Positions 1 through 46,155 of a DNA stretch of 46,155 nt are shown in pieces. Under the pieces are notes generated by a model. It did not search any database, was not told where the DNA came from, and was given only the letters and a program-made list of their open reading frames with translations. The translations under genes were made by a program, and so were the position numbers. Origin of the DNA: Terriglobia bacterium (GTDB lineage: Bacteria > Acidobacteriota > Terriglobia > Acidiferrales > UBA7541); NCBI GenBank assembly GCA_023512135.1, contig JAIMAG010000019.1, positions 1 through 46,155 of the forward strand. Reading direction: 5' to 3'. Positions within the stretch are counted from its first letter, which is position 1. Each line of letters begins with the position of its first letter.

Positions 1-2
1 GC

Positions 3-716
3 CACGTGGACGTGGTGCTGCAGTGCGAGCTCGCCGGCCCCGCCGCCGTACGCCTCAACGCGGAGCTGGCCGCCGCCTACCTCCAGGCGGCCGAAGATCT
101 TCGCCGCCGCTTCCAACTGACTTCGGAGCCGGCACTGGGCGAAGTCCTGCGCCTGCCCGGCGTGATCAGTGCCGCCGGCCTGTCGGCATCCGAGGTCCTC
201 GAGTCGCTCGCCACGCCAGTGCTCACCTGTCTCGACGAAGCCCTGACCCGGCTCGATGAGATGCGAGCTGCCGAAGGCCGCATCCTGGCCGAAGAGATGC
301 ACCGGCGGCTGGAGCAGATTGCCACTTGTGTCGCGCGCATCGAACCGCTGGCCGCCGAGCTCCGCCCGGCCTACGCCCAGCGCCTGACGGAACGGGTGCA
401 TGAGCTGCTGGCCGGTGTTCCGCTCGACCCGGCCCGCGTCGTGCAGGAAACCGCACTGCTCGCCGAGCGCTCCGATATCGCCGAAGAGCTGGCCCGGCTC
501 CGCTCGCACCTGCGTCAGTTCGAACATCTGCTCGAGCAGGCCGACGATGTCGGCAAAAAACTCGATTTCCTGCTGCAGGAAATGCAACGCGAAACCAACA
601 CGCTGCTGGCGAAAACTCCGGGCATCGAACCGTCCGGGCTGGCCATCACCGAGCTGGCCCTGGAAATCAAATCCCAGATCGAAAAGCTGCGCGAACAGGT
701 GCAGAACATCGAATAA
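3..716 (+). CDS. yicC: YicC/YloC family endoribonuclease, 5'-truncated by window edge
   Basis: The reading frame is open to the left edge, so the N-terminus (about 50 residues by comparison with the ~290-residue family) is missing; about 237 residues are visible. The C-terminal part carries the DUF1732-type conserved block, seen as VGKKLDFLLQEM followed by RETNTLLAK near residues 180-205, and ends in the usual charged helix EIKSQIEKLREQ. Family knowledge: YicC/YloC proteins are stress-associated endoribonucleases. It is the first visible gene of a same-strand run with gmk, rpoZ, coaBC and priA, the classic neighbourhood of yloC in Bacillus and many other bacteria. The stop is followed by a single base and then the gmk ATG, so the two are almost certainly co-transcribed and translationally coupled. 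Family identity is firm; the exact RNA substrate cannot be told. Confidence 0.93.
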   Translation, partial: HVDVVLQCELAGPAAVRLNAELAAAYLQAAEDLRRRFQLTSEPALGEVLRLPGVISAAGLSASEVLESLATPVLTCLDEALTRLDEMRAAEGRILAEEMHRRLEQIATCVARIEPLAAELRPAYAQRLTERVHELLAGVPLDPARVVQETALLAERSDIAEELARLRSHLRQFEHLLEQADDVGKKLDFLLQEMQRETNTLLAKTPGIEPSGLAITELALEIKSQIEKLREQVQNIE

Positions 717-717
717 G

Positions 718-1341
718 ATGAACTCCAGCGAACCGCCGCTCGTCTTCATCGTCTCCGGCCCTTCCGGCTCGGGCAAATCCACGCTGGTGCGCAAGCTGCT
801 GGAAGTTCCCGACACCATGCTTTCGATTTCCTGCACCACCCGTCCGCCTCGCCCCGGCGAGGAGGACGGAACGTGGTACAATTTCATTTCGGAAGAGGAA
901 TTCGCACGCATGGTCGAGCGCGATGAATTCCTCGAATACGCGCGCGTTTTCGGCCGGCATAGCTACGGCACCCCGAAGCGCATGCTGGAGCTGGCCCGCG
1001 CGCAGCAGAAAGACCTGGTGCTCGAAATCGACGTCCAGGGCGCGCGCCAGGTGAAACAGAAATTGCCCGAGGCGGTGGCGATCTTCATTCTGCCCCCCTC
1101 GCGCCAGGAACTGGAAAAGCGGCTGCGCGACCGCGGCCTGGACAGCGAAGAGGAAATCGCTCGCCGGCTGGAACGCGCACGGCAGGAAATGCAGTGTTTT
1201 TCGGAGTATGATTTTCTGGTGATCAACGACGAGCTGGAGCGCGCCGGCCGCGAAATCCAGGCCATCGCTGCGGCCGTGCGCTGTCGCCGTACGCGCCGGC
1301 AGTCTCGCGCGCAGCAGATTTTGCAATCGTTCGAACGTTGA
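718..1341 (+). CDS. gmk: Guanylate kinase
   Basis: A 207-residue protein that phosphorylates GMP to GDP with ATP in purine nucleotide synthesis (cytoplasm). The P-loop GPSGSGKS is at residues 14-21. The GMP-binding core follows, with SCTTRPPRPGEEDG and YNFISEEEF, then the segment EFLEYARVFGRHSYGTP and the IDVQGARQVK block. Length is normal for the family. The ATG at 718 is chosen because it sits one base after the yicC stop and directly precedes the conserved N-terminus; a longer in-frame extension to base 400 would lie inside yicC and is not believable. The neighbouring omega-subunit gene (rpoZ) follows after 19 bases. Confidence 0.97.
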   Translation: MNSSEPPLVFIVSGPSGSGKSTLVRKLLEVPDTMLSISCTTRPPRPGEEDGTWYNFISEEEFARMVERDEFLEYARVFGRHSYGTPKRMLELARAQQKDLVLEIDVQGARQVKQKLPEAVAIFILPPSRQELEKRLRDRGLDSEEEIARRLERARQEMQCFSEYDFLVINDELERAGREIQAIAAAVRCRRTRRQSRAQQILQSFER

Positions 1342-1360
1342 ATCGGAGGTCGGCATCACC

Positions 1361-1558
1361 ATGACGGTCCAGAATCAGCCACCTGCCAACAAATTCGCCT
1401 TCGTGCACATCGCCGCCAAGCGCGCTCGCCAGTTGCAGACGGGCGCGCCGTCGTTGCTCCCGAATCCGCGTTCTTCGAAACCCACGCGGGTGGCCATGGA
1501 AGAACTTTCTCGCGGGTTGCTCGAATACGAGCTGCCCGAAAAGGAAGAAGAAGACTAG
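1361..1558 (+). CDS. rpoZ: RNA polymerase omega subunit
   Basis: A 65-residue protein with the omega signature KFAFVHIAAKRARQLQTGA near residues 11-29, followed by KPTRVAMEELSRGLLEYEL and an acidic tail. Omega binds the beta' subunit and helps RNA polymerase assembly. The first helix matches the more familiar ...VIVAAKRARQL... pattern. A clean GGAGG at 1345-1349 lies 11 bases before the ATG. Its position directly after gmk and before coaBC is the common bacterial order. It is short compared with the ~90-residue E. coli protein but typical for acidobacterial and other non-proteobacterial omegas. Confidence 0.9.
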   Translation: MTVQNQPPANKFAFVHIAAKRARQLQTGAPSLLPNPRSSKPTRVAMEELSRGLLEYELPEKEEED

Positions 1559-1600
1559 GCGAACGGTTGCGTCTCGCCGGCGCCGCGCCCCGGAAGCACC

Positions 1601-2809
1601 ATGCGCATCGCACTCGGAGTGACGGGCGGAGTGGCCGCCTACAAGGCGGCGGAACTCGTTCGTCGCCTGCAGCAGGAAGGTCTTGACGTGCAGGTCGTGA
1701 TGACCCGCGCCGCCCGCGAGTTCATCACCCCGCTCACCTTTGCCGCGCTCACCGGACAGCGCGTGATCACCGAAATGTTCTCGGAAGAGGGTCGCGCGCC
1801 GGCCAACATCGAATCGGCCATCGAACACATCGCCGTTGCCCAGCGCATCGACCTGCTGCTTGTGGCGCCCGCCACGGCGGATGTACTGGCGCGCATGGCC
1901 CATGGCGTGGCGGACGACTTTCTCACCACGCTCTATCTGGCCACGCGTGCGCCGGTCATCGTCGCGCCCGCCATGAACGTGAACATGTGGGAGCATCCGG
2001 CCACGCAGCACAACGTGGCCACGCTCCGTGCCCGTGGCGTGCACGTCGTCGCACCGGAAGAAGGCTACCTGGCCTGCGGCATGAGCGGCCCGGGTCGGCT
2101 GGCCGGCCTCGAGGCCATCCTGGATGCGGTGCGCCAGGTGCTGGGTTTGAAACGCGACCTGGTCGGCGAAACCGTGCTGGTCACCGCCGGCCCCACCTGC
2201 GAAGACCTCGATCCGGTGCGCGTGCTCACCAATCGCTCCTCGGGCAAGATGGGTTTTGCGCTGGCCGAAGCTGCGCTCCGTCGCGGTGCCCGCGTGATCC
2301 TGATCAGCGGCCCGACGCACCTGCTGCCGCCGCCGAACGCGGAGTTCCTCCCGGTGCGCACCACCGAGGAGATGCGCCGCGCGGTGCTCGAGCAGGCGCG
2401 GGCAGCGACGGTCGTCATCATGGCCGCTGCCGTCGCAGATTTCCGCCCGGCTGCGCCGCAGCCGACGAAGATCAAGCGCGCCTCCGGCGGCCTGACGGTT
2501 GCGCTGGAGCCTACGCCGGATATTCTGGCCGAGCTGGCCCGCGATCGCGGCAACCGCATTCTGGTCGGCTTCGCAGCCGAAACCGAACACCTGGCCGAAA
2601 ATGCCCGGGCCAAGCTGGAAGCGAAAGGGTTGGACCTGGTCGTCGCCAACGATGTGACCCGCGCCGACGCCGGCTTCGATGTGGATACGAATGTGGTCAC
2701 CCTGTTTGTGCGGGGTGCGGCGCCGGTCGAGTTGCCGCGCATGACCAAGCGCGAAGTCGCCGACCGCGTGCTCGACGAAGTCGTTCGTCTGCGCCACCTG
2801 TCGCGCTGA
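1601..2809 (+). CDS. coaBC: Bifunctional phosphopantothenoylcysteine decarboxylase / phosphopantothenate-cysteine ligase
   Basis: A 402-residue bifunctional coenzyme A biosynthesis enzyme. The N-terminal CoaC flavoprotein domain (about 1-180) shows the start GVTGGVAAYKAAEL, the catalytic-type His in EHIAVAQ (H76), the PAMNVNMW substrate clamp at 123-130 and the active-site Cys in GYLACG (C159). The C-terminal CoaB ligase domain (about 185-402) starts with VTAGPTCEDLDPVR and TNRSSGKMG, and keeps the lysine-rich TKIKRASGG loop and GFAAETE. It converts 4'-phosphopantothenate plus cysteine to 4'-phosphopantetheine. It lies 42 bases after rpoZ and 12 bases before the uracil-DNA glycosylase gene, in one operon. 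Confidence 0.96.
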   Translation: MRIALGVTGGVAAYKAAELVRRLQQEGLDVQVVMTRAAREFITPLTFAALTGQRVITEMFSEEGRAPANIESAIEHIAVAQRIDLLLVAPATADVLARMAHGVADDFLTTLYLATRAPVIVAPAMNVNMWEHPATQHNVATLRARGVHVVAPEEGYLACGMSGPGRLAGLEAILDAVRQVLGLKRDLVGETVLVTAGPTCEDLDPVRVLTNRSSGKMGFALAEAALRRGARVILISGPTHLLPPPNAEFLPVRTTEEMRRAVLEQARAATVVIMAAAVADFRPAAPQPTKIKRASGGLTVALEPTPDILAELARDRGNRILVGFAAETEHLAENARAKLEAKGLDLVVANDVTRADAGFDVDTNVVTLFVRGAAPVELPRMTKREVADRVLDEVVRLRHLSR

Positions 2810-2821
2810 GCCAACATCGCC

Positions 2822-3625
2822 GTGGCCGACGCTCCCCACAGCCGGTTGGAAGCCTGGCTCCGCTACTGCGAGGAGCTCGGTCTCGGACCCTTCTACCGCG
2901 ACCGTACGCGCCCGGCTCTCCCCTCGACCCCTGCGCCCGCGTCAGCCCAGACCCGACAGCCCGATCCCGGCCCCCGGCCTGCTTCCATACCTGCGCCGGT
3001 GGCGGCAGCCCCTTCGCTCTTCGACGTTGTCGAATCCGTGCCTGAGGATTCGCTGGAGCGCATCCGCGCTGACCTCGGCGACTGCACCCGCTGCCGCCTG
3101 CACCGCTCCCGTACGAAGATAGTCTTCGGCACCGGCAATCCCCGCGCCGAACTGGTGTTCGTCGGGGAAGGCCCGGGCCACGACGAAGATCAGCAGGGCG
3201 AGCCGTTCGTCGGACGTGCCGGACAGTTGCTCACGCAGATGATCGAAGCGATGGGACTGCGCCGCAGCGACGTCTACATCTGCAACGTCGTCAAATGCCG
3301 CCCGCCGGAAAACCGCACGCCCGAACGCGATGAAATTGCTACGTGCGCCCCGTTCCTGCAGCGCCAGCTCGCTGTGATTCGCCCTCGCGTGATTGTCTGC
3401 CTGGGCGCGGTTGCCGCACAGACGCTGCTCGGCTTCCATGCCTCGATTTCGCGCATCCGTGGCCAGTGGTATGACTATCGCGGCGCGCGCCTGCTGGCTA
3501 CCTATCATCCGGCCTATCTGCTCCGCAATCCCTCCGCCAAGGTGGAGGTCTGGAGCGACCTGAAGCAGGTGATGGCCGCGCTGGGCTTGAAGCCTCCGCC
3601 ACCCCGCCCGCGCCAGCGTCGCTGA
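2822..3625 (+). CDS. Uracil-DNA glycosylase, family 4 (iron-sulfur type)
   Basis: A 267-residue protein with a GTG start at 2822, 12 bases after coaBC. Residues 1-75 are a variable, Pro/Ala-rich extension; the catalytic domain begins near residue 76. It shows the four cysteines expected of the 4Fe-4S family-4 enzymes (C88, C91 in CTRCRLH, C159 in VVKCRPPENR, C175 in TCAPFLQ), the motif GEGPG at 115-119 and the second motif HPAYLLRN at 229-236. It removes uracil from DNA at the start of base excision repair. The domain is often annotated as SPO1 DNA polymerase-related. Its place between coaBC and priA puts two DNA-maintenance genes together in an otherwise nucleotide/CoA operon. Confidence 0.93.
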   Translation: MADAPHSRLEAWLRYCEELGLGPFYRDRTRPALPSTPAPASAQTRQPDPGPRPASIPAPVAAAPSLFDVVESVPEDSLERIRADLGDCTRCRLHRSRTKIVFGTGNPRAELVFVGEGPGHDEDQQGEPFVGRAGQLLTQMIEAMGLRRSDVYICNVVKCRPPENRTPERDEIATCAPFLQRQLAVIRPRVIVCLGAVAAQTLLGFHASISRIRGQWYDYRGARLLATYHPAYLLRNPSAKVEVWSDLKQVMAALGLKPPPPRPRQRR

Positions 3626-3644
3626 AGCCGTCGAGCCGGCGCTC

Positions 3645-3653
3645 TGCTATGCT
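3645..3653 (+). promoter_or_regulatory. Possible extended -10 element for priA
   Basis: TG at 3645-3646, one base, then TATGCT at 3648-3653 forms an extended -10 in the 48-base gap between udg and priA. Transcription would begin near 3660, giving a ~14-base leader. No convincing -35 is seen. priA also has no strong Shine-Dalgarno site, so an internal promoter is plausible but unproven. Confidence 0.3.
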
Positions 3654-3673
3654 CATCCCGCCTGCGGTGCACC

Positions 3674-6103
<2,430 letters not shown>

Positions 6104-6111
6104 AGCTTCGT

Positions 6112-7074
6112 TCAAAACCAGCGCACGGCAAACGGAACCGGCACAAAGCAGAGCAGAAAAATTGCGAGCGCGACCAGTGCCCACAGGTGCCGGCGACGGT
6201 CCAGCGGGGCATCGCCATCGAGCAGAGCCGGATGCCGGTAGCCGAGCAGAAGCAGCAGCACAGCCCAGGCCAACCAACCCGGCCAGAACCCGATGCCCAG
6301 CACCAGCAGAGCCAGAAGGCAGGCCAGCGAGATGCGCCGGTGGCGATCGTGGTTCAGGGCGTAGACGATGTGCCCGCCGTCGAGCTGGCCGACGGGCAGC
6401 AGATTCAGCGCGGTGGCGAACAGCCCGACCCACGCCGCGCGTCCGACCGGGTGCAGCAGCAGGTCGCCCACGGCGACACCGGGTCGCAACAGCGCCGCCA
6501 GCAGTACTTCCAGCAGCGGCGTGCCGAAGATCACCGGGGCCGTTTCGGCGATCCCGGGCACGACTTTCGAATGAGCGATGGCCAGGGCCAGCGCGGGCAC
6601 TGCAAACAGGAATCCCACGACCGGACCGGCCAGGCCCACGTCGAACAGTGCGGTGCGGTTCACCATCGGCGAGCGGATGCGAATGAACGCGCCGAACGTT
6701 CCGATGATGGTCGGCGCAGGAATGAAGTACGGGTAGCTGGCGGCGATGCCGTAGTACCGGCAGGCAAAATAATGGCCCAGCTCGTGCGCGAGCAGAATAC
6801 CGAGCAGGGTAAAGGCGAAAGGCATCCCGAGCCACAGCAGTTCCGGCTCTTGCCAGATGTTCGCGTAGGTTTCTATGAGCAGCGGGATGTCCGCGCGGTT
6901 CTGTGCGTAGCTCAGCGCAAACTGTGCGCCCACCGCCAGCGTCGAGAACAGGGTGAGCAAAAACAGGCCGGCTGCGATCCACAACGCACGGCGCGCTCTG
7001 GCACCCCGTTCTGCGGGGACGAACGGTGCAGAAGGTTCTGCGGCAGTCGGCAGCGGTGGCCCCGCATGGCTCAT
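6112..7074 (-). CDS. M50 / site-2-protease-like membrane metalloprotease
   Basis: About 320 residues with several hydrophobic segments (roughly six to eight membrane spans). The zinc motif HELGH is at about residues 97-101, and the second motif, NLLPVGQLDGGH, at about 224-235 supplies the third zinc ligand. The layout (long N-terminal extension, span, HELGH, FIPAPTIIGTFGAF loop, LDGGH) resembles the plant EGY1 / bacterial EGY-like branch of peptidase M50; it lacks a PDZ domain, unlike RseP. The substrate is unknown. The ATG at 7074 is preferred over an upstream GTG at 7092, which adds six residues; neither has a good ribosome-binding site. It lies 73 bases downstream of the HU gene on the same strand. 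A small hairpin (arms GCGAGAA/TTCTCGC, 7097-7112) lies in that gap. Confidence 0.88.
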   Translation of the reverse strand: MSHAGPPLPTAAEPSAPFVPAERGARARRALWIAAGLFLLTLFSTLAVGAQFALSYAQNRADIPLLIETYANIWQEPELLWLGMPFAFTLLGILLAHELGHYFACRYYGIAASYPYFIPAPTIIGTFGAFIRIRSPMVNRTALFDVGLAGPVVGFLFAVPALALAIAHSKVVPGIAETAPVIFGTPLLEVLLAALLRPGVAVGDLLLHPVGRAAWVGLFATALNLLPVGQLDGGHIVYALNHDRHRRISLACLLALLVLGIGFWPGWLAWAVLLLLLGYRHPALLDGDAPLDRRRHLWALVALAIFLLCFVPVPFAVRWF

Positions 7075-7147
7075 ACGAATTCGCACGTGCACCCGCGCGA
7101 GAAGTTTCTCGCACCGCCGCGGGCCCGGTGCGGCAGCGCCGGACTGG

Positions 7148-7414
7148 CTAGAGAGACTGCAATTCCTTGCCGGGTTTGAAGCGGACCGCTTTTCCCGGCG
7201 GGATGGCGACTTCCTGTCCGGTTTTCGGGTTGCGGCCGATGCCCGTCTTCCGCGGCTTGACGCTGAAGACGCCGAAGCGTCGCAGTTCGATGCGCTGCCC
7301 GCGGCCCAGCGCTTGCTTCATGGTTTCGAAGACGGTTTCGACGGCCTGTTCGGCTTTCGTGCGCGTGATACCGGTGCGTTGGACGACAGCGTTGATGAGA
7401 TCGAGCTTGATCAA
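7148..7414 (-). CDS. HU/IHF-family DNA-binding protein
   Basis: An 88-residue nucleoid protein. It has the HU dimerisation helices (KLDLINAVVQRTGITRTKAEQ), the beta-arm sequence FGVFSVKPRKTGIGRNPKTG with the DNA-intercalating RNP at residues 61-63, and the closing VRFKPGKEL. HU dimers bend and compact DNA. The start is TTG at 7414, supported by a GGAGG at 7420-7424 five bases upstream and by alignment with the family N-terminus. The promoter 7474-7502 (-) gives a leader of about 53 bases. HU versus IHF subunit cannot be decided from sequence alone; HU is likelier for a lone copy. Confidence 0.93.
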   Translation of the reverse strand: MIKLDLINAVVQRTGITRTKAEQAVETVFETMKQALGRGQRIELRRFGVFSVKPRKTGIGRNPKTGQEVAIPPGKAVRFKPGKELQSL

Positions 7415-7473
7415 GCCAACCTCCGGCTGCCTCGCCGCGGCGAGGGTATCTTCTCTGGCGGAAAGGGAAGCCC

Positions 7474-7502
7474 ATGCTAGACAACGAGTTGCGGGTTGTC
7501 AA
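7474..7502 (-). promoter_or_regulatory. Sigma-70-type promoter for the HU gene
   Basis: Read on the minus strand: TTGACA (7502-7497), 17 bases, TAGCAT (7479-7474). The -35 is a perfect consensus. The start point would be near 7467, about 53 bases before the TTG start codon. The spacer contains an inverted pair GACAAC/GTTGTC (7480-7485 and 7495-7500). Confidence 0.75.
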
Positions 7503-7524
7503 GCAGCTTGACCCGTACTAAGAT
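7496..7524 (+). promoter_or_regulatory. Sigma-70-type promoter for dcd, opposed to the HU promoter
   Basis: Plus strand: TTGTCA (7496-7501), 17 bases, TAAGAT (7519-7524). Its -35 overlaps the HU -35 by five bases, so the two polymerases would contact the same DNA. A start near 7531 gives dcd an unusually long leader of about 147 bases. Confidence 0.6.
7498..7512. promoter_or_regulatory. 15-bp palindrome over the shared -35 region (operator-like)
   Basis: GTCAAGCAGCTTGAC has perfect 7-base arms around a central A. It overlaps both -35 boxes of the divergent HU and dcd promoters. An operator is the simplest reading; no regulator can be named. Confidence 0.45.
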
Positions 7525-7677
7525 GCGCCGTCCTTTGGCCAGCGATTTCTGCTGTTGCCGTGGTGGGGTGCGCAGCGCCAGCCGGCTGCGACCGACGCCA
7601 CGGATGTTCGCAGCCCGAAGGTGGCGAGTTTTCACCACCACGGAGTTTGCAAGGTTCCATTTCCTCAGGAGGCCCGC

Positions 7678-8232
7678 ATGACCGTCAAATCCGACCGCTG
7701 GATCCGCCGCATGGCGCTCGAGCACAGAATGATCGAGCCGTTCGAAGACCGCCAGGTGCGCGATGGCGTCATCAGCTACGGCCTGTCCTCGTACGGCTAC
7801 GACATGCGCGTGGCCGATGAATTCCGCATCTTTACGAACGTGAATTCGACGATCGTCGACCCGAAACATTTTGATCCGCGCTCGTTCGTCGAGCTGAAGG
7901 CCGACGTCTGCATCATTCCGCCGAACTCGTTCGCGCTCGGCCGTTCGGTCGAGTATTTCCGCATTCCGCGTAATGTGCTGACGATCTGCGTCGGCAAATC
8001 CACCTATGCACGCTGCGGCATCATCGTGAATGTCACGCCCTTCGAGCCGGAATGGGAAGGCTACGTCACGCTGGAAATCAGCAACACCACGCCGCTGCCG
8101 GCCAAAATCTACGCCAACGAAGGGCTCTGCCAGGTTGTCTTCTTTGAGTCCGACGAGCCTTGCGAAGTTTCCTACCGGGACAAGCGAGGCAAATACCAGG
8201 CCCAGCAGGGCATCGTCCTGCCCCGTATTTGA
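7678..8232 (+). CDS. dcd: dCTP deaminase
   Basis: A 184-residue enzyme of the trimeric dUTPase/Dcd fold that deaminates dCTP to dUTP (some family members go on to dUMP), feeding dTTP synthesis. Visible family blocks are [13 protein letters not shown], the [11 protein letters not shown] strand, [24 protein letters not shown] with the conserved Ser/Arg, and the catalytic Glu in VTLEISN. The C-terminal [13 protein letters not shown] resembles the flexible lid. The ATG at 7678 is set by an AGGAGG at 7667-7672, and the upstream in-frame extension is not conserved-looking. Dcd and the dUMP-handling uracil glycosylase upstream both deal with uracil in DNA metabolism, but they are not in one operon. 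It converges on the nitroreductase gene. Confidence 0.94.
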
Positions 8233-8257
8233 GCGGTTCCCGCCGCGCGCAGGCCGG

Positions 8258-8854
8258 CTACCGCAGACTCTCGCCGAATCGGCCGGTGAAAACAAATTCG
8301 CTCAGCGCGCGCCGGCTGCGAGAACGCATCTGCCGCTGCTGCAACTTTTCCGGCAGGTGAGCCAGTTCGGCCGACGGGTAGCCGACGGCGATGGCCGCCA
8401 CCGGCTCCCAGCCCTCGGGCACGTGGTAGCTCGAGCGGATTTTCTCCACGTCGATACCGGCCATCGCGTGCGCCTGCAGGCCCAGGGCCACCGCCTGCAG
8501 AGCCAGGTTTTCAGTCGCCAGACCGACGTCGTGCATCGCGTGGCGGTTCGGCTGACCGTTGTGCGCGAAGTGCAGCCGCGCCAGACTGATCAACAGGGCA
8601 CCGGCATGCTGCGCCCAGAGCTGATTGCCCGGAGTCAGGCAGTCGAGCATGCGCCGGAACTCGGCTTCGTTTTCCTTCGTGGCCACCAGAAACGCCCACG
8701 GCTGATCGTTGAACGAAGAAGGTGCCCACCGCGCCGCTTCGAGCAGCGTGAGCAACGTCTGCGTGGAGACCGTCCGGGCGTCAAAACCAACCGGACTCCA
8801 CCGCCGCCGAATCAGCTCGTGCACGGAGAAAGCAGTGTCTGCGGGTTTCTCCAT
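8258..8854 (-). CDS. Nitroreductase-family FMN oxidoreductase
   Basis: A 198-residue protein with the nitroreductase fold. It starts with the FMN-phosphate-binding Arg pair (ELIRRRWSPVGFD), then LEAARWAPSSFNDQPWAFLVAT, which is the typical SS-x-N-x-QPW block. MHDVGLATENLALQAVALGLQAHAMAGID forms the central helix, and VAAIAVGYP closes the domain. Such dimeric flavoproteins use NAD(P)H to reduce nitroaromatics or quinones; the physiological substrate cannot be told. The ATG at 8854 has an AGGAG seven bases upstream. It lies downstream of the SDR gene on the same strand with about 50 bases between them, so a two-gene oxidoreductase operon is likely. Confidence 0.9.
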   Translation of the reverse strand: MEKPADTAFSVHELIRRRWSPVGFDARTVSTQTLLTLLEAARWAPSSFNDQPWAFLVATKENEAEFRRMLDCLTPGNQLWAQHAGALLISLARLHFAHNGQPNRHAMHDVGLATENLALQAVALGLQAHAMAGIDVEKIRSSYHVPEGWEPVAAIAVGYPSAELAHLPEKLQQRQMRSRSRRALSEFVFTGRFGESLR

Positions 8855-8905
8855 GGTCCAGCTCCTGGTTTTTGAAAACGATCCTGAAGTGGCCGAAAGT
8901 TGCCC

Positions 8906-9625
8906 TCAGGGCTTCTGCGTGGGCCGGATCAGCACTTCGCTGATGAAGCTTTGTGGCGCCTGAGTGAGCAACATGGCCACGACGTGGGCGACGTCTTCCG
9001 GCTGGAGCATCTTTTGGGGATCTTTGCCCGCGTGGGGCGAGAACTCCGTGTGCACTGTCCCCGGACAGATGACACTGACGCGGATGCCGTAGCCGCGCAG
9101 GTCCTCCGCCATGCAGTAGCTCAGCCCCATCAGGCCCCACTTCGAAGCACAGTAGGCGCTGCCGCCGGCAAAGGCGTTCTTGCCGGCCAGCGAGCTGATA
9201 TTGATCACGTGGCCGCGCCGGCGGCGGATCATCTGCGGTGCGACTGCCCGCGTGCACAGGAACACGCCCTTCAGATTCGTATCCAGCACAGCATCCCAGT
9301 CCGCTTCGGTGATTTCCTGCACCGGCCCGAACGTGCCGATGCCGGCGTTGTTCACCAGAATGTCGATTTCGCCGAGCGTGCGGTGGGTTTGTTCGACCAG
9401 TGCGGCGACGCTGGCGGCGTTGGCCACATCGGCCACAACGGCTAGGACCGGAAAACCTTGCTGGCGAAGCGATTCGGCGGCCCGCTCCAGCCGGGGGCGG
9501 TTGCGGGCACACAGGGCCAGCCGAGCTCCCATCTGGCCCAGCTGCCGGGCAATCGCTAGGCCGATGCCGCGGCTGGCTCCGGTGACCAGCGCCACCTGCC
9601 CGGCCAGTGGAGTCGAAGTGTCCAT
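8906..9625 (-). CDS. Short-chain dehydrogenase/reductase (SDR)
   Basis: About 239 residues with the classical SDR signatures: TGASRGIG at 15-22 (cofactor-binding glycine motif), NNAGIG, INISSLAGK with the catalytic Ser, and the YxxxK pair in SAYCASK near 156-160, followed by VICPGTVHTEF. The Arg after the glycine motif and the Arg in CARNRPRLER suggest NADP(H) preference. Similar to 3-oxoacyl-ACP reductase-like SDRs, but the substrate cannot be assigned. The start at 9625 is chosen over an upstream in-frame start at 9676 because AGGAGA lies seven bases before it. It is transcribed divergently from the TPR protein gene. Confidence 0.9.
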   Translation of the reverse strand: MDTSTPLAGQVALVTGASRGIGLAIARQLGQMGARLALCARNRPRLERAAESLRQQGFPVLAVVADVANAASVAALVEQTHRTLGEIDILVNNAGIGTFGPVQEITEADWDAVLDTNLKGVFLCTRAVAPQMIRRRRGHVINISSLAGKNAFAGGSAYCASKWGLMGLSYCMAEDLRGYGIRVSVICPGTVHTEFSPHAGKDPQKMLQPEDVAHVVAMLLTQAPQSFISEVLIRPTQKP

Positions 9626-9666
9626 AGCGGTATCTCCTGCAGAGCGACCTTTCTGCACAATCTTAC

Positions 9667-9675
9667 ATCCTATCA
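9667..9675 (-). promoter_or_regulatory. Extended -10 element for the SDR gene
   Basis: Minus strand TGA-TAGGAT, an extended -10. The same nine bases precede sppA at 21470-21478. A start near 9660 gives a ~35-base leader before the ATG at 9625. No good -35 is seen. Confidence 0.4.
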
Positions 9676-9685
9676 TTTGAGCCTC

Positions 9686-9754
9686 GGCGGAATGGAGCGA
9701 CGATGGTCACAGCCAGGCGGCAAGAGCTGGGAATCACCCTTGCATGGCGGAATG
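9686..9754 (+). repeat. Pair of direct GGCGGAATG repeats in the SDR/TPR intergenic region
   Basis: GGCGGAATG occurs at 9686-9694 and again at 9746-9754, 60 bases apart. The second copy runs into the palindrome 9749-9761 between the -35 and -10 of the TPR promoter, and the first lies just upstream of the SDR -10. Two like sites in a divergent promoter region could bind one regulator. Confidence 0.3.
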
Positions 9755-9768
9755 CCATTCCCTATAAT
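9740..9768 (+). promoter_or_regulatory. Near-consensus sigma-70 promoter for the exported TPR protein
   Basis: TTGCAT (9740-9745), 17 bases, TATAAT (9763-9768), the last a perfect -10. The 13-bp perfect palindrome GGAATGCCATTCC (9749-9761) fills most of the spacer and looks like an operator. The start point would be near 9775, about 78 bases before the ATG. Confidence 0.75.
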
Positions 9769-9852
9769 TGCGCGGCCCTGAGCGGTGGCAGTGCCCCGAT
9801 GCGCACTGCCGGTTTCCCGAAACACCGATTCCGCGGCGGCAGGAGGAACAGG

Positions 9853-11160
9853 ATGCAAAAGCGGTTGGCAGCGGGTTCAGCCATTCTGGTGCTGGTGCTT
9901 TTCGGCCTGGGGTTACTGAGTGATGTCCCGGCGCAACAGCAGCAGCAGCCGACCTACACCCGCGCCGAATACGATGCCTACACAGCAGCAGCGGGCGAGC
10001 AGGATGCCCGGCGACGGCTGCAACTGCTGGACGATTTCGTCAATAAGTTCCCGCAATCCACCCTGCTGCCTTACATCAACCGGCTCTACTATCTGACCTA
10101 CAGCCAGCTCCAGAATCACGTGAAGACCATTGAGTACGCCGACCGGGTGCTGGCCACGGGGGATTTGGAACTGGCTTCGCGCCTGGAAGCGCTGGTAGCG
10201 CGGGCGCAGGCCTTCTACCTGGCGTACAGCAGTCAGCAGCTCACCAGCGACGACGCTGTGCGTCGCGCCGGTCAGGCCGCGCGCCAGGGCTTGGAAGTGA
10301 TCGAACAGTGGCCGCGGCCCGAGCAGATGACGCCCGAGCAATACGAACAGCAGCGGCGCGGCCTGCGAATCCTGATGAACACGGTGGCGGGCATGGCCGA
10401 GTTGCATTTGAAAAATTACGCCGCCGCCATCCCCTTTCTGCGCGCGGCCCTGCAGCTCGATCCGAACGACGCCCTCAATCACTATCGGTTGGGCCTGGCC
10501 TACCTGCAGAAACAGCCGCCGCAGCCCATGGATGGTTTCTGGGAGTTGGCGCGATCCATCGCGCTGAAACCACCCAACGAAGCTCAGCTTCGCAGCTATC
10601 TCCGCAATCAGTTGTTGTTCTATCAGCGCACCGGCTGCCCGGAACTGCTCGATCAGCAGATGAATGAACTGCTTGCGCTGGCCGGCGCGGGCGGGGAACG
10701 GCCGCCGGAGTATCACATCCCGAGCGCAGAGGAACTGGAGCAGGTTCGTGCGCAGAGCAGCAACGTCATCGCGGACCTGCGTGCCGGCGGCGAGTCGGCC
10801 CGCAAGCTCTTTCTGGCCACCTGCGGGTTGGAGTTCCCCTTGATTGTCGCCAAAGCGATTGAGGTCGGCCCGGGGAACGAGTCGGTCGTGATCCGTGCCT
10901 ACACTTCGCCGCTGGTTGACGCCGAAGCCATGCAGAGCGACCTCGAAGCCGCTACCGAAGCGAACATTGAAATCCGCGTGGTCGGCCAGCCCGAAGCCGC
11001 GCGGCTGTCCAGAGACGATTACTTCCGTTTCTCCGGCACGCTGGCCGGCTATCAGCCCGAGCCCTTCCTGCTCCGCTTCCAGGAGTGCAAGGTGAACCCG
11101 GAAGACATCCCTGCCGAACGGGGTCAGCCCGCCAAGCGCGGCAAGCGGCCCGGTCGGTAA
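9853..11160 (+). CDS. Exported TPR-repeat protein of unknown function
   Basis: A 435-residue protein. Residues 1-28 are a signal peptide: positive start MQKR, a hydrophobic core, and a likely cut after VPA or AQ. A Gln-rich linker follows, then helical repeats. The clearest TPR lies near residues 180-245, with LHLKNYAAAIPFLRAALQLDPNDALNHYRLGLAYL split across two helices. The C-terminal ~100 residues look beta-rich, with TCGLEFPLIVAKAIEVG, and carry no motif I recognise. The ATG at 9853 has AGGAGG at 9841-9846 seven bases upstream, so a longer in-frame start at 9703 is rejected. It is probably periplasmic or outer-membrane associated and may scaffold other proteins; that is inference from TPR and signal peptide only. 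A terminator follows at 11188. Confidence 0.8.
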   Translation: MQKRLAAGSAILVLVLFGLGLLSDVPAQQQQQPTYTRAEYDAYTAAAGEQDARRRLQLLDDFVNKFPQSTLLPYINRLYYLTYSQLQNHVKTIEYADRVLATGDLELASRLEALVARAQAFYLAYSSQQLTSDDAVRRAGQAARQGLEVIEQWPRPEQMTPEQYEQQRRGLRILMNTVAGMAELHLKNYAAAIPFLRAALQLDPNDALNHYRLGLAYLQKQPPQPMDGFWELARSIALKPPNEAQLRSYLRNQLLFYQRTGCPELLDQQMNELLALAGAGGERPPEYHIPSAEELEQVRAQSSNVIADLRAGGESARKLFLATCGLEFPLIVAKAIEVGPGNESVVIRAYTSPLVDAEAMQSDLEAATEANIEIRVVGQPEAARLSRDDYFRFSGTLAGYQPEPFLLRFQECKVNPEDIPAERGQPAKRGKRPGR

Positions 11161-11187
11161 CGCACGCGGACGAATCCCGTTCCTCGC

Positions 11188-11222
11188 GGCCCCGGCAGTT
11201 TCGGGGCCGTTTTGCTTTTTTT
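11188..11222 (+). terminator. Rho-independent terminator after the TPR gene
   Basis: A GC-rich stem GGCCCCG (11188-11194) pairs with CGGGGCC (11202-11208) around a 7-base loop. It is followed by a T-rich run of 14 bases interrupted by one GC. It lies 28 bases after the TPR stop codon. It is on the side of the convergent Fis-like gene, which lacks its own T-tract on the minus strand. Confidence 0.85.
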
Positions 11223-11234
11223 CGCTGAGGTGTT

Positions 11235-11459
11235 TCAGGAGGCGCGGCGCCGCACACGCCGGTCGATTTTGTAAAGCTCGATTTTGCGGCTCAGTGTGTT
11301 GCGGTGGATGCCCAGTTCGCGGGCGGCGCGGGACTGGTTCCCTTTGGTGCGTTCCAGCACGTGCTTGATGAACTTTTTTTCGAATTCTTCCACGGCCTCT
11401 TCGAACAGAATGCCTTTTTCGACCATCTGACCGATCAGGGCTTCCAGTTGATCTTTCAC
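11235..11459 (-). CDS. Small Fis-type helix-turn-helix DNA-binding protein
   Basis: A 74-residue protein. The C-terminal half (about 37-68: KHVLERTKGNQSRAARELG, then IHRNTLSRKIELY) matches the Fis-type HTH_8 domain found in Fis and at the C-terminus of NtrC-family activators. The N-terminal half is acidic and helical and could form the dimer. No AAA+ or receiver domain is attached, so this is a stand-alone Fis-like protein. It could be a nucleoid-type regulator, or act on specific genes; its targets cannot be seen. It lies 63 bases downstream of purC on the same strand. The AT-containing stretch between them has no clear terminator. Confidence 0.8.
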   Translation of the reverse strand: MKDQLEALIGQMVEKGILFEEAVEEFEKKFIKHVLERTKGNQSRAARELGIHRNTLSRKIELYKIDRRVRRRAS

Positions 11460-11522
11460 GGTCGTATGCTCCGCTGCTACAGGATGCTGTTTCCGGTCTC
11501 TCGTAAAACCCTGTGGTTCGTG

Positions 11523-12407
11523 TCAGCTCAGTTCGCGTCCGGTGAGCCGACGGAAGGCCTCCCGGTAGCGGTCGCGGGTTCCGGTGACCACCTCCGCGGG
11601 AAGTTCCGGCGCCGGCGGCTGCTTGTTCCAGCCGATATGTTCAAGGTAATCGCGCACAAACTGCTTGTCGAACGAAGGCTGCGGGCGGCCGGGGACGTAA
11701 CCGTCTGCGGGCCAGAACCGGGAGGAATCCGGCGTCAGGGCTTCGTCGATCCAGATCAGTTCGCCCCGCAGCAGGCCGAACTCGAATTTCGTGTCGGCAA
11801 TGATGATCCCGCGTTCGCGTGCGTAGGCGCTGGCGCGGCGGTAGATTTCCAGACTCAGTTCGCGGACGCGCTCGGCCAGCGGACGCCCGATGCGCGCTGC
11901 AGCTTCTTCGAAGCTGATGTTTTCGTCGTGTCCAGTGGTGGCCTTGGTGGCCGGCGTGAAGATCGGCTCGGGCAACTGCTCGGATTCGCGCAAGCCGGCG
12001 GGCAGCGGAATGCCGCACACCGCCCCGGTCTTTTGGTAATCCTTCCAACCTGATCCCGCCAGATAGCCTCGCACCACGCATTCGATCAGCAGCGGATCGG
12101 CACGATGCACCAGCATGGAGCGGCCCGCGAGCAGGGGAGCAAAGTCCGCCAGCTCGGCTGGCCACTCCGTTGCCGTGATCACGTGGTTGGGAACCAGATC
12201 GCGCAGCCGCTCGAACCAGAACAGCGACAACTGCGTGAGCACGCGGCCCTTGTCCGGGATGGGCGTGGGCAGCACGACGTCGAACGCCGAAATGCGGTCG
12301 GTGGTGACAATCAGCAGCCGGTCACCCAGCTCGTAGATGTCCCGCACCTTCCCGCGCGAGCGAAGCCGCACGCCCGGCAGTTCGGTTTGCCACACCGTTG
12401 GATGCAT
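11523..12407 (-). CDS. purC: Phosphoribosylaminoimidazole-succinocarboxamide synthase
   Basis: A 294-residue SAICAR synthetase of the longer (~300-residue, ADE1-like) type. It joins aspartate to CAIR with ATP in de novo purine synthesis. Recognisable blocks are RGKVRDIYELGDRLLIVTTDR with ISAFDVVLP, ECVVRGYLAGSGWKDY, TPATKATTGHDENIS, IIADTKFEFGL and the closing DEALTPDSSRFWP with SFDKQFVRDYLE. The ATG at 12407 is chosen because the conserved N-terminus begins there; the open frame continues upstream for 57 residues that look like untranslated sequence. Single-gene unit between smc and the Fis-like gene. Confidence 0.95.
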   Translation of the reverse strand: MHPTVWQTELPGVRLRSRGKVRDIYELGDRLLIVTTDRISAFDVVLPTPIPDKGRVLTQLSLFWFERLRDLVPNHVITATEWPAELADFAPLLAGRSMLVHRADPLLIECVVRGYLAGSGWKDYQKTGAVCGIPLPAGLRESEQLPEPIFTPATKATTGHDENISFEEAAARIGRPLAERVRELSLEIYRRASAYARERGIIIADTKFEFGLLRGELIWIDEALTPDSSRFWPADGYVPGRPQPSFDKQFVRDYLEHIGWNKQPPAPELPAEVVTGTRDRYREAFRRLTGRELS

Positions 12408-12582
12408 CGCCGGAGATGCCACCACACCTGGCCCCCGAAAAACGCGGCGTATTCTAGCGCAGTGCGCCGGGAAGTCAACGGGGAAGAAAAACGAAACTGT
12501 GGAAGCCGCGAAGCATGTGGCATGCGCAAGCTGGCGGCGCTGCCGCTTCATCGCGCAGCGACGCCGAGCGCGCAGCACGCAC

Positions 12583-15500
12583 TCAGGCGGCCGAAGAAGC
12601 TGCTGCCTGCGCGGCCGCCGGCTCGCTCGTCTGCGGCTGCTCCCAGCGAACCGAAACGAGTTTGCTCACGCCCGGCTCCTGCATGGTGACGCCGTAGAGC
12701 ACCGGCGCCATCTCCATGGTGCGGCGGTTGTGGGTAACGATGATGAACTGTGTCTTGTCGCTCATCTCCGCAATCAGCCGGGTGAAGCGGCCGATGTTGG
12801 CTTCGTCGAGCGGCGCATCCACTTCGTCGAGAATGCAGAACGGGGAGGGCTGGTACCGGAAAATGGCAATCAGCAAGGCCAGCGCCGCCAGCGCTTTCTC
12901 GCCGCCGGAGAGCAGCAGCACATTCTGCAGACGCTTGCCCGGCGGCTGAGCCACGATGTCGATTCCACACTCGCCCGCGCTGTCCGGCTCGGCCAACCGC
13001 ATCTCGCCGGTACCGCCGCCGAACAGCGTCGCAAAGGCCTGTGCGAAGTGTTCGTTGATGGTGCGGAAGGCCTGCTCGAACTTCTGCCGCGAGACTTCGT
13101 CGAGCTCGCGGATGGTTTGCTGCGTGTCCTGGATCGATTGCACCAGATCATCCCGTTCGCGGGCGAGGAACTGGTAGCGCTGTTCGCATTCGTTGTATTC
13201 CTCGAGCGCCATCATGTTGATCGGCCCGATCGATTCGACGCGGGTGCGCAGGTCGCGATAGCTGGCTTCGGCGGCAGCCAGCTCGGCACCGGCCAGCCGT
13301 TCGGGTTCCTGTGCCAGGAGATCCTCCGGATGCAGGTGCAGCTCCTCCAGGCACGTCGTGCGCAGGTGTTCGCGCTCGGCCTGCATGCGGGCGCGTTCGA
13401 CTTCCTGCGTGCCGCGCTGCTCACGCAGGTCGCCGAGTTGCTGCCGGAGCTGCCGGAGCGCATCTTCCAGCTCTACGAGTCGAACGCGCGTCTGCTCCCA
13501 TTCCGTTTCCAGCGCTGCCCGGCGCTCCTCCAGCCGCGTTTTTTCGGCAGCAAGCGCTTGCTGGCGAAGTTGCTGCTGCTGCGTGGCGGCTTCCAGCTCC
13601 ACCAGTTCGGCAGCCAGGGCGGCGCGCTGCTCGGTCAATGCGGTCTGCTGCTGGCGCACCTGTTCGCGCTCGGCGGCGAGCTGTGCGTGGCGGGCTTCGG
13701 CCGCGGCGAGCCGTTCCGCCAGCGCAGCCAGCGCAGCGCGCTGTGTTGCCGTGCCTTCCTGGTGGGTTTGCAAAGCCGCGCGAAGCTCGGACAGACGTTC
13801 CGCGGCGTGTGCAGCTTCCGCTTCGACGGCTGCCCGCTCAGCGGCAGCATGGTCGCGCTCGGCTACTGCCTGTGCAGCGCGCGCGCGTGCCCGGGCATCG
13901 ATCTCCTGCAATTGGACAAGTTCCGCGCGGGCGTCTGCCAGTTGTTTCTCGCCACGTTCGCATTCGGCACGCGCCTGTTGCCAGGCGTGGCGGGCAGCGA
14001 CCAGCCCCTTTTCCGCCTCCATCTGACGCGCGGTGTACTCGGCCAGTTCCTGTTCGGCTGAGCGAAGCTCGTGGCTGAGTGCGGTGAGAGCGGCCTGTGT
14101 GGTGGCTGCTTCCTGCTCGAGCGCCGCAATGCGCGTCTCAAGGGCGCGGAGCTGGCGCTTGGTCGCCAGCGGGCCGGCTTCGGAGACACGCCCGCCGGTG
14201 ACAATGCGGCCCTGGTAGCAGGTGCCGTCTGGAGTCAGGAACTGGCAGTCGGCATGTTCGGTGGCCAGTCGTTCCGCAATAGCCGCGTTTTCGACCAGAT
14301 AGGCGGAGTGCAGTCGCGGCAGGAAGCGCTTGGCGGCTGGGCCCAGCGGGTCACGGAAATGAATCAGCCGATCCAGGCGCGCGATCACACCGGGCAGGGC
14401 CGTCAGCGTCGTCGCAGGCTCTTCCGGCCGCCCGAAGTACTGGCGCAACGAGTCCACAAAGAAGCTTGCGCGGCCGCCCACTTCGTCGCGGAGCAGGGCA
14501 ATGCCGGCGCGGGCGTGGTCGTAGGTTTCCACGACCACATACTCCAGCTCTTCGTGCAGAAACTGTTCGATGGCGGCTTCGTACGGCTCCTCGACTTCCG
14601 CATAGTCGGCCAGCACGCCGATGGCACGGAACCCGCGGGCGGAACCTTCGCCGTTGGCCGCAAACAGTTTCTGGACTGCGCTGGCTGAATAGGTGTGCTC
14701 GTCGAGAATCTGCTGCAGCGAAGTGCGGCGCGCGCGGGCATCGGCCAGCTCTTCCCGGAGCCGGTCGAAGCGCTCGCTGGTTTCGGCTTGCTGACGGCGG
14801 AGCTCGGCTAGCCGCGTGCGGAGCGCCGCGACCGCGTCGGTCAGACGACGCGCTTCCGCCTCGGCGCCGTCGTGGGCCGCGCGAGCTTCGGCTTCACGTG
14901 TCCGGCTTTGCTGCACCTGCTCGGCCAGCGCGGTCAGCGACGCCTGCCGGCGGGCGAGGTCTTCGGCGCAATGCGCCAGAGTTTGCTCGGCCTGGGCGCA
15001 TTCGGCGTGGAGCCGGGCGAGTCTGTCGGCCAGTGTATCGGCGGCGCGGCGAAGCTCAGCGAGGCGTGTGGTGGTGTTGCGCTCCTGCTCCGCGAGCGCG
15101 GCTCCTTCTGCAGCCTGCCGGTGGAGCGCTTCGTGCAGCCGGCTGTGTTCGGCGCGGAGCGCAGCGAGCGCTTCGACGTGCTCAGCCAGCGCCGCATCGA
15201 GCTGCGCTTGCTGCGCGGCATTCTGCTCGACTGCCCCAGCCAACTGTTCGTTGCGGGCGGCGAGCTCCGCCCTCCGTTCCCGGTTGAAGCCGATACGGTT
15301 CTCCGCGCGGTCGAGTTCGAGTGCGGTCTGGCCGAGCTGGTTCTGGTTTTGACGGATTTCTCCTTCTAGGGCATAGCTGCGGGCCGTGAGCCGTTCGTGC
15401 TCCGCTTCCAGTTGCTGCAGCCGCGCGGCAGTTTCCGCTTCCTGAGCGGCGATTTCTCCCAGCCGTTGCTCGATGCGCGTGGCTTCGGCTTCGAGCTCGC

Positions 15501-16344
15501 CCGCCTTGCCCGCCAGCACCCGGCGAAGCAGCGTGCGCATCTGCTCGCGCAGCTCGGCGTAGCGACGTGCTTTCGACGCTTGCCGTCGCAGCGAGGCCAG
15601 TTGCTTTTCCACCTCCACCAGGATGTCGTTCACGCGCGCCAGGTTCAACTTGGAAGATTCCAGCTTGGCTTCGGCCAGCCGGCGCTTGGTCTTGTATTTG
15701 GTGACGCCGGCCGCTTCTTCGATGATCGCGCGCCGCTCGAGCGGCTTGGAGCTGAGAATCTGGCCGATGCGTCCCTGTTCGATGATGGCATAGGAGTTCG
15801 GGCCCAGCCCGACGCCCATGAACAGCTCCTGGATATCGCGCAGGCGCGCCACGCGGCCGTTGATCAGGTACTCGCTCTGTCCGGAGCGGTACAGGCGCCG
15901 CCCGATGACCAATTCTCCGGGCTTCAGGTGCAGGTGGTGGCGAACCGGCCCTTTGCGTTTCGCGGCGTCCGTGGCTGATGGGCTTTCGTCAGGGTCCGCC
16001 GCGGAGGCCTCTCCGGCGGTGGCGGCCGCTTCCGCATCCGTCGCGGCCAGAACTTTCTCTGCGGCCGCCGCCAGCTCGGGATCCACCAGGGTCAGGGAAA
16101 CTTCGGCTAGGCCCATCGGCGGACGTTTCTGCGTGCCGTTGAAGATGCAGTCGGCCATCCGCTCGGCGCGGAGCGATTTGTGGCTCTGCTCACCGAGCAC
16201 CCAGCTGATGGCGTCCACAATGTTCGACTTCCCGCAACCGTTTGGGCCCACGATGCAGGTTACGCCGTTGCCGCTGAAGGTCAGCGTGGTGCGCTCGCAA
16301 AAGGATTTGAAACCCAACAGGTCCACTTTCCGAAGTTTCAGCAA
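12583..16344 (-). CDS. smc: Chromosome segregation/condensation protein SMC
   Basis: About 1253 residues of a bacterial SMC ATPase that, with ScpA/ScpB, extrudes and organises chromosomal DNA. Head N-lobe: LGFKSFCERT and Walker A GPNGCGKSN (33-41). Long coiled coils flank a hinge at about 550-715. Head C-lobe: signature LLSGGEKA near 1143 and Walker B CILDEVDAPLDEAN near 1171. Between EVSLTLVDPE and LVIGRRLYRSGQSEYLING the head carries a ~55-residue Ala/Glu/Asp-rich insert. TTG at 16344 is taken as start: it has AAGGGG just upstream and is followed directly by the family N-terminus. A TTG at 16392 without ribosome-binding site is the alternative. A -10 TATAAT lies upstream on this strand at 16409-16414. 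Confidence 0.95.
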   Translation of the reverse strand: MLKLRKVDLLGFKSFCERTTLTFSGNGVTCIVGPNGCGKSNIVDAISWVLGEQSHKSLRAERMADCIFNGTQKRPPMGLAEVSLTLVDPELAAAAEKVLAATDAEAAATAGEASAADPDESPSATDAAKRKGPVRHHLHLKPGELVIGRRLYRSGQSEYLINGRVARLRDIQELFMGVGLGPNSYAIIEQGRIGQILSSKPLERRAIIEEAAGVTKYKTKRRLAEAKLESSKLNLARVNDILVEVEKQLASLRRQASKARRYAELREQMRTLLRRVLAGKAGELEAEATRIEQRLGEIAAQEAETAARLQQLEAEHERLTARSYALEGEIRQNQNQLGQTALELDRAENRIGFNRERRAELAARNEQLAGAVEQNAAQQAQLDAALAEHVEALAALRAEHSRLHEALHRQAAEGAALAEQERNTTTRLAELRRAADTLADRLARLHAECAQAEQTLAHCAEDLARRQASLTALAEQVQQSRTREAEARAAHDGAEAEARRLTDAVAALRTRLAELRRQQAETSERFDRLREELADARARRTSLQQILDEHTYSASAVQKLFAANGEGSARGFRAIGVLADYAEVEEPYEAAIEQFLHEELEYVVVETYDHARAGIALLRDEVGGRASFFVDSLRQYFGRPEEPATTLTALPGVIARLDRLIHFRDPLGPAAKRFLPRLHSAYLVENAAIAERLATEHADCQFLTPDGTCYQGRIVTGGRVSEAGPLATKRQLRALETRIAALEQEAATTQAALTALSHELRSAEQELAEYTARQMEAEKGLVAARHAWQQARAECERGEKQLADARAELVQLQEIDARARARAAQAVAERDHAAAERAAVEAEAAHAAERLSELRAALQTHQEGTATQRAALAALAERLAAAEARHAQLAAEREQVRQQQTALTEQRAALAAELVELEAATQQQQLRQQALAAEKTRLEERRAALETEWEQTRVRLVELEDALRQLRQQLGDLREQRGTQEVERARMQAEREHLRTTCLEELHLHPEDLLAQEPERLAGAELAAAEASYRDLRTRVESIGPINMMALEEYNECEQRYQFLARERDDLVQSIQDTQQTIRELDEVSRQKFEQAFRTINEHFAQAFATLFGGGTGEMRLAEPDSAGECGIDIVAQPPGKRLQNVLLLSGGEKALAALALLIAIFRYQPSPFCILDEVDAPLDEANIGRFTRLIAEMSDKTQFIIVTHNRRTMEMAPVLYGVTMQEPGVSKLVSVRWEQPQTSEPAAAQAAASSAA

Positions 16345-16408
16345 GGTCGCCCCTTTGCTCTCCTGAATGCTCCTGTGCGCGCCGCCGTGCAACAGAACGG
16401 CTGAGCCG

Positions 16409-16414
16409 ATTATA
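16409..16414 (-). promoter_or_regulatory. -10 box for smc
   Basis: Perfect TATAAT on the minus strand, 65 bases upstream of the preferred TTG start. The -35 region is poor (GGGTAA at a 17-base spacing), so strength is uncertain. The rest of the 344-base smc/cysS divergent gap (16345-16688) holds the cysS promoter and otherwise nothing I recognise. Confidence 0.5.
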
Positions 16415-16634
16415 CGGAGAGCACCGTGTTTTTACCCGGGGGAAGTTGATCGCCGACAAAAACAGTCCGGAGGGGGAATCGCCCGCGCGGCAGAGGAATG
16501 CCCGGCGAGCCTTCACCGAAAACCCATCCGCTGGCGCTTGCGGATCGGTTGTCAAACTAACACAGCACAACGCGCCTGTAAAGCGCAGCCGGCTGCTTGT
16601 GCCGCGAGGGTTACATCGCGCCGCAGGCTGGATT

Positions 16635-16663
16635 TTGCGGTGGGGATGGGCGTCGGCTAGAAT
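16635..16663 (+). promoter_or_regulatory. Promoter for cysS
   Basis: TTGCGG (16635-16640), 17 bases, TAGAAT (16658-16663). The start would be near 16670, 19 bases before the ATG at 16689. Confidence 0.6.
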
Positions 16664-16688
16664 GGCGCGCTGTCATCCGGTCGAGCCG

Positions 16689-18128
16689 ATGGAGCCGATT
16701 CGGTTTCACAACACGCTGACTGGCCGGCTTGAACCTTTCGAGCCGCTCCACCCGGGCGAGGTGCGCATCTACACCTGCGGCCCGACCGTCTACGACTACG
16801 CGCACATCGGCAACTACCGCACGTTTGTTTTTCAAGACATTCTGCGGCGATATCTGCGCTTGCGCGGCTATCGCATCCGGCAGGTAATGAACCTGACGGA
16901 TGTGGACGACCGCATCATCCAGAACGCCGCCGAGCGCGGCATCTCCATCCGCGAGTACACCGAAAAATACGCGCAGGCATTTCTGGAAGACATGCGTGCG
17001 CTGAACATCGAAATGCCGGAGCATCTGGTGCGCGCCACCGACCATATCGAAGAGATGGTCGCGCTGATCGAACGGCTGACGGAAAAAACGTACACCTACC
17101 GGAGCGACGGCTCGATCTACTATCGGATCACCAAATTTCCGGGTTATGGCAAGCTCTCGAAAATTGACCTTTCCGGCGTGCAGGCGGGTGCACGGGTCGA
17201 GGTGGATCGCTACGAAAAAGACGACCCGCGCGATTTTGCCCTCTGGAAAGCGCCCAAGCCGGGCGAACACTTCTGGGAGACGCGCATCGGCCCGGGACGC
17301 CCGGGCTGGCACATCGAGTGCTCGGCGATGGCCATGAAGTATCTGGGCGAAACCCTGGACATCCACACCGGCGGAATCGACCTGGTCTTCCCGCATCACG
17401 AAAACGAAATTGCGCAGTCGGAAGCAGCCACCGGCAAGCCGTTCGTCCGCTACTGGCTGCACGCCGAGCACCTGATTGTCGAAGGCGAGAAGATGTCGAA
17501 ATCGCTCGGCAATTTCTTCACGCTGCGTGACCTGCTGGCGCGCGGACACAGGCCTTCTTCCATCCGCTACCTGCTTGCTTCGGTGCCGTACCGGCGGCAG
17601 TTCAACTTCACCTTCGACGGTCTGCAGCAGGCAGCCAGTTCCGTCGAGCGGCTGCGCAACTTCGTCGTGCGCCTCAAGACAGAGAAATTCCCGCCGGGAA
17701 GCCACGAGCGCATCCGCGAGCGCGTGCGGCAGGCGGAGGCAGCTTTCGAAAATGCTCTGGCCGACGACCTGAACACTGCCGTCGCCCTGGCCGCGACCTT
17801 CGACCTGGTGCGCGAGCTGAACACGGCTGCCGACCACGGCGAGCTCCGCGAGCAGGATGTCCCGGCCGTGCTCGCGTTTCTGGAAAAATTCGATGCCATC
17901 TTTGCCGTGCTCACCGATGACGACGCGGCCAAGATGCGTGCGCTCGGCTTCGCCGCCGCTTCCGCAGAGCTCAGCGACGCCGAAATCGAAGCCCTGGTGG
18001 CCGAACGCCAGGCCGCTCGCAGAAGGCGCGACTTCCAGCGCGCCGACGAAATCCGCGCCCAGCTTGCCGAGCGTGGTATCATCCTGGAAGACACCAGAGA
18101 CGGCGGTGTCCGTTGGAAACGCAAGTGA
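16689..18128 (+). CDS. cysS: Cysteinyl-tRNA synthetase
   Basis: A 479-residue class-I aminoacyl-tRNA synthetase charging tRNA-Cys. Zn ligand Cys30 lies in [17 protein letters not shown], which also contains the HIGN signature (39-42). Further zinc ligands are in WHIECSAM and the HHENE block [13 protein letters not shown]. The KMSKS loop is [10 protein letters not shown] near 268-272. The DALR-type helical domain follows from about 340, and a C-terminal extension ends in [19 protein letters not shown], the usual CysS tail. The ATG at 16689 gives normal family length; the open frame extends 81 codons upstream across its own promoter and is not coding. The tRNA-Cys itself is encoded about 6 kb away at 24419. 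Confidence 0.97.
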
Positions 18129-18301
18129 AAACTCGCCTGGCCCTTTCGCTCCCGAAACACACGTTGCCTGCTCACGACCGTCCCAATCTGTTCGGCGTCG
18201 ATTAACTCGCTCCTCTTCGGCTCCGGGCTGCAGCCGCGCGCAGTTGCAGCGGCAAGGCAGCCCGGGGAGAGCCTCTCCACACCATTTCCGAGGAGGAGAC
18301 C

Positions 18302-19642
18302 ATGGCCGAGATCAGATTCCCTCAACTGAAAACCGACCTGCCCGGGCCGAAAGCCCGGCAGATCATACAGCTCGATGATCAGATGATTTCTCCTTCCTAC
18401 ACGCGCGCCTATCCGCTGGTCGCTTCCCGGGGCTACGGCGCGATGGTGGAAGACGTCGACGGCAACGTGTTCCTGGACTTCGCTGCCGGCATTGCGGTCG
18501 TGGCGACCGGCCACTGCCATCCCCGGGTAGTCCAGGCTATTCAGAAACAGGCCGCTGAACTGATCCACATGTCCGGCACGGATTTCTATTACACCCATAT
18601 GGTGGAGTTCGCCCAGAAACTGGCCTCGGTGACGCCCGGAGCCGGCCCGAAGCGGGTGTTCTACACGAATTCCGGCACCGAAGCCGTCGAAGCCGCCATC
18701 AAACTGGCCCGGCATGCCACGCGACGCGACAAGCTGGTGGCGTTTCTCGGCTGTTTCCACGGCCGGACCATGGGTTCGCTTTCGCTGACGGCCAGCAAAT
18801 CGGTCCAGCGGAAGGGATTCGGACCGCTGTTGCCCGGCGTGATTCACCTGCCCTATCCCTACTGCTACCGCTGCCCGTACAACCTGGAGCCGAAGTCCTG
18901 CGGCATCGAGTGCGCGCGGGTGCTCGAGCGGGAAATTTTCAAAAAGCTGGCCGACCCGGAAGACATCGCGGCAGTGTTCATCGAGCCGATCCAGGGCGAG
19001 GGCGGCTATGTGCCCGCGCCCGTCGAGTTCCTGCAGGAGCTGCAGCGCCTCTGCCGCAAACATGGCATTCTGCTGGTGGTGGACGAAGTGCAATCCGGCA
19101 TGGGACGCACCGGACGCTGGTGGGCCTGCGAGCATGCCGGCATCGAGCCCGACATTCTCTGCGTGGCCAAGGGCATCGCCTCGGGGATGCCGCTCGGAGC
19201 CATCGTCGCCCGGGCCGAGCTGATGCGCTGGCCGCCCGGCGCCCATGCTTCGACCTTCGGGGGCAATCCGGTTTGTTTGGCGGCGGCCCTGGCTACGTTT
19301 GCGTTACTCGAAGGCGGCTTGATTGAAAACGCGCGCCGCGTCGGGGAACACATCTTCGCCCGGCTGGCGGACTGGCCGCAGCGGCATCGCATCGTCGGCG
19401 ATGTGCGAGGCCGCGGGTTGATGGTAGGCATCGAGCTGGTGCGCGACCAGAAAACAAAAGAGCCAGCGCAAGACCTGCGCGACGAAATTGTGGACAGGGC
19501 GTTCCGCAAAGGCTTGTTGCTTCTCGGAGCGGGAGAAAGCAGCCTGCGGCTGTGTCCCCCGCTCGTGGTAGATACCGAACAGGCCGACTTCGCCCTGGAT
19601 ACCATCGAGACGTGTATTTCGGAACTCGAACGGAATCTGTAA
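18302..19642 (+). CDS. Class-III PLP-dependent aminotransferase (GabT/ornithine aminotransferase-like)
   Basis: A 446-residue fold-type I PLP enzyme. Key features are DGNVFLDFAAGIAVVATGHCHP, the PLP-phosphate segment NSGTEAVEAAIKLARH, FHGRTMGSLSLTASK, the cofactor-ring Asp in VVDEVQSGMGRTG and the Schiff-base lysine K290 in CVAKGIASGMPLG. The Cys-rich loop CYRCPYNLEPKSCGIEC is characteristic of the branch that includes archaeal ornithine aminotransferases/broad-specificity amino acid racemases and some GabT proteins. It therefore could be a 4-aminobutyrate aminotransferase, an ornithine or lysine aminotransferase, or a racemase. No gabD or arginine genes adjoin it to decide. GAGGAGGAG lies just before the ATG. 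Confidence 0.88.
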   Translation: MAEIRFPQLKTDLPGPKARQIIQLDDQMISPSYTRAYPLVASRGYGAMVEDVDGNVFLDFAAGIAVVATGHCHPRVVQAIQKQAAELIHMSGTDFYYTHMVEFAQKLASVTPGAGPKRVFYTNSGTEAVEAAIKLARHATRRDKLVAFLGCFHGRTMGSLSLTASKSVQRKGFGPLLPGVIHLPYPYCYRCPYNLEPKSCGIECARVLEREIFKKLADPEDIAAVFIEPIQGEGGYVPAPVEFLQELQRLCRKHGILLVVDEVQSGMGRTGRWWACEHAGIEPDILCVAKGIASGMPLGAIVARAELMRWPPGAHASTFGGNPVCLAAALATFALLEGGLIENARRVGEHIFARLADWPQRHRIVGDVRGRGLMVGIELVRDQKTKEPAQDLRDEIVDRAFRKGLLLLGAGESSLRLCPPLVVDTEQADFALDTIETCISELERNL

Positions 19643-19759
19643 CCCTCCTTCGCTCGTCGGCGGGAACTGTTCTGCGCAGGCGGCGGTCTGCGCCACGGTG
19701 CGTTGCGACCGGCAGCAGCTCGCGAAGAGCGCTCGCGGAGGTTTAGGAGAGCAGTCGCG

Positions 19760-20221
19760 ATGCTCGCCCGAATCGTTTTTGCGCTGGTGGAGTGGGGCGC
19801 CCGGCGCGGGCTGGTTGCAGAAGACGCGCGGGATGGCCCCGAAACGGCTCGGCAGAGCGCGCGGCGCACGGGCATCCGCGGTGAGACCTATGCGTATTGG
19901 TATCTGCGCCGCCACGGATACATCCTGGTCGCGCGAAACTACACGGCCGCCGGCGTCCCCGGAGAAATTGACCTGATCGGCTACGACGGGCCGACACTGG
20001 CTTTCATCGAGGTGAAAACCCGCACGGTGGATTCCGCGGACGCGCCCCGGCCCGAAGACGCTGTGACCCATGAGAAGCGTCGTGTGCTGCGCCGCATCGC
20101 GCAGCGCTACCTCGCCGAGCGCAGGTTGCGCGACATCCCGTGGCGGTTCGACGTGTTGGCCATCGAAAACCGTCCCGGGCAGCGGCCGCGGGTGCGCCTG
20201 CACAAAGGCGCGTTCGGCTGA
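19760..20221 (+). CDS. YraN / UPF0102 family nuclease-fold protein
   Basis: About 153 residues. The domain shows the restriction-endonuclease-like core of the YraN family: GIRGETYAYWYLRRHGYILVARNY, then GEIDLIGYDGPTLAFIEVKTR with the D...ExK-type catalytic pattern, and HEKRRVLRRIAQRYL followed by RFDVLAI. Function is not established for the family; a Holliday-junction-resolvase-like role has been suggested from fold. The ATG at 19760 has AGGAG at 19745-19749; an in-frame start at 19703 is possible but lacks the site. The N-terminal ~40 residues (a short hydrophobic segment MLARIVFALVEW) are longer than in most members. It lies between the aminotransferase and galT. Confidence 0.85.
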   Translation: MLARIVFALVEWGARRGLVAEDARDGPETARQSARRTGIRGETYAYWYLRRHGYILVARNYTAAGVPGEIDLIGYDGPTLAFIEVKTRTVDSADAPRPEDAVTHEKRRVLRRIAQRYLAERRLRDIPWRFDVLAIENRPGQRPRVRLHKGAFG

Positions 20222-20262
20222 ATCGGCCGGTGCGCAACTGGAAACGCCGCCGACAGGCAGAA

Positions 20263-20291
20263 TTGGCCGGCGGTGTGCAGTTCGGTAAAAT
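20263..20291 (+). promoter_or_regulatory. Promoter for galT
   Basis: TTGGCC (20263-20268), 17 bases, TAAAAT (20286-20291). The start would be near 20298, leaving a ~68-base leader. Confidence 0.5.
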
Positions 20292-20365
20292 AAAAAGGTT
20301 GAAGGGAGCATCGCCGCACAACCCAGCAGTGACTTCAGACACAGCCTCCCGGGAGGAACGTCCCC

Positions 20366-21382
20366 TTGCCTGAGTTGCGCAAAGACCCGATTGTGGGCCG
20401 CTGGGTGATTATCGCCACCGAGCGCGCCAAGCGGCCTAACGATTTCGCCGGACAGTCGGTGCAGATTCGCGGCACCGGCTTCTGTCCCTTCTGCGAAGGC
20501 AACGAGTCGAAAACGCCGCCCGAAGTCCTGGCCTACGGACGCAACAACGGTGCCGCGCCCAACACACCCGGCTGGACGGTGCGCGTGGTGCCGAACAAGT
20601 TCCCCGCGCTGGGCATCGAAGGCGAACTGGAACGCTCCGGGGAAGGGTTGTTCGACCGCATGAACGGCATCGGTGCCCACGAAGTGATCATCGAAACGAC
20701 GAATCACCAGCTCACGCTGGCCCAGTTGAGTGTGCGGCAGATGGAAGAAGTCCTGTGGGCCTACCGCGACCGCATGCTCGACCTGAAGAACGACAAGCGC
20801 TTCCGTTATATTCTGATCTTCAAAAATCATGGGGAAGCCGCCGGTGCCTCGCTCGAACACACGCACTCGCAACTGATCGCGCTGCCCATCGTGCCCCGGC
20901 AGGTGCGGGAAGAAGTCAGCAGCGCGCACCGCTACTACCAGGACAAAGAGCGGTGCATCTTCTGCGATATGGTGCGCCAGGAACTGAGCGACGGCACCCG
21001 GGTCATCGTGGAAAACGACCACTTCGTGGCCCTGGCGCCCTATGCCCCGCGCTTCCCCTTCGAAACCTGGATTCTTCCGAAACAGCACCTCTCGGCGTTC
21101 GAAAATGCGCAGAGCCCGCTCTACCACAGCCTGGCGCAGTTGCTGAAAGACGTGCTGGTCCGCGTGGATGTGGTGCTGGAACGGCCGCCGTACAACTACA
21201 TCCTGCACACCTCCCCCATCGGCGAAGAATCGAACGAGCACTACCACTGGCACATCGAGTTCATGCCCAAGCTGACCAAGGTGGCTGGCTTCGAGTGGGG
21301 CAGCGGCTTCTATATCAACCCGACCCCGCCCGAAGAAGCCGCCCGCTTCCTGCGTGAGGCGCAGGTGCCCGCGGCCGACTGA
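20366..21382 (+). CDS. galT: Galactose-1-phosphate uridylyltransferase
   Basis: A 338-residue HIT-superfamily enzyme that exchanges UMP between UDP-glucose and galactose-1-phosphate in the Leloir pathway. N-terminal block LRKDPIVGRWVIIATERAKRP; zinc-type CPFC pair near residues 40-43; VVPNKFPAL; GAHEVIIET; and the catalytic histidine motif HTHSQ in AGASLEHTHSQLIALP. A second CxxC (CIFCDM) and the closing HWHIEFMPKLTKVAGFEWGSG are as in thermophilic bacterial and archaeal GalT proteins. The start is TTG at 20366, with GGAGG at 20352-20356. No other galactose genes are adjacent. An ADP-glucose-type or broader sugar-nucleotide specificity cannot be excluded. Confidence 0.9.
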   Translation: MPELRKDPIVGRWVIIATERAKRPNDFAGQSVQIRGTGFCPFCEGNESKTPPEVLAYGRNNGAAPNTPGWTVRVVPNKFPALGIEGELERSGEGLFDRMNGIGAHEVIIETTNHQLTLAQLSVRQMEEVLWAYRDRMLDLKNDKRFRYILIFKNHGEAAGASLEHTHSQLIALPIVPRQVREEVSSAHRYYQDKERCIFCDMVRQELSDGTRVIVENDHFVALAPYAPRFPFETWILPKQHLSAFENAQSPLYHSLAQLLKDVLVRVDVVLERPPYNYILHTSPIGEESNEHYHWHIEFMPKLTKVAGFEWGSGFYINPTPPEEAARFLREAQVPAAD

Positions 21383-21469
21383 ACAGTGCCCCGGGTGTTC
21401 CGGGAAAGAAACGGCGGTCGCAGTTCGTAGGAGCAGGTAGAGATTGCCCCTGCACCGGGTCTGCGGCTT

Positions 21470-21478
21470 TGATAGGAT
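21470..21478 (+). promoter_or_regulatory. Extended -10 element for sppA
   Basis: TGA-TAGGAT, identical to the element upstream of the SDR gene. The ATG at 21538 is about 53 bases past the predicted start. No -35 at proper spacing. Confidence 0.45.
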
Positions 21479-21537
21479 AGCGCGGCGCACAGCCCAGCGC
21501 CGGATTCCACGCCAGGGGAGAAGGGAGGAGCAAGACC

Positions 21538-23229
21538 ATGTCGCGGCGTTCCAAGATAACCATTGTGGTGCTGGCCATCGTCCTGATGGTGGTGGTGGCC
21601 GGGGTGTTTTTCGCGGGCCGGCTGCCCAGCAATGCGGTCCTGGTGCTGCACATCCGCGGCACCATCGAAGACCAGAAGCCCTCGGGAATCTTCGGCGAGC
21701 TGGGTATGCCGGGCGCGCTGGTGCAGTATCAGTTGCTCGATGCCCTGGAAGCGGCCAAAACCGATGCGCGCATCCGCGGACTGGTGCTGAACATCGAATC
21801 GGTCGGCGCCGGCTGGGCGCGCACCCAGGAGCTCCGGCGCAAACTGCTCGAATTCCGGGAGAGCGGCAAACCCTCGGTCTGTTTCCTGAACATGGATGCC
21901 GCCTCCAACCAGGCCTACTACCTGGCCACCGGTTGCGAACAGGTCTGGTCGGTGCCCACGGCTCCGCTGGCCATCCTGGGCATGATGACCGAATCTCTCT
22001 TCTTCCGTGGAACGCTGGATAAACTGGGCATCTACCCGGACCTCTACCATATCGCCGAGTACAAAACCGCGCAGAACCAGTTCGTCGAAAAAAAATACAC
22101 GCCTGCGCACCGGGAAATGAGCGAATCGCTCGTGCGCAGCATCTACGAGCAGTATCTTCAGGAAGTCGCACAGGCGCGCGGGATGACGGCCGCAGAATTT
22201 CGTGCCCTGGTTGAGCAGGGGCCGCATCTTTCCGGTGCGGCTCTGGAAAAGAAACTCGTGGACCGCACTGCGTACTGGGACGAAGTCAGGGAATACTTCG
22301 AAGAAAAGGTCGGCACCTGGGAACCGGTCGAGCTGAAGCAGTACGTCAAGCAGTTACCCGACGACGGCCAGTACACCGTAGCGGTCGTGCACGCCACCGG
22401 GCTGATTGTCGTTGGCGATTCCGACTACGACCCGTTCATGGGCTGGGTGATGGGCTCGAACTCGGTGGCCCGCGACCTGCGCCAGGCCTGCGATGATGCT
22501 GCGGTCCGCGCAGTTGTCTTTCGCGTGGATTCCGGCGGCGGCTCGGCGGTGGCCAGCGAAATCATTCGCCGCGAAGTCGCCCAGTGCCGCGAAAAAGGCA
22601 AGCCGGTGGTTGTCTCCATGTCCGATGTAGCCGGCTCGGGCGGCTACTGGATTTCCATGTCCGCCGATAAAATCGTGGCCGAGCCGACCACGCTGACCGC
22701 ATCGATCGGCGTGGTCTACGGCAAGATGAACATCTCGGGCCTGTTCCGCCTGCTCGGCCTGAGCACCGACTTCGTGGCGTTGAGCGAAAATGCCACCCTG
22801 CTATACGAACAGCAGAACTTCACCCCGCAGCAGCGGCAGATCATCGAGCGACTGATGCGCGACATCTATGACAACTTCCTGGCCGGTGTGGCGCAGGGGC
22901 GGAAGATGGACGTGGCTGCGGTCGAGCGCATCGCCAAAGGACGCGTCTGGACCGGTGCCCAGGCCCGGGATCTCGGATTGGTGGATGAGCTCGGCGGCTA
23001 CGACCGTGCCTTTGCACTGGCCCGCGAGTTGGCCAGCCTCCCGGCCGACGCGCGACTGCGCGTGGTGCGCTATCCCCGGCTGAAGACGCTGTTCCAGGCC
23101 CTGCTGGAAGGTCCCGCGGTGCTGGAGCAGCTCACTGCCCGCGCTGACCTGGCCAGCCGGATGCGCCGCATCCTTCAGGTGACCGAAGGCGTGCAGGCGC
23201 AGATGCCGCTCAGCATTCGCATCCGCTAG
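21538..23229 (+). CDS. sppA: Signal peptide peptidase SppA, long (67K) type
   Basis: A 563-residue protease of the S49 family that degrades cleaved signal peptides at the cytoplasmic membrane. One N-terminal membrane span (about residues 7-26) is followed by two tandem ClpP-like domains, as in E. coli SppA. The catalytic Lys is in the first half (K176 in AEYKTAQNQF) and the nucleophile Ser in the second (S367 in AGSGGYWIS); SGGGSAVASEIIRREV precedes it. The WTGAQARDLGLVDELGG segment is the usual C-terminal signature. GGAGG at 21524-21528 supports the ATG. It converges on the HD-GYP gene with one base between the two stops. Confidence 0.94.
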   Translation: MSRRSKITIVVLAIVLMVVVAGVFFAGRLPSNAVLVLHIRGTIEDQKPSGIFGELGMPGALVQYQLLDALEAAKTDARIRGLVLNIESVGAGWARTQELRRKLLEFRESGKPSVCFLNMDAASNQAYYLATGCEQVWSVPTAPLAILGMMTESLFFRGTLDKLGIYPDLYHIAEYKTAQNQFVEKKYTPAHREMSESLVRSIYEQYLQEVAQARGMTAAEFRALVEQGPHLSGAALEKKLVDRTAYWDEVREYFEEKVGTWEPVELKQYVKQLPDDGQYTVAVVHATGLIVVGDSDYDPFMGWVMGSNSVARDLRQACDDAAVRAVVFRVDSGGGSAVASEIIRREVAQCREKGKPVVVSMSDVAGSGGYWISMSADKIVAEPTTLTASIGVVYGKMNISGLFRLLGLSTDFVALSENATLLYEQQNFTPQQRQIIERLMRDIYDNFLAGVAQGRKMDVAAVERIAKGRVWTGAQARDLGLVDELGGYDRAFALARELASLPADARLRVVRYPRLKTLFQALLEGPAVLEQLTARADLASRMRRILQVTEGVQAQMPLSIRIR

Positions 23230-23230
23230 G

Positions 23231-24202
23231 TTAGCTTGCGTAGACGAAAGCGTCCGGGACTTCCAGCAGACCGTTGCGGAAGGCGGCCTCGAACGCCTTC
23301 ACGACGCGCGGATCGAAATCCGTTCCCGCTCTCTTGACGATGTCGTCGCGCGCCTCGAGGGGGGACATCCCTTTCCGATAGGGACGGTCGCTGGTAAGAG
23401 CATCGTAGACGTCGGCCACACTGAGGATTCGAGCTTCGAGAGGAATTTCCTCGGCCTTCCACTTGTAGTAGCCATCGCCGTCGTACTTCTCGTGGTGCGC
23501 CAGGATGATGGGCAGCACCCGCCTCAACGTCCCGCCCACCGGGCTGAGCATCCGCACGCCTTTGTCCACATGGGTGCGCAGCTCAGCAATCTCTTCCTCG
23601 GTCAGTTGAGCCGCTTTGTAGAGCACTTCACGGCTCAGCTCCAGCTTGCCGATGTCGTGCAGCAGTGCCGCCGCCCGGACGTCTTCGATGCGTTCGGCCG
23701 GCAGTCCCATCTGCCGCGCAATTTGCGTGGCGTAGAAGGAAACGCGATAGGAATGGGTGTACGTGTATTTGTCTTTGGAGATGAACTGGCTCAAAATCTG
23801 CAACAGACCGTGGTAGGCCTCGCGCAGCTCGGCGATGGTTCGCTCGCGATGTTCATACAGCGTGCCGGTCGCGTATGCGGAAACCAGCAGAAAACCGGTC
23901 CAGATGCCCAGATCGCTCCAGCTCAGCAGCCGGCCCAGCTCGAACGTCAGTCCCGTGCCCAGGGCTTCCGGATTCATCAGGTTCAGCCAGCCGACAATCA
24001 GAATCGAAGCGACCGCGGTCTGCACCGCCCGCTTGCGTCCGAAGTAATACGCGGCAAACAGCGTGGGCAGATTGTAGAACGTCAGAACCAGCCGCTGGCC
24101 GGCCACAAAGAAGTTGATGACCCCGGCCGAGGCGATAATCGAAAAAATCAGCAGCAATTCTTTGTTGGTTTCCAGCAACCGTTGCATCCAACGCGAACGC
24201 AT
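23231..24202 (-). CDS. Membrane HD-GYP-type phosphodiesterase with altered GYP motif
   Basis: About 323 residues. The N-terminal ~130 residues hold about four hydrophobic segments (LLIFSIIASAGVINFFV, FYNLPTLFAAYYF, TAVASILIVGWL, LGIWTGFLLVSAYATG). The cytoplasmic C-terminus is an HD domain: HSYRVSFYATQIA, ALLHDIGKLEL (HD near 182-186), HHEKYDGDGYY (236-246), then ARILSVADVYDALTSDRPYR. The last block is diagnostic of HD-GYP proteins, which hydrolyse cyclic di-GMP. Here the proline of GYP is replaced by Tyr, and the loop to EEIP is one residue shorter than usual, so activity or specificity may differ. ATG 24202 is preferred to GTG 24220. Inverted repeats lie upstream at 24250-24300. Confidence 0.87.
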   Translation of the reverse strand: MRSRWMQRLLETNKELLLIFSIIASAGVINFFVAGQRLVLTFYNLPTLFAAYYFGRKRAVQTAVASILIVGWLNLMNPEALGTGLTFELGRLLSWSDLGIWTGFLLVSAYATGTLYEHRERTIAELREAYHGLLQILSQFISKDKYTYTHSYRVSFYATQIARQMGLPAERIEDVRAAALLHDIGKLELSREVLYKAAQLTEEEIAELRTHVDKGVRMLSPVGGTLRRVLPIILAHHEKYDGDGYYKWKAEEIPLEARILSVADVYDALTSDRPYRKGMSPLEARDDIVKRAGTDFDPRVVKAFEAAFRNGLLEVPDAFVYAS

Positions 24203-24249
24203 TCCCACCCCCGAGAGCACTCTGAAAGCCTCTGGTCCAGCAACAGCCC

Positions 24250-24300
24250 ACAGTACTGTAAAGAGTTATCGCCGTTTGAAACAGCTCTGTTTCCTAAACG
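24250..24300. promoter_or_regulatory. Two inverted repeats upstream of the HD-GYP gene
   Basis: ACAGTACTGT (24250-24259) is a perfect 10-bp palindrome. GAAACAG-CT-CTGTTTC (24278-24293) is an inverted repeat with 7-base arms that extends outward as CGTTT/AAACG (24273-24300) if a two-base bulge is allowed. The stretch is AT-rich compared with its surroundings. It lies 48-98 bases upstream of the HD-GYP start and before tRNA-Cys. Likely a promoter/operator region, though no clear -35/-10 pair is seen. Confidence 0.35.
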
Positions 24301-24401
24301 TTATTAACCATGAATCGTGATGACCGGTCGGCACTTCCGGCCGCGCGTCGCAGCGCACTCAGCTGGCTCCCCACCGTTCGTTTGCCGGGAACGGGATTTG
24401 C

Positions 24402-24407
24402 TATACT
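24402..24407 (+). promoter_or_regulatory. -10 box for tRNA-Cys
   Basis: TATACT, 11 bases before the mature tRNA 5' end; the -35 (TTGCCG at 24382-24387) is only 14 bases upstream, so the pairing is doubtful. Confidence 0.45.
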
Positions 24408-24418
24408 GAGTTCCGCAA

Positions 24419-24495
24419 GGCGCGGTACCCAAGAGGCCCAAGGGAGAGGTCTGCAAAACCTCCATTCGTGGGTTCGAATCCCACCCGCGCCTCCA
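24419..24495 (+). tRNA. tRNA-Cys (GCA anticodon)
   Basis: Acceptor arms GGCGCGG (24419-24425) and CCGCGCC (24485-24491) pair perfectly. The discriminator T at 24492, typical of tRNA-Cys, and an encoded CCA (24493-24495) follow. The anticodon stem GAGGT/ACCTC encloses the loop CTGCAAA with anticodon GCA. The T-arm is GTGGG-TTCGAAT-CCCAC. No clear terminator follows. Confidence 0.96.
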
Positions 24496-25252
24496 GCTTG
24501 TCCCTCCACCGACAACCGAGCTTACTGGTTATCCGTTGTTGCCTTGTGTACGATGTTGCAGCAGTAGGCGCGGCCAGGTCGTTAAACAGAACACCACAGC
24601 CATCGAGCCGGGGTGTTCTCAGGCCTGCTGCCGCAGGAGTTAATTTCTACCTGACCGGGAACAGAAATCGCCGGTTTTCCTGCGAGCAGTTGAAGTTTTC
24701 CCGAATGGCCGGGATGAGCGGGGTCCCATCCGGCTTCACTACATCTTCCGGGGACACGTCGGCACCTGGCTCATCCTGCAGCCGATTGAGCGCACCCCAT
24801 GGGTGAGACCATGATCCGGAAGTATCCGCGAACAGCGCGTTCCACCGCAGCTTCGGGATGACGGTTCTCTGCTCACACTCGATCGGTGAAGAACCGCGCG
24901 GCTTTGCTCGCGGCCGTGAGTGCATGGCGTATGGAAGCGCCTGACTCCGCTCCGGCTTCCGAGCCTTCTGGTTGATACCTTTGAAAATCTGGAGAGAAAA
25001 ACAGGTTGGTTGGCGCGCAATGCTGAGCGCGCGTGTCATGGTCGGGTGCAGAGTTCGCGTTTTGTCCTGCGCCCCCTGGGGATGCGGTTCTGTGCCACCA
25101 TTCGCTGTGTGCCCGGTCTAGAATAAAGACCCGGCCGACCCTTGGCCGTCGGTTCACCCGGCACACACGGGGCTGCCCGGTTTGTGGTCGGCTGCCGAGG
25201 TGCAGCAGTAGATGTGAATTCGTGGGAAGGAAATTCCCCGGAAGCGGCAACA
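24496..25252 (+). other. 757-base intergenic region between tRNA-Cys and the M20 peptidase gene
   Basis: Longest gap in the window. It holds an inverted repeat AGAACACC (24588-24595) / GGTGTTCT (24612-24619) without a T-tract, and a TAGAAT -10-like box at 25119-25124. On the minus strand, 24647-25039, there is a 130-codon open frame with fairly high third-position GC in its last ~70 codons but no recognisable domain, no ribosome-binding site and an odd composition (three Trp in a short stretch). I cannot call it a gene; it could be a decayed one. Nothing else recognised. Confidence 0.5.
25119..25124 (+). promoter_or_regulatory. Possible -10 box for the M20 peptidase gene
   Basis: TAGAAT, the same hexamer seen upstream of cysS, tRNA-Arg and the 30047 membrane protein. 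A start near 25131 leaves a GC-rich ~120-base leader containing CCGAC/GTCGG arms. No -35 at normal spacing. Confidence 0.3.
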
Positions 25253-26467
25253 ATGGCCGTGCGCAAACGCAGCGACAACCGAAACAAGGCCGACGCCGTG
25301 TCCTCGGTGCTTCGGGTGGACCGTCGCTTTCTGCGGGAGACGCTGGCGGGATTGATTCGGATCAACTCGGTGAATCCTTCTTTGGTGCCGGGTGCGCCCG
25401 GCGAAGCTGCGATCGCGCGGTTTCTGGCGGCTCAGTTGAAAGCGTTGGATGCGGAGATTCACCTGCACGAACCGGCCCCGGGCCGCACCAGTGTCGTCGG
25501 GATCTTTCGCGGTGCGGGCGACGGACGGTCGCTGATGCTGAACGCGCATGTGGATACCGTCGGCGTCGAAGGCATGGCGGAGCCCTTCTCCGCCCGGGTG
25601 CGCAGCGGCCGTATCTACGGACGCGGCAGCTACGACATGAAAGGCTCCCTGGCCGCCTGCCTGGCCGCAGCCAAAGTGCTGCGCGATGCCGGTGTGAAGC
25701 TTGCCGGTGACCTGCTGATTGCTGCCGTGGCCGACGAGGAATACGCCAGCCTCGGCACCGCCGACCTGCTGCGGCACTACCGTCCCGAAGCCGCCATCGT
25801 CACCGAGCCGACGCACCTGCAACTCTGCCTCGCGCACAAAGGCTTCGTCTGGCTGGAAGTCGAAACGCTCGGGCGCGCTGCCCACGGCAGCCGGTTCGAC
25901 CTCGGCGTGGACGCCAATCTGCGCATGGGCCGGTTTCTGGCCGAGCTCGAAAAGCTGGAACAGCAGTTGCGCCGGCGCCGGCCGCATCCGCTTGTGGGGC
26001 CGCCCTCGCTGCACGCGGCGCTGCTCGCCGGCGGCACTGGCCTGAGCACCTATGCGGCACGCAGCACCGTGAAGATCGAACGGCGCACCATCCCGGGCGA
26101 AACCGTCGCCCAAGTGCGGCGCGAAATCAGAGCCATCCTGACGCGGCTCCGTGCGCGCGATACGAGTTTTCGCGCGCGCATGCGCACGCTGCTCGTGCGC
26201 GAGCCGTTCGAAGTGTCACGCAAGGCCGCTGTGGTGCGCGCTGTCGAATCCGCTGCTGCGGCGGTGCTCGGGCGGCGCCCCGGCGTGTGCGGTCAGGGCC
26301 CCTGGATGGATGCTGCCTTGTTGGCCGCAGCCGGCGTCGAAACCGTGGTCATCGGTCCGGCCGGCGGCGGTGCCCACGCCGCCGAAGAATGGGTCGAACT
26401 CGACTCCGTCGAAAAACTCGCCGCCATCCTGGCTCACGCCGCAGTCGAATACTGCGGCCGGGCATGA
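25253..26467 (+). CDS. M20-family metallopeptidase (ArgE/DapE/ACY1-like)
   Basis: About 404 residues of a cytoplasmic di-zinc amidohydrolase. The zinc and catalytic residues are visible in LNAHVDTVG, YGRGSYDMKGSLAAC, VADEEYASLG and TEPTHL, and the last zinc His in GGGAHAAEEWVEL. The lid/dimerisation domain lies in the middle, with the HGSRFDLGVDAN and STVKIERRTIPGE blocks. Such enzymes deacetylate N-acetylornithine, desuccinylate N-succinyl-diaminopimelate, or hydrolyse N-acyl amino acids; the substrate cannot be read from sequence or neighbours. The ATG at 25253 is chosen because the upstream in-frame extension to 25142 lies in apparent leader sequence. GGAAG lies about 14 bases upstream, a weak site. 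Confidence 0.88.
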   Translation: MAVRKRSDNRNKADAVSSVLRVDRRFLRETLAGLIRINSVNPSLVPGAPGEAAIARFLAAQLKALDAEIHLHEPAPGRTSVVGIFRGAGDGRSLMLNAHVDTVGVEGMAEPFSARVRSGRIYGRGSYDMKGSLAACLAAAKVLRDAGVKLAGDLLIAAVADEEYASLGTADLLRHYRPEAAIVTEPTHLQLCLAHKGFVWLEVETLGRAAHGSRFDLGVDANLRMGRFLAELEKLEQQLRRRRPHPLVGPPSLHAALLAGGTGLSTYAARSTVKIERRTIPGETVAQVRREIRAILTRLRARDTSFRARMRTLLVREPFEVSRKAAVVRAVESAAAAVLGRRPGVCGQGPWMDAALLAAAGVETVVIGPAGGGAHAAEEWVELDSVEKLAAILAHAAVEYCGRA

Positions 26468-26775
26468 GCACGCAAATATTCCCGGCGAGCACTCCCTCGA
26501 CATAGCAGCTCGGGCCCTGCCGCTGCAGCCTGTTACGCCATGTCCCGGCTGGGACGCTCTGAGGGAGAGCGGAAAACTGTGGCGATTCTGCCGGGCGAAT
26601 TTGCTTCCCACAACAGGGCACACCGGGGATAAACTTCGCCGGATTCACGGCCCATTTTTTTTCCGCAAAAAAACAGAGCTGCACGGAGGCCGACACGGCA
26701 AAGCGGTTGCTGCTTGGCTGGTTGGCGGCGGGTGCCGCGATGGCGTGGTTGTTGGGGTCGCGGCGCTGACACACC
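26468..26775 (+). other. 308-base intergenic region with a possible membrane micro-ORF
   Basis: Mostly featureless. At 26685-26689 a GGAGG stands five bases before an ACG (26695-26697). This opens a 24-codon frame ending at 26769 that encodes a single hydrophobic helix with basic ends (AKRLLLGWLAAGAAMAW, then LLGSRR). The ribosome-binding site and TM-like composition suggest a micro-protein, but ACG is a very rare start, and no ATG/GTG/TTG fits at the right distance. An A-rich/T-rich stretch sits at 26654-26673. Confidence 0.25.
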
Positions 26776-27084
26776 TCAGGCCTCTTCAGCCGTTCCCTCG
26801 TAGAAGGTCACGGTGCCGTCGGCCACATTGCCAAGGTAGCGGCCGCCGCGGCTGAACTGCATCACCTGCTGGCCTTTGCGCGCCAGTTCCGCCCAGCGGG
26901 ATTTGGTATGGGGATTCTGCTCGATGCCGTGCAGCCGCTGGCCTTCGAATTCGAAGTCCACCTGACGCAGCCGCAACCGGCGGGTGCGTTGGACTGGATA
27001 GCGGCGCCCTTCGAGCTCGACGATGTTTGCATTTTCGACGAGCACCTGCCGCCAGACCGAAACGAGCGCTTCGGCCAGTGTCAT
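26776..27084 (-). CDS. Small hypothetical protein
   Basis: A 102-residue protein I do not recognise. It is basic in the middle (RRYPVQRTRRLRLRQVDFEF) and ends acidic; no signal peptide or membrane segment. The segment EQNPHTKSRWAELARKG followed by QQVMQFSRGGRYLGNV looks like a small beta-rich domain that might bind nucleic acid or another protein, which is only a guess from charge. The third-position GC matches neighbouring genes, which supports a real gene. It lies 108 bases downstream of the MscS gene on the same strand. No strong ribosome-binding site is seen. Confidence 0.6.
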   Translation of the reverse strand: MTLAEALVSVWRQVLVENANIVELEGRRYPVQRTRRLRLRQVDFEFEGQRLHGIEQNPHTKSRWAELARKGQQVMQFSRGGRYLGNVADGTVTFYEGTAEEA

Positions 27085-27192
27085 GGGCCACCGGCTTCGA
27101 CGTAGCGGGGAGGCAAGCCGCGCAGAAAATGCCGCCGCATGGCTGACAGAATGGATTCCCCCATCGTTTTCTCCGGGTGCGTCGGGATGGCG

Positions 27193-28044
27193 TCAGGAAC
27201 TTCCGTATGTGCCCGTTTGCAGGTCCGCGCTGCGTTCGGTGCCGAGCGGAAGCTGTTCGCTTTCGAAACGCGCCTTGATGCGGCGGCGCAGTTCGCGGGC
27301 CACGTCGTGCTGACGTCCCGCGACGGTGCGCACCTGCAGCCGCAGCGTCACGCCGGCCGGGCCGAAGGATTCTACGCCCAGCACGCGCGGGCCGTCCAGC
27401 AGTGCCGCCACCCAGTCCTGGTCGGTGCGCAGCTCGGCAGCGACGGCTTCGAGCAGGCCGAGCGCGCGGTCCACTTCAACTTCGGCAGGAACGAAAACGT
27501 CCACAAATTGCTGCGACCAGTCGCGGCTCAGATTGGCGACTTGGCGGATTTCACCGTTCGGGACCGACAGCAGCGCCCCCTGGGCGTCCCGCAGCACGGT
27601 GCGGCGCAGCGTGAACTGCTCCACGCGGCCGACCGTGTCGCCCAGCCGCACCGTATCGCCGATGACAAACTGGTCTTCGAAAACGATAAAAAATCCGTTG
27701 ATCAGATCACGAACCAGATGCTGCGCCCCCAGACCAAACGCCACGCTGGCCAGTCCTGCCGCGGTGAGCACCGGCACCAGGTTCAGCCCCAGCTCGCCGA
27801 GCACCATCAGCAGCGCCAGCGTGGCCAGGATCGCCGTGCCGGTGCTGTAGAGTATGCCGGCCATCGTGCGCGTCTGCTGCTCGCGCAGCAGCGCAACGCG
27901 CGTGGGTGCGGCGGCGTGTTCGATCAGATGGTTGGTGAGGGTGCGCAGCAGCCGGCCGGCCACCAGCGCGAGCACCAGAATCCCAGCAATCCGCAGACCC
28001 CGCGTGAAAAACAGCTCGCTGGAAAAGGGCATCCAATCTGGCAT
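27193..28044 (-). CDS. MscS-family mechanosensitive ion channel
   Basis: A 283-residue small MscS-type channel that releases solutes under osmotic down-shock. Two or three N-terminal membrane spans precede the pore helix TM3, seen as LTAAGLASVAFGLGAQHLVRDLINGFF. The beta domain FEDQFVIGDTVRLGDTVGRVEQFTLRRTVLRDAQG follows over two strands, with VPNGEI at its end; these are the diagnostic MscS sequences. The C-terminal alpha/beta vestibule domain follows. Closest in layout to the YkuT/MscS-like short homologues. The ATG at 28044 starts directly before the first hydrophobic segment. Divergent from the small Tat-like protein at 28126. Confidence 0.92.
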   Translation of the reverse strand: MPDWMPFSSELFFTRGLRIAGILVLALVAGRLLRTLTNHLIEHAAAPTRVALLREQQTRTMAGILYSTGTAILATLALLMVLGELGLNLVPVLTAAGLASVAFGLGAQHLVRDLINGFFIVFEDQFVIGDTVRLGDTVGRVEQFTLRRTVLRDAQGALLSVPNGEIRQVANLSRDWSQQFVDVFVPAEVEVDRALGLLEAVAAELRTDQDWVAALLDGPRVLGVESFGPAGVTLRLQVRTVAGRQHDVARELRRRIKARFESEQLPLGTERSADLQTGTYGSS

Positions 28045-28125
28045 AGAGTGAGAACCGGGCGGATTATACCATTTGCCGCCTGTGCGCAGCCCGCGGCCGG
28101 TACGGTCCGCGGGCGGAGGAAAAGC

Positions 28126-28464
28126 ATGGCCGAAAACACACCAACCCGCCGAGCATTTCTCCGCGCTCTTTCGGCGGTTGCTCTGCCGGCGGCCCTGTTG
28201 GCTCAGCAGCCGCGGCCGTCACCACCTGCCCCGTGGCCGGACGTCTTGCGCCCGGAACCACCGATGCCCGACCCCCGGCGCATTCTGCAGGCCAGACAAA
28301 AGGAACTGAAAGCGGAGTCGGAACGACTGTTGAAACTGGCCCAGGAGATCCAGCAGGAACTGGAAAAAAACGACACCGCAGACGTGCTCCCGCTTAAGCT
28401 GTTACGCAAGGCCGAAGAAGTGGAGAAAATCGGCAAAAAGATGCAGTCGTTGCTCCGCGACTGA
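28126..28464 (+). CDS. Small exported coiled-coil protein with Tat-like signal
   Basis: A 112-residue protein. The N-terminus TRRAFLRALSAVALPAALLA has a twin-arginine followed by a hydrophobic segment, similar to a Tat signal, with a likely cut after LLA. A short Pro-rich stretch follows (SPPAPWPDVLRPEPPMPDP), then a charged heptad-like helix from about residue 55 to the end (ILQARQKELKAESERLLKL, AQEIQQELEKN, KAEEVEKIGKKMQSLLRD). GGAGG at 28115-28119 precedes the ATG at 28126. It is likely periplasmic or membrane-anchored. I know no function. It lies 51 bases before the leucine-dehydrogenase-like gene, so the two may be co-transcribed by proximity. Confidence 0.75.
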   Translation: MAENTPTRRAFLRALSAVALPAALLAQQPRPSPPAPWPDVLRPEPPMPDPRRILQARQKELKAESERLLKLAQEIQQELEKNDTADVLPLKLLRKAEEVEKIGKKMQSLLRD

Positions 28465-28515
28465 CCATATCGATCTGCGGTTGCACTCAGGCGGCAGCGT
28501 GCAGCAGGAAACCGT

Positions 28516-29598
28516 ATGCCTCTGCTGAGCCGAATGGCAGAGCAGGACCACGAGCAGGTGATTGCGCTGCAGAACCGCGCCTGCGGCCTGCGCGGGTTCC
28601 TGGCCATCCACGACACCACGCTGGGCCCGGCGCTGGGCGGCACCCGGATCTGGCGCTACGCCAGCGAGGCCGAAGCCCTCGACGATGCTTTGCGGCTCTC
28701 CCGCGCCATGACCTACAAAGCTTCGCTGGCCGAGCTGCCTTGCGGCGGTGGCAAGGTCGTGCTGATCGATCACGACAGACTCGACCGCGTTGCTGCGTTC
28801 GAAGCGCTCGGGCTGGTGGTCGAAAATCTCGGCGGGCGTTTCTTCACCGGCGTGGACGTGGGCACCACGGCCGAGGACCTGGCCGCGATGGCGCGCACCA
28901 CCGCTTATGTCGCCTGTGAATCGGCGCCCGGCCTGGGCGACATCAGCGAGCACACCGCCCAGGGTGTCTGGCAGGGCATGCGGGCCTGTCTGGAAGCGCT
29001 CGGCATCGAGCGCCCGCGTGTGGCGATTCAGGGGGTCGGCGGCGTCGGCCGCTGGCTGGCACGCATCCTGCACGAGCAGGGCGCCGAGCTGCTGGTGGCG
29101 GATCTCGATCCGCACCGCGCGCAGCAGGTAGCGGAAACGTGCGGCGCGCGCGTGGTCGCACCCGAGGAAATCCTGGCAGCGGACTGCGACGTGTTCGCCC
29201 CTTGCGCGCTCGGCGGAGTGATTCGCCACGACACGATCCCCCGGCTGCAGGCACGCATCGTCTGCGGCAGCGCCAACAACGTGCTCGCGACTGCAGAAGA
29301 TGGGGACGAACTGGCCCGCCGGGGCATCCTCTATGCGCCCGACTACCTGGTCAACGCCGGCGGGCTGATTCGTGGCGCGGAATTCTATCTGCTCGGGCGT
29401 GCCGATAGCCGCGCCAGTATCGCGCGCATCTACGACCGCATGAAACGCGTCCTGGCTCTGGCGCAGGAGCAAAGTATCTCGACGGCACGCGCGGCCGATC
29501 AACTTGCCGAAGCACGGCTGAAACAGGCCAAAACGTTCCGGGATTTGTTCTGGGGTGGCGTCAAGGTGCGGCGGCCTGCAGCACACCAGGCTGACTAA
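28516..29598 (+). CDS. Leucine/valine/phenylalanine dehydrogenase-like protein
   Basis: A 360-residue Glu/Leu/Phe/Val dehydrogenase. The catalytic domain shows LRGFLAIHDTTLGPALGGTR and the lysine-containing MTYKASLAELPCGGGKVVL (two active-site lysines), then FFTGVDVGT. The Rossmann domain carries IQGVGGVG (GxGxxG-type NAD site) and VADLDP, followed by GSANNVLA. The substrate pocket pattern GGGK with short N-terminus fits leucine or branched-chain dehydrogenases rather than glutamate dehydrogenase. It reversibly deaminates branched-chain amino acids with NAD. In Acidobacteria and Bacillus it often feeds branched-chain fatty-acid precursors, but no bkd genes adjoin here. Family confident, substrate not. 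Confidence 0.88.
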   Translation: MPLLSRMAEQDHEQVIALQNRACGLRGFLAIHDTTLGPALGGTRIWRYASEAEALDDALRLSRAMTYKASLAELPCGGGKVVLIDHDRLDRVAAFEALGLVVENLGGRFFTGVDVGTTAEDLAAMARTTAYVACESAPGLGDISEHTAQGVWQGMRACLEALGIERPRVAIQGVGGVGRWLARILHEQGAELLVADLDPHRAQQVAETCGARVVAPEEILAADCDVFAPCALGGVIRHDTIPRLQARIVCGSANNVLATAEDGDELARRGILYAPDYLVNAGGLIRGAEFYLLGRADSRASIARIYDRMKRVLALAQEQSISTARAADQLAEARLKQAKTFRDLFWGGVKVRRPAAHQAD

Positions 29599-29768
29599 CA
29601 CTGCTCCCGCGTCTGCGCAGAACTCAGTCGCCTCGGTACGCCTGCTCGGCCCCACCCTGCAACTGCAGTTGCGCTGTTTGCCTTCTCGGTCAGACGCGAC
29701 CTCCTGGGAAGCATTGATGAGCTGCCGCGGAACCTGCCCGCGGACTGGCCAGCGTTTGACTTCCGCGC

Positions 29769-29774
29769 TAGAAT
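29769..29774 (+). promoter_or_regulatory. -10 box for tRNA-Arg
   Basis: TAGAAT, 12 bases before the mature tRNA 5' end. TTGACT at 29756-29761 is too close (7 bases) to serve as its -35. Confidence 0.4.
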
Positions 29775-29785
29775 GAATGTCCAGC

Positions 29786-29862
29786 GCGCCTGTAGCTCAG
29801 TTGGATAGAGCGCTGGTCTCCGGAACCAGAGGTCGGGCGTTCGAGTCGCCCCAGGCGCGCCA
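29786..29862 (+). tRNA. tRNA-Arg (CCG anticodon)
   Basis: Acceptor arms GCGCCTG (29786-29792) and CAGGCGC (29852-29858), discriminator G, encoded CCA (29860-29862). The anticodon stem CTGGT/ACCAG encloses the loop CTCCGGA with anticodon CCG. The D-arm contains AGCTCAGTTGGATAGAGC and the T-arm GGGCG-TTCGAGT-CGCCC. A 77-base tRNA for the CGG arginine codon. Confidence 0.96.
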
Positions 29863-29998
29863 CTTCAGCTTCGCGACCATTCCCGTCGAGAGCATCGGAA
29901 ATTTTTGCTGTGGCGCTGAGAGCGCACGTGTTTTGTGCGCGGTGTAGCGCTGGGAGATAACCGGGCGGCGAAGCGCTGTCCGCCGAGGGTGTGACTCC

Positions 29999-30007
29999 TG
30001 TTAGAAT
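29999..30007 (+). promoter_or_regulatory. Extended -10 just before the 30047 membrane protein
   Basis: TG-T-TAGAAT. A start point about seven bases downstream would be near 30014, exactly where an in-frame GTG stands, so a leaderless message is possible. Confidence 0.4.
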
Positions 30008-30046
30008 CATCGGGTGCGGCGGGCGGTGTGCCGAACCTGGTACAGC

Positions 30047-31462
30047 ATGCGCGATGCGTGGTTCGTCTTTCTGCTGGCCTGCGGCGCGGTGCTGCTGCAC
30101 GGCTATCACTTCGGTGTCGAAGACCATTTCGTCTATCTGCCGGCGATTCGTCAGGCACTCGATCCGACACTGTATCCCCACGACTCGATTTACTTCCAGG
30201 TGCAGATGGGCTGGATGTTGTTCGACGAGCTGGTGGCTGCTGCGGTGCGCGCCAGCGGCCTCAGCCTGGAGTGGACCTTCTTCCTCGGGCATCTGTTGAC
30301 GATCTATCTGTTGTTGCTCGGTGCCTGGCGGGCCAGTGGCCGGGTGTTTCGCGACGTTCTGGCACGCTGGGCGGCAGTCGCGCTGTTGGCTTCTCTGCTG
30401 ATTCTGGTCGCTGCCGGCACACTGCTCTATCTAGCCGACACCTACTTGGTACCGCGCACGCTGGCCAGTGCGCTGTTGTTGCACGCGATGGCAGAGGCTT
30501 TCGACCGACGACCCCGTGCGGCGCTCTGGCTGGTCGTATCATTTTTCATCCACCCGACCATGACGCTGGCGGGCGCCTGGCACCTGCTGTTTTTGATCTG
30601 GCGGCCTCCATTCGCACCGCCGCAAGCAGCATCGCTGCTGTTGCTCCCTGACAATCCGGCCTGGCGCGAAGCAGTGCATCTGCGGCGATTCATCTTCCCG
30701 ACGCGGTGGCCACTGGTGGCGCAGTTCGCAGCCATCGTGCCGTTGTTGCTGCTCCGGTGGTTTCAGCGGATAGCGCGAAAGCTGGGCAACGCGTCGCTGG
30801 AGTTGGTGGCGGGCCGCTTGCTGTTCTCCGGTGGTTTGGGCATGGCGCTGGCGGTGCTGCTGACGACCATGCCCGGCCGCGAGCACTTTGCTACGGCCGA
30901 GCCGATGCGGGTCATCCATTTTGTTTTTCTGGTGACCGTGCTGCTCGGCGGCGGACTGCTGGGCGAGCGAGTGCTCGGAAGGCGGCCGCTGCGTTGGCTG
31001 TTGCTATTTGTGCCGCTCTGCGTGGGCGTGTTTGTCGGGCAGCGGATGCTCTATCCGGCCAGTCCGCATCTCGAGTGGCCCTGGCGTGAGCCCGGCAACG
31101 ACTGGGCGCGCGCGTTTGCCTGGGTGCGGGAGCACACGCCGCGCGACGCCCTGTTTGCGCTCAACCCCCGCTACACCGAGCTGCCCGGTGAGGACGATCG
31201 TGGTTTCCGCGGGCTGGCGGCGCGCAGTGCGCTGGGCGACTACAGCAAGGATCGCATGGCTGCCGCGCTGGCTCCGGAGCTGGCACCGCTGTGGCGTCAA
31301 CACTGGCAGGCACTGGCAGGCTGGCAGCAGTTTACGCTGGAGGATTTCCGCCGCCTGAAGACGAACTTCGGCGTGAACTGGGTGGTGCTCGAGCAGCCGG
31401 GTATCGCGGGTCTGGAATGTCCCTATCAGAACGCTGCAGTGCGCGTATGCCGGATTCCGTAG
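30047..31462 (+). CDS. Polytopic membrane protein of unknown function
   Basis: About 471 residues from the ATG at 30047 (482 from the in-frame GTG at 30014). Roughly nine to ten hydrophobic segments cover residues 5-350; examples are WFVFLLACGAVLLHGY, FLGHLLTIYLLLLGAW, AAVALLASLLILVAAGTLL and WLLLFVPLCVGVFVGQ. The hydrophilic C-terminal ~120 residues begin DWARAFAWVREHTPRDALFALNP, which resembles the soluble end of GT-C-type or DUF6798-like membrane proteins, with a nucleotide-sugar- or lipid-linked role possible but not shown. The loop YHFGVEDHFVYLPAIRQALDP near the N-terminus is also like these. A short tandem CACTGGCAGG repeat occurs at 31303-31322. It converges on cusA; 33 bases separate the stops. 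Confidence 0.75.
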   Translation: MRDAWFVFLLACGAVLLHGYHFGVEDHFVYLPAIRQALDPTLYPHDSIYFQVQMGWMLFDELVAAAVRASGLSLEWTFFLGHLLTIYLLLLGAWRASGRVFRDVLARWAAVALLASLLILVAAGTLLYLADTYLVPRTLASALLLHAMAEAFDRRPRAALWLVVSFFIHPTMTLAGAWHLLFLIWRPPFAPPQAASLLLLPDNPAWREAVHLRRFIFPTRWPLVAQFAAIVPLLLLRWFQRIARKLGNASLELVAGRLLFSGGLGMALAVLLTTMPGREHFATAEPMRVIHFVFLVTVLLGGGLLGERVLGRRPLRWLLLFVPLCVGVFVGQRMLYPASPHLEWPWREPGNDWARAFAWVREHTPRDALFALNPRYTELPGEDDRGFRGLAARSALGDYSKDRMAAALAPELAPLWRQHWQALAGWQQFTLEDFRRLKTNFGVNWVVLEQPGIAGLECPYQNAAVRVCRIP

Positions 31463-31495
31463 CGCTGCCCGGCTGCGACGTGCGTGACGCAGGCC

Positions 31496-34400
31496 TTATG
31501 CCGCGGTTCCGGCAGCCAGCTTCTTCACTTCCGTGTGCCAGCGCCACAGGAAGTAGATAGCCGGATAGACCAGCAGCTCCAGCGCAAACGACGTGAAGAT
31601 GCCGCCGATCATGGGCGCGGCGATGCGCTTCATGACGTCGGCGCCGGTGCCGGTGGACCACATAATCGGCAGCAGACCCATGAACATCACCGCGACGGTC
31701 ATCACTTTCGGACGCAGCCGTTTCACCGCGCCGTATTCGATGGCTTCGTGCAGATCTTCGCGCGTGCGCATCCGGCCTTTCTGCTTGCGCTCGTTGTAGG
31801 CCAGGTCCAGGTAGAGCAGCATGAAGATGCCCGTTTCGGCGTCCACGCCGAGCAGCGCAATCAGACCCACCCAGACGGCGATGCTCATGTTGTAGTCGAG
31901 CGCGTAGAGCAGCCAGATGGCGCCGATGGCCGAGAAGGGAACAGCAAGCAGCACAATCAGCGTTTTCGCGATCGAGCCTGTGTTCAGGTAGAGCAGCACG
32001 AAGATGATGAACAGCGTGATGGGAACCAGCACCCACAGCCGTTCCCGAACCCGCTGCAGGTATTCGTATTGTCCGCTCCAGAGCAACTGGTAGCCGGCCG
32101 GGAGTGCGAGCCGGCGGGCGACTTCCTGACGGGCCTGTTCCACGTAGCTTCCCAGGTCGCGCCCTTCCACGTCCACATAGACGAAGCCGGCGAGGAAGCC
32201 TTCTTCGTTCTTGATCATGGGTGCGCCGGTGGTCAGGCGGATCCGGGCCAGTTGTGTGATGGGCACCTGTGCCCCGGACGGAGTGGGCACCAGCACGCGG
32301 GCGAGGTCCGCCAGCGAATCGCGCAGGTCACGGACGTAGCGCACCTGCACCGGATAGCGTTCGCGGCCCTCGATGGTGGTGGTGACCGTTTTCCCGCCGA
32401 CGGCGGCTTCCAGGATGTCGTTCACTTCGCCTACGGAAAGCCCATAGCGTGCGGCCTGTTCGCGGTTCACCTCGAAGTCGAGATAGTAGCCACCGGTGAC
32501 GCGTTCAAAAAATGCGCTGCGGGTACCGGGAATGTCCTGCAGGATGCGCTCGAGCTGCAGGCCCAGGGTCTCGATCGTGTTCAGATCGGTGCCCAGGATC
32601 TTGATGCCCACTGGCGTGCGGATGCCGGTGGTGACCATGTCGATGCGCGTGCGGATGGGAAACAGCCAAGCATTCGCGTACGAAGGCAGCCGCACCGCTT
32701 CGTCCAGTTGCTGGATCAGCTCCTCCCAGGTGAGCGGGCGCTCCTCCGGCCAGATGCGGGTCAGCAGCCGGCGGAGCCAATCCGGTGCCCAGCGGGAATA
32801 CCAGCGCTCGACCCGCACCGTGCGCCACTGACTCTGCGGCTTGAGCAGGATGTTTGTCTCCACCATGCTGAGCGGAGCCGGATCGGTCGCGGTTTCCGCG
32901 CGGCCCGCTTTTCCAAACACGGTTTCCACCTCCGGAAACTGCCGGATCAGCTTGTTCTGAATTTGCAGATACTGGGTGGCTTCGGTGATGCTGATCCCCG
33001 GCAGCGTGATGGGCATGTAGAGCAACGAACCTTCATTGAGCGGTGGCATGAACTCGGAGCCGAGTCGCAAATAGGCCGGCACGGTGACCGCCATCGCCAG
33101 CAGAGCCAGAGCAATCACCAGCCACTTGTAGTTCAGCACAAACCGTACGACCGGGTGGTAGAGGCGCATCAAGGGTCGGCTGATCGGGTGTTGTTCTTCG
33201 CTGCGGATTTTTCCCACGAAAATTGCGTTCGCCAGTGCGGCCAGCCAGCGCGGGCGGAACCCGAACGCCTGCGTGTGAAACAGCAGCAGTCGCAGCGCTG
33301 GATCCAGCGTAATCGCCAGCACTGCCGCCACGGCCATGGCGGAATTCTTGGTAAACGCCAGCGGCTTGAACAGTCGGCCTTCCTGATACTGCAGTGCGAA
33401 AACCGGCAGGAAGGAGACAGCAATCACCAGCAGAGCAAAAAAGCTCGGGCCGCCAACTTCTTTCACGGCCTCGATGATCACGCGCTGACCGCTACCCGGA
33501 CGCCCTTCCGCTTCCCAGTACTCGAGCTTTTTGTGAGTTTGTTCGACGACGACGATCGCGGCGTCCACCATGGCACCGATCGCGATGGCGATGCCGCCGA
33601 GCGACATGATGTTCGAGCTTACGCCCATCAGTTTCATCGGGAGAAACGACAGCAGCACAGCAATCGGGATGGTCACGATGGGGATCAGGGCGCTGGGGAT
33701 GTGCCAGAGAAAGATCAGAATGACCAGGCTGACGATCAGCAGCTCTTCGAGGAGCGTGTTCTTCAGCGTGGCGATGGCGCGGTCGATCAGTGCGGAGCGG
33801 TCGTAGGTCGTTACGACTTCGATCCCCGGGGGCAGGGCGGCACGGTTTTCCTCCAGCTTCTGCCGGACGCGATGGATCACGCTGCGGACGTCTTCACCGT
33901 GGCGGACCACGACGATGCCGCCCACGACTTCGCCTTCGCCGTTCAGCTCAGCCACCCCGCGGCGCATTTCCGGCCCCAGCTCCACCCGGGCGATATCGCG
34001 CACATAGATCGGGGTGCCGTTGTCGTCGGTGCCCACGGCCAGATTGCGGATGTCGTCGAGGGAAGCGATGTAGCCGCGGCCGCGCACCAGGTACTCCTTG
34101 CCGGTGAACTCCACCACGCGTCCGCCGACTTCGTTGTTGCTGTTGCGGATGACCTCGAGGACCGCGTTCAGGGGCAGGCGGTAGGCCAGCAGCCGGTTCG
34201 GGTCAACGAGCACTTGGTACTGCTTGACGAAGCCGCCCACCGGCGCCACTTCGGCCACCCCGGGCACGCCTTCGAGCCAGTACCGCAGGTACCAGTCGTT
34301 GAACGTGCGCAGTTCCGCTAGATTGTGACGGCCACTGCGGTCCACCAGCGCGTACTGAAATGCCCAGCCGACGCCGGTGGCATCCGGCCCTAGCTGGGGC

Positions 34401-34777
34401 ACCACGCCTTCCGGGAGCTGGCCAGCCATTGCGCTCACGTACTCGAGCACGCGACTGCGCGCCCAGTACAGATCGGTGCCTTCTTCGAAAATCACGTACA
34501 CGTAGGAAACACCGTAGTCGCTGATGCCGCGCACCACGGTGACCTTCGGCGCCGCCAGCATGGCGGTCACCAGCGGGTAGGTAATCTGGTCTTCCACCAG
34601 ATTCGGGCTGCGGCCGGGCCATTCCGTGTAGAGAATGACCTGCGGATCGGAGAGGTCGGGAATGGCATCCACCGGCGTGGTCCGTAGCGCCCACCCGCCC
34701 AGCACGCACAACGCCCCAACCAGAATCAGGACGAACCCGCGGTGCGTGGCGCAGTATTCGATGATGGCGTTAATCAC
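31496..34777 (-). CDS. cusA: CusA-like Cu(I)/Ag(I) efflux RND pump
   Basis: About 1093 residues of a heavy-metal-efflux RND transporter with twelve membrane spans and two large periplasmic loops. All three methionines that form the CusA metal site appear in their conserved contexts: LLYMPIT, PLSMVET and RIDMVTTG, which argues for copper/silver over the Zn/Co/Cd CzcA branch. The proton-relay span reads GGIAIAIGAMVDAAIVVVE with its Asp. The N-terminus (INAIIEYCATHRGFVLI) and ETATDPAPL are typical. GTG at 34777 is chosen: GGAGG stands five bases upstream and it overlaps the cusB stop by eight bases, so translation is coupled. It forms a tripartite pump with the cusB and cusC products. Confidence 0.94.
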   Translation of the reverse strand: MINAIIEYCATHRGFVLILVGALCVLGGWALRTTPVDAIPDLSDPQVILYTEWPGRSPNLVEDQITYPLVTAMLAAPKVTVVRGISDYGVSYVYVIFEEGTDLYWARSRVLEYVSAMAGQLPEGVVPQLGPDATGVGWAFQYALVDRSGRHNLAELRTFNDWYLRYWLEGVPGVAEVAPVGGFVKQYQVLVDPNRLLAYRLPLNAVLEVIRNSNNEVGGRVVEFTGKEYLVRGRGYIASLDDIRNLAVGTDDNGTPIYVRDIARVELGPEMRRGVAELNGEGEVVGGIVVVRHGEDVRSVIHRVRQKLEENRAALPPGIEVVTTYDRSALIDRAIATLKNTLLEELLIVSLVILIFLWHIPSALIPIVTIPIAVLLSFLPMKLMGVSSNIMSLGGIAIAIGAMVDAAIVVVEQTHKKLEYWEAEGRPGSGQRVIIEAVKEVGGPSFFALLVIAVSFLPVFALQYQEGRLFKPLAFTKNSAMAVAAVLAITLDPALRLLLFHTQAFGFRPRWLAALANAIFVGKIRSEEQHPISRPLMRLYHPVVRFVLNYKWLVIALALLAMAVTVPAYLRLGSEFMPPLNEGSLLYMPITLPGISITEATQYLQIQNKLIRQFPEVETVFGKAGRAETATDPAPLSMVETNILLKPQSQWRTVRVERWYSRWAPDWLRRLLTRIWPEERPLTWEELIQQLDEAVRLPSYANAWLFPIRTRIDMVTTGIRTPVGIKILGTDLNTIETLGLQLERILQDIPGTRSAFFERVTGGYYLDFEVNREQAARYGLSVGEVNDILEAAVGGKTVTTTIEGRERYPVQVRYVRDLRDSLADLARVLVPTPSGAQVPITQLARIRLTTGAPMIKNEEGFLAGFVYVDVEGRDLGSYVEQARQEVARRLALPAGYQLLWSGQYEYLQRVRERLWVLVPITLFIIFVLLYLNTGSIAKTLIVLLAVPFSAIGAIWLLYALDYNMSIAVWVGLIALLGVDAETGIFMLLYLDLAYNERKQKGRMRTREDLHEAIEYGAVKRLRPKVMTVAVMFMGLLPIMWSTGTGADVMKRIAAPMIGGIFTSFALELLVYPAIYFLWRWHTEVKKLAAGTAA

Positions 34778-36137
34778 GGCCGCCTCCGTGCTGCGCGTGA
34801 CCGGCATGCACCGCACCGGGAGATTCGGGTGCACCCAGATGCGCCAGTGCGCCTTTCAGCCGGCTTTCGGAATCGAGCAGGAAATTGGCTGCGGTTGCCA
34901 CGCGTTCGCCGGGTTGCAGGCCGCTCTCGATGGCGGCGAAGCCTGCGGCGCGTGCGCGGACGGTCACGCGGCGCGGTTCGATGTAGCCGTTCCCTCGGTC
35001 TACGAACACGTACTGCAGGGTGCCGGTGTCGAGCACGGCATCTTCGGGTACGACGAGCTGGGTGCCCAACGAAACGTGCAACACCGCGTGGACGAACATG
35101 TCCGGTCGCAGCGTGAGATCCGGATTCGGGAACTCCATCCGCGCTTGCAGGGTTCGCGTTTTCGGATCCAGGTAGGGATAAAGGAACGTGATTTTGCCGC
35201 GCAGCGTGCGGGGCTGGCCGGCATAGGGAAATTCGATCGTCACGGGTTGACCTTCGCGCAGAAAGGGCAGTTCGTATTCATAGAATTCCGCCAGCACCCA
35301 GACCGTGGAAAGATCCACGATCGTGTACAGATCCATTTCCGGGTTCACGTAGCGGCCGTGGTGGTAGGCCATGCGGTCGGTCACAATGCCCGACACTGGC
35401 GAATAGATCGTCAGGGTGCGGCGAACTTCGCCGGTTTCTTCCAGCCGGCGGATGTCTTCTTCGCTCACATCCCACAGCCGCAGCCGTTCCCGGGCCGCGT
35501 GGACTAGCGAGCGGGCCCCGTTGCGAATTTCCGCGTAGGGTGCATCGTTCAACTGCTCCTGACCGCGAAGCGCCACCAGGTATTCGCGCTGGGTCGCGAC
35601 GAGCTCGGGACTGTAGATGGTGAACAGCGGCTCCCCTTTGCGCACCGGACGCCCGACAAAATCCACGTAGACGTGCTCGATGTAGCCGGTGACCTTCGTG
35701 TGGATGTGCGTGACCTTGGATTCGTCGAACGCCACCTTGCCCACGGTGCGGATTTCCTTGTGCAACGTGCGGCGCTCGGCAGCCACGTAGCGGACGCCGA
35801 TCAGTTGTTGCCGCTGAGGGGCGATGAAAATGGACGTCGGCGTAGTGGTTCCTTCGGTCGGCGCACCGCTGCCGGTCGCGGGGTGTGCACCGGGGTGGGC
35901 TTCCTTGCGCACGAGCTGCATGCTGCAGATCGGGCAGTTGCCGGGCCGGTCCGAGCGGTATTCGGGATGCATCGGGCAGTACCACACCTCGCTCGCCGAC
36001 GCCTCAGTGGACACTTCCTCGGGGGTGTGCCCGTGCCTTTCAGGCACAGTGAACCAGTCGAGAATCTCGCGGTGGTAGATGGCTCCCACAACGATCAGCA
36101 CGACGACGAGCACAATGGCAATCCTTTGCTTTCTCAT
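34770..36137 (-). CDS. cusB: CusB-like periplasmic adaptor with heavy-metal-binding domain
   Basis: About 455 residues of a membrane-fusion protein linking the RND pump to the outer-membrane channel. An N-terminal membrane anchor (RIAIVLVVVLIVVGAIY) is followed by a small Cys/Met metal-binding domain, WYCPMHPEYRSDRPGNCPIC with CSM (PF19335-type), then the lipoyl/barrel-sandwich and beta-barrel domains (VRYVAAERRTLHKEIRTVG, IHTKVTGYIEHVYVDFVG, GEPLFTIYSPELVATQREYL). The C-terminus is His-rich (VHAGHAQHGGG). The ATG at 36137 is preceded by GAGGA, and further upstream the frame overlaps the cusC 3' end without function. Gap to cusC is 7 bases. It probably receives metal and passes it to CusA, as in E. 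coli. Confidence 0.93.
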   Translation of the reverse strand: MRKQRIAIVLVVVLIVVGAIYHREILDWFTVPERHGHTPEEVSTEASASEVWYCPMHPEYRSDRPGNCPICSMQLVRKEAHPGAHPATGSGAPTEGTTTPTSIFIAPQRQQLIGVRYVAAERRTLHKEIRTVGKVAFDESKVTHIHTKVTGYIEHVYVDFVGRPVRKGEPLFTIYSPELVATQREYLVALRGQEQLNDAPYAEIRNGARSLVHAARERLRLWDVSEEDIRRLEETGEVRRTLTIYSPVSGIVTDRMAYHHGRYVNPEMDLYTIVDLSTVWVLAEFYEYELPFLREGQPVTIEFPYAGQPRTLRGKITFLYPYLDPKTRTLQARMEFPNPDLTLRPDMFVHAVLHVSLGTQLVVPEDAVLDTGTLQYVFVDRGNGYIEPRRVTVRARAAGFAAIESGLQPGERVATAANFLLDSESRLKGALAHLGAPESPGAVHAGHAQHGGGRD

Positions 36138-36144
36138 GGCGTCC

Positions 36145-37413
36145 TCACGGCAACAATTCCATCGCGGTGATTTCTTCCAGCCGCGCCAGCGCGGTCTGGT
36201 ACTTGGCCAGTTCGTTGTAGTATTCGATTTCGTAGTCAAGTACCGTGATGAAATTTGTGATCACGCTCAGGAAATCGAGCCGGCCGACCTGATAGGCGGC
36301 CAGCGCCGACTCCAGCGCCAGAGTGGACTGGGGCACGATGCCTTTCCGGTAGAGAGCCAGCAGTTGCTCGGAAGCGCGCGCCGTCAGATAGTGCTGCTGG
36401 ACCGCATAGAACAGCTCCGTGCGAATCGCTTCGCGCTGCTGCCGCGCCGCGGCCAGCGATGCCGCCGCTTCGTTCACGGCTTCGCGCTGCTTGCTTTTGT
36501 AGAAGACCGGAATGCGGATGCCGAACGCGATACCGTGCATGTCCGGCATCACGGGCCGTTGCTGGTACATGTAACGGATTTCGAAGTCCGGGTAGTACTC
36601 GCGTCGCGCCAGGAGCACCGCGTACTGCTCCTGTTCGATCCGTTCTTCTTGCTGGCGGATTTCCGGATTTTCCGCCACAGCGCGGTCGAGCAGCTCTTCG
36701 AGGGAGTAGAACAGCTCAGTTTTTTCCACCGGCGCCAGTGGGCCGAGCGGCGCATCCGGTGGCAGCAGTCGCAGGGTGTTCAGTCGCGCCACCAGCGTCT
36801 GCCGCTGCTGGCGGAGCACCGTCAGCCGCTGCAGAAAGCGGGAAACCTCCACCTGGGCGCGCAGCACATCCTGCTGCAAACCTTCTCCGACGCGATACTT
36901 TTCTTCCGCGATGCGCGCCAGCTTTTCGAGCAGAACCTTGTTCTGCTCGCTGATCGCGATGGCTCGCTCGGTGCCCCACAGCGCAAAATAGGCTTCCGCC
37001 ACTTCCGCGCGCAGCCGGCGTCGGAGCCCGTCGAGCGCCCACCGCTCGGCCTCTGCTTCTTGCGAAGCCAGCTGCCCCCGCAGCCGCAGCTTGCCCGGGT
37101 AGGGAATCTCTTCCCGGGCCTCGAAGAAGCGGAAACTCGACGGGTCTCCTCGCTGCACCCGGAAGGGCGCGGGGTCGCCCATCCAGCCGACCGCAACCAT
37201 CGGATCGGGCAGCGTGCGCGCCTGGGAAACCCGCGCCCGTTTTGCCTGTATGCTTTGCTCAGCGGCACGTAAGCTGGGGTGAACGCGTTCGACTTCCGCC
37301 TGCAACGCGCGGAGCGTAACCAGTTCGGCTTCGCCGGCTCCGGCACGTTCTTGAGCCGGTATCGCCGTGCCGGTGGCCAGGGCCAACAGCAGCACCAAGG
37401 ATACGGATTTCAT
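36145..37413 (-). CDS. cusC: CusC-like outer-membrane efflux channel (TolC family)
   Basis: A 422-residue outer-membrane factor. A cleavable signal peptide (MKSVSLVLLLALATGTAIPA) leads into two tandem OEP repeats. The first holds NPxL-like HPSLRAAEQSIQAKRARVSQARTLPDP with FFEAREEIPYPGKLRLRGQ; the second holds ENPEIRQQEERIEQEQYAVLLARREYYPDF. EYYPDF and ARREYYP are typical of metal-efflux TolC relatives. There is no lipid-attachment Cys after the signal, unlike E. coli CusC. It lies between the small Cys/His protein (90 bases upstream) and cusB (7 bases downstream) in one operon. Confidence 0.92.
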   Translation of the reverse strand: MKSVSLVLLLALATGTAIPAQERAGAGEAELVTLRALQAEVERVHPSLRAAEQSIQAKRARVSQARTLPDPMVAVGWMGDPAPFRVQRGDPSSFRFFEAREEIPYPGKLRLRGQLASQEAEAERWALDGLRRRLRAEVAEAYFALWGTERAIAISEQNKVLLEKLARIAEEKYRVGEGLQQDVLRAQVEVSRFLQRLTVLRQQRQTLVARLNTLRLLPPDAPLGPLAPVEKTELFYSLEELLDRAVAENPEIRQQEERIEQEQYAVLLARREYYPDFEIRYMYQQRPVMPDMHGIAFGIRIPVFYKSKQREAVNEAAASLAAARQQREAIRTELFYAVQQHYLTARASEQLLALYRKGIVPQSTLALESALAAYQVGRLDFLSVITNFITVLDYEIEYYNELAKYQTALARLEEITAMELLP

Positions 37414-37503
37414 AAGTCTCCTCTCTCTGCACTCACACGAAAATGGATTGGGCGCGCACCACCTCGTCGGCGCGCAGCGGGTGTGTGCTTCCGAAGAGAG
37501 GAG

Positions 37504-37881
37504 CTAGATCAGAAATACACAGAGGTGGGCCTGGAAATCGGAAGGCAAGACGCGAACCTGTGCAAGGGCCACCGGAGCCTGCGTGTGGCTCGCGGCAAGG
37601 CTCTCGCTGGCGGGGATGACCAGCGGAGCGGCGGCTGCCGTCTGCGGAGTGCTCGGCTCCTTGAACAGCGGTTGCGGCGCTGCTCGCAGCGCACAGCAGT
37701 CGTGTCCGGCGGGCGTCTCGAGCGTGGAAGTCGGCGCGGTCGCCGGCACAGTGTGGCATTCTGGCTGTGGCTGGCAGTCAGCCAGCAGATTAGCCACCAG
37801 CGCACAGGCCGAAACGGGCAGCGGCCCCGCTGCCAGCAGAGTCATCATGGCCGCCAGTGCTACCGCGCGCAGCATCGGCAT
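37504..37881 (-). CDS. Small secreted Cys/His protein heading the copper-efflux operon
   Basis: A 125-residue protein. Residues 1-26 are a signal peptide (MPMLRAVALAAMMTLLAAGP, then LPVSAC). The mature part has Cys/His clusters at DCQPQPECH and GHDCC, about 15-20 residues apart, then a low-complexity Ala/Pro tail and another Cys near the C-terminus. The spacing suits a small periplasmic metal-binding or metal-sensing role like CusF, but the sequence is not CusF-like, and the role is inferred only from position and cysteines. It starts 19 bases downstream of a TATACT box and has AAGGG before the ATG, so it is the first gene of the operon; the next gene, cusC, follows after 90 bases. Confidence 0.65.
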   Translation of the reverse strand: MPMLRAVALAAMMTLLAAGPLPVSACALVANLLADCQPQPECHTVPATAPTSTLETPAGHDCCALRAAPQPLFKEPSTPQTAAAAPLVIPASESLAASHTQAPVALAQVRVLPSDFQAHLCVFLI

Positions 37882-37936
37882 CCGTGCCCTTCGCTGCCTA
37901 GTATAGCAAAACGGAGACCAAAAAGATTGCCGATGC
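37872..37936. promoter_or_regulatory. Inverted repeat spanning the cus operon promoter
   Basis: GCATCGGCA (37872-37880) and TGCCGATGC (37928-37936) are perfect 9-base arms 47 bases apart that flank the minus-strand -10. The left arm overlaps the first codons of the small Cys/His gene. Could be a loop-forming operator pair, or chance. Confidence 0.25.
37900..37905 (-). promoter_or_regulatory. -10 box of the copper-efflux operon
   Basis: Minus strand TATACT, start near 37893, leader about 12 bases. There is no -35 at 17 bases, which fits a promoter needing an activator (MerR/CueR or response-regulator type), though no such site is recognised. The remaining 37906-38145 gap holds only the phoB leader. 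Confidence 0.5.
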
Positions 37937-38128
37937 CGTATCCGCTAACGCACAGATTCTGGCCGGGCTGCGTTGCAGCGACGGTACCACAGCGGCTGGA
38001 TCGGGCTTCGCTGCGGGAAATGACCGGCCGGCGGCCGGTGCGGTGTGTCCCGGTGCGCACTCCGCTTCGACTGCCGGGCAACACCCCCGGCTGAACTTGC
38101 CAGTCTTCCTGGTTTTCCGTTAATGTGC

Positions 38129-38141
38129 AGAAGAGTCTTCT
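38129..38141. promoter_or_regulatory. 13-bp palindrome at the phoB start
   Basis: AGAAGAGTCTTCT has perfect 6-base arms around a central G and ends four bases before the phoB ATG. It takes the place of a strong ribosome-binding site; AGAAGAG may itself be a weak one. Could be an operator or an mRNA hairpin. Confidence 0.3.
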
Positions 38142-38145
38142 TGTC

Positions 38146-38841
38146 ATGAAGCGAATTTTGATCATCGAAGACGACAAAGACATTGTCGAATTGATTCGCT
38201 ACAACCTCGAAAAAGAGCGGTTTCAGGTTTGCTGGGCCAGCGATGGACTGAGCGGGCTGGCCCAGATTCGTAAAGCGCCGCCCGATCTGCTGATTCTGGA
38301 CCTGATGCTGCCCAAGTTGCCTGGCCTGGAGGTCTGCCGCGAGGTTCGTCGCGATCCGTCGCTGAACCGGCTTCCGATCCTGATGCTGACGGCCCGGGGC
38401 GATGAAGCCGACCGCGTAGTCGGCCTGGAGCTGGGCGCGGATGATTACGTGACGAAACCATTCAGTCCACGCGAACTGGTCGCCCGTGTGCGCGCCTTGC
38501 TCCGGCGAACGGAGCCGGCCGGCGAAGCCGAAAAGCCCATTGCGGTCGGTGCTCTGGTGATCGATCCGGCGGCGTTCCGCGTGACCCGTGGCGGGAAGCC
38601 GGTGCCGTTGAGCACGCTGGAGTTTCGCCTGCTGTACTTTCTGGCCTCGCGGCCGAATCGGGTCTTTACGCGCGACCAGTTACTCGATGCCGTCTGGGGC
38701 ACCGAACGATTCGTCACGCCGCGCAGCGTAGACGTCTACATCCGACGGCTGCGGGAAAAGATCGAAGACGAGCCGGATGCGCCCACCTACCTGAAAACGG
38801 TGCGCGGCGCCGGCTACATGTTTGAGCTCCGTGCGGATTAA
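38146..38841 (+). CDS. phoB: PhoB-type phosphate response regulator
   Basis: A 231-residue OmpR/PhoB-family regulator. The receiver domain has the acidic pair E8-D9-D10, phosphoacceptor D52 in LILDLMLPK, and the conserved Lys in [13 protein letters not shown]. The C-terminal winged-helix domain has [18 protein letters not shown] and [17 protein letters not shown] with [12 protein letters not shown]. Ordered with phoR and phoU, this is the phosphate-starvation regulator. The ATG at 38146 is the family start; the frame runs 7 codons further up to 38125 without benefit. A tentative promoter is TTGCCA (38097-38102), 18 bases, TAATGT (38121-38126). It overlaps phoR by 11 bases at its end. Confidence 0.92.
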
Positions 38842-40582
38842 CCTGTTCTGGAAACTAAGCCTGCCGTATCTGGCGCTGCTGGTCGCGCTGCTGGCCACGG
38901 TGGATTTCTACGCCCGACAGACTCTGCGACAGCAGTTGCTGCACGCGGGCACGACGCAACTGGAAACCCTGCTCCGGCTGGCCCGTGCCCAGCCGCCTGA
39001 TTTCGACCGCCCGGAAGCGCTTTCCCGATGGGTCACCTGGTTGGCAGCATCCGGTGCACGCGTCACCGTGATTGCTGCCGATGGCACCGTGCTCGCCGAT
39101 TCCCGGGAAGACTCGCGCTCGATGGGAAATCTTGCCGACCGGCCCGAAGTGCAGCAGGCGTTCGCTTCCGGCGAAGGCCGCACCGTGCGCTTCAGCACGA
39201 CCGCAAATCGCGAAATGCTGATTCTGGCCGCACGGTTTGACCGCCCCGGGCAGGCGCCCGTGGCGCTCCACCTGAGCATGCCGCTCGGCCAGATTCAGCA
39301 GGAGATGGCTGCCATTCGCCGTCAGCTCTGGACGGGGCTGCTCGCGGTGCTGGTGGTTGCAGGCGGCATCACCCTGTGGCTTTCGCGGCAGTTCGCGCGG
39401 CGGGTCGAGCGTCTGAAGGAGTTTTCCGCGCAGGTCGCCACGGGCGATTTCCGTTCTCTGCCCGTGCGTCGCCGGGGCGACGAACTGGACGCGCTGGCTC
39501 ACGACTGGAACGAAACGGCGCGACGGCTCGACCAGCTCGTTCAGGCGCTTACCGAGGAGCGCCGCCGCACCGAAGCGATTCTGGCCAGCATGGGGGAAGG
39601 TGTGGCGGTGGTAGATGCCGACTCTCGCATTGTGTTCTGCAATCACGCCTTCTGCAGCGCCGTGCAGTGGGGTCCGGAGCCGTGTGCGGGGCGCCCACTG
39701 GTGGAGGTCGTGCGGCAGGTGGAGCTGGTCTCGGCGGTCGAGCGGGCGCTGGCCGGACAGCAGGTGCGGATCGAAGAAGTCAGCCTTGGCAGCGTGCCGC
39801 AGCGGTTTTTTGCGGCCACAGCCACCCCCGTACGCGGCGGCGCGTCGCACGCGGCGGTGTTGGTGCTGCACGACATCACGGAATCGCGACGGCTGGAGCG
39901 GGTGCGGCGCGATTTCGTCGCAAACGTCTCCCACGAACTGAAAACTCCCTTGACCGCCATCCAGGGCTTTGCCGAGACACTGCTCAGCAGCGCTTCCGAG
40001 AACCCGGAAACTCGTCGCCGGTTTCTGGAAATCATTCGCGACCACGCCGTGCGCCTCGGGCGACTCACCGACGAACTGCTCACGCTCTCCTCGATCGAAG
40101 CTGGCAAGCTGGCTCTGGAGATGGTGCCCCTTGCCCCGGAACAGATTCTCGAACCCTGCCTGGAACTGACGCGGTTGCGCACGGCCGGCCGGCAGTTGGC
40201 CATTGCCGTGGAACGGCCCGACGAACTGCCCAACGTGCGCGGTGACCTGCAGCGCCTGCAGCAGGTGTTGCAGAACCTGCTGGACAATGCCGTGCAGTAC
40301 ACTCCGGATGGCGGACGCATCACCGTGCGCGTGTACCCCCGCGAGGGCGAAGTCGTCTTTGAAGTTGCCGACACGGGCATCGGCATCCCGGAAGCCGACC
40401 AGCCGCGCATCTTTGAGCGCTTCTATCGTGTGGACGCTGCCCGCTCCCGCGAAGTCGGTGGCACGGGCCTGGGTCTTTCCATTGCCAAACATCTGGTCGA
40501 AGCCCACGGCGGAAGGATCTGGGTGGAAAGCGAAGTCGGGCGCGGCTCACGGTTTTTCTTCACCGTTCCGGTCGTCCGCTAG
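38831..40582 (+). CDS. phoR: PhoR-type phosphate sensor histidine kinase
   Basis: About 583 residues. Two membrane spans ([19 protein letters not shown] and [17 protein letters not shown]) enclose a periplasmic loop of about 130 residues. The cytoplasmic part has HAMP, PAS and kinase domains: HAMP near [17 protein letters not shown] near [20 protein letters not shown]; the H-box [19 protein letters not shown]; the N-box [13 protein letters not shown]; and G-boxes [10 protein letters not shown] and [15 protein letters not shown]. It phosphorylates PhoB. GTG at 38831, following the overlapping phoB stop, is preferred over TTG at 38822; both are in the same frame. The large periplasmic loop is more than in E. 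coli PhoR, which has none, and resembles the Bacillus type. Confidence 0.92.
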
Positions 40583-40790
40583 CCACCGGCGACGTTTCTT
40601 GGAAATTTATCCCGCATTCATTTCTGTGTAATCCGACACCGCCACAGTGAGGTTGTGGAAGCCGCTTTGTATCTGGGTGTGGGCGTGCTGGTCGTGGCTG
40701 CGGCACTGCTCGCGGCCAGCGGGCTGCGGTCTGACCACCCCAATCACAGCTTCCTGCTGTACTTGCTGAGCACTCTGGAAAGGAGCCCCG

Positions 40791-41510
40791 ATGGCGACAT
40801 CCCCAGCCACAAACCCGACCACCGTTCCACAGAACGCACTGGTGAACTATCTGATTTCCATGGCCCGCACCGTGGAAGTCACCGTGAGCGCCGCACTGGA
40901 TGCGTTGCTCGAGAGGAATCCGCGCCTGGCCAGCCAGGTCTTCCTGGCCGAGCCCGGCATCAACGAGATGGAAATCCTGATTGACGAACACGCTGTGCGC
41001 CTGCTGAGCCGTTCGGGCCTGGCCGAAACCGATGTCCGCCTGGTCGTGGCCACCATCAAAATCAACAACGATCTGGAACGGATGGGCGACCTGGCCGTGA
41101 ACATCGCCCAGCGGGTGGTCTCCTTGGCGCAGATGCCCTCGGAATCGGTTCCCGAAGAACTGGTGCCGATGACTGCGGCTGTCCGCGCGATGATGCACAA
41201 GAGCCTGGGAGCGCTGACGGCCCGAAACCCGGACCTGGCCGGGGAAGTCCTGGCCAGCGACGAGGTAGTGGATCGCTACCGCGACCAGATCTTCGACCGG
41301 TTGCTGCGCACCCTCGCTGTTGCCCCGGCCCAGGCCCCCGCCGGCCTGCAGTTTGCGCTGGCGGCACGACATCTGGAGCGGATCGCCGATCACGCCACCA
41401 ACATCGCCGAAGACGTCCTCTTCTGGCTGCGCGGATTGGAAGTGCGCCACGGGCGTGGGCGCACCCTGAACCTGCGCGGTGCCCCTGCCGAAGCGGAACC
41501 GGCCGTGTAA
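40791..41510 (+). CDS. phoU: PhoU-type phosphate regulon protein
   Basis: A 239-residue protein with the two PhoU repeats that form a helical bundle: KINNDLERMGDLAVNIAQR in the first and ARHLERIADHATNIAEDVLFW in the second, each with the metal-binding E/D-rich signature. PhoU represses the pho regulon and controls PhoR via the Pst transporter. The ATG at 40791 has AAAGGAG eight bases upstream. The pst transporter genes that usually adjoin it are not in the window; phoU is separated from phoR by 208 bases, which may contain a promoter, so it need not be co-transcribed. Confidence 0.92.
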   Translation: MATSPATNPTTVPQNALVNYLISMARTVEVTVSAALDALLERNPRLASQVFLAEPGINEMEILIDEHAVRLLSRSGLAETDVRLVVATIKINNDLERMGDLAVNIAQRVVSLAQMPSESVPEELVPMTAAVRAMMHKSLGALTARNPDLAGEVLASDEVVDRYRDQIFDRLLRTLAVAPAQAPAGLQFALAARHLERIADHATNIAEDVLFWLRGLEVRHGRGRTLNLRGAPAEAEPAV

Positions 41511-41626
41511 CCGAGAATTTACCTGCCCGTGATGTGGCATTGAATCGCAGGGGCTAGCGTGGTCGCGAATTCCAAACAGATCCGATGTGGTCAACGCCAA
41601 ATTTCTGCGAAAGGAGCAGAAGGAAC

Positions 41627-46155
<4,529 letters not shown>

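Follow-up and report, generated by a model that had tools for sequence, protein, structure and literature searches.

The cus Operon and Its First Gene

The window, i.e., the whole stretch of 46,155 nucleotides analysed here (contig JAIMAG010000019.1 of the Terriglobia bacterium assembly GCA_023512135.1), carries on its minus strand a cus operon headed by a small gene whose product is a putative copper-sensing exported arrest peptide, referred to below as the leader. The leader ORF (37504..37881, minus strand; 125 aa, ATG start, TAG stop at 37504-37506) is present in the list of open reading frames and aligns with homologues from other genomes; a sequence-only reading had proposed this ORF without a strand. 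The same reading had placed it directly ahead of CusC, CusB and CusA genes, and the domains encoded downstream bear this out. On the same strand, 90 nt past the leader stop, begins cusC (36145..37413; OEP, PF02321, E 1.5e-44), followed by the cusB open frame (34770..36239; HlyD_D23, PF16576, E 3.6e-78, plus HMBD), whose true start probably lies inside the frame, and the cusA open frame (31496..34834; ACR_tran, TIGR00914 above cut-off). The best solved match of the window CusA is E. coli CusA, and the methionines of LLYMP, MVET and RIDM, which we take to form the metal path of CusA, align with those of 3k07 (E. coli CusA).

From its N-terminus, the leader (all coordinates on the minus strand) consists of an export-signal-like region recognised by eye (residues 1-25, 37807..37881), ending in ..GPLPVSA before C26; a first Cys cluster, C36-QPQPE-C42-H43 (37753..37776); a second Cys pair, C62-C63, the putative metal site (37693..37698); a spacer (residues 64-112, 37546..37692); and the tail PSDFQAHLCVFLI (37507..37545), a putative arrest motif that ends at the stop codon.

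The divergent neighbours of the operon encode a PhoB-like regulator, a PhoR/PnpS-like kinase and PhoU, not CusRS; the PhoB, PhoR and PnpS models score slightly under their cut-offs and the PhoU model above it. Given these neighbours, no copper two-component pair stands next to the operon on its divergent side. Ten other ORFs of the window, nine of them beyond cusA, encode peptidase, HD or outer-membrane domains or have no Pfam match. A promoter scan returned nothing at the scan threshold, and an Rfam scan gave a single sub-threshold match only. Elsewhere, a second PhoU-like gene (L021, 7469-8068, genome G003), 39% identical to the window PhoU, lies directly upstream of the leader of that genome. 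Close to the end of the contig, a TonB-dependent receptor frame (window 45000-45451) seems to lose its homology; the opposite strand at 45044-45397 presumably resembles the end of a Ser/Thr kinase, and a frameshift or a chimeric assembly is possible there.

Distribution of the Leaders

A single-sequence search of 61 genomes, the own genome included, in which weak partial matches were left aside and the eight extending as far as residue 125 taken further, found full-length homologues (reaching the C-terminus) in eight other genomes. The sequence-only reading had suggested looking for homologues upstream of other cus operons, and in each of these 8 of 60 other genomes the leader heads CusC-CusB-CusA genes. 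The close relatives carrying it (seven loci) are Acidobacteria/Terriglobia MAGs, Candidatus Acidiferrum among them. An HMM built from nine sequences had a match in at least 23 of 89 genomes of the host family, own included; the weakest match (G070) contains in-frame stops and was not counted, leaving at least 22 genomes with the gene. In a phylum-wide sample of 396 genomes, at least nine had a match, own included; those outside the host family with a full tail are L053/L074 and L054/L075, and the remaining ones are partial or contain stops. These counts are minima, as part of the first-look candidates was scored in many genomes (at most 48 each in the host family and 10 each in the phylum). 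L076 was dropped as spurious.

CusC was found at E up to 1e-30 in 39 of the 61 genomes, in 40 matches, the second match of G029 being fragmentary and left outside the upstream comparison; one upstream region is cut by a contig end. Directly upstream of cusC, a small Cys-rich ORF with an export-signal-like start was seen by eye in 32 of the 38 readable cases, and no leader was visible in the other six (G037, G044, G045, G053, G057, G060). The leaders fall into three types: type I, as in the window, with the tail LCxFLI and variants (14 genomes); type II, with SPPELYTLHSSLLI or a looser LLI ending (8 genomes); and type III, with SPP..S(I/V)LRI and variants (10 genomes). To pick out types II and III, upstream ORFs having two or more Cys were sorted by eye; L077, the same gene as L052, was set aside as type III. 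A type III HMM had matches in at least 25 of 151 genomes of the class, partly ahead of genes other than cusC, and a type II search across the phylum in at least one of 149 genomes, part of the candidates being scored in many genomes of these searches as well (at most 29 each for type III, 30 each for type II). The same plan stands before a CusC-like gene in a distant phylum member (L131), where the leader ends in APPYLLNAVFRI.

The link to metal efflux that had been expected of homologues holds for type I, since cusC is the next gene in 23 of the 25 leaders examined; it holds less fully beyond type I, where some leaders precede other, partly metal-related genes. The two type I exceptions are L064, which heads a multicopper oxidase gene (oriented, after 3087) from which a very short ORF separates it, and L118 (= L070), where the next gene (504-1772) encodes a Met/His-rich secreted-looking protein without a Pfam match, possibly a new copper-operon protein. 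Type III leaders L052, L146, L149, L158 and L159 precede a gene for an outer-membrane-like protein with HGPVFG near the mature N-terminus (no Pfam match in that of L158, the one scanned), and in L158 and L159 a small HMA-domain protein follows; these genes may form a further metal operon that is controlled in the same way. Related leaders (L153, L154, L155) precede another uncharacterised secreted protein family (APETAPPLFPGG), with no Pfam match in the one member scanned.

Conserved Residues and Their Spacing

The leaders were compared in a table of 42, which excludes L064 because its next gene is not cusC and includes L118, which starts at a contig end, though its next gene is not cusC either. 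The homologues aligned to residues 1-25 share basic residues, a hydrophobic stretch and PLSAC-like ends, and the secreted nature claimed earlier stands on the hydrophobic N-terminal stretch of the window protein, judged by eye. We did not adopt a lipoprotein: most type I signals end in L/V-x-A-C, but L026 (LPC) and L027 (SDC) do not fit, and the Cys-less signals of L068, L071 and L072 contradict it as well.

The cysteines, on whose retention in relatives the sequence-only reading had staked its proposal, are not lost: among the 24 aligned type I leaders, C36, C62 and C63 are present in all and C42 in 23, and the second pair takes the form CC or C-x-C throughout. The Cys/His clusters described earlier are present in the window protein as D35-CQPQPEC-H43 and G59-HD-CC63; no other leader among these 24 has H43 or H60. 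In type I, the columns of the second Cys pair have a mean conservation of 1.00, those of the last six residues 0.85 and those of the spacer 0.32; the spacer keeps its length, not its sequence.

The distance from the second Cys pair to the C-terminal residue is 61-67 residues in all 42 leaders of the three types. When 25 further leaders were measured from their last Cys ahead of the tail, the distance was 63-67 in 23, 70 in L131 and 72 in L151. Ile ends 40 of the 42 leaders and V or F the other two; of the 25 further ones, 22 end in Ile and three in Val. In type I, Phe, Leu and Ile persist although different leaders encode them by different codons (TTT/TTC; CTG, CTA, CTT, CTC, TTA, TTG; ATC/ATT/ATA), and TAA, TAG and TGA all serve as stops. 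As the codons vary and all three stops are used, selection acts on the peptide up to its last residue. The Cys of the tail is replaced by His or Ser in 3 of the 24 type I leaders, and it was therefore rejected as a metal ligand.

Predicted Pairing between the Leader Stop and the cusC Ribosome-Binding Site

In the window, the first bases past the leader stop form an anti-Shine-Dalgarno (anti-SD) sequence, CTCCTCTCTT (37494..37503), predicted to form a 10-bp stem with AGAGAGAGGAG, the Shine-Dalgarno (SD) region of cusC (37418..37428); an inner hairpin is predicted in the interval between them (37452..37478; all on the minus strand). The predicted stem seals the SD, whose unpaired probability is 0.00, and the 107-nt region has an MFE of -39.2 kcal/mol (z -2.55), a value reached by 4 of 200 shuffles. 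If the 12 nt that follow the stop are held single-stranded, as a stalled ribosome would hold them, the unpaired probability of the SD rises from 0.00 to 0.26, and none of eight other masked windows frees it likewise.

The specificity of this pairing was assessed by permutation in 41 of the 42 leader-cusC pairs (L102 has no chosen cusC start), with cusC starts chosen by eye. The mean energy of a leader's anti-SD with its own SD is -11.95 kcal/mol vs about -9.4 kcal/mol when permuted, with 0 of 10,000 permutations as good; type I (24 pairs) and type III (10 pairs) are each significant, and the seven type II pairs show no anti-SD signal (own -8.94, permuted -8.90, p 0.46). A further 23 pairs gave -12.91 vs -9.94 permuted (0 of 10,000); apart from L052, already met as L077, none of them had contributed to the hypothesis, many are close relatives of one another, and L131 comes from another search. 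They are what remained of 24 loci, chosen without L141 (near-identical to L140) and L157, after L152 had given no start and was dropped; their cusC starts were set by rule, and those of L131, L144, L147, L154 and L156 look doubtful. As controls, we used 46 junctions of mechanically called ORFs of at least 200 aa in the same DNA, some of which may not be genes, because usable CusB-CusA (1) and CusC-CusB (3) gaps were too few; they gave -7.19 vs -7.79 (p 0.94).

The best complement of the SD falls between -4 and +8 nt relative to the stop in 18 of the 41 pairs (type I 12/24, type II 1/7, type III 5/10) and in 10 of the further 23. Masking the 12 nt past the stop beats every other masked window in 12/24 type I, 7/10 type III and 1/7 type II pairs, and the mean unpaired probability of the SD changes from 0.22 to 0.35 in type I, from 0.18 to 0.39 in type III and from 0.28 to 0.25 in type II. 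The gain is modest on average, exceeding 0.2 in 7/24 type I and 3/10 type III pairs; L025, L028, L062, L068 and L074 are poorly pairing type I loci, and masking lowers the access of the SD or leaves it as it was at several loci, e.g., L025, L063, L075 and L028.

Known Copper-Responsive Leaders

Leaders of this kind are already known, among them the copper-responsive leader ORFs CutF and CruR and the SecM-type arrest peptides. According to PMC9973294 (Ozturk et al. 2023), CutF of R. capsulatus is likewise a small exported Cys protein encoded by the first gene of a copper operon, with a C-terminal element near the stop and a stem-loop shielding the SD of the next gene; it precedes CutO, much as L064 precedes a multicopper oxidase here. 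According to the same text, OEP genes are the commonest neighbours of CutF-like genes, and copper lengthens the stall-like state by which the cutO stem is opened. The precedent is itself incomplete, since the isolated C-terminal motif of CutF gave no stall in a SecM-type assay (PMC9973294).

In PMC9973294, CutF-like genes are defined by a product below 150 aa, a gene on the same strand within 1000 nt, a signal peptide and PP within the last 15 residues. The window leader has 125 aa, with cusC 90 nt downstream on the same strand, and a hydrophobic N-terminal stretch by eye; an SD-masking stem-loop is predicted in the window, and the pairing is locus-specific in types I and III, not II. Its tail has one Pro only in the last 15 residues and falls outside the PP rule. 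As 37 of the 42 leaders, the window not among them, do carry PP there, some of them may already sit in the list of PMC9973294.

The differences are in family, metal site and tail. CutF is placed in DUF2946 (PMC9973294), whereas no leader scanned here matches DUF2946 significantly: PF11162 gave no match at E up to 10 in nine type I and six type II leaders, and one of eight type III leaders matched at E 9.3, i.e., at chance level, so that membership was rejected. In the own genome, the single PF11162 match is below threshold, interrupted by in-frame stops and located on a different contig, and DUF2946 is above cut-off in 3 of the 61 genomes, at places other than the leaders. The Cys pair of CutF is CxxxC, that of the leaders CC or C-x-C; its C-terminal element is PP alone, in contrast to L-C-x-F-L-I or S(I/V)LRI running up to the stop; and 45 aa separate its two motifs (PMC9973294), compared with the 61-67 residues here.

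CruR of B. pertussis (Bp2923, DUF2946) shares with the leaders, according to PMC9426467, the position of a copper-linked leader ORF as the first gene of its operon and a metal motif of Cys whose distance to a C-terminal element is fixed. It differs in its RAPP motif, found in none of the 42 leaders, and in its CxxC; the window has CC and CxxxxxC, and of the 42 leaders one has C..C within the stretch searched. CruR is described as acting through Rho-dependent termination, with a dispensable export signal, and as switching a TonB-dependent transporter operon off with copper (PMC9426467); a 2025 study shows arrest of CruR in vitro at RAPP (PMC12992588). SecM-secA, as outlined in PMC9973294, shares the exported nascent chain, C-terminal arrest and unmasking of an SD, but it senses secretion rather than metal and has another arrest motif. 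Judged by their sequences, the members described here differ from the known leaders in family, metal motif and tail, and in the open-licence PubMed Central literature we found no printed description of these tails or of Acidobacteriota members.

A Proposed Mechanism and Its Alternatives

We consider it likely that the leader is an exported peptide that controls the translation of cusCBA in cis and senses copper before it has left the ribosome. This reading is built on features that can be read from the DNA: the export-like start, the second Cys pair, its distance to the end, the tail abutting the stop and the locus-specific anti-SD. The stalling and the copper response we infer. With the codon of the last Ile in the P-site and the stop in the A-site, the Cys pair would be just through SecYEG and in the periplasm: the tunnel is taken as about 30 residues and the membrane crossing as about 17 (PMC9973294), which would put a site 61-67 residues from the P-site just outside the membrane. 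When copper is absent, the chain would be pulled out and released, the anti-SD would pair with the SD, and cusC would be off. Binding of copper (or silver) to the Cys pair would impede pulling or release, and the tail would hold the ribosome at the stop; its footprint over the anti-SD would free the cusC SD, and the pump would be made. Once released, the peptide would serve no other essential purpose and would probably be degraded. That copper should act as the on signal is suggested by the efflux pump encoded downstream and by the precedent of CutF (PMC9973294).

Among the alternatives, a route like that of CruR fares best, while remaining unlikely: the stall would prevent Rho-dependent termination in the leader-cusC gap, and the anti-SD stem would be secondary. 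CruR itself works in this way (PMC9426467). The gaps, of 61-247 nt, and the type II leaders, with no anti-SD signal, are consistent with this route, and so is a GTGT-containing element (CGTGTGTCTC-like) that starts +28 to +37 past the leader stop in 22 of 41 gaps, compared with a mean of 1.8 and a maximum of 7 in 500 single-base shuffles. This element, seen, e.g., in the gaps of L063, L062 and L110, is often inside or adjoining the inner hairpin; it is also found ahead of genes other than cusC, and the window gap has no GTGT at +28 to +37. On the other hand, locus-specific pairing of SD and anti-SD in types I and III is not needed for control by Rho. If a Rho mechanism like that of CruR (PMC9426467) applies, it would be above all in the type II leaders.

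CusF is a small periplasmic copper protein encoded in cus operons. The sequence-only reading had stated that the window protein is not CusF, and this is confirmed: no CusF Pfam match was found even at E 10, a hmmscan at E up to 10 for CusF (PF11604, accession as in PMC9973294) yielding a chance match to another family, and the conserved leader columns hold no Met/His/Trp site. Like E. coli CusF, the leader might nevertheless work on its own in the periplasm, as a metallochaperone or a metal buffer passing Cu/Ag on to CusCBA, being secreted by appearance, provided with Cys pairs and encoded by the first gene of the operon. We regard this as improbable, since there is no significant Pfam match among the leaders scanned (nine type I, six type II, eight type III), no significant NCBIfam match among six, and no conserved sequence in the spacer, and since a metallochaperone leaves unexplained the strong selection at the residues next to the stop, the selection on spacing to the stop, and the anti-SD right past it. 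Plain translational coupling, in which translation of any upstream ORF would open the stem and the encoded protein would be incidental, is very unlikely: the anti-SD adjoins the stop, so that even ordinary termination would disturb the stem, but coupling gives no reason for the conserved Cys pair, the fixed distance and the tail.

The arrest-peptide reading accommodates these features, and of the two functions that the sequence-only reading had left side by side, metallochaperone or sensor, the sensor is favoured and the periplasmic metallochaperone is not the best reading. The grounds are the conservation of the tail at the stop, the strongest apart from that of the Cys positions, a spacer constrained in length only and the pairing of the RNA past the stop with the cusC SD, which, taken from the sequences, are properties of a cis-acting nascent-chain regulator that the sequence-only reading had missed. 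At about even chances, we further propose that the Acidobacteriota possess a family of metal-sensing arrest peptides of their own, which would stall at termination with a near-invariant Ile beside the stop (FLI/LLI/LRI tails), measure 61-67 residues so that the Cys pair is read on emerging at the periplasmic face of SecYEG, stand apart from RAPP and DUF2946 leaders, unmask the SD of the pump directly and be accompanied by a second conserved intergenic element, GTGT at about +31 to +35.

Concluding Remarks

If the proposal is true, a large and poorly studied soil lineage would control copper efflux through a protein that is read during its own synthesis, at a locus where no metal-responsive regulator is recognised beside the pump in the window. 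Copper-responsive leader peptides would then extend beyond DUF2946, and a distinct C-terminal motif acting at the stop codon would be added to those known. As the distance between the metal site and the ribosome is kept and the sequence between them is free, these leaders would offer a clean test of the feedback that metal binding outside the membrane exerts on the ribosome. The proposal would also caution against an annotation of such genes as metallochaperones.
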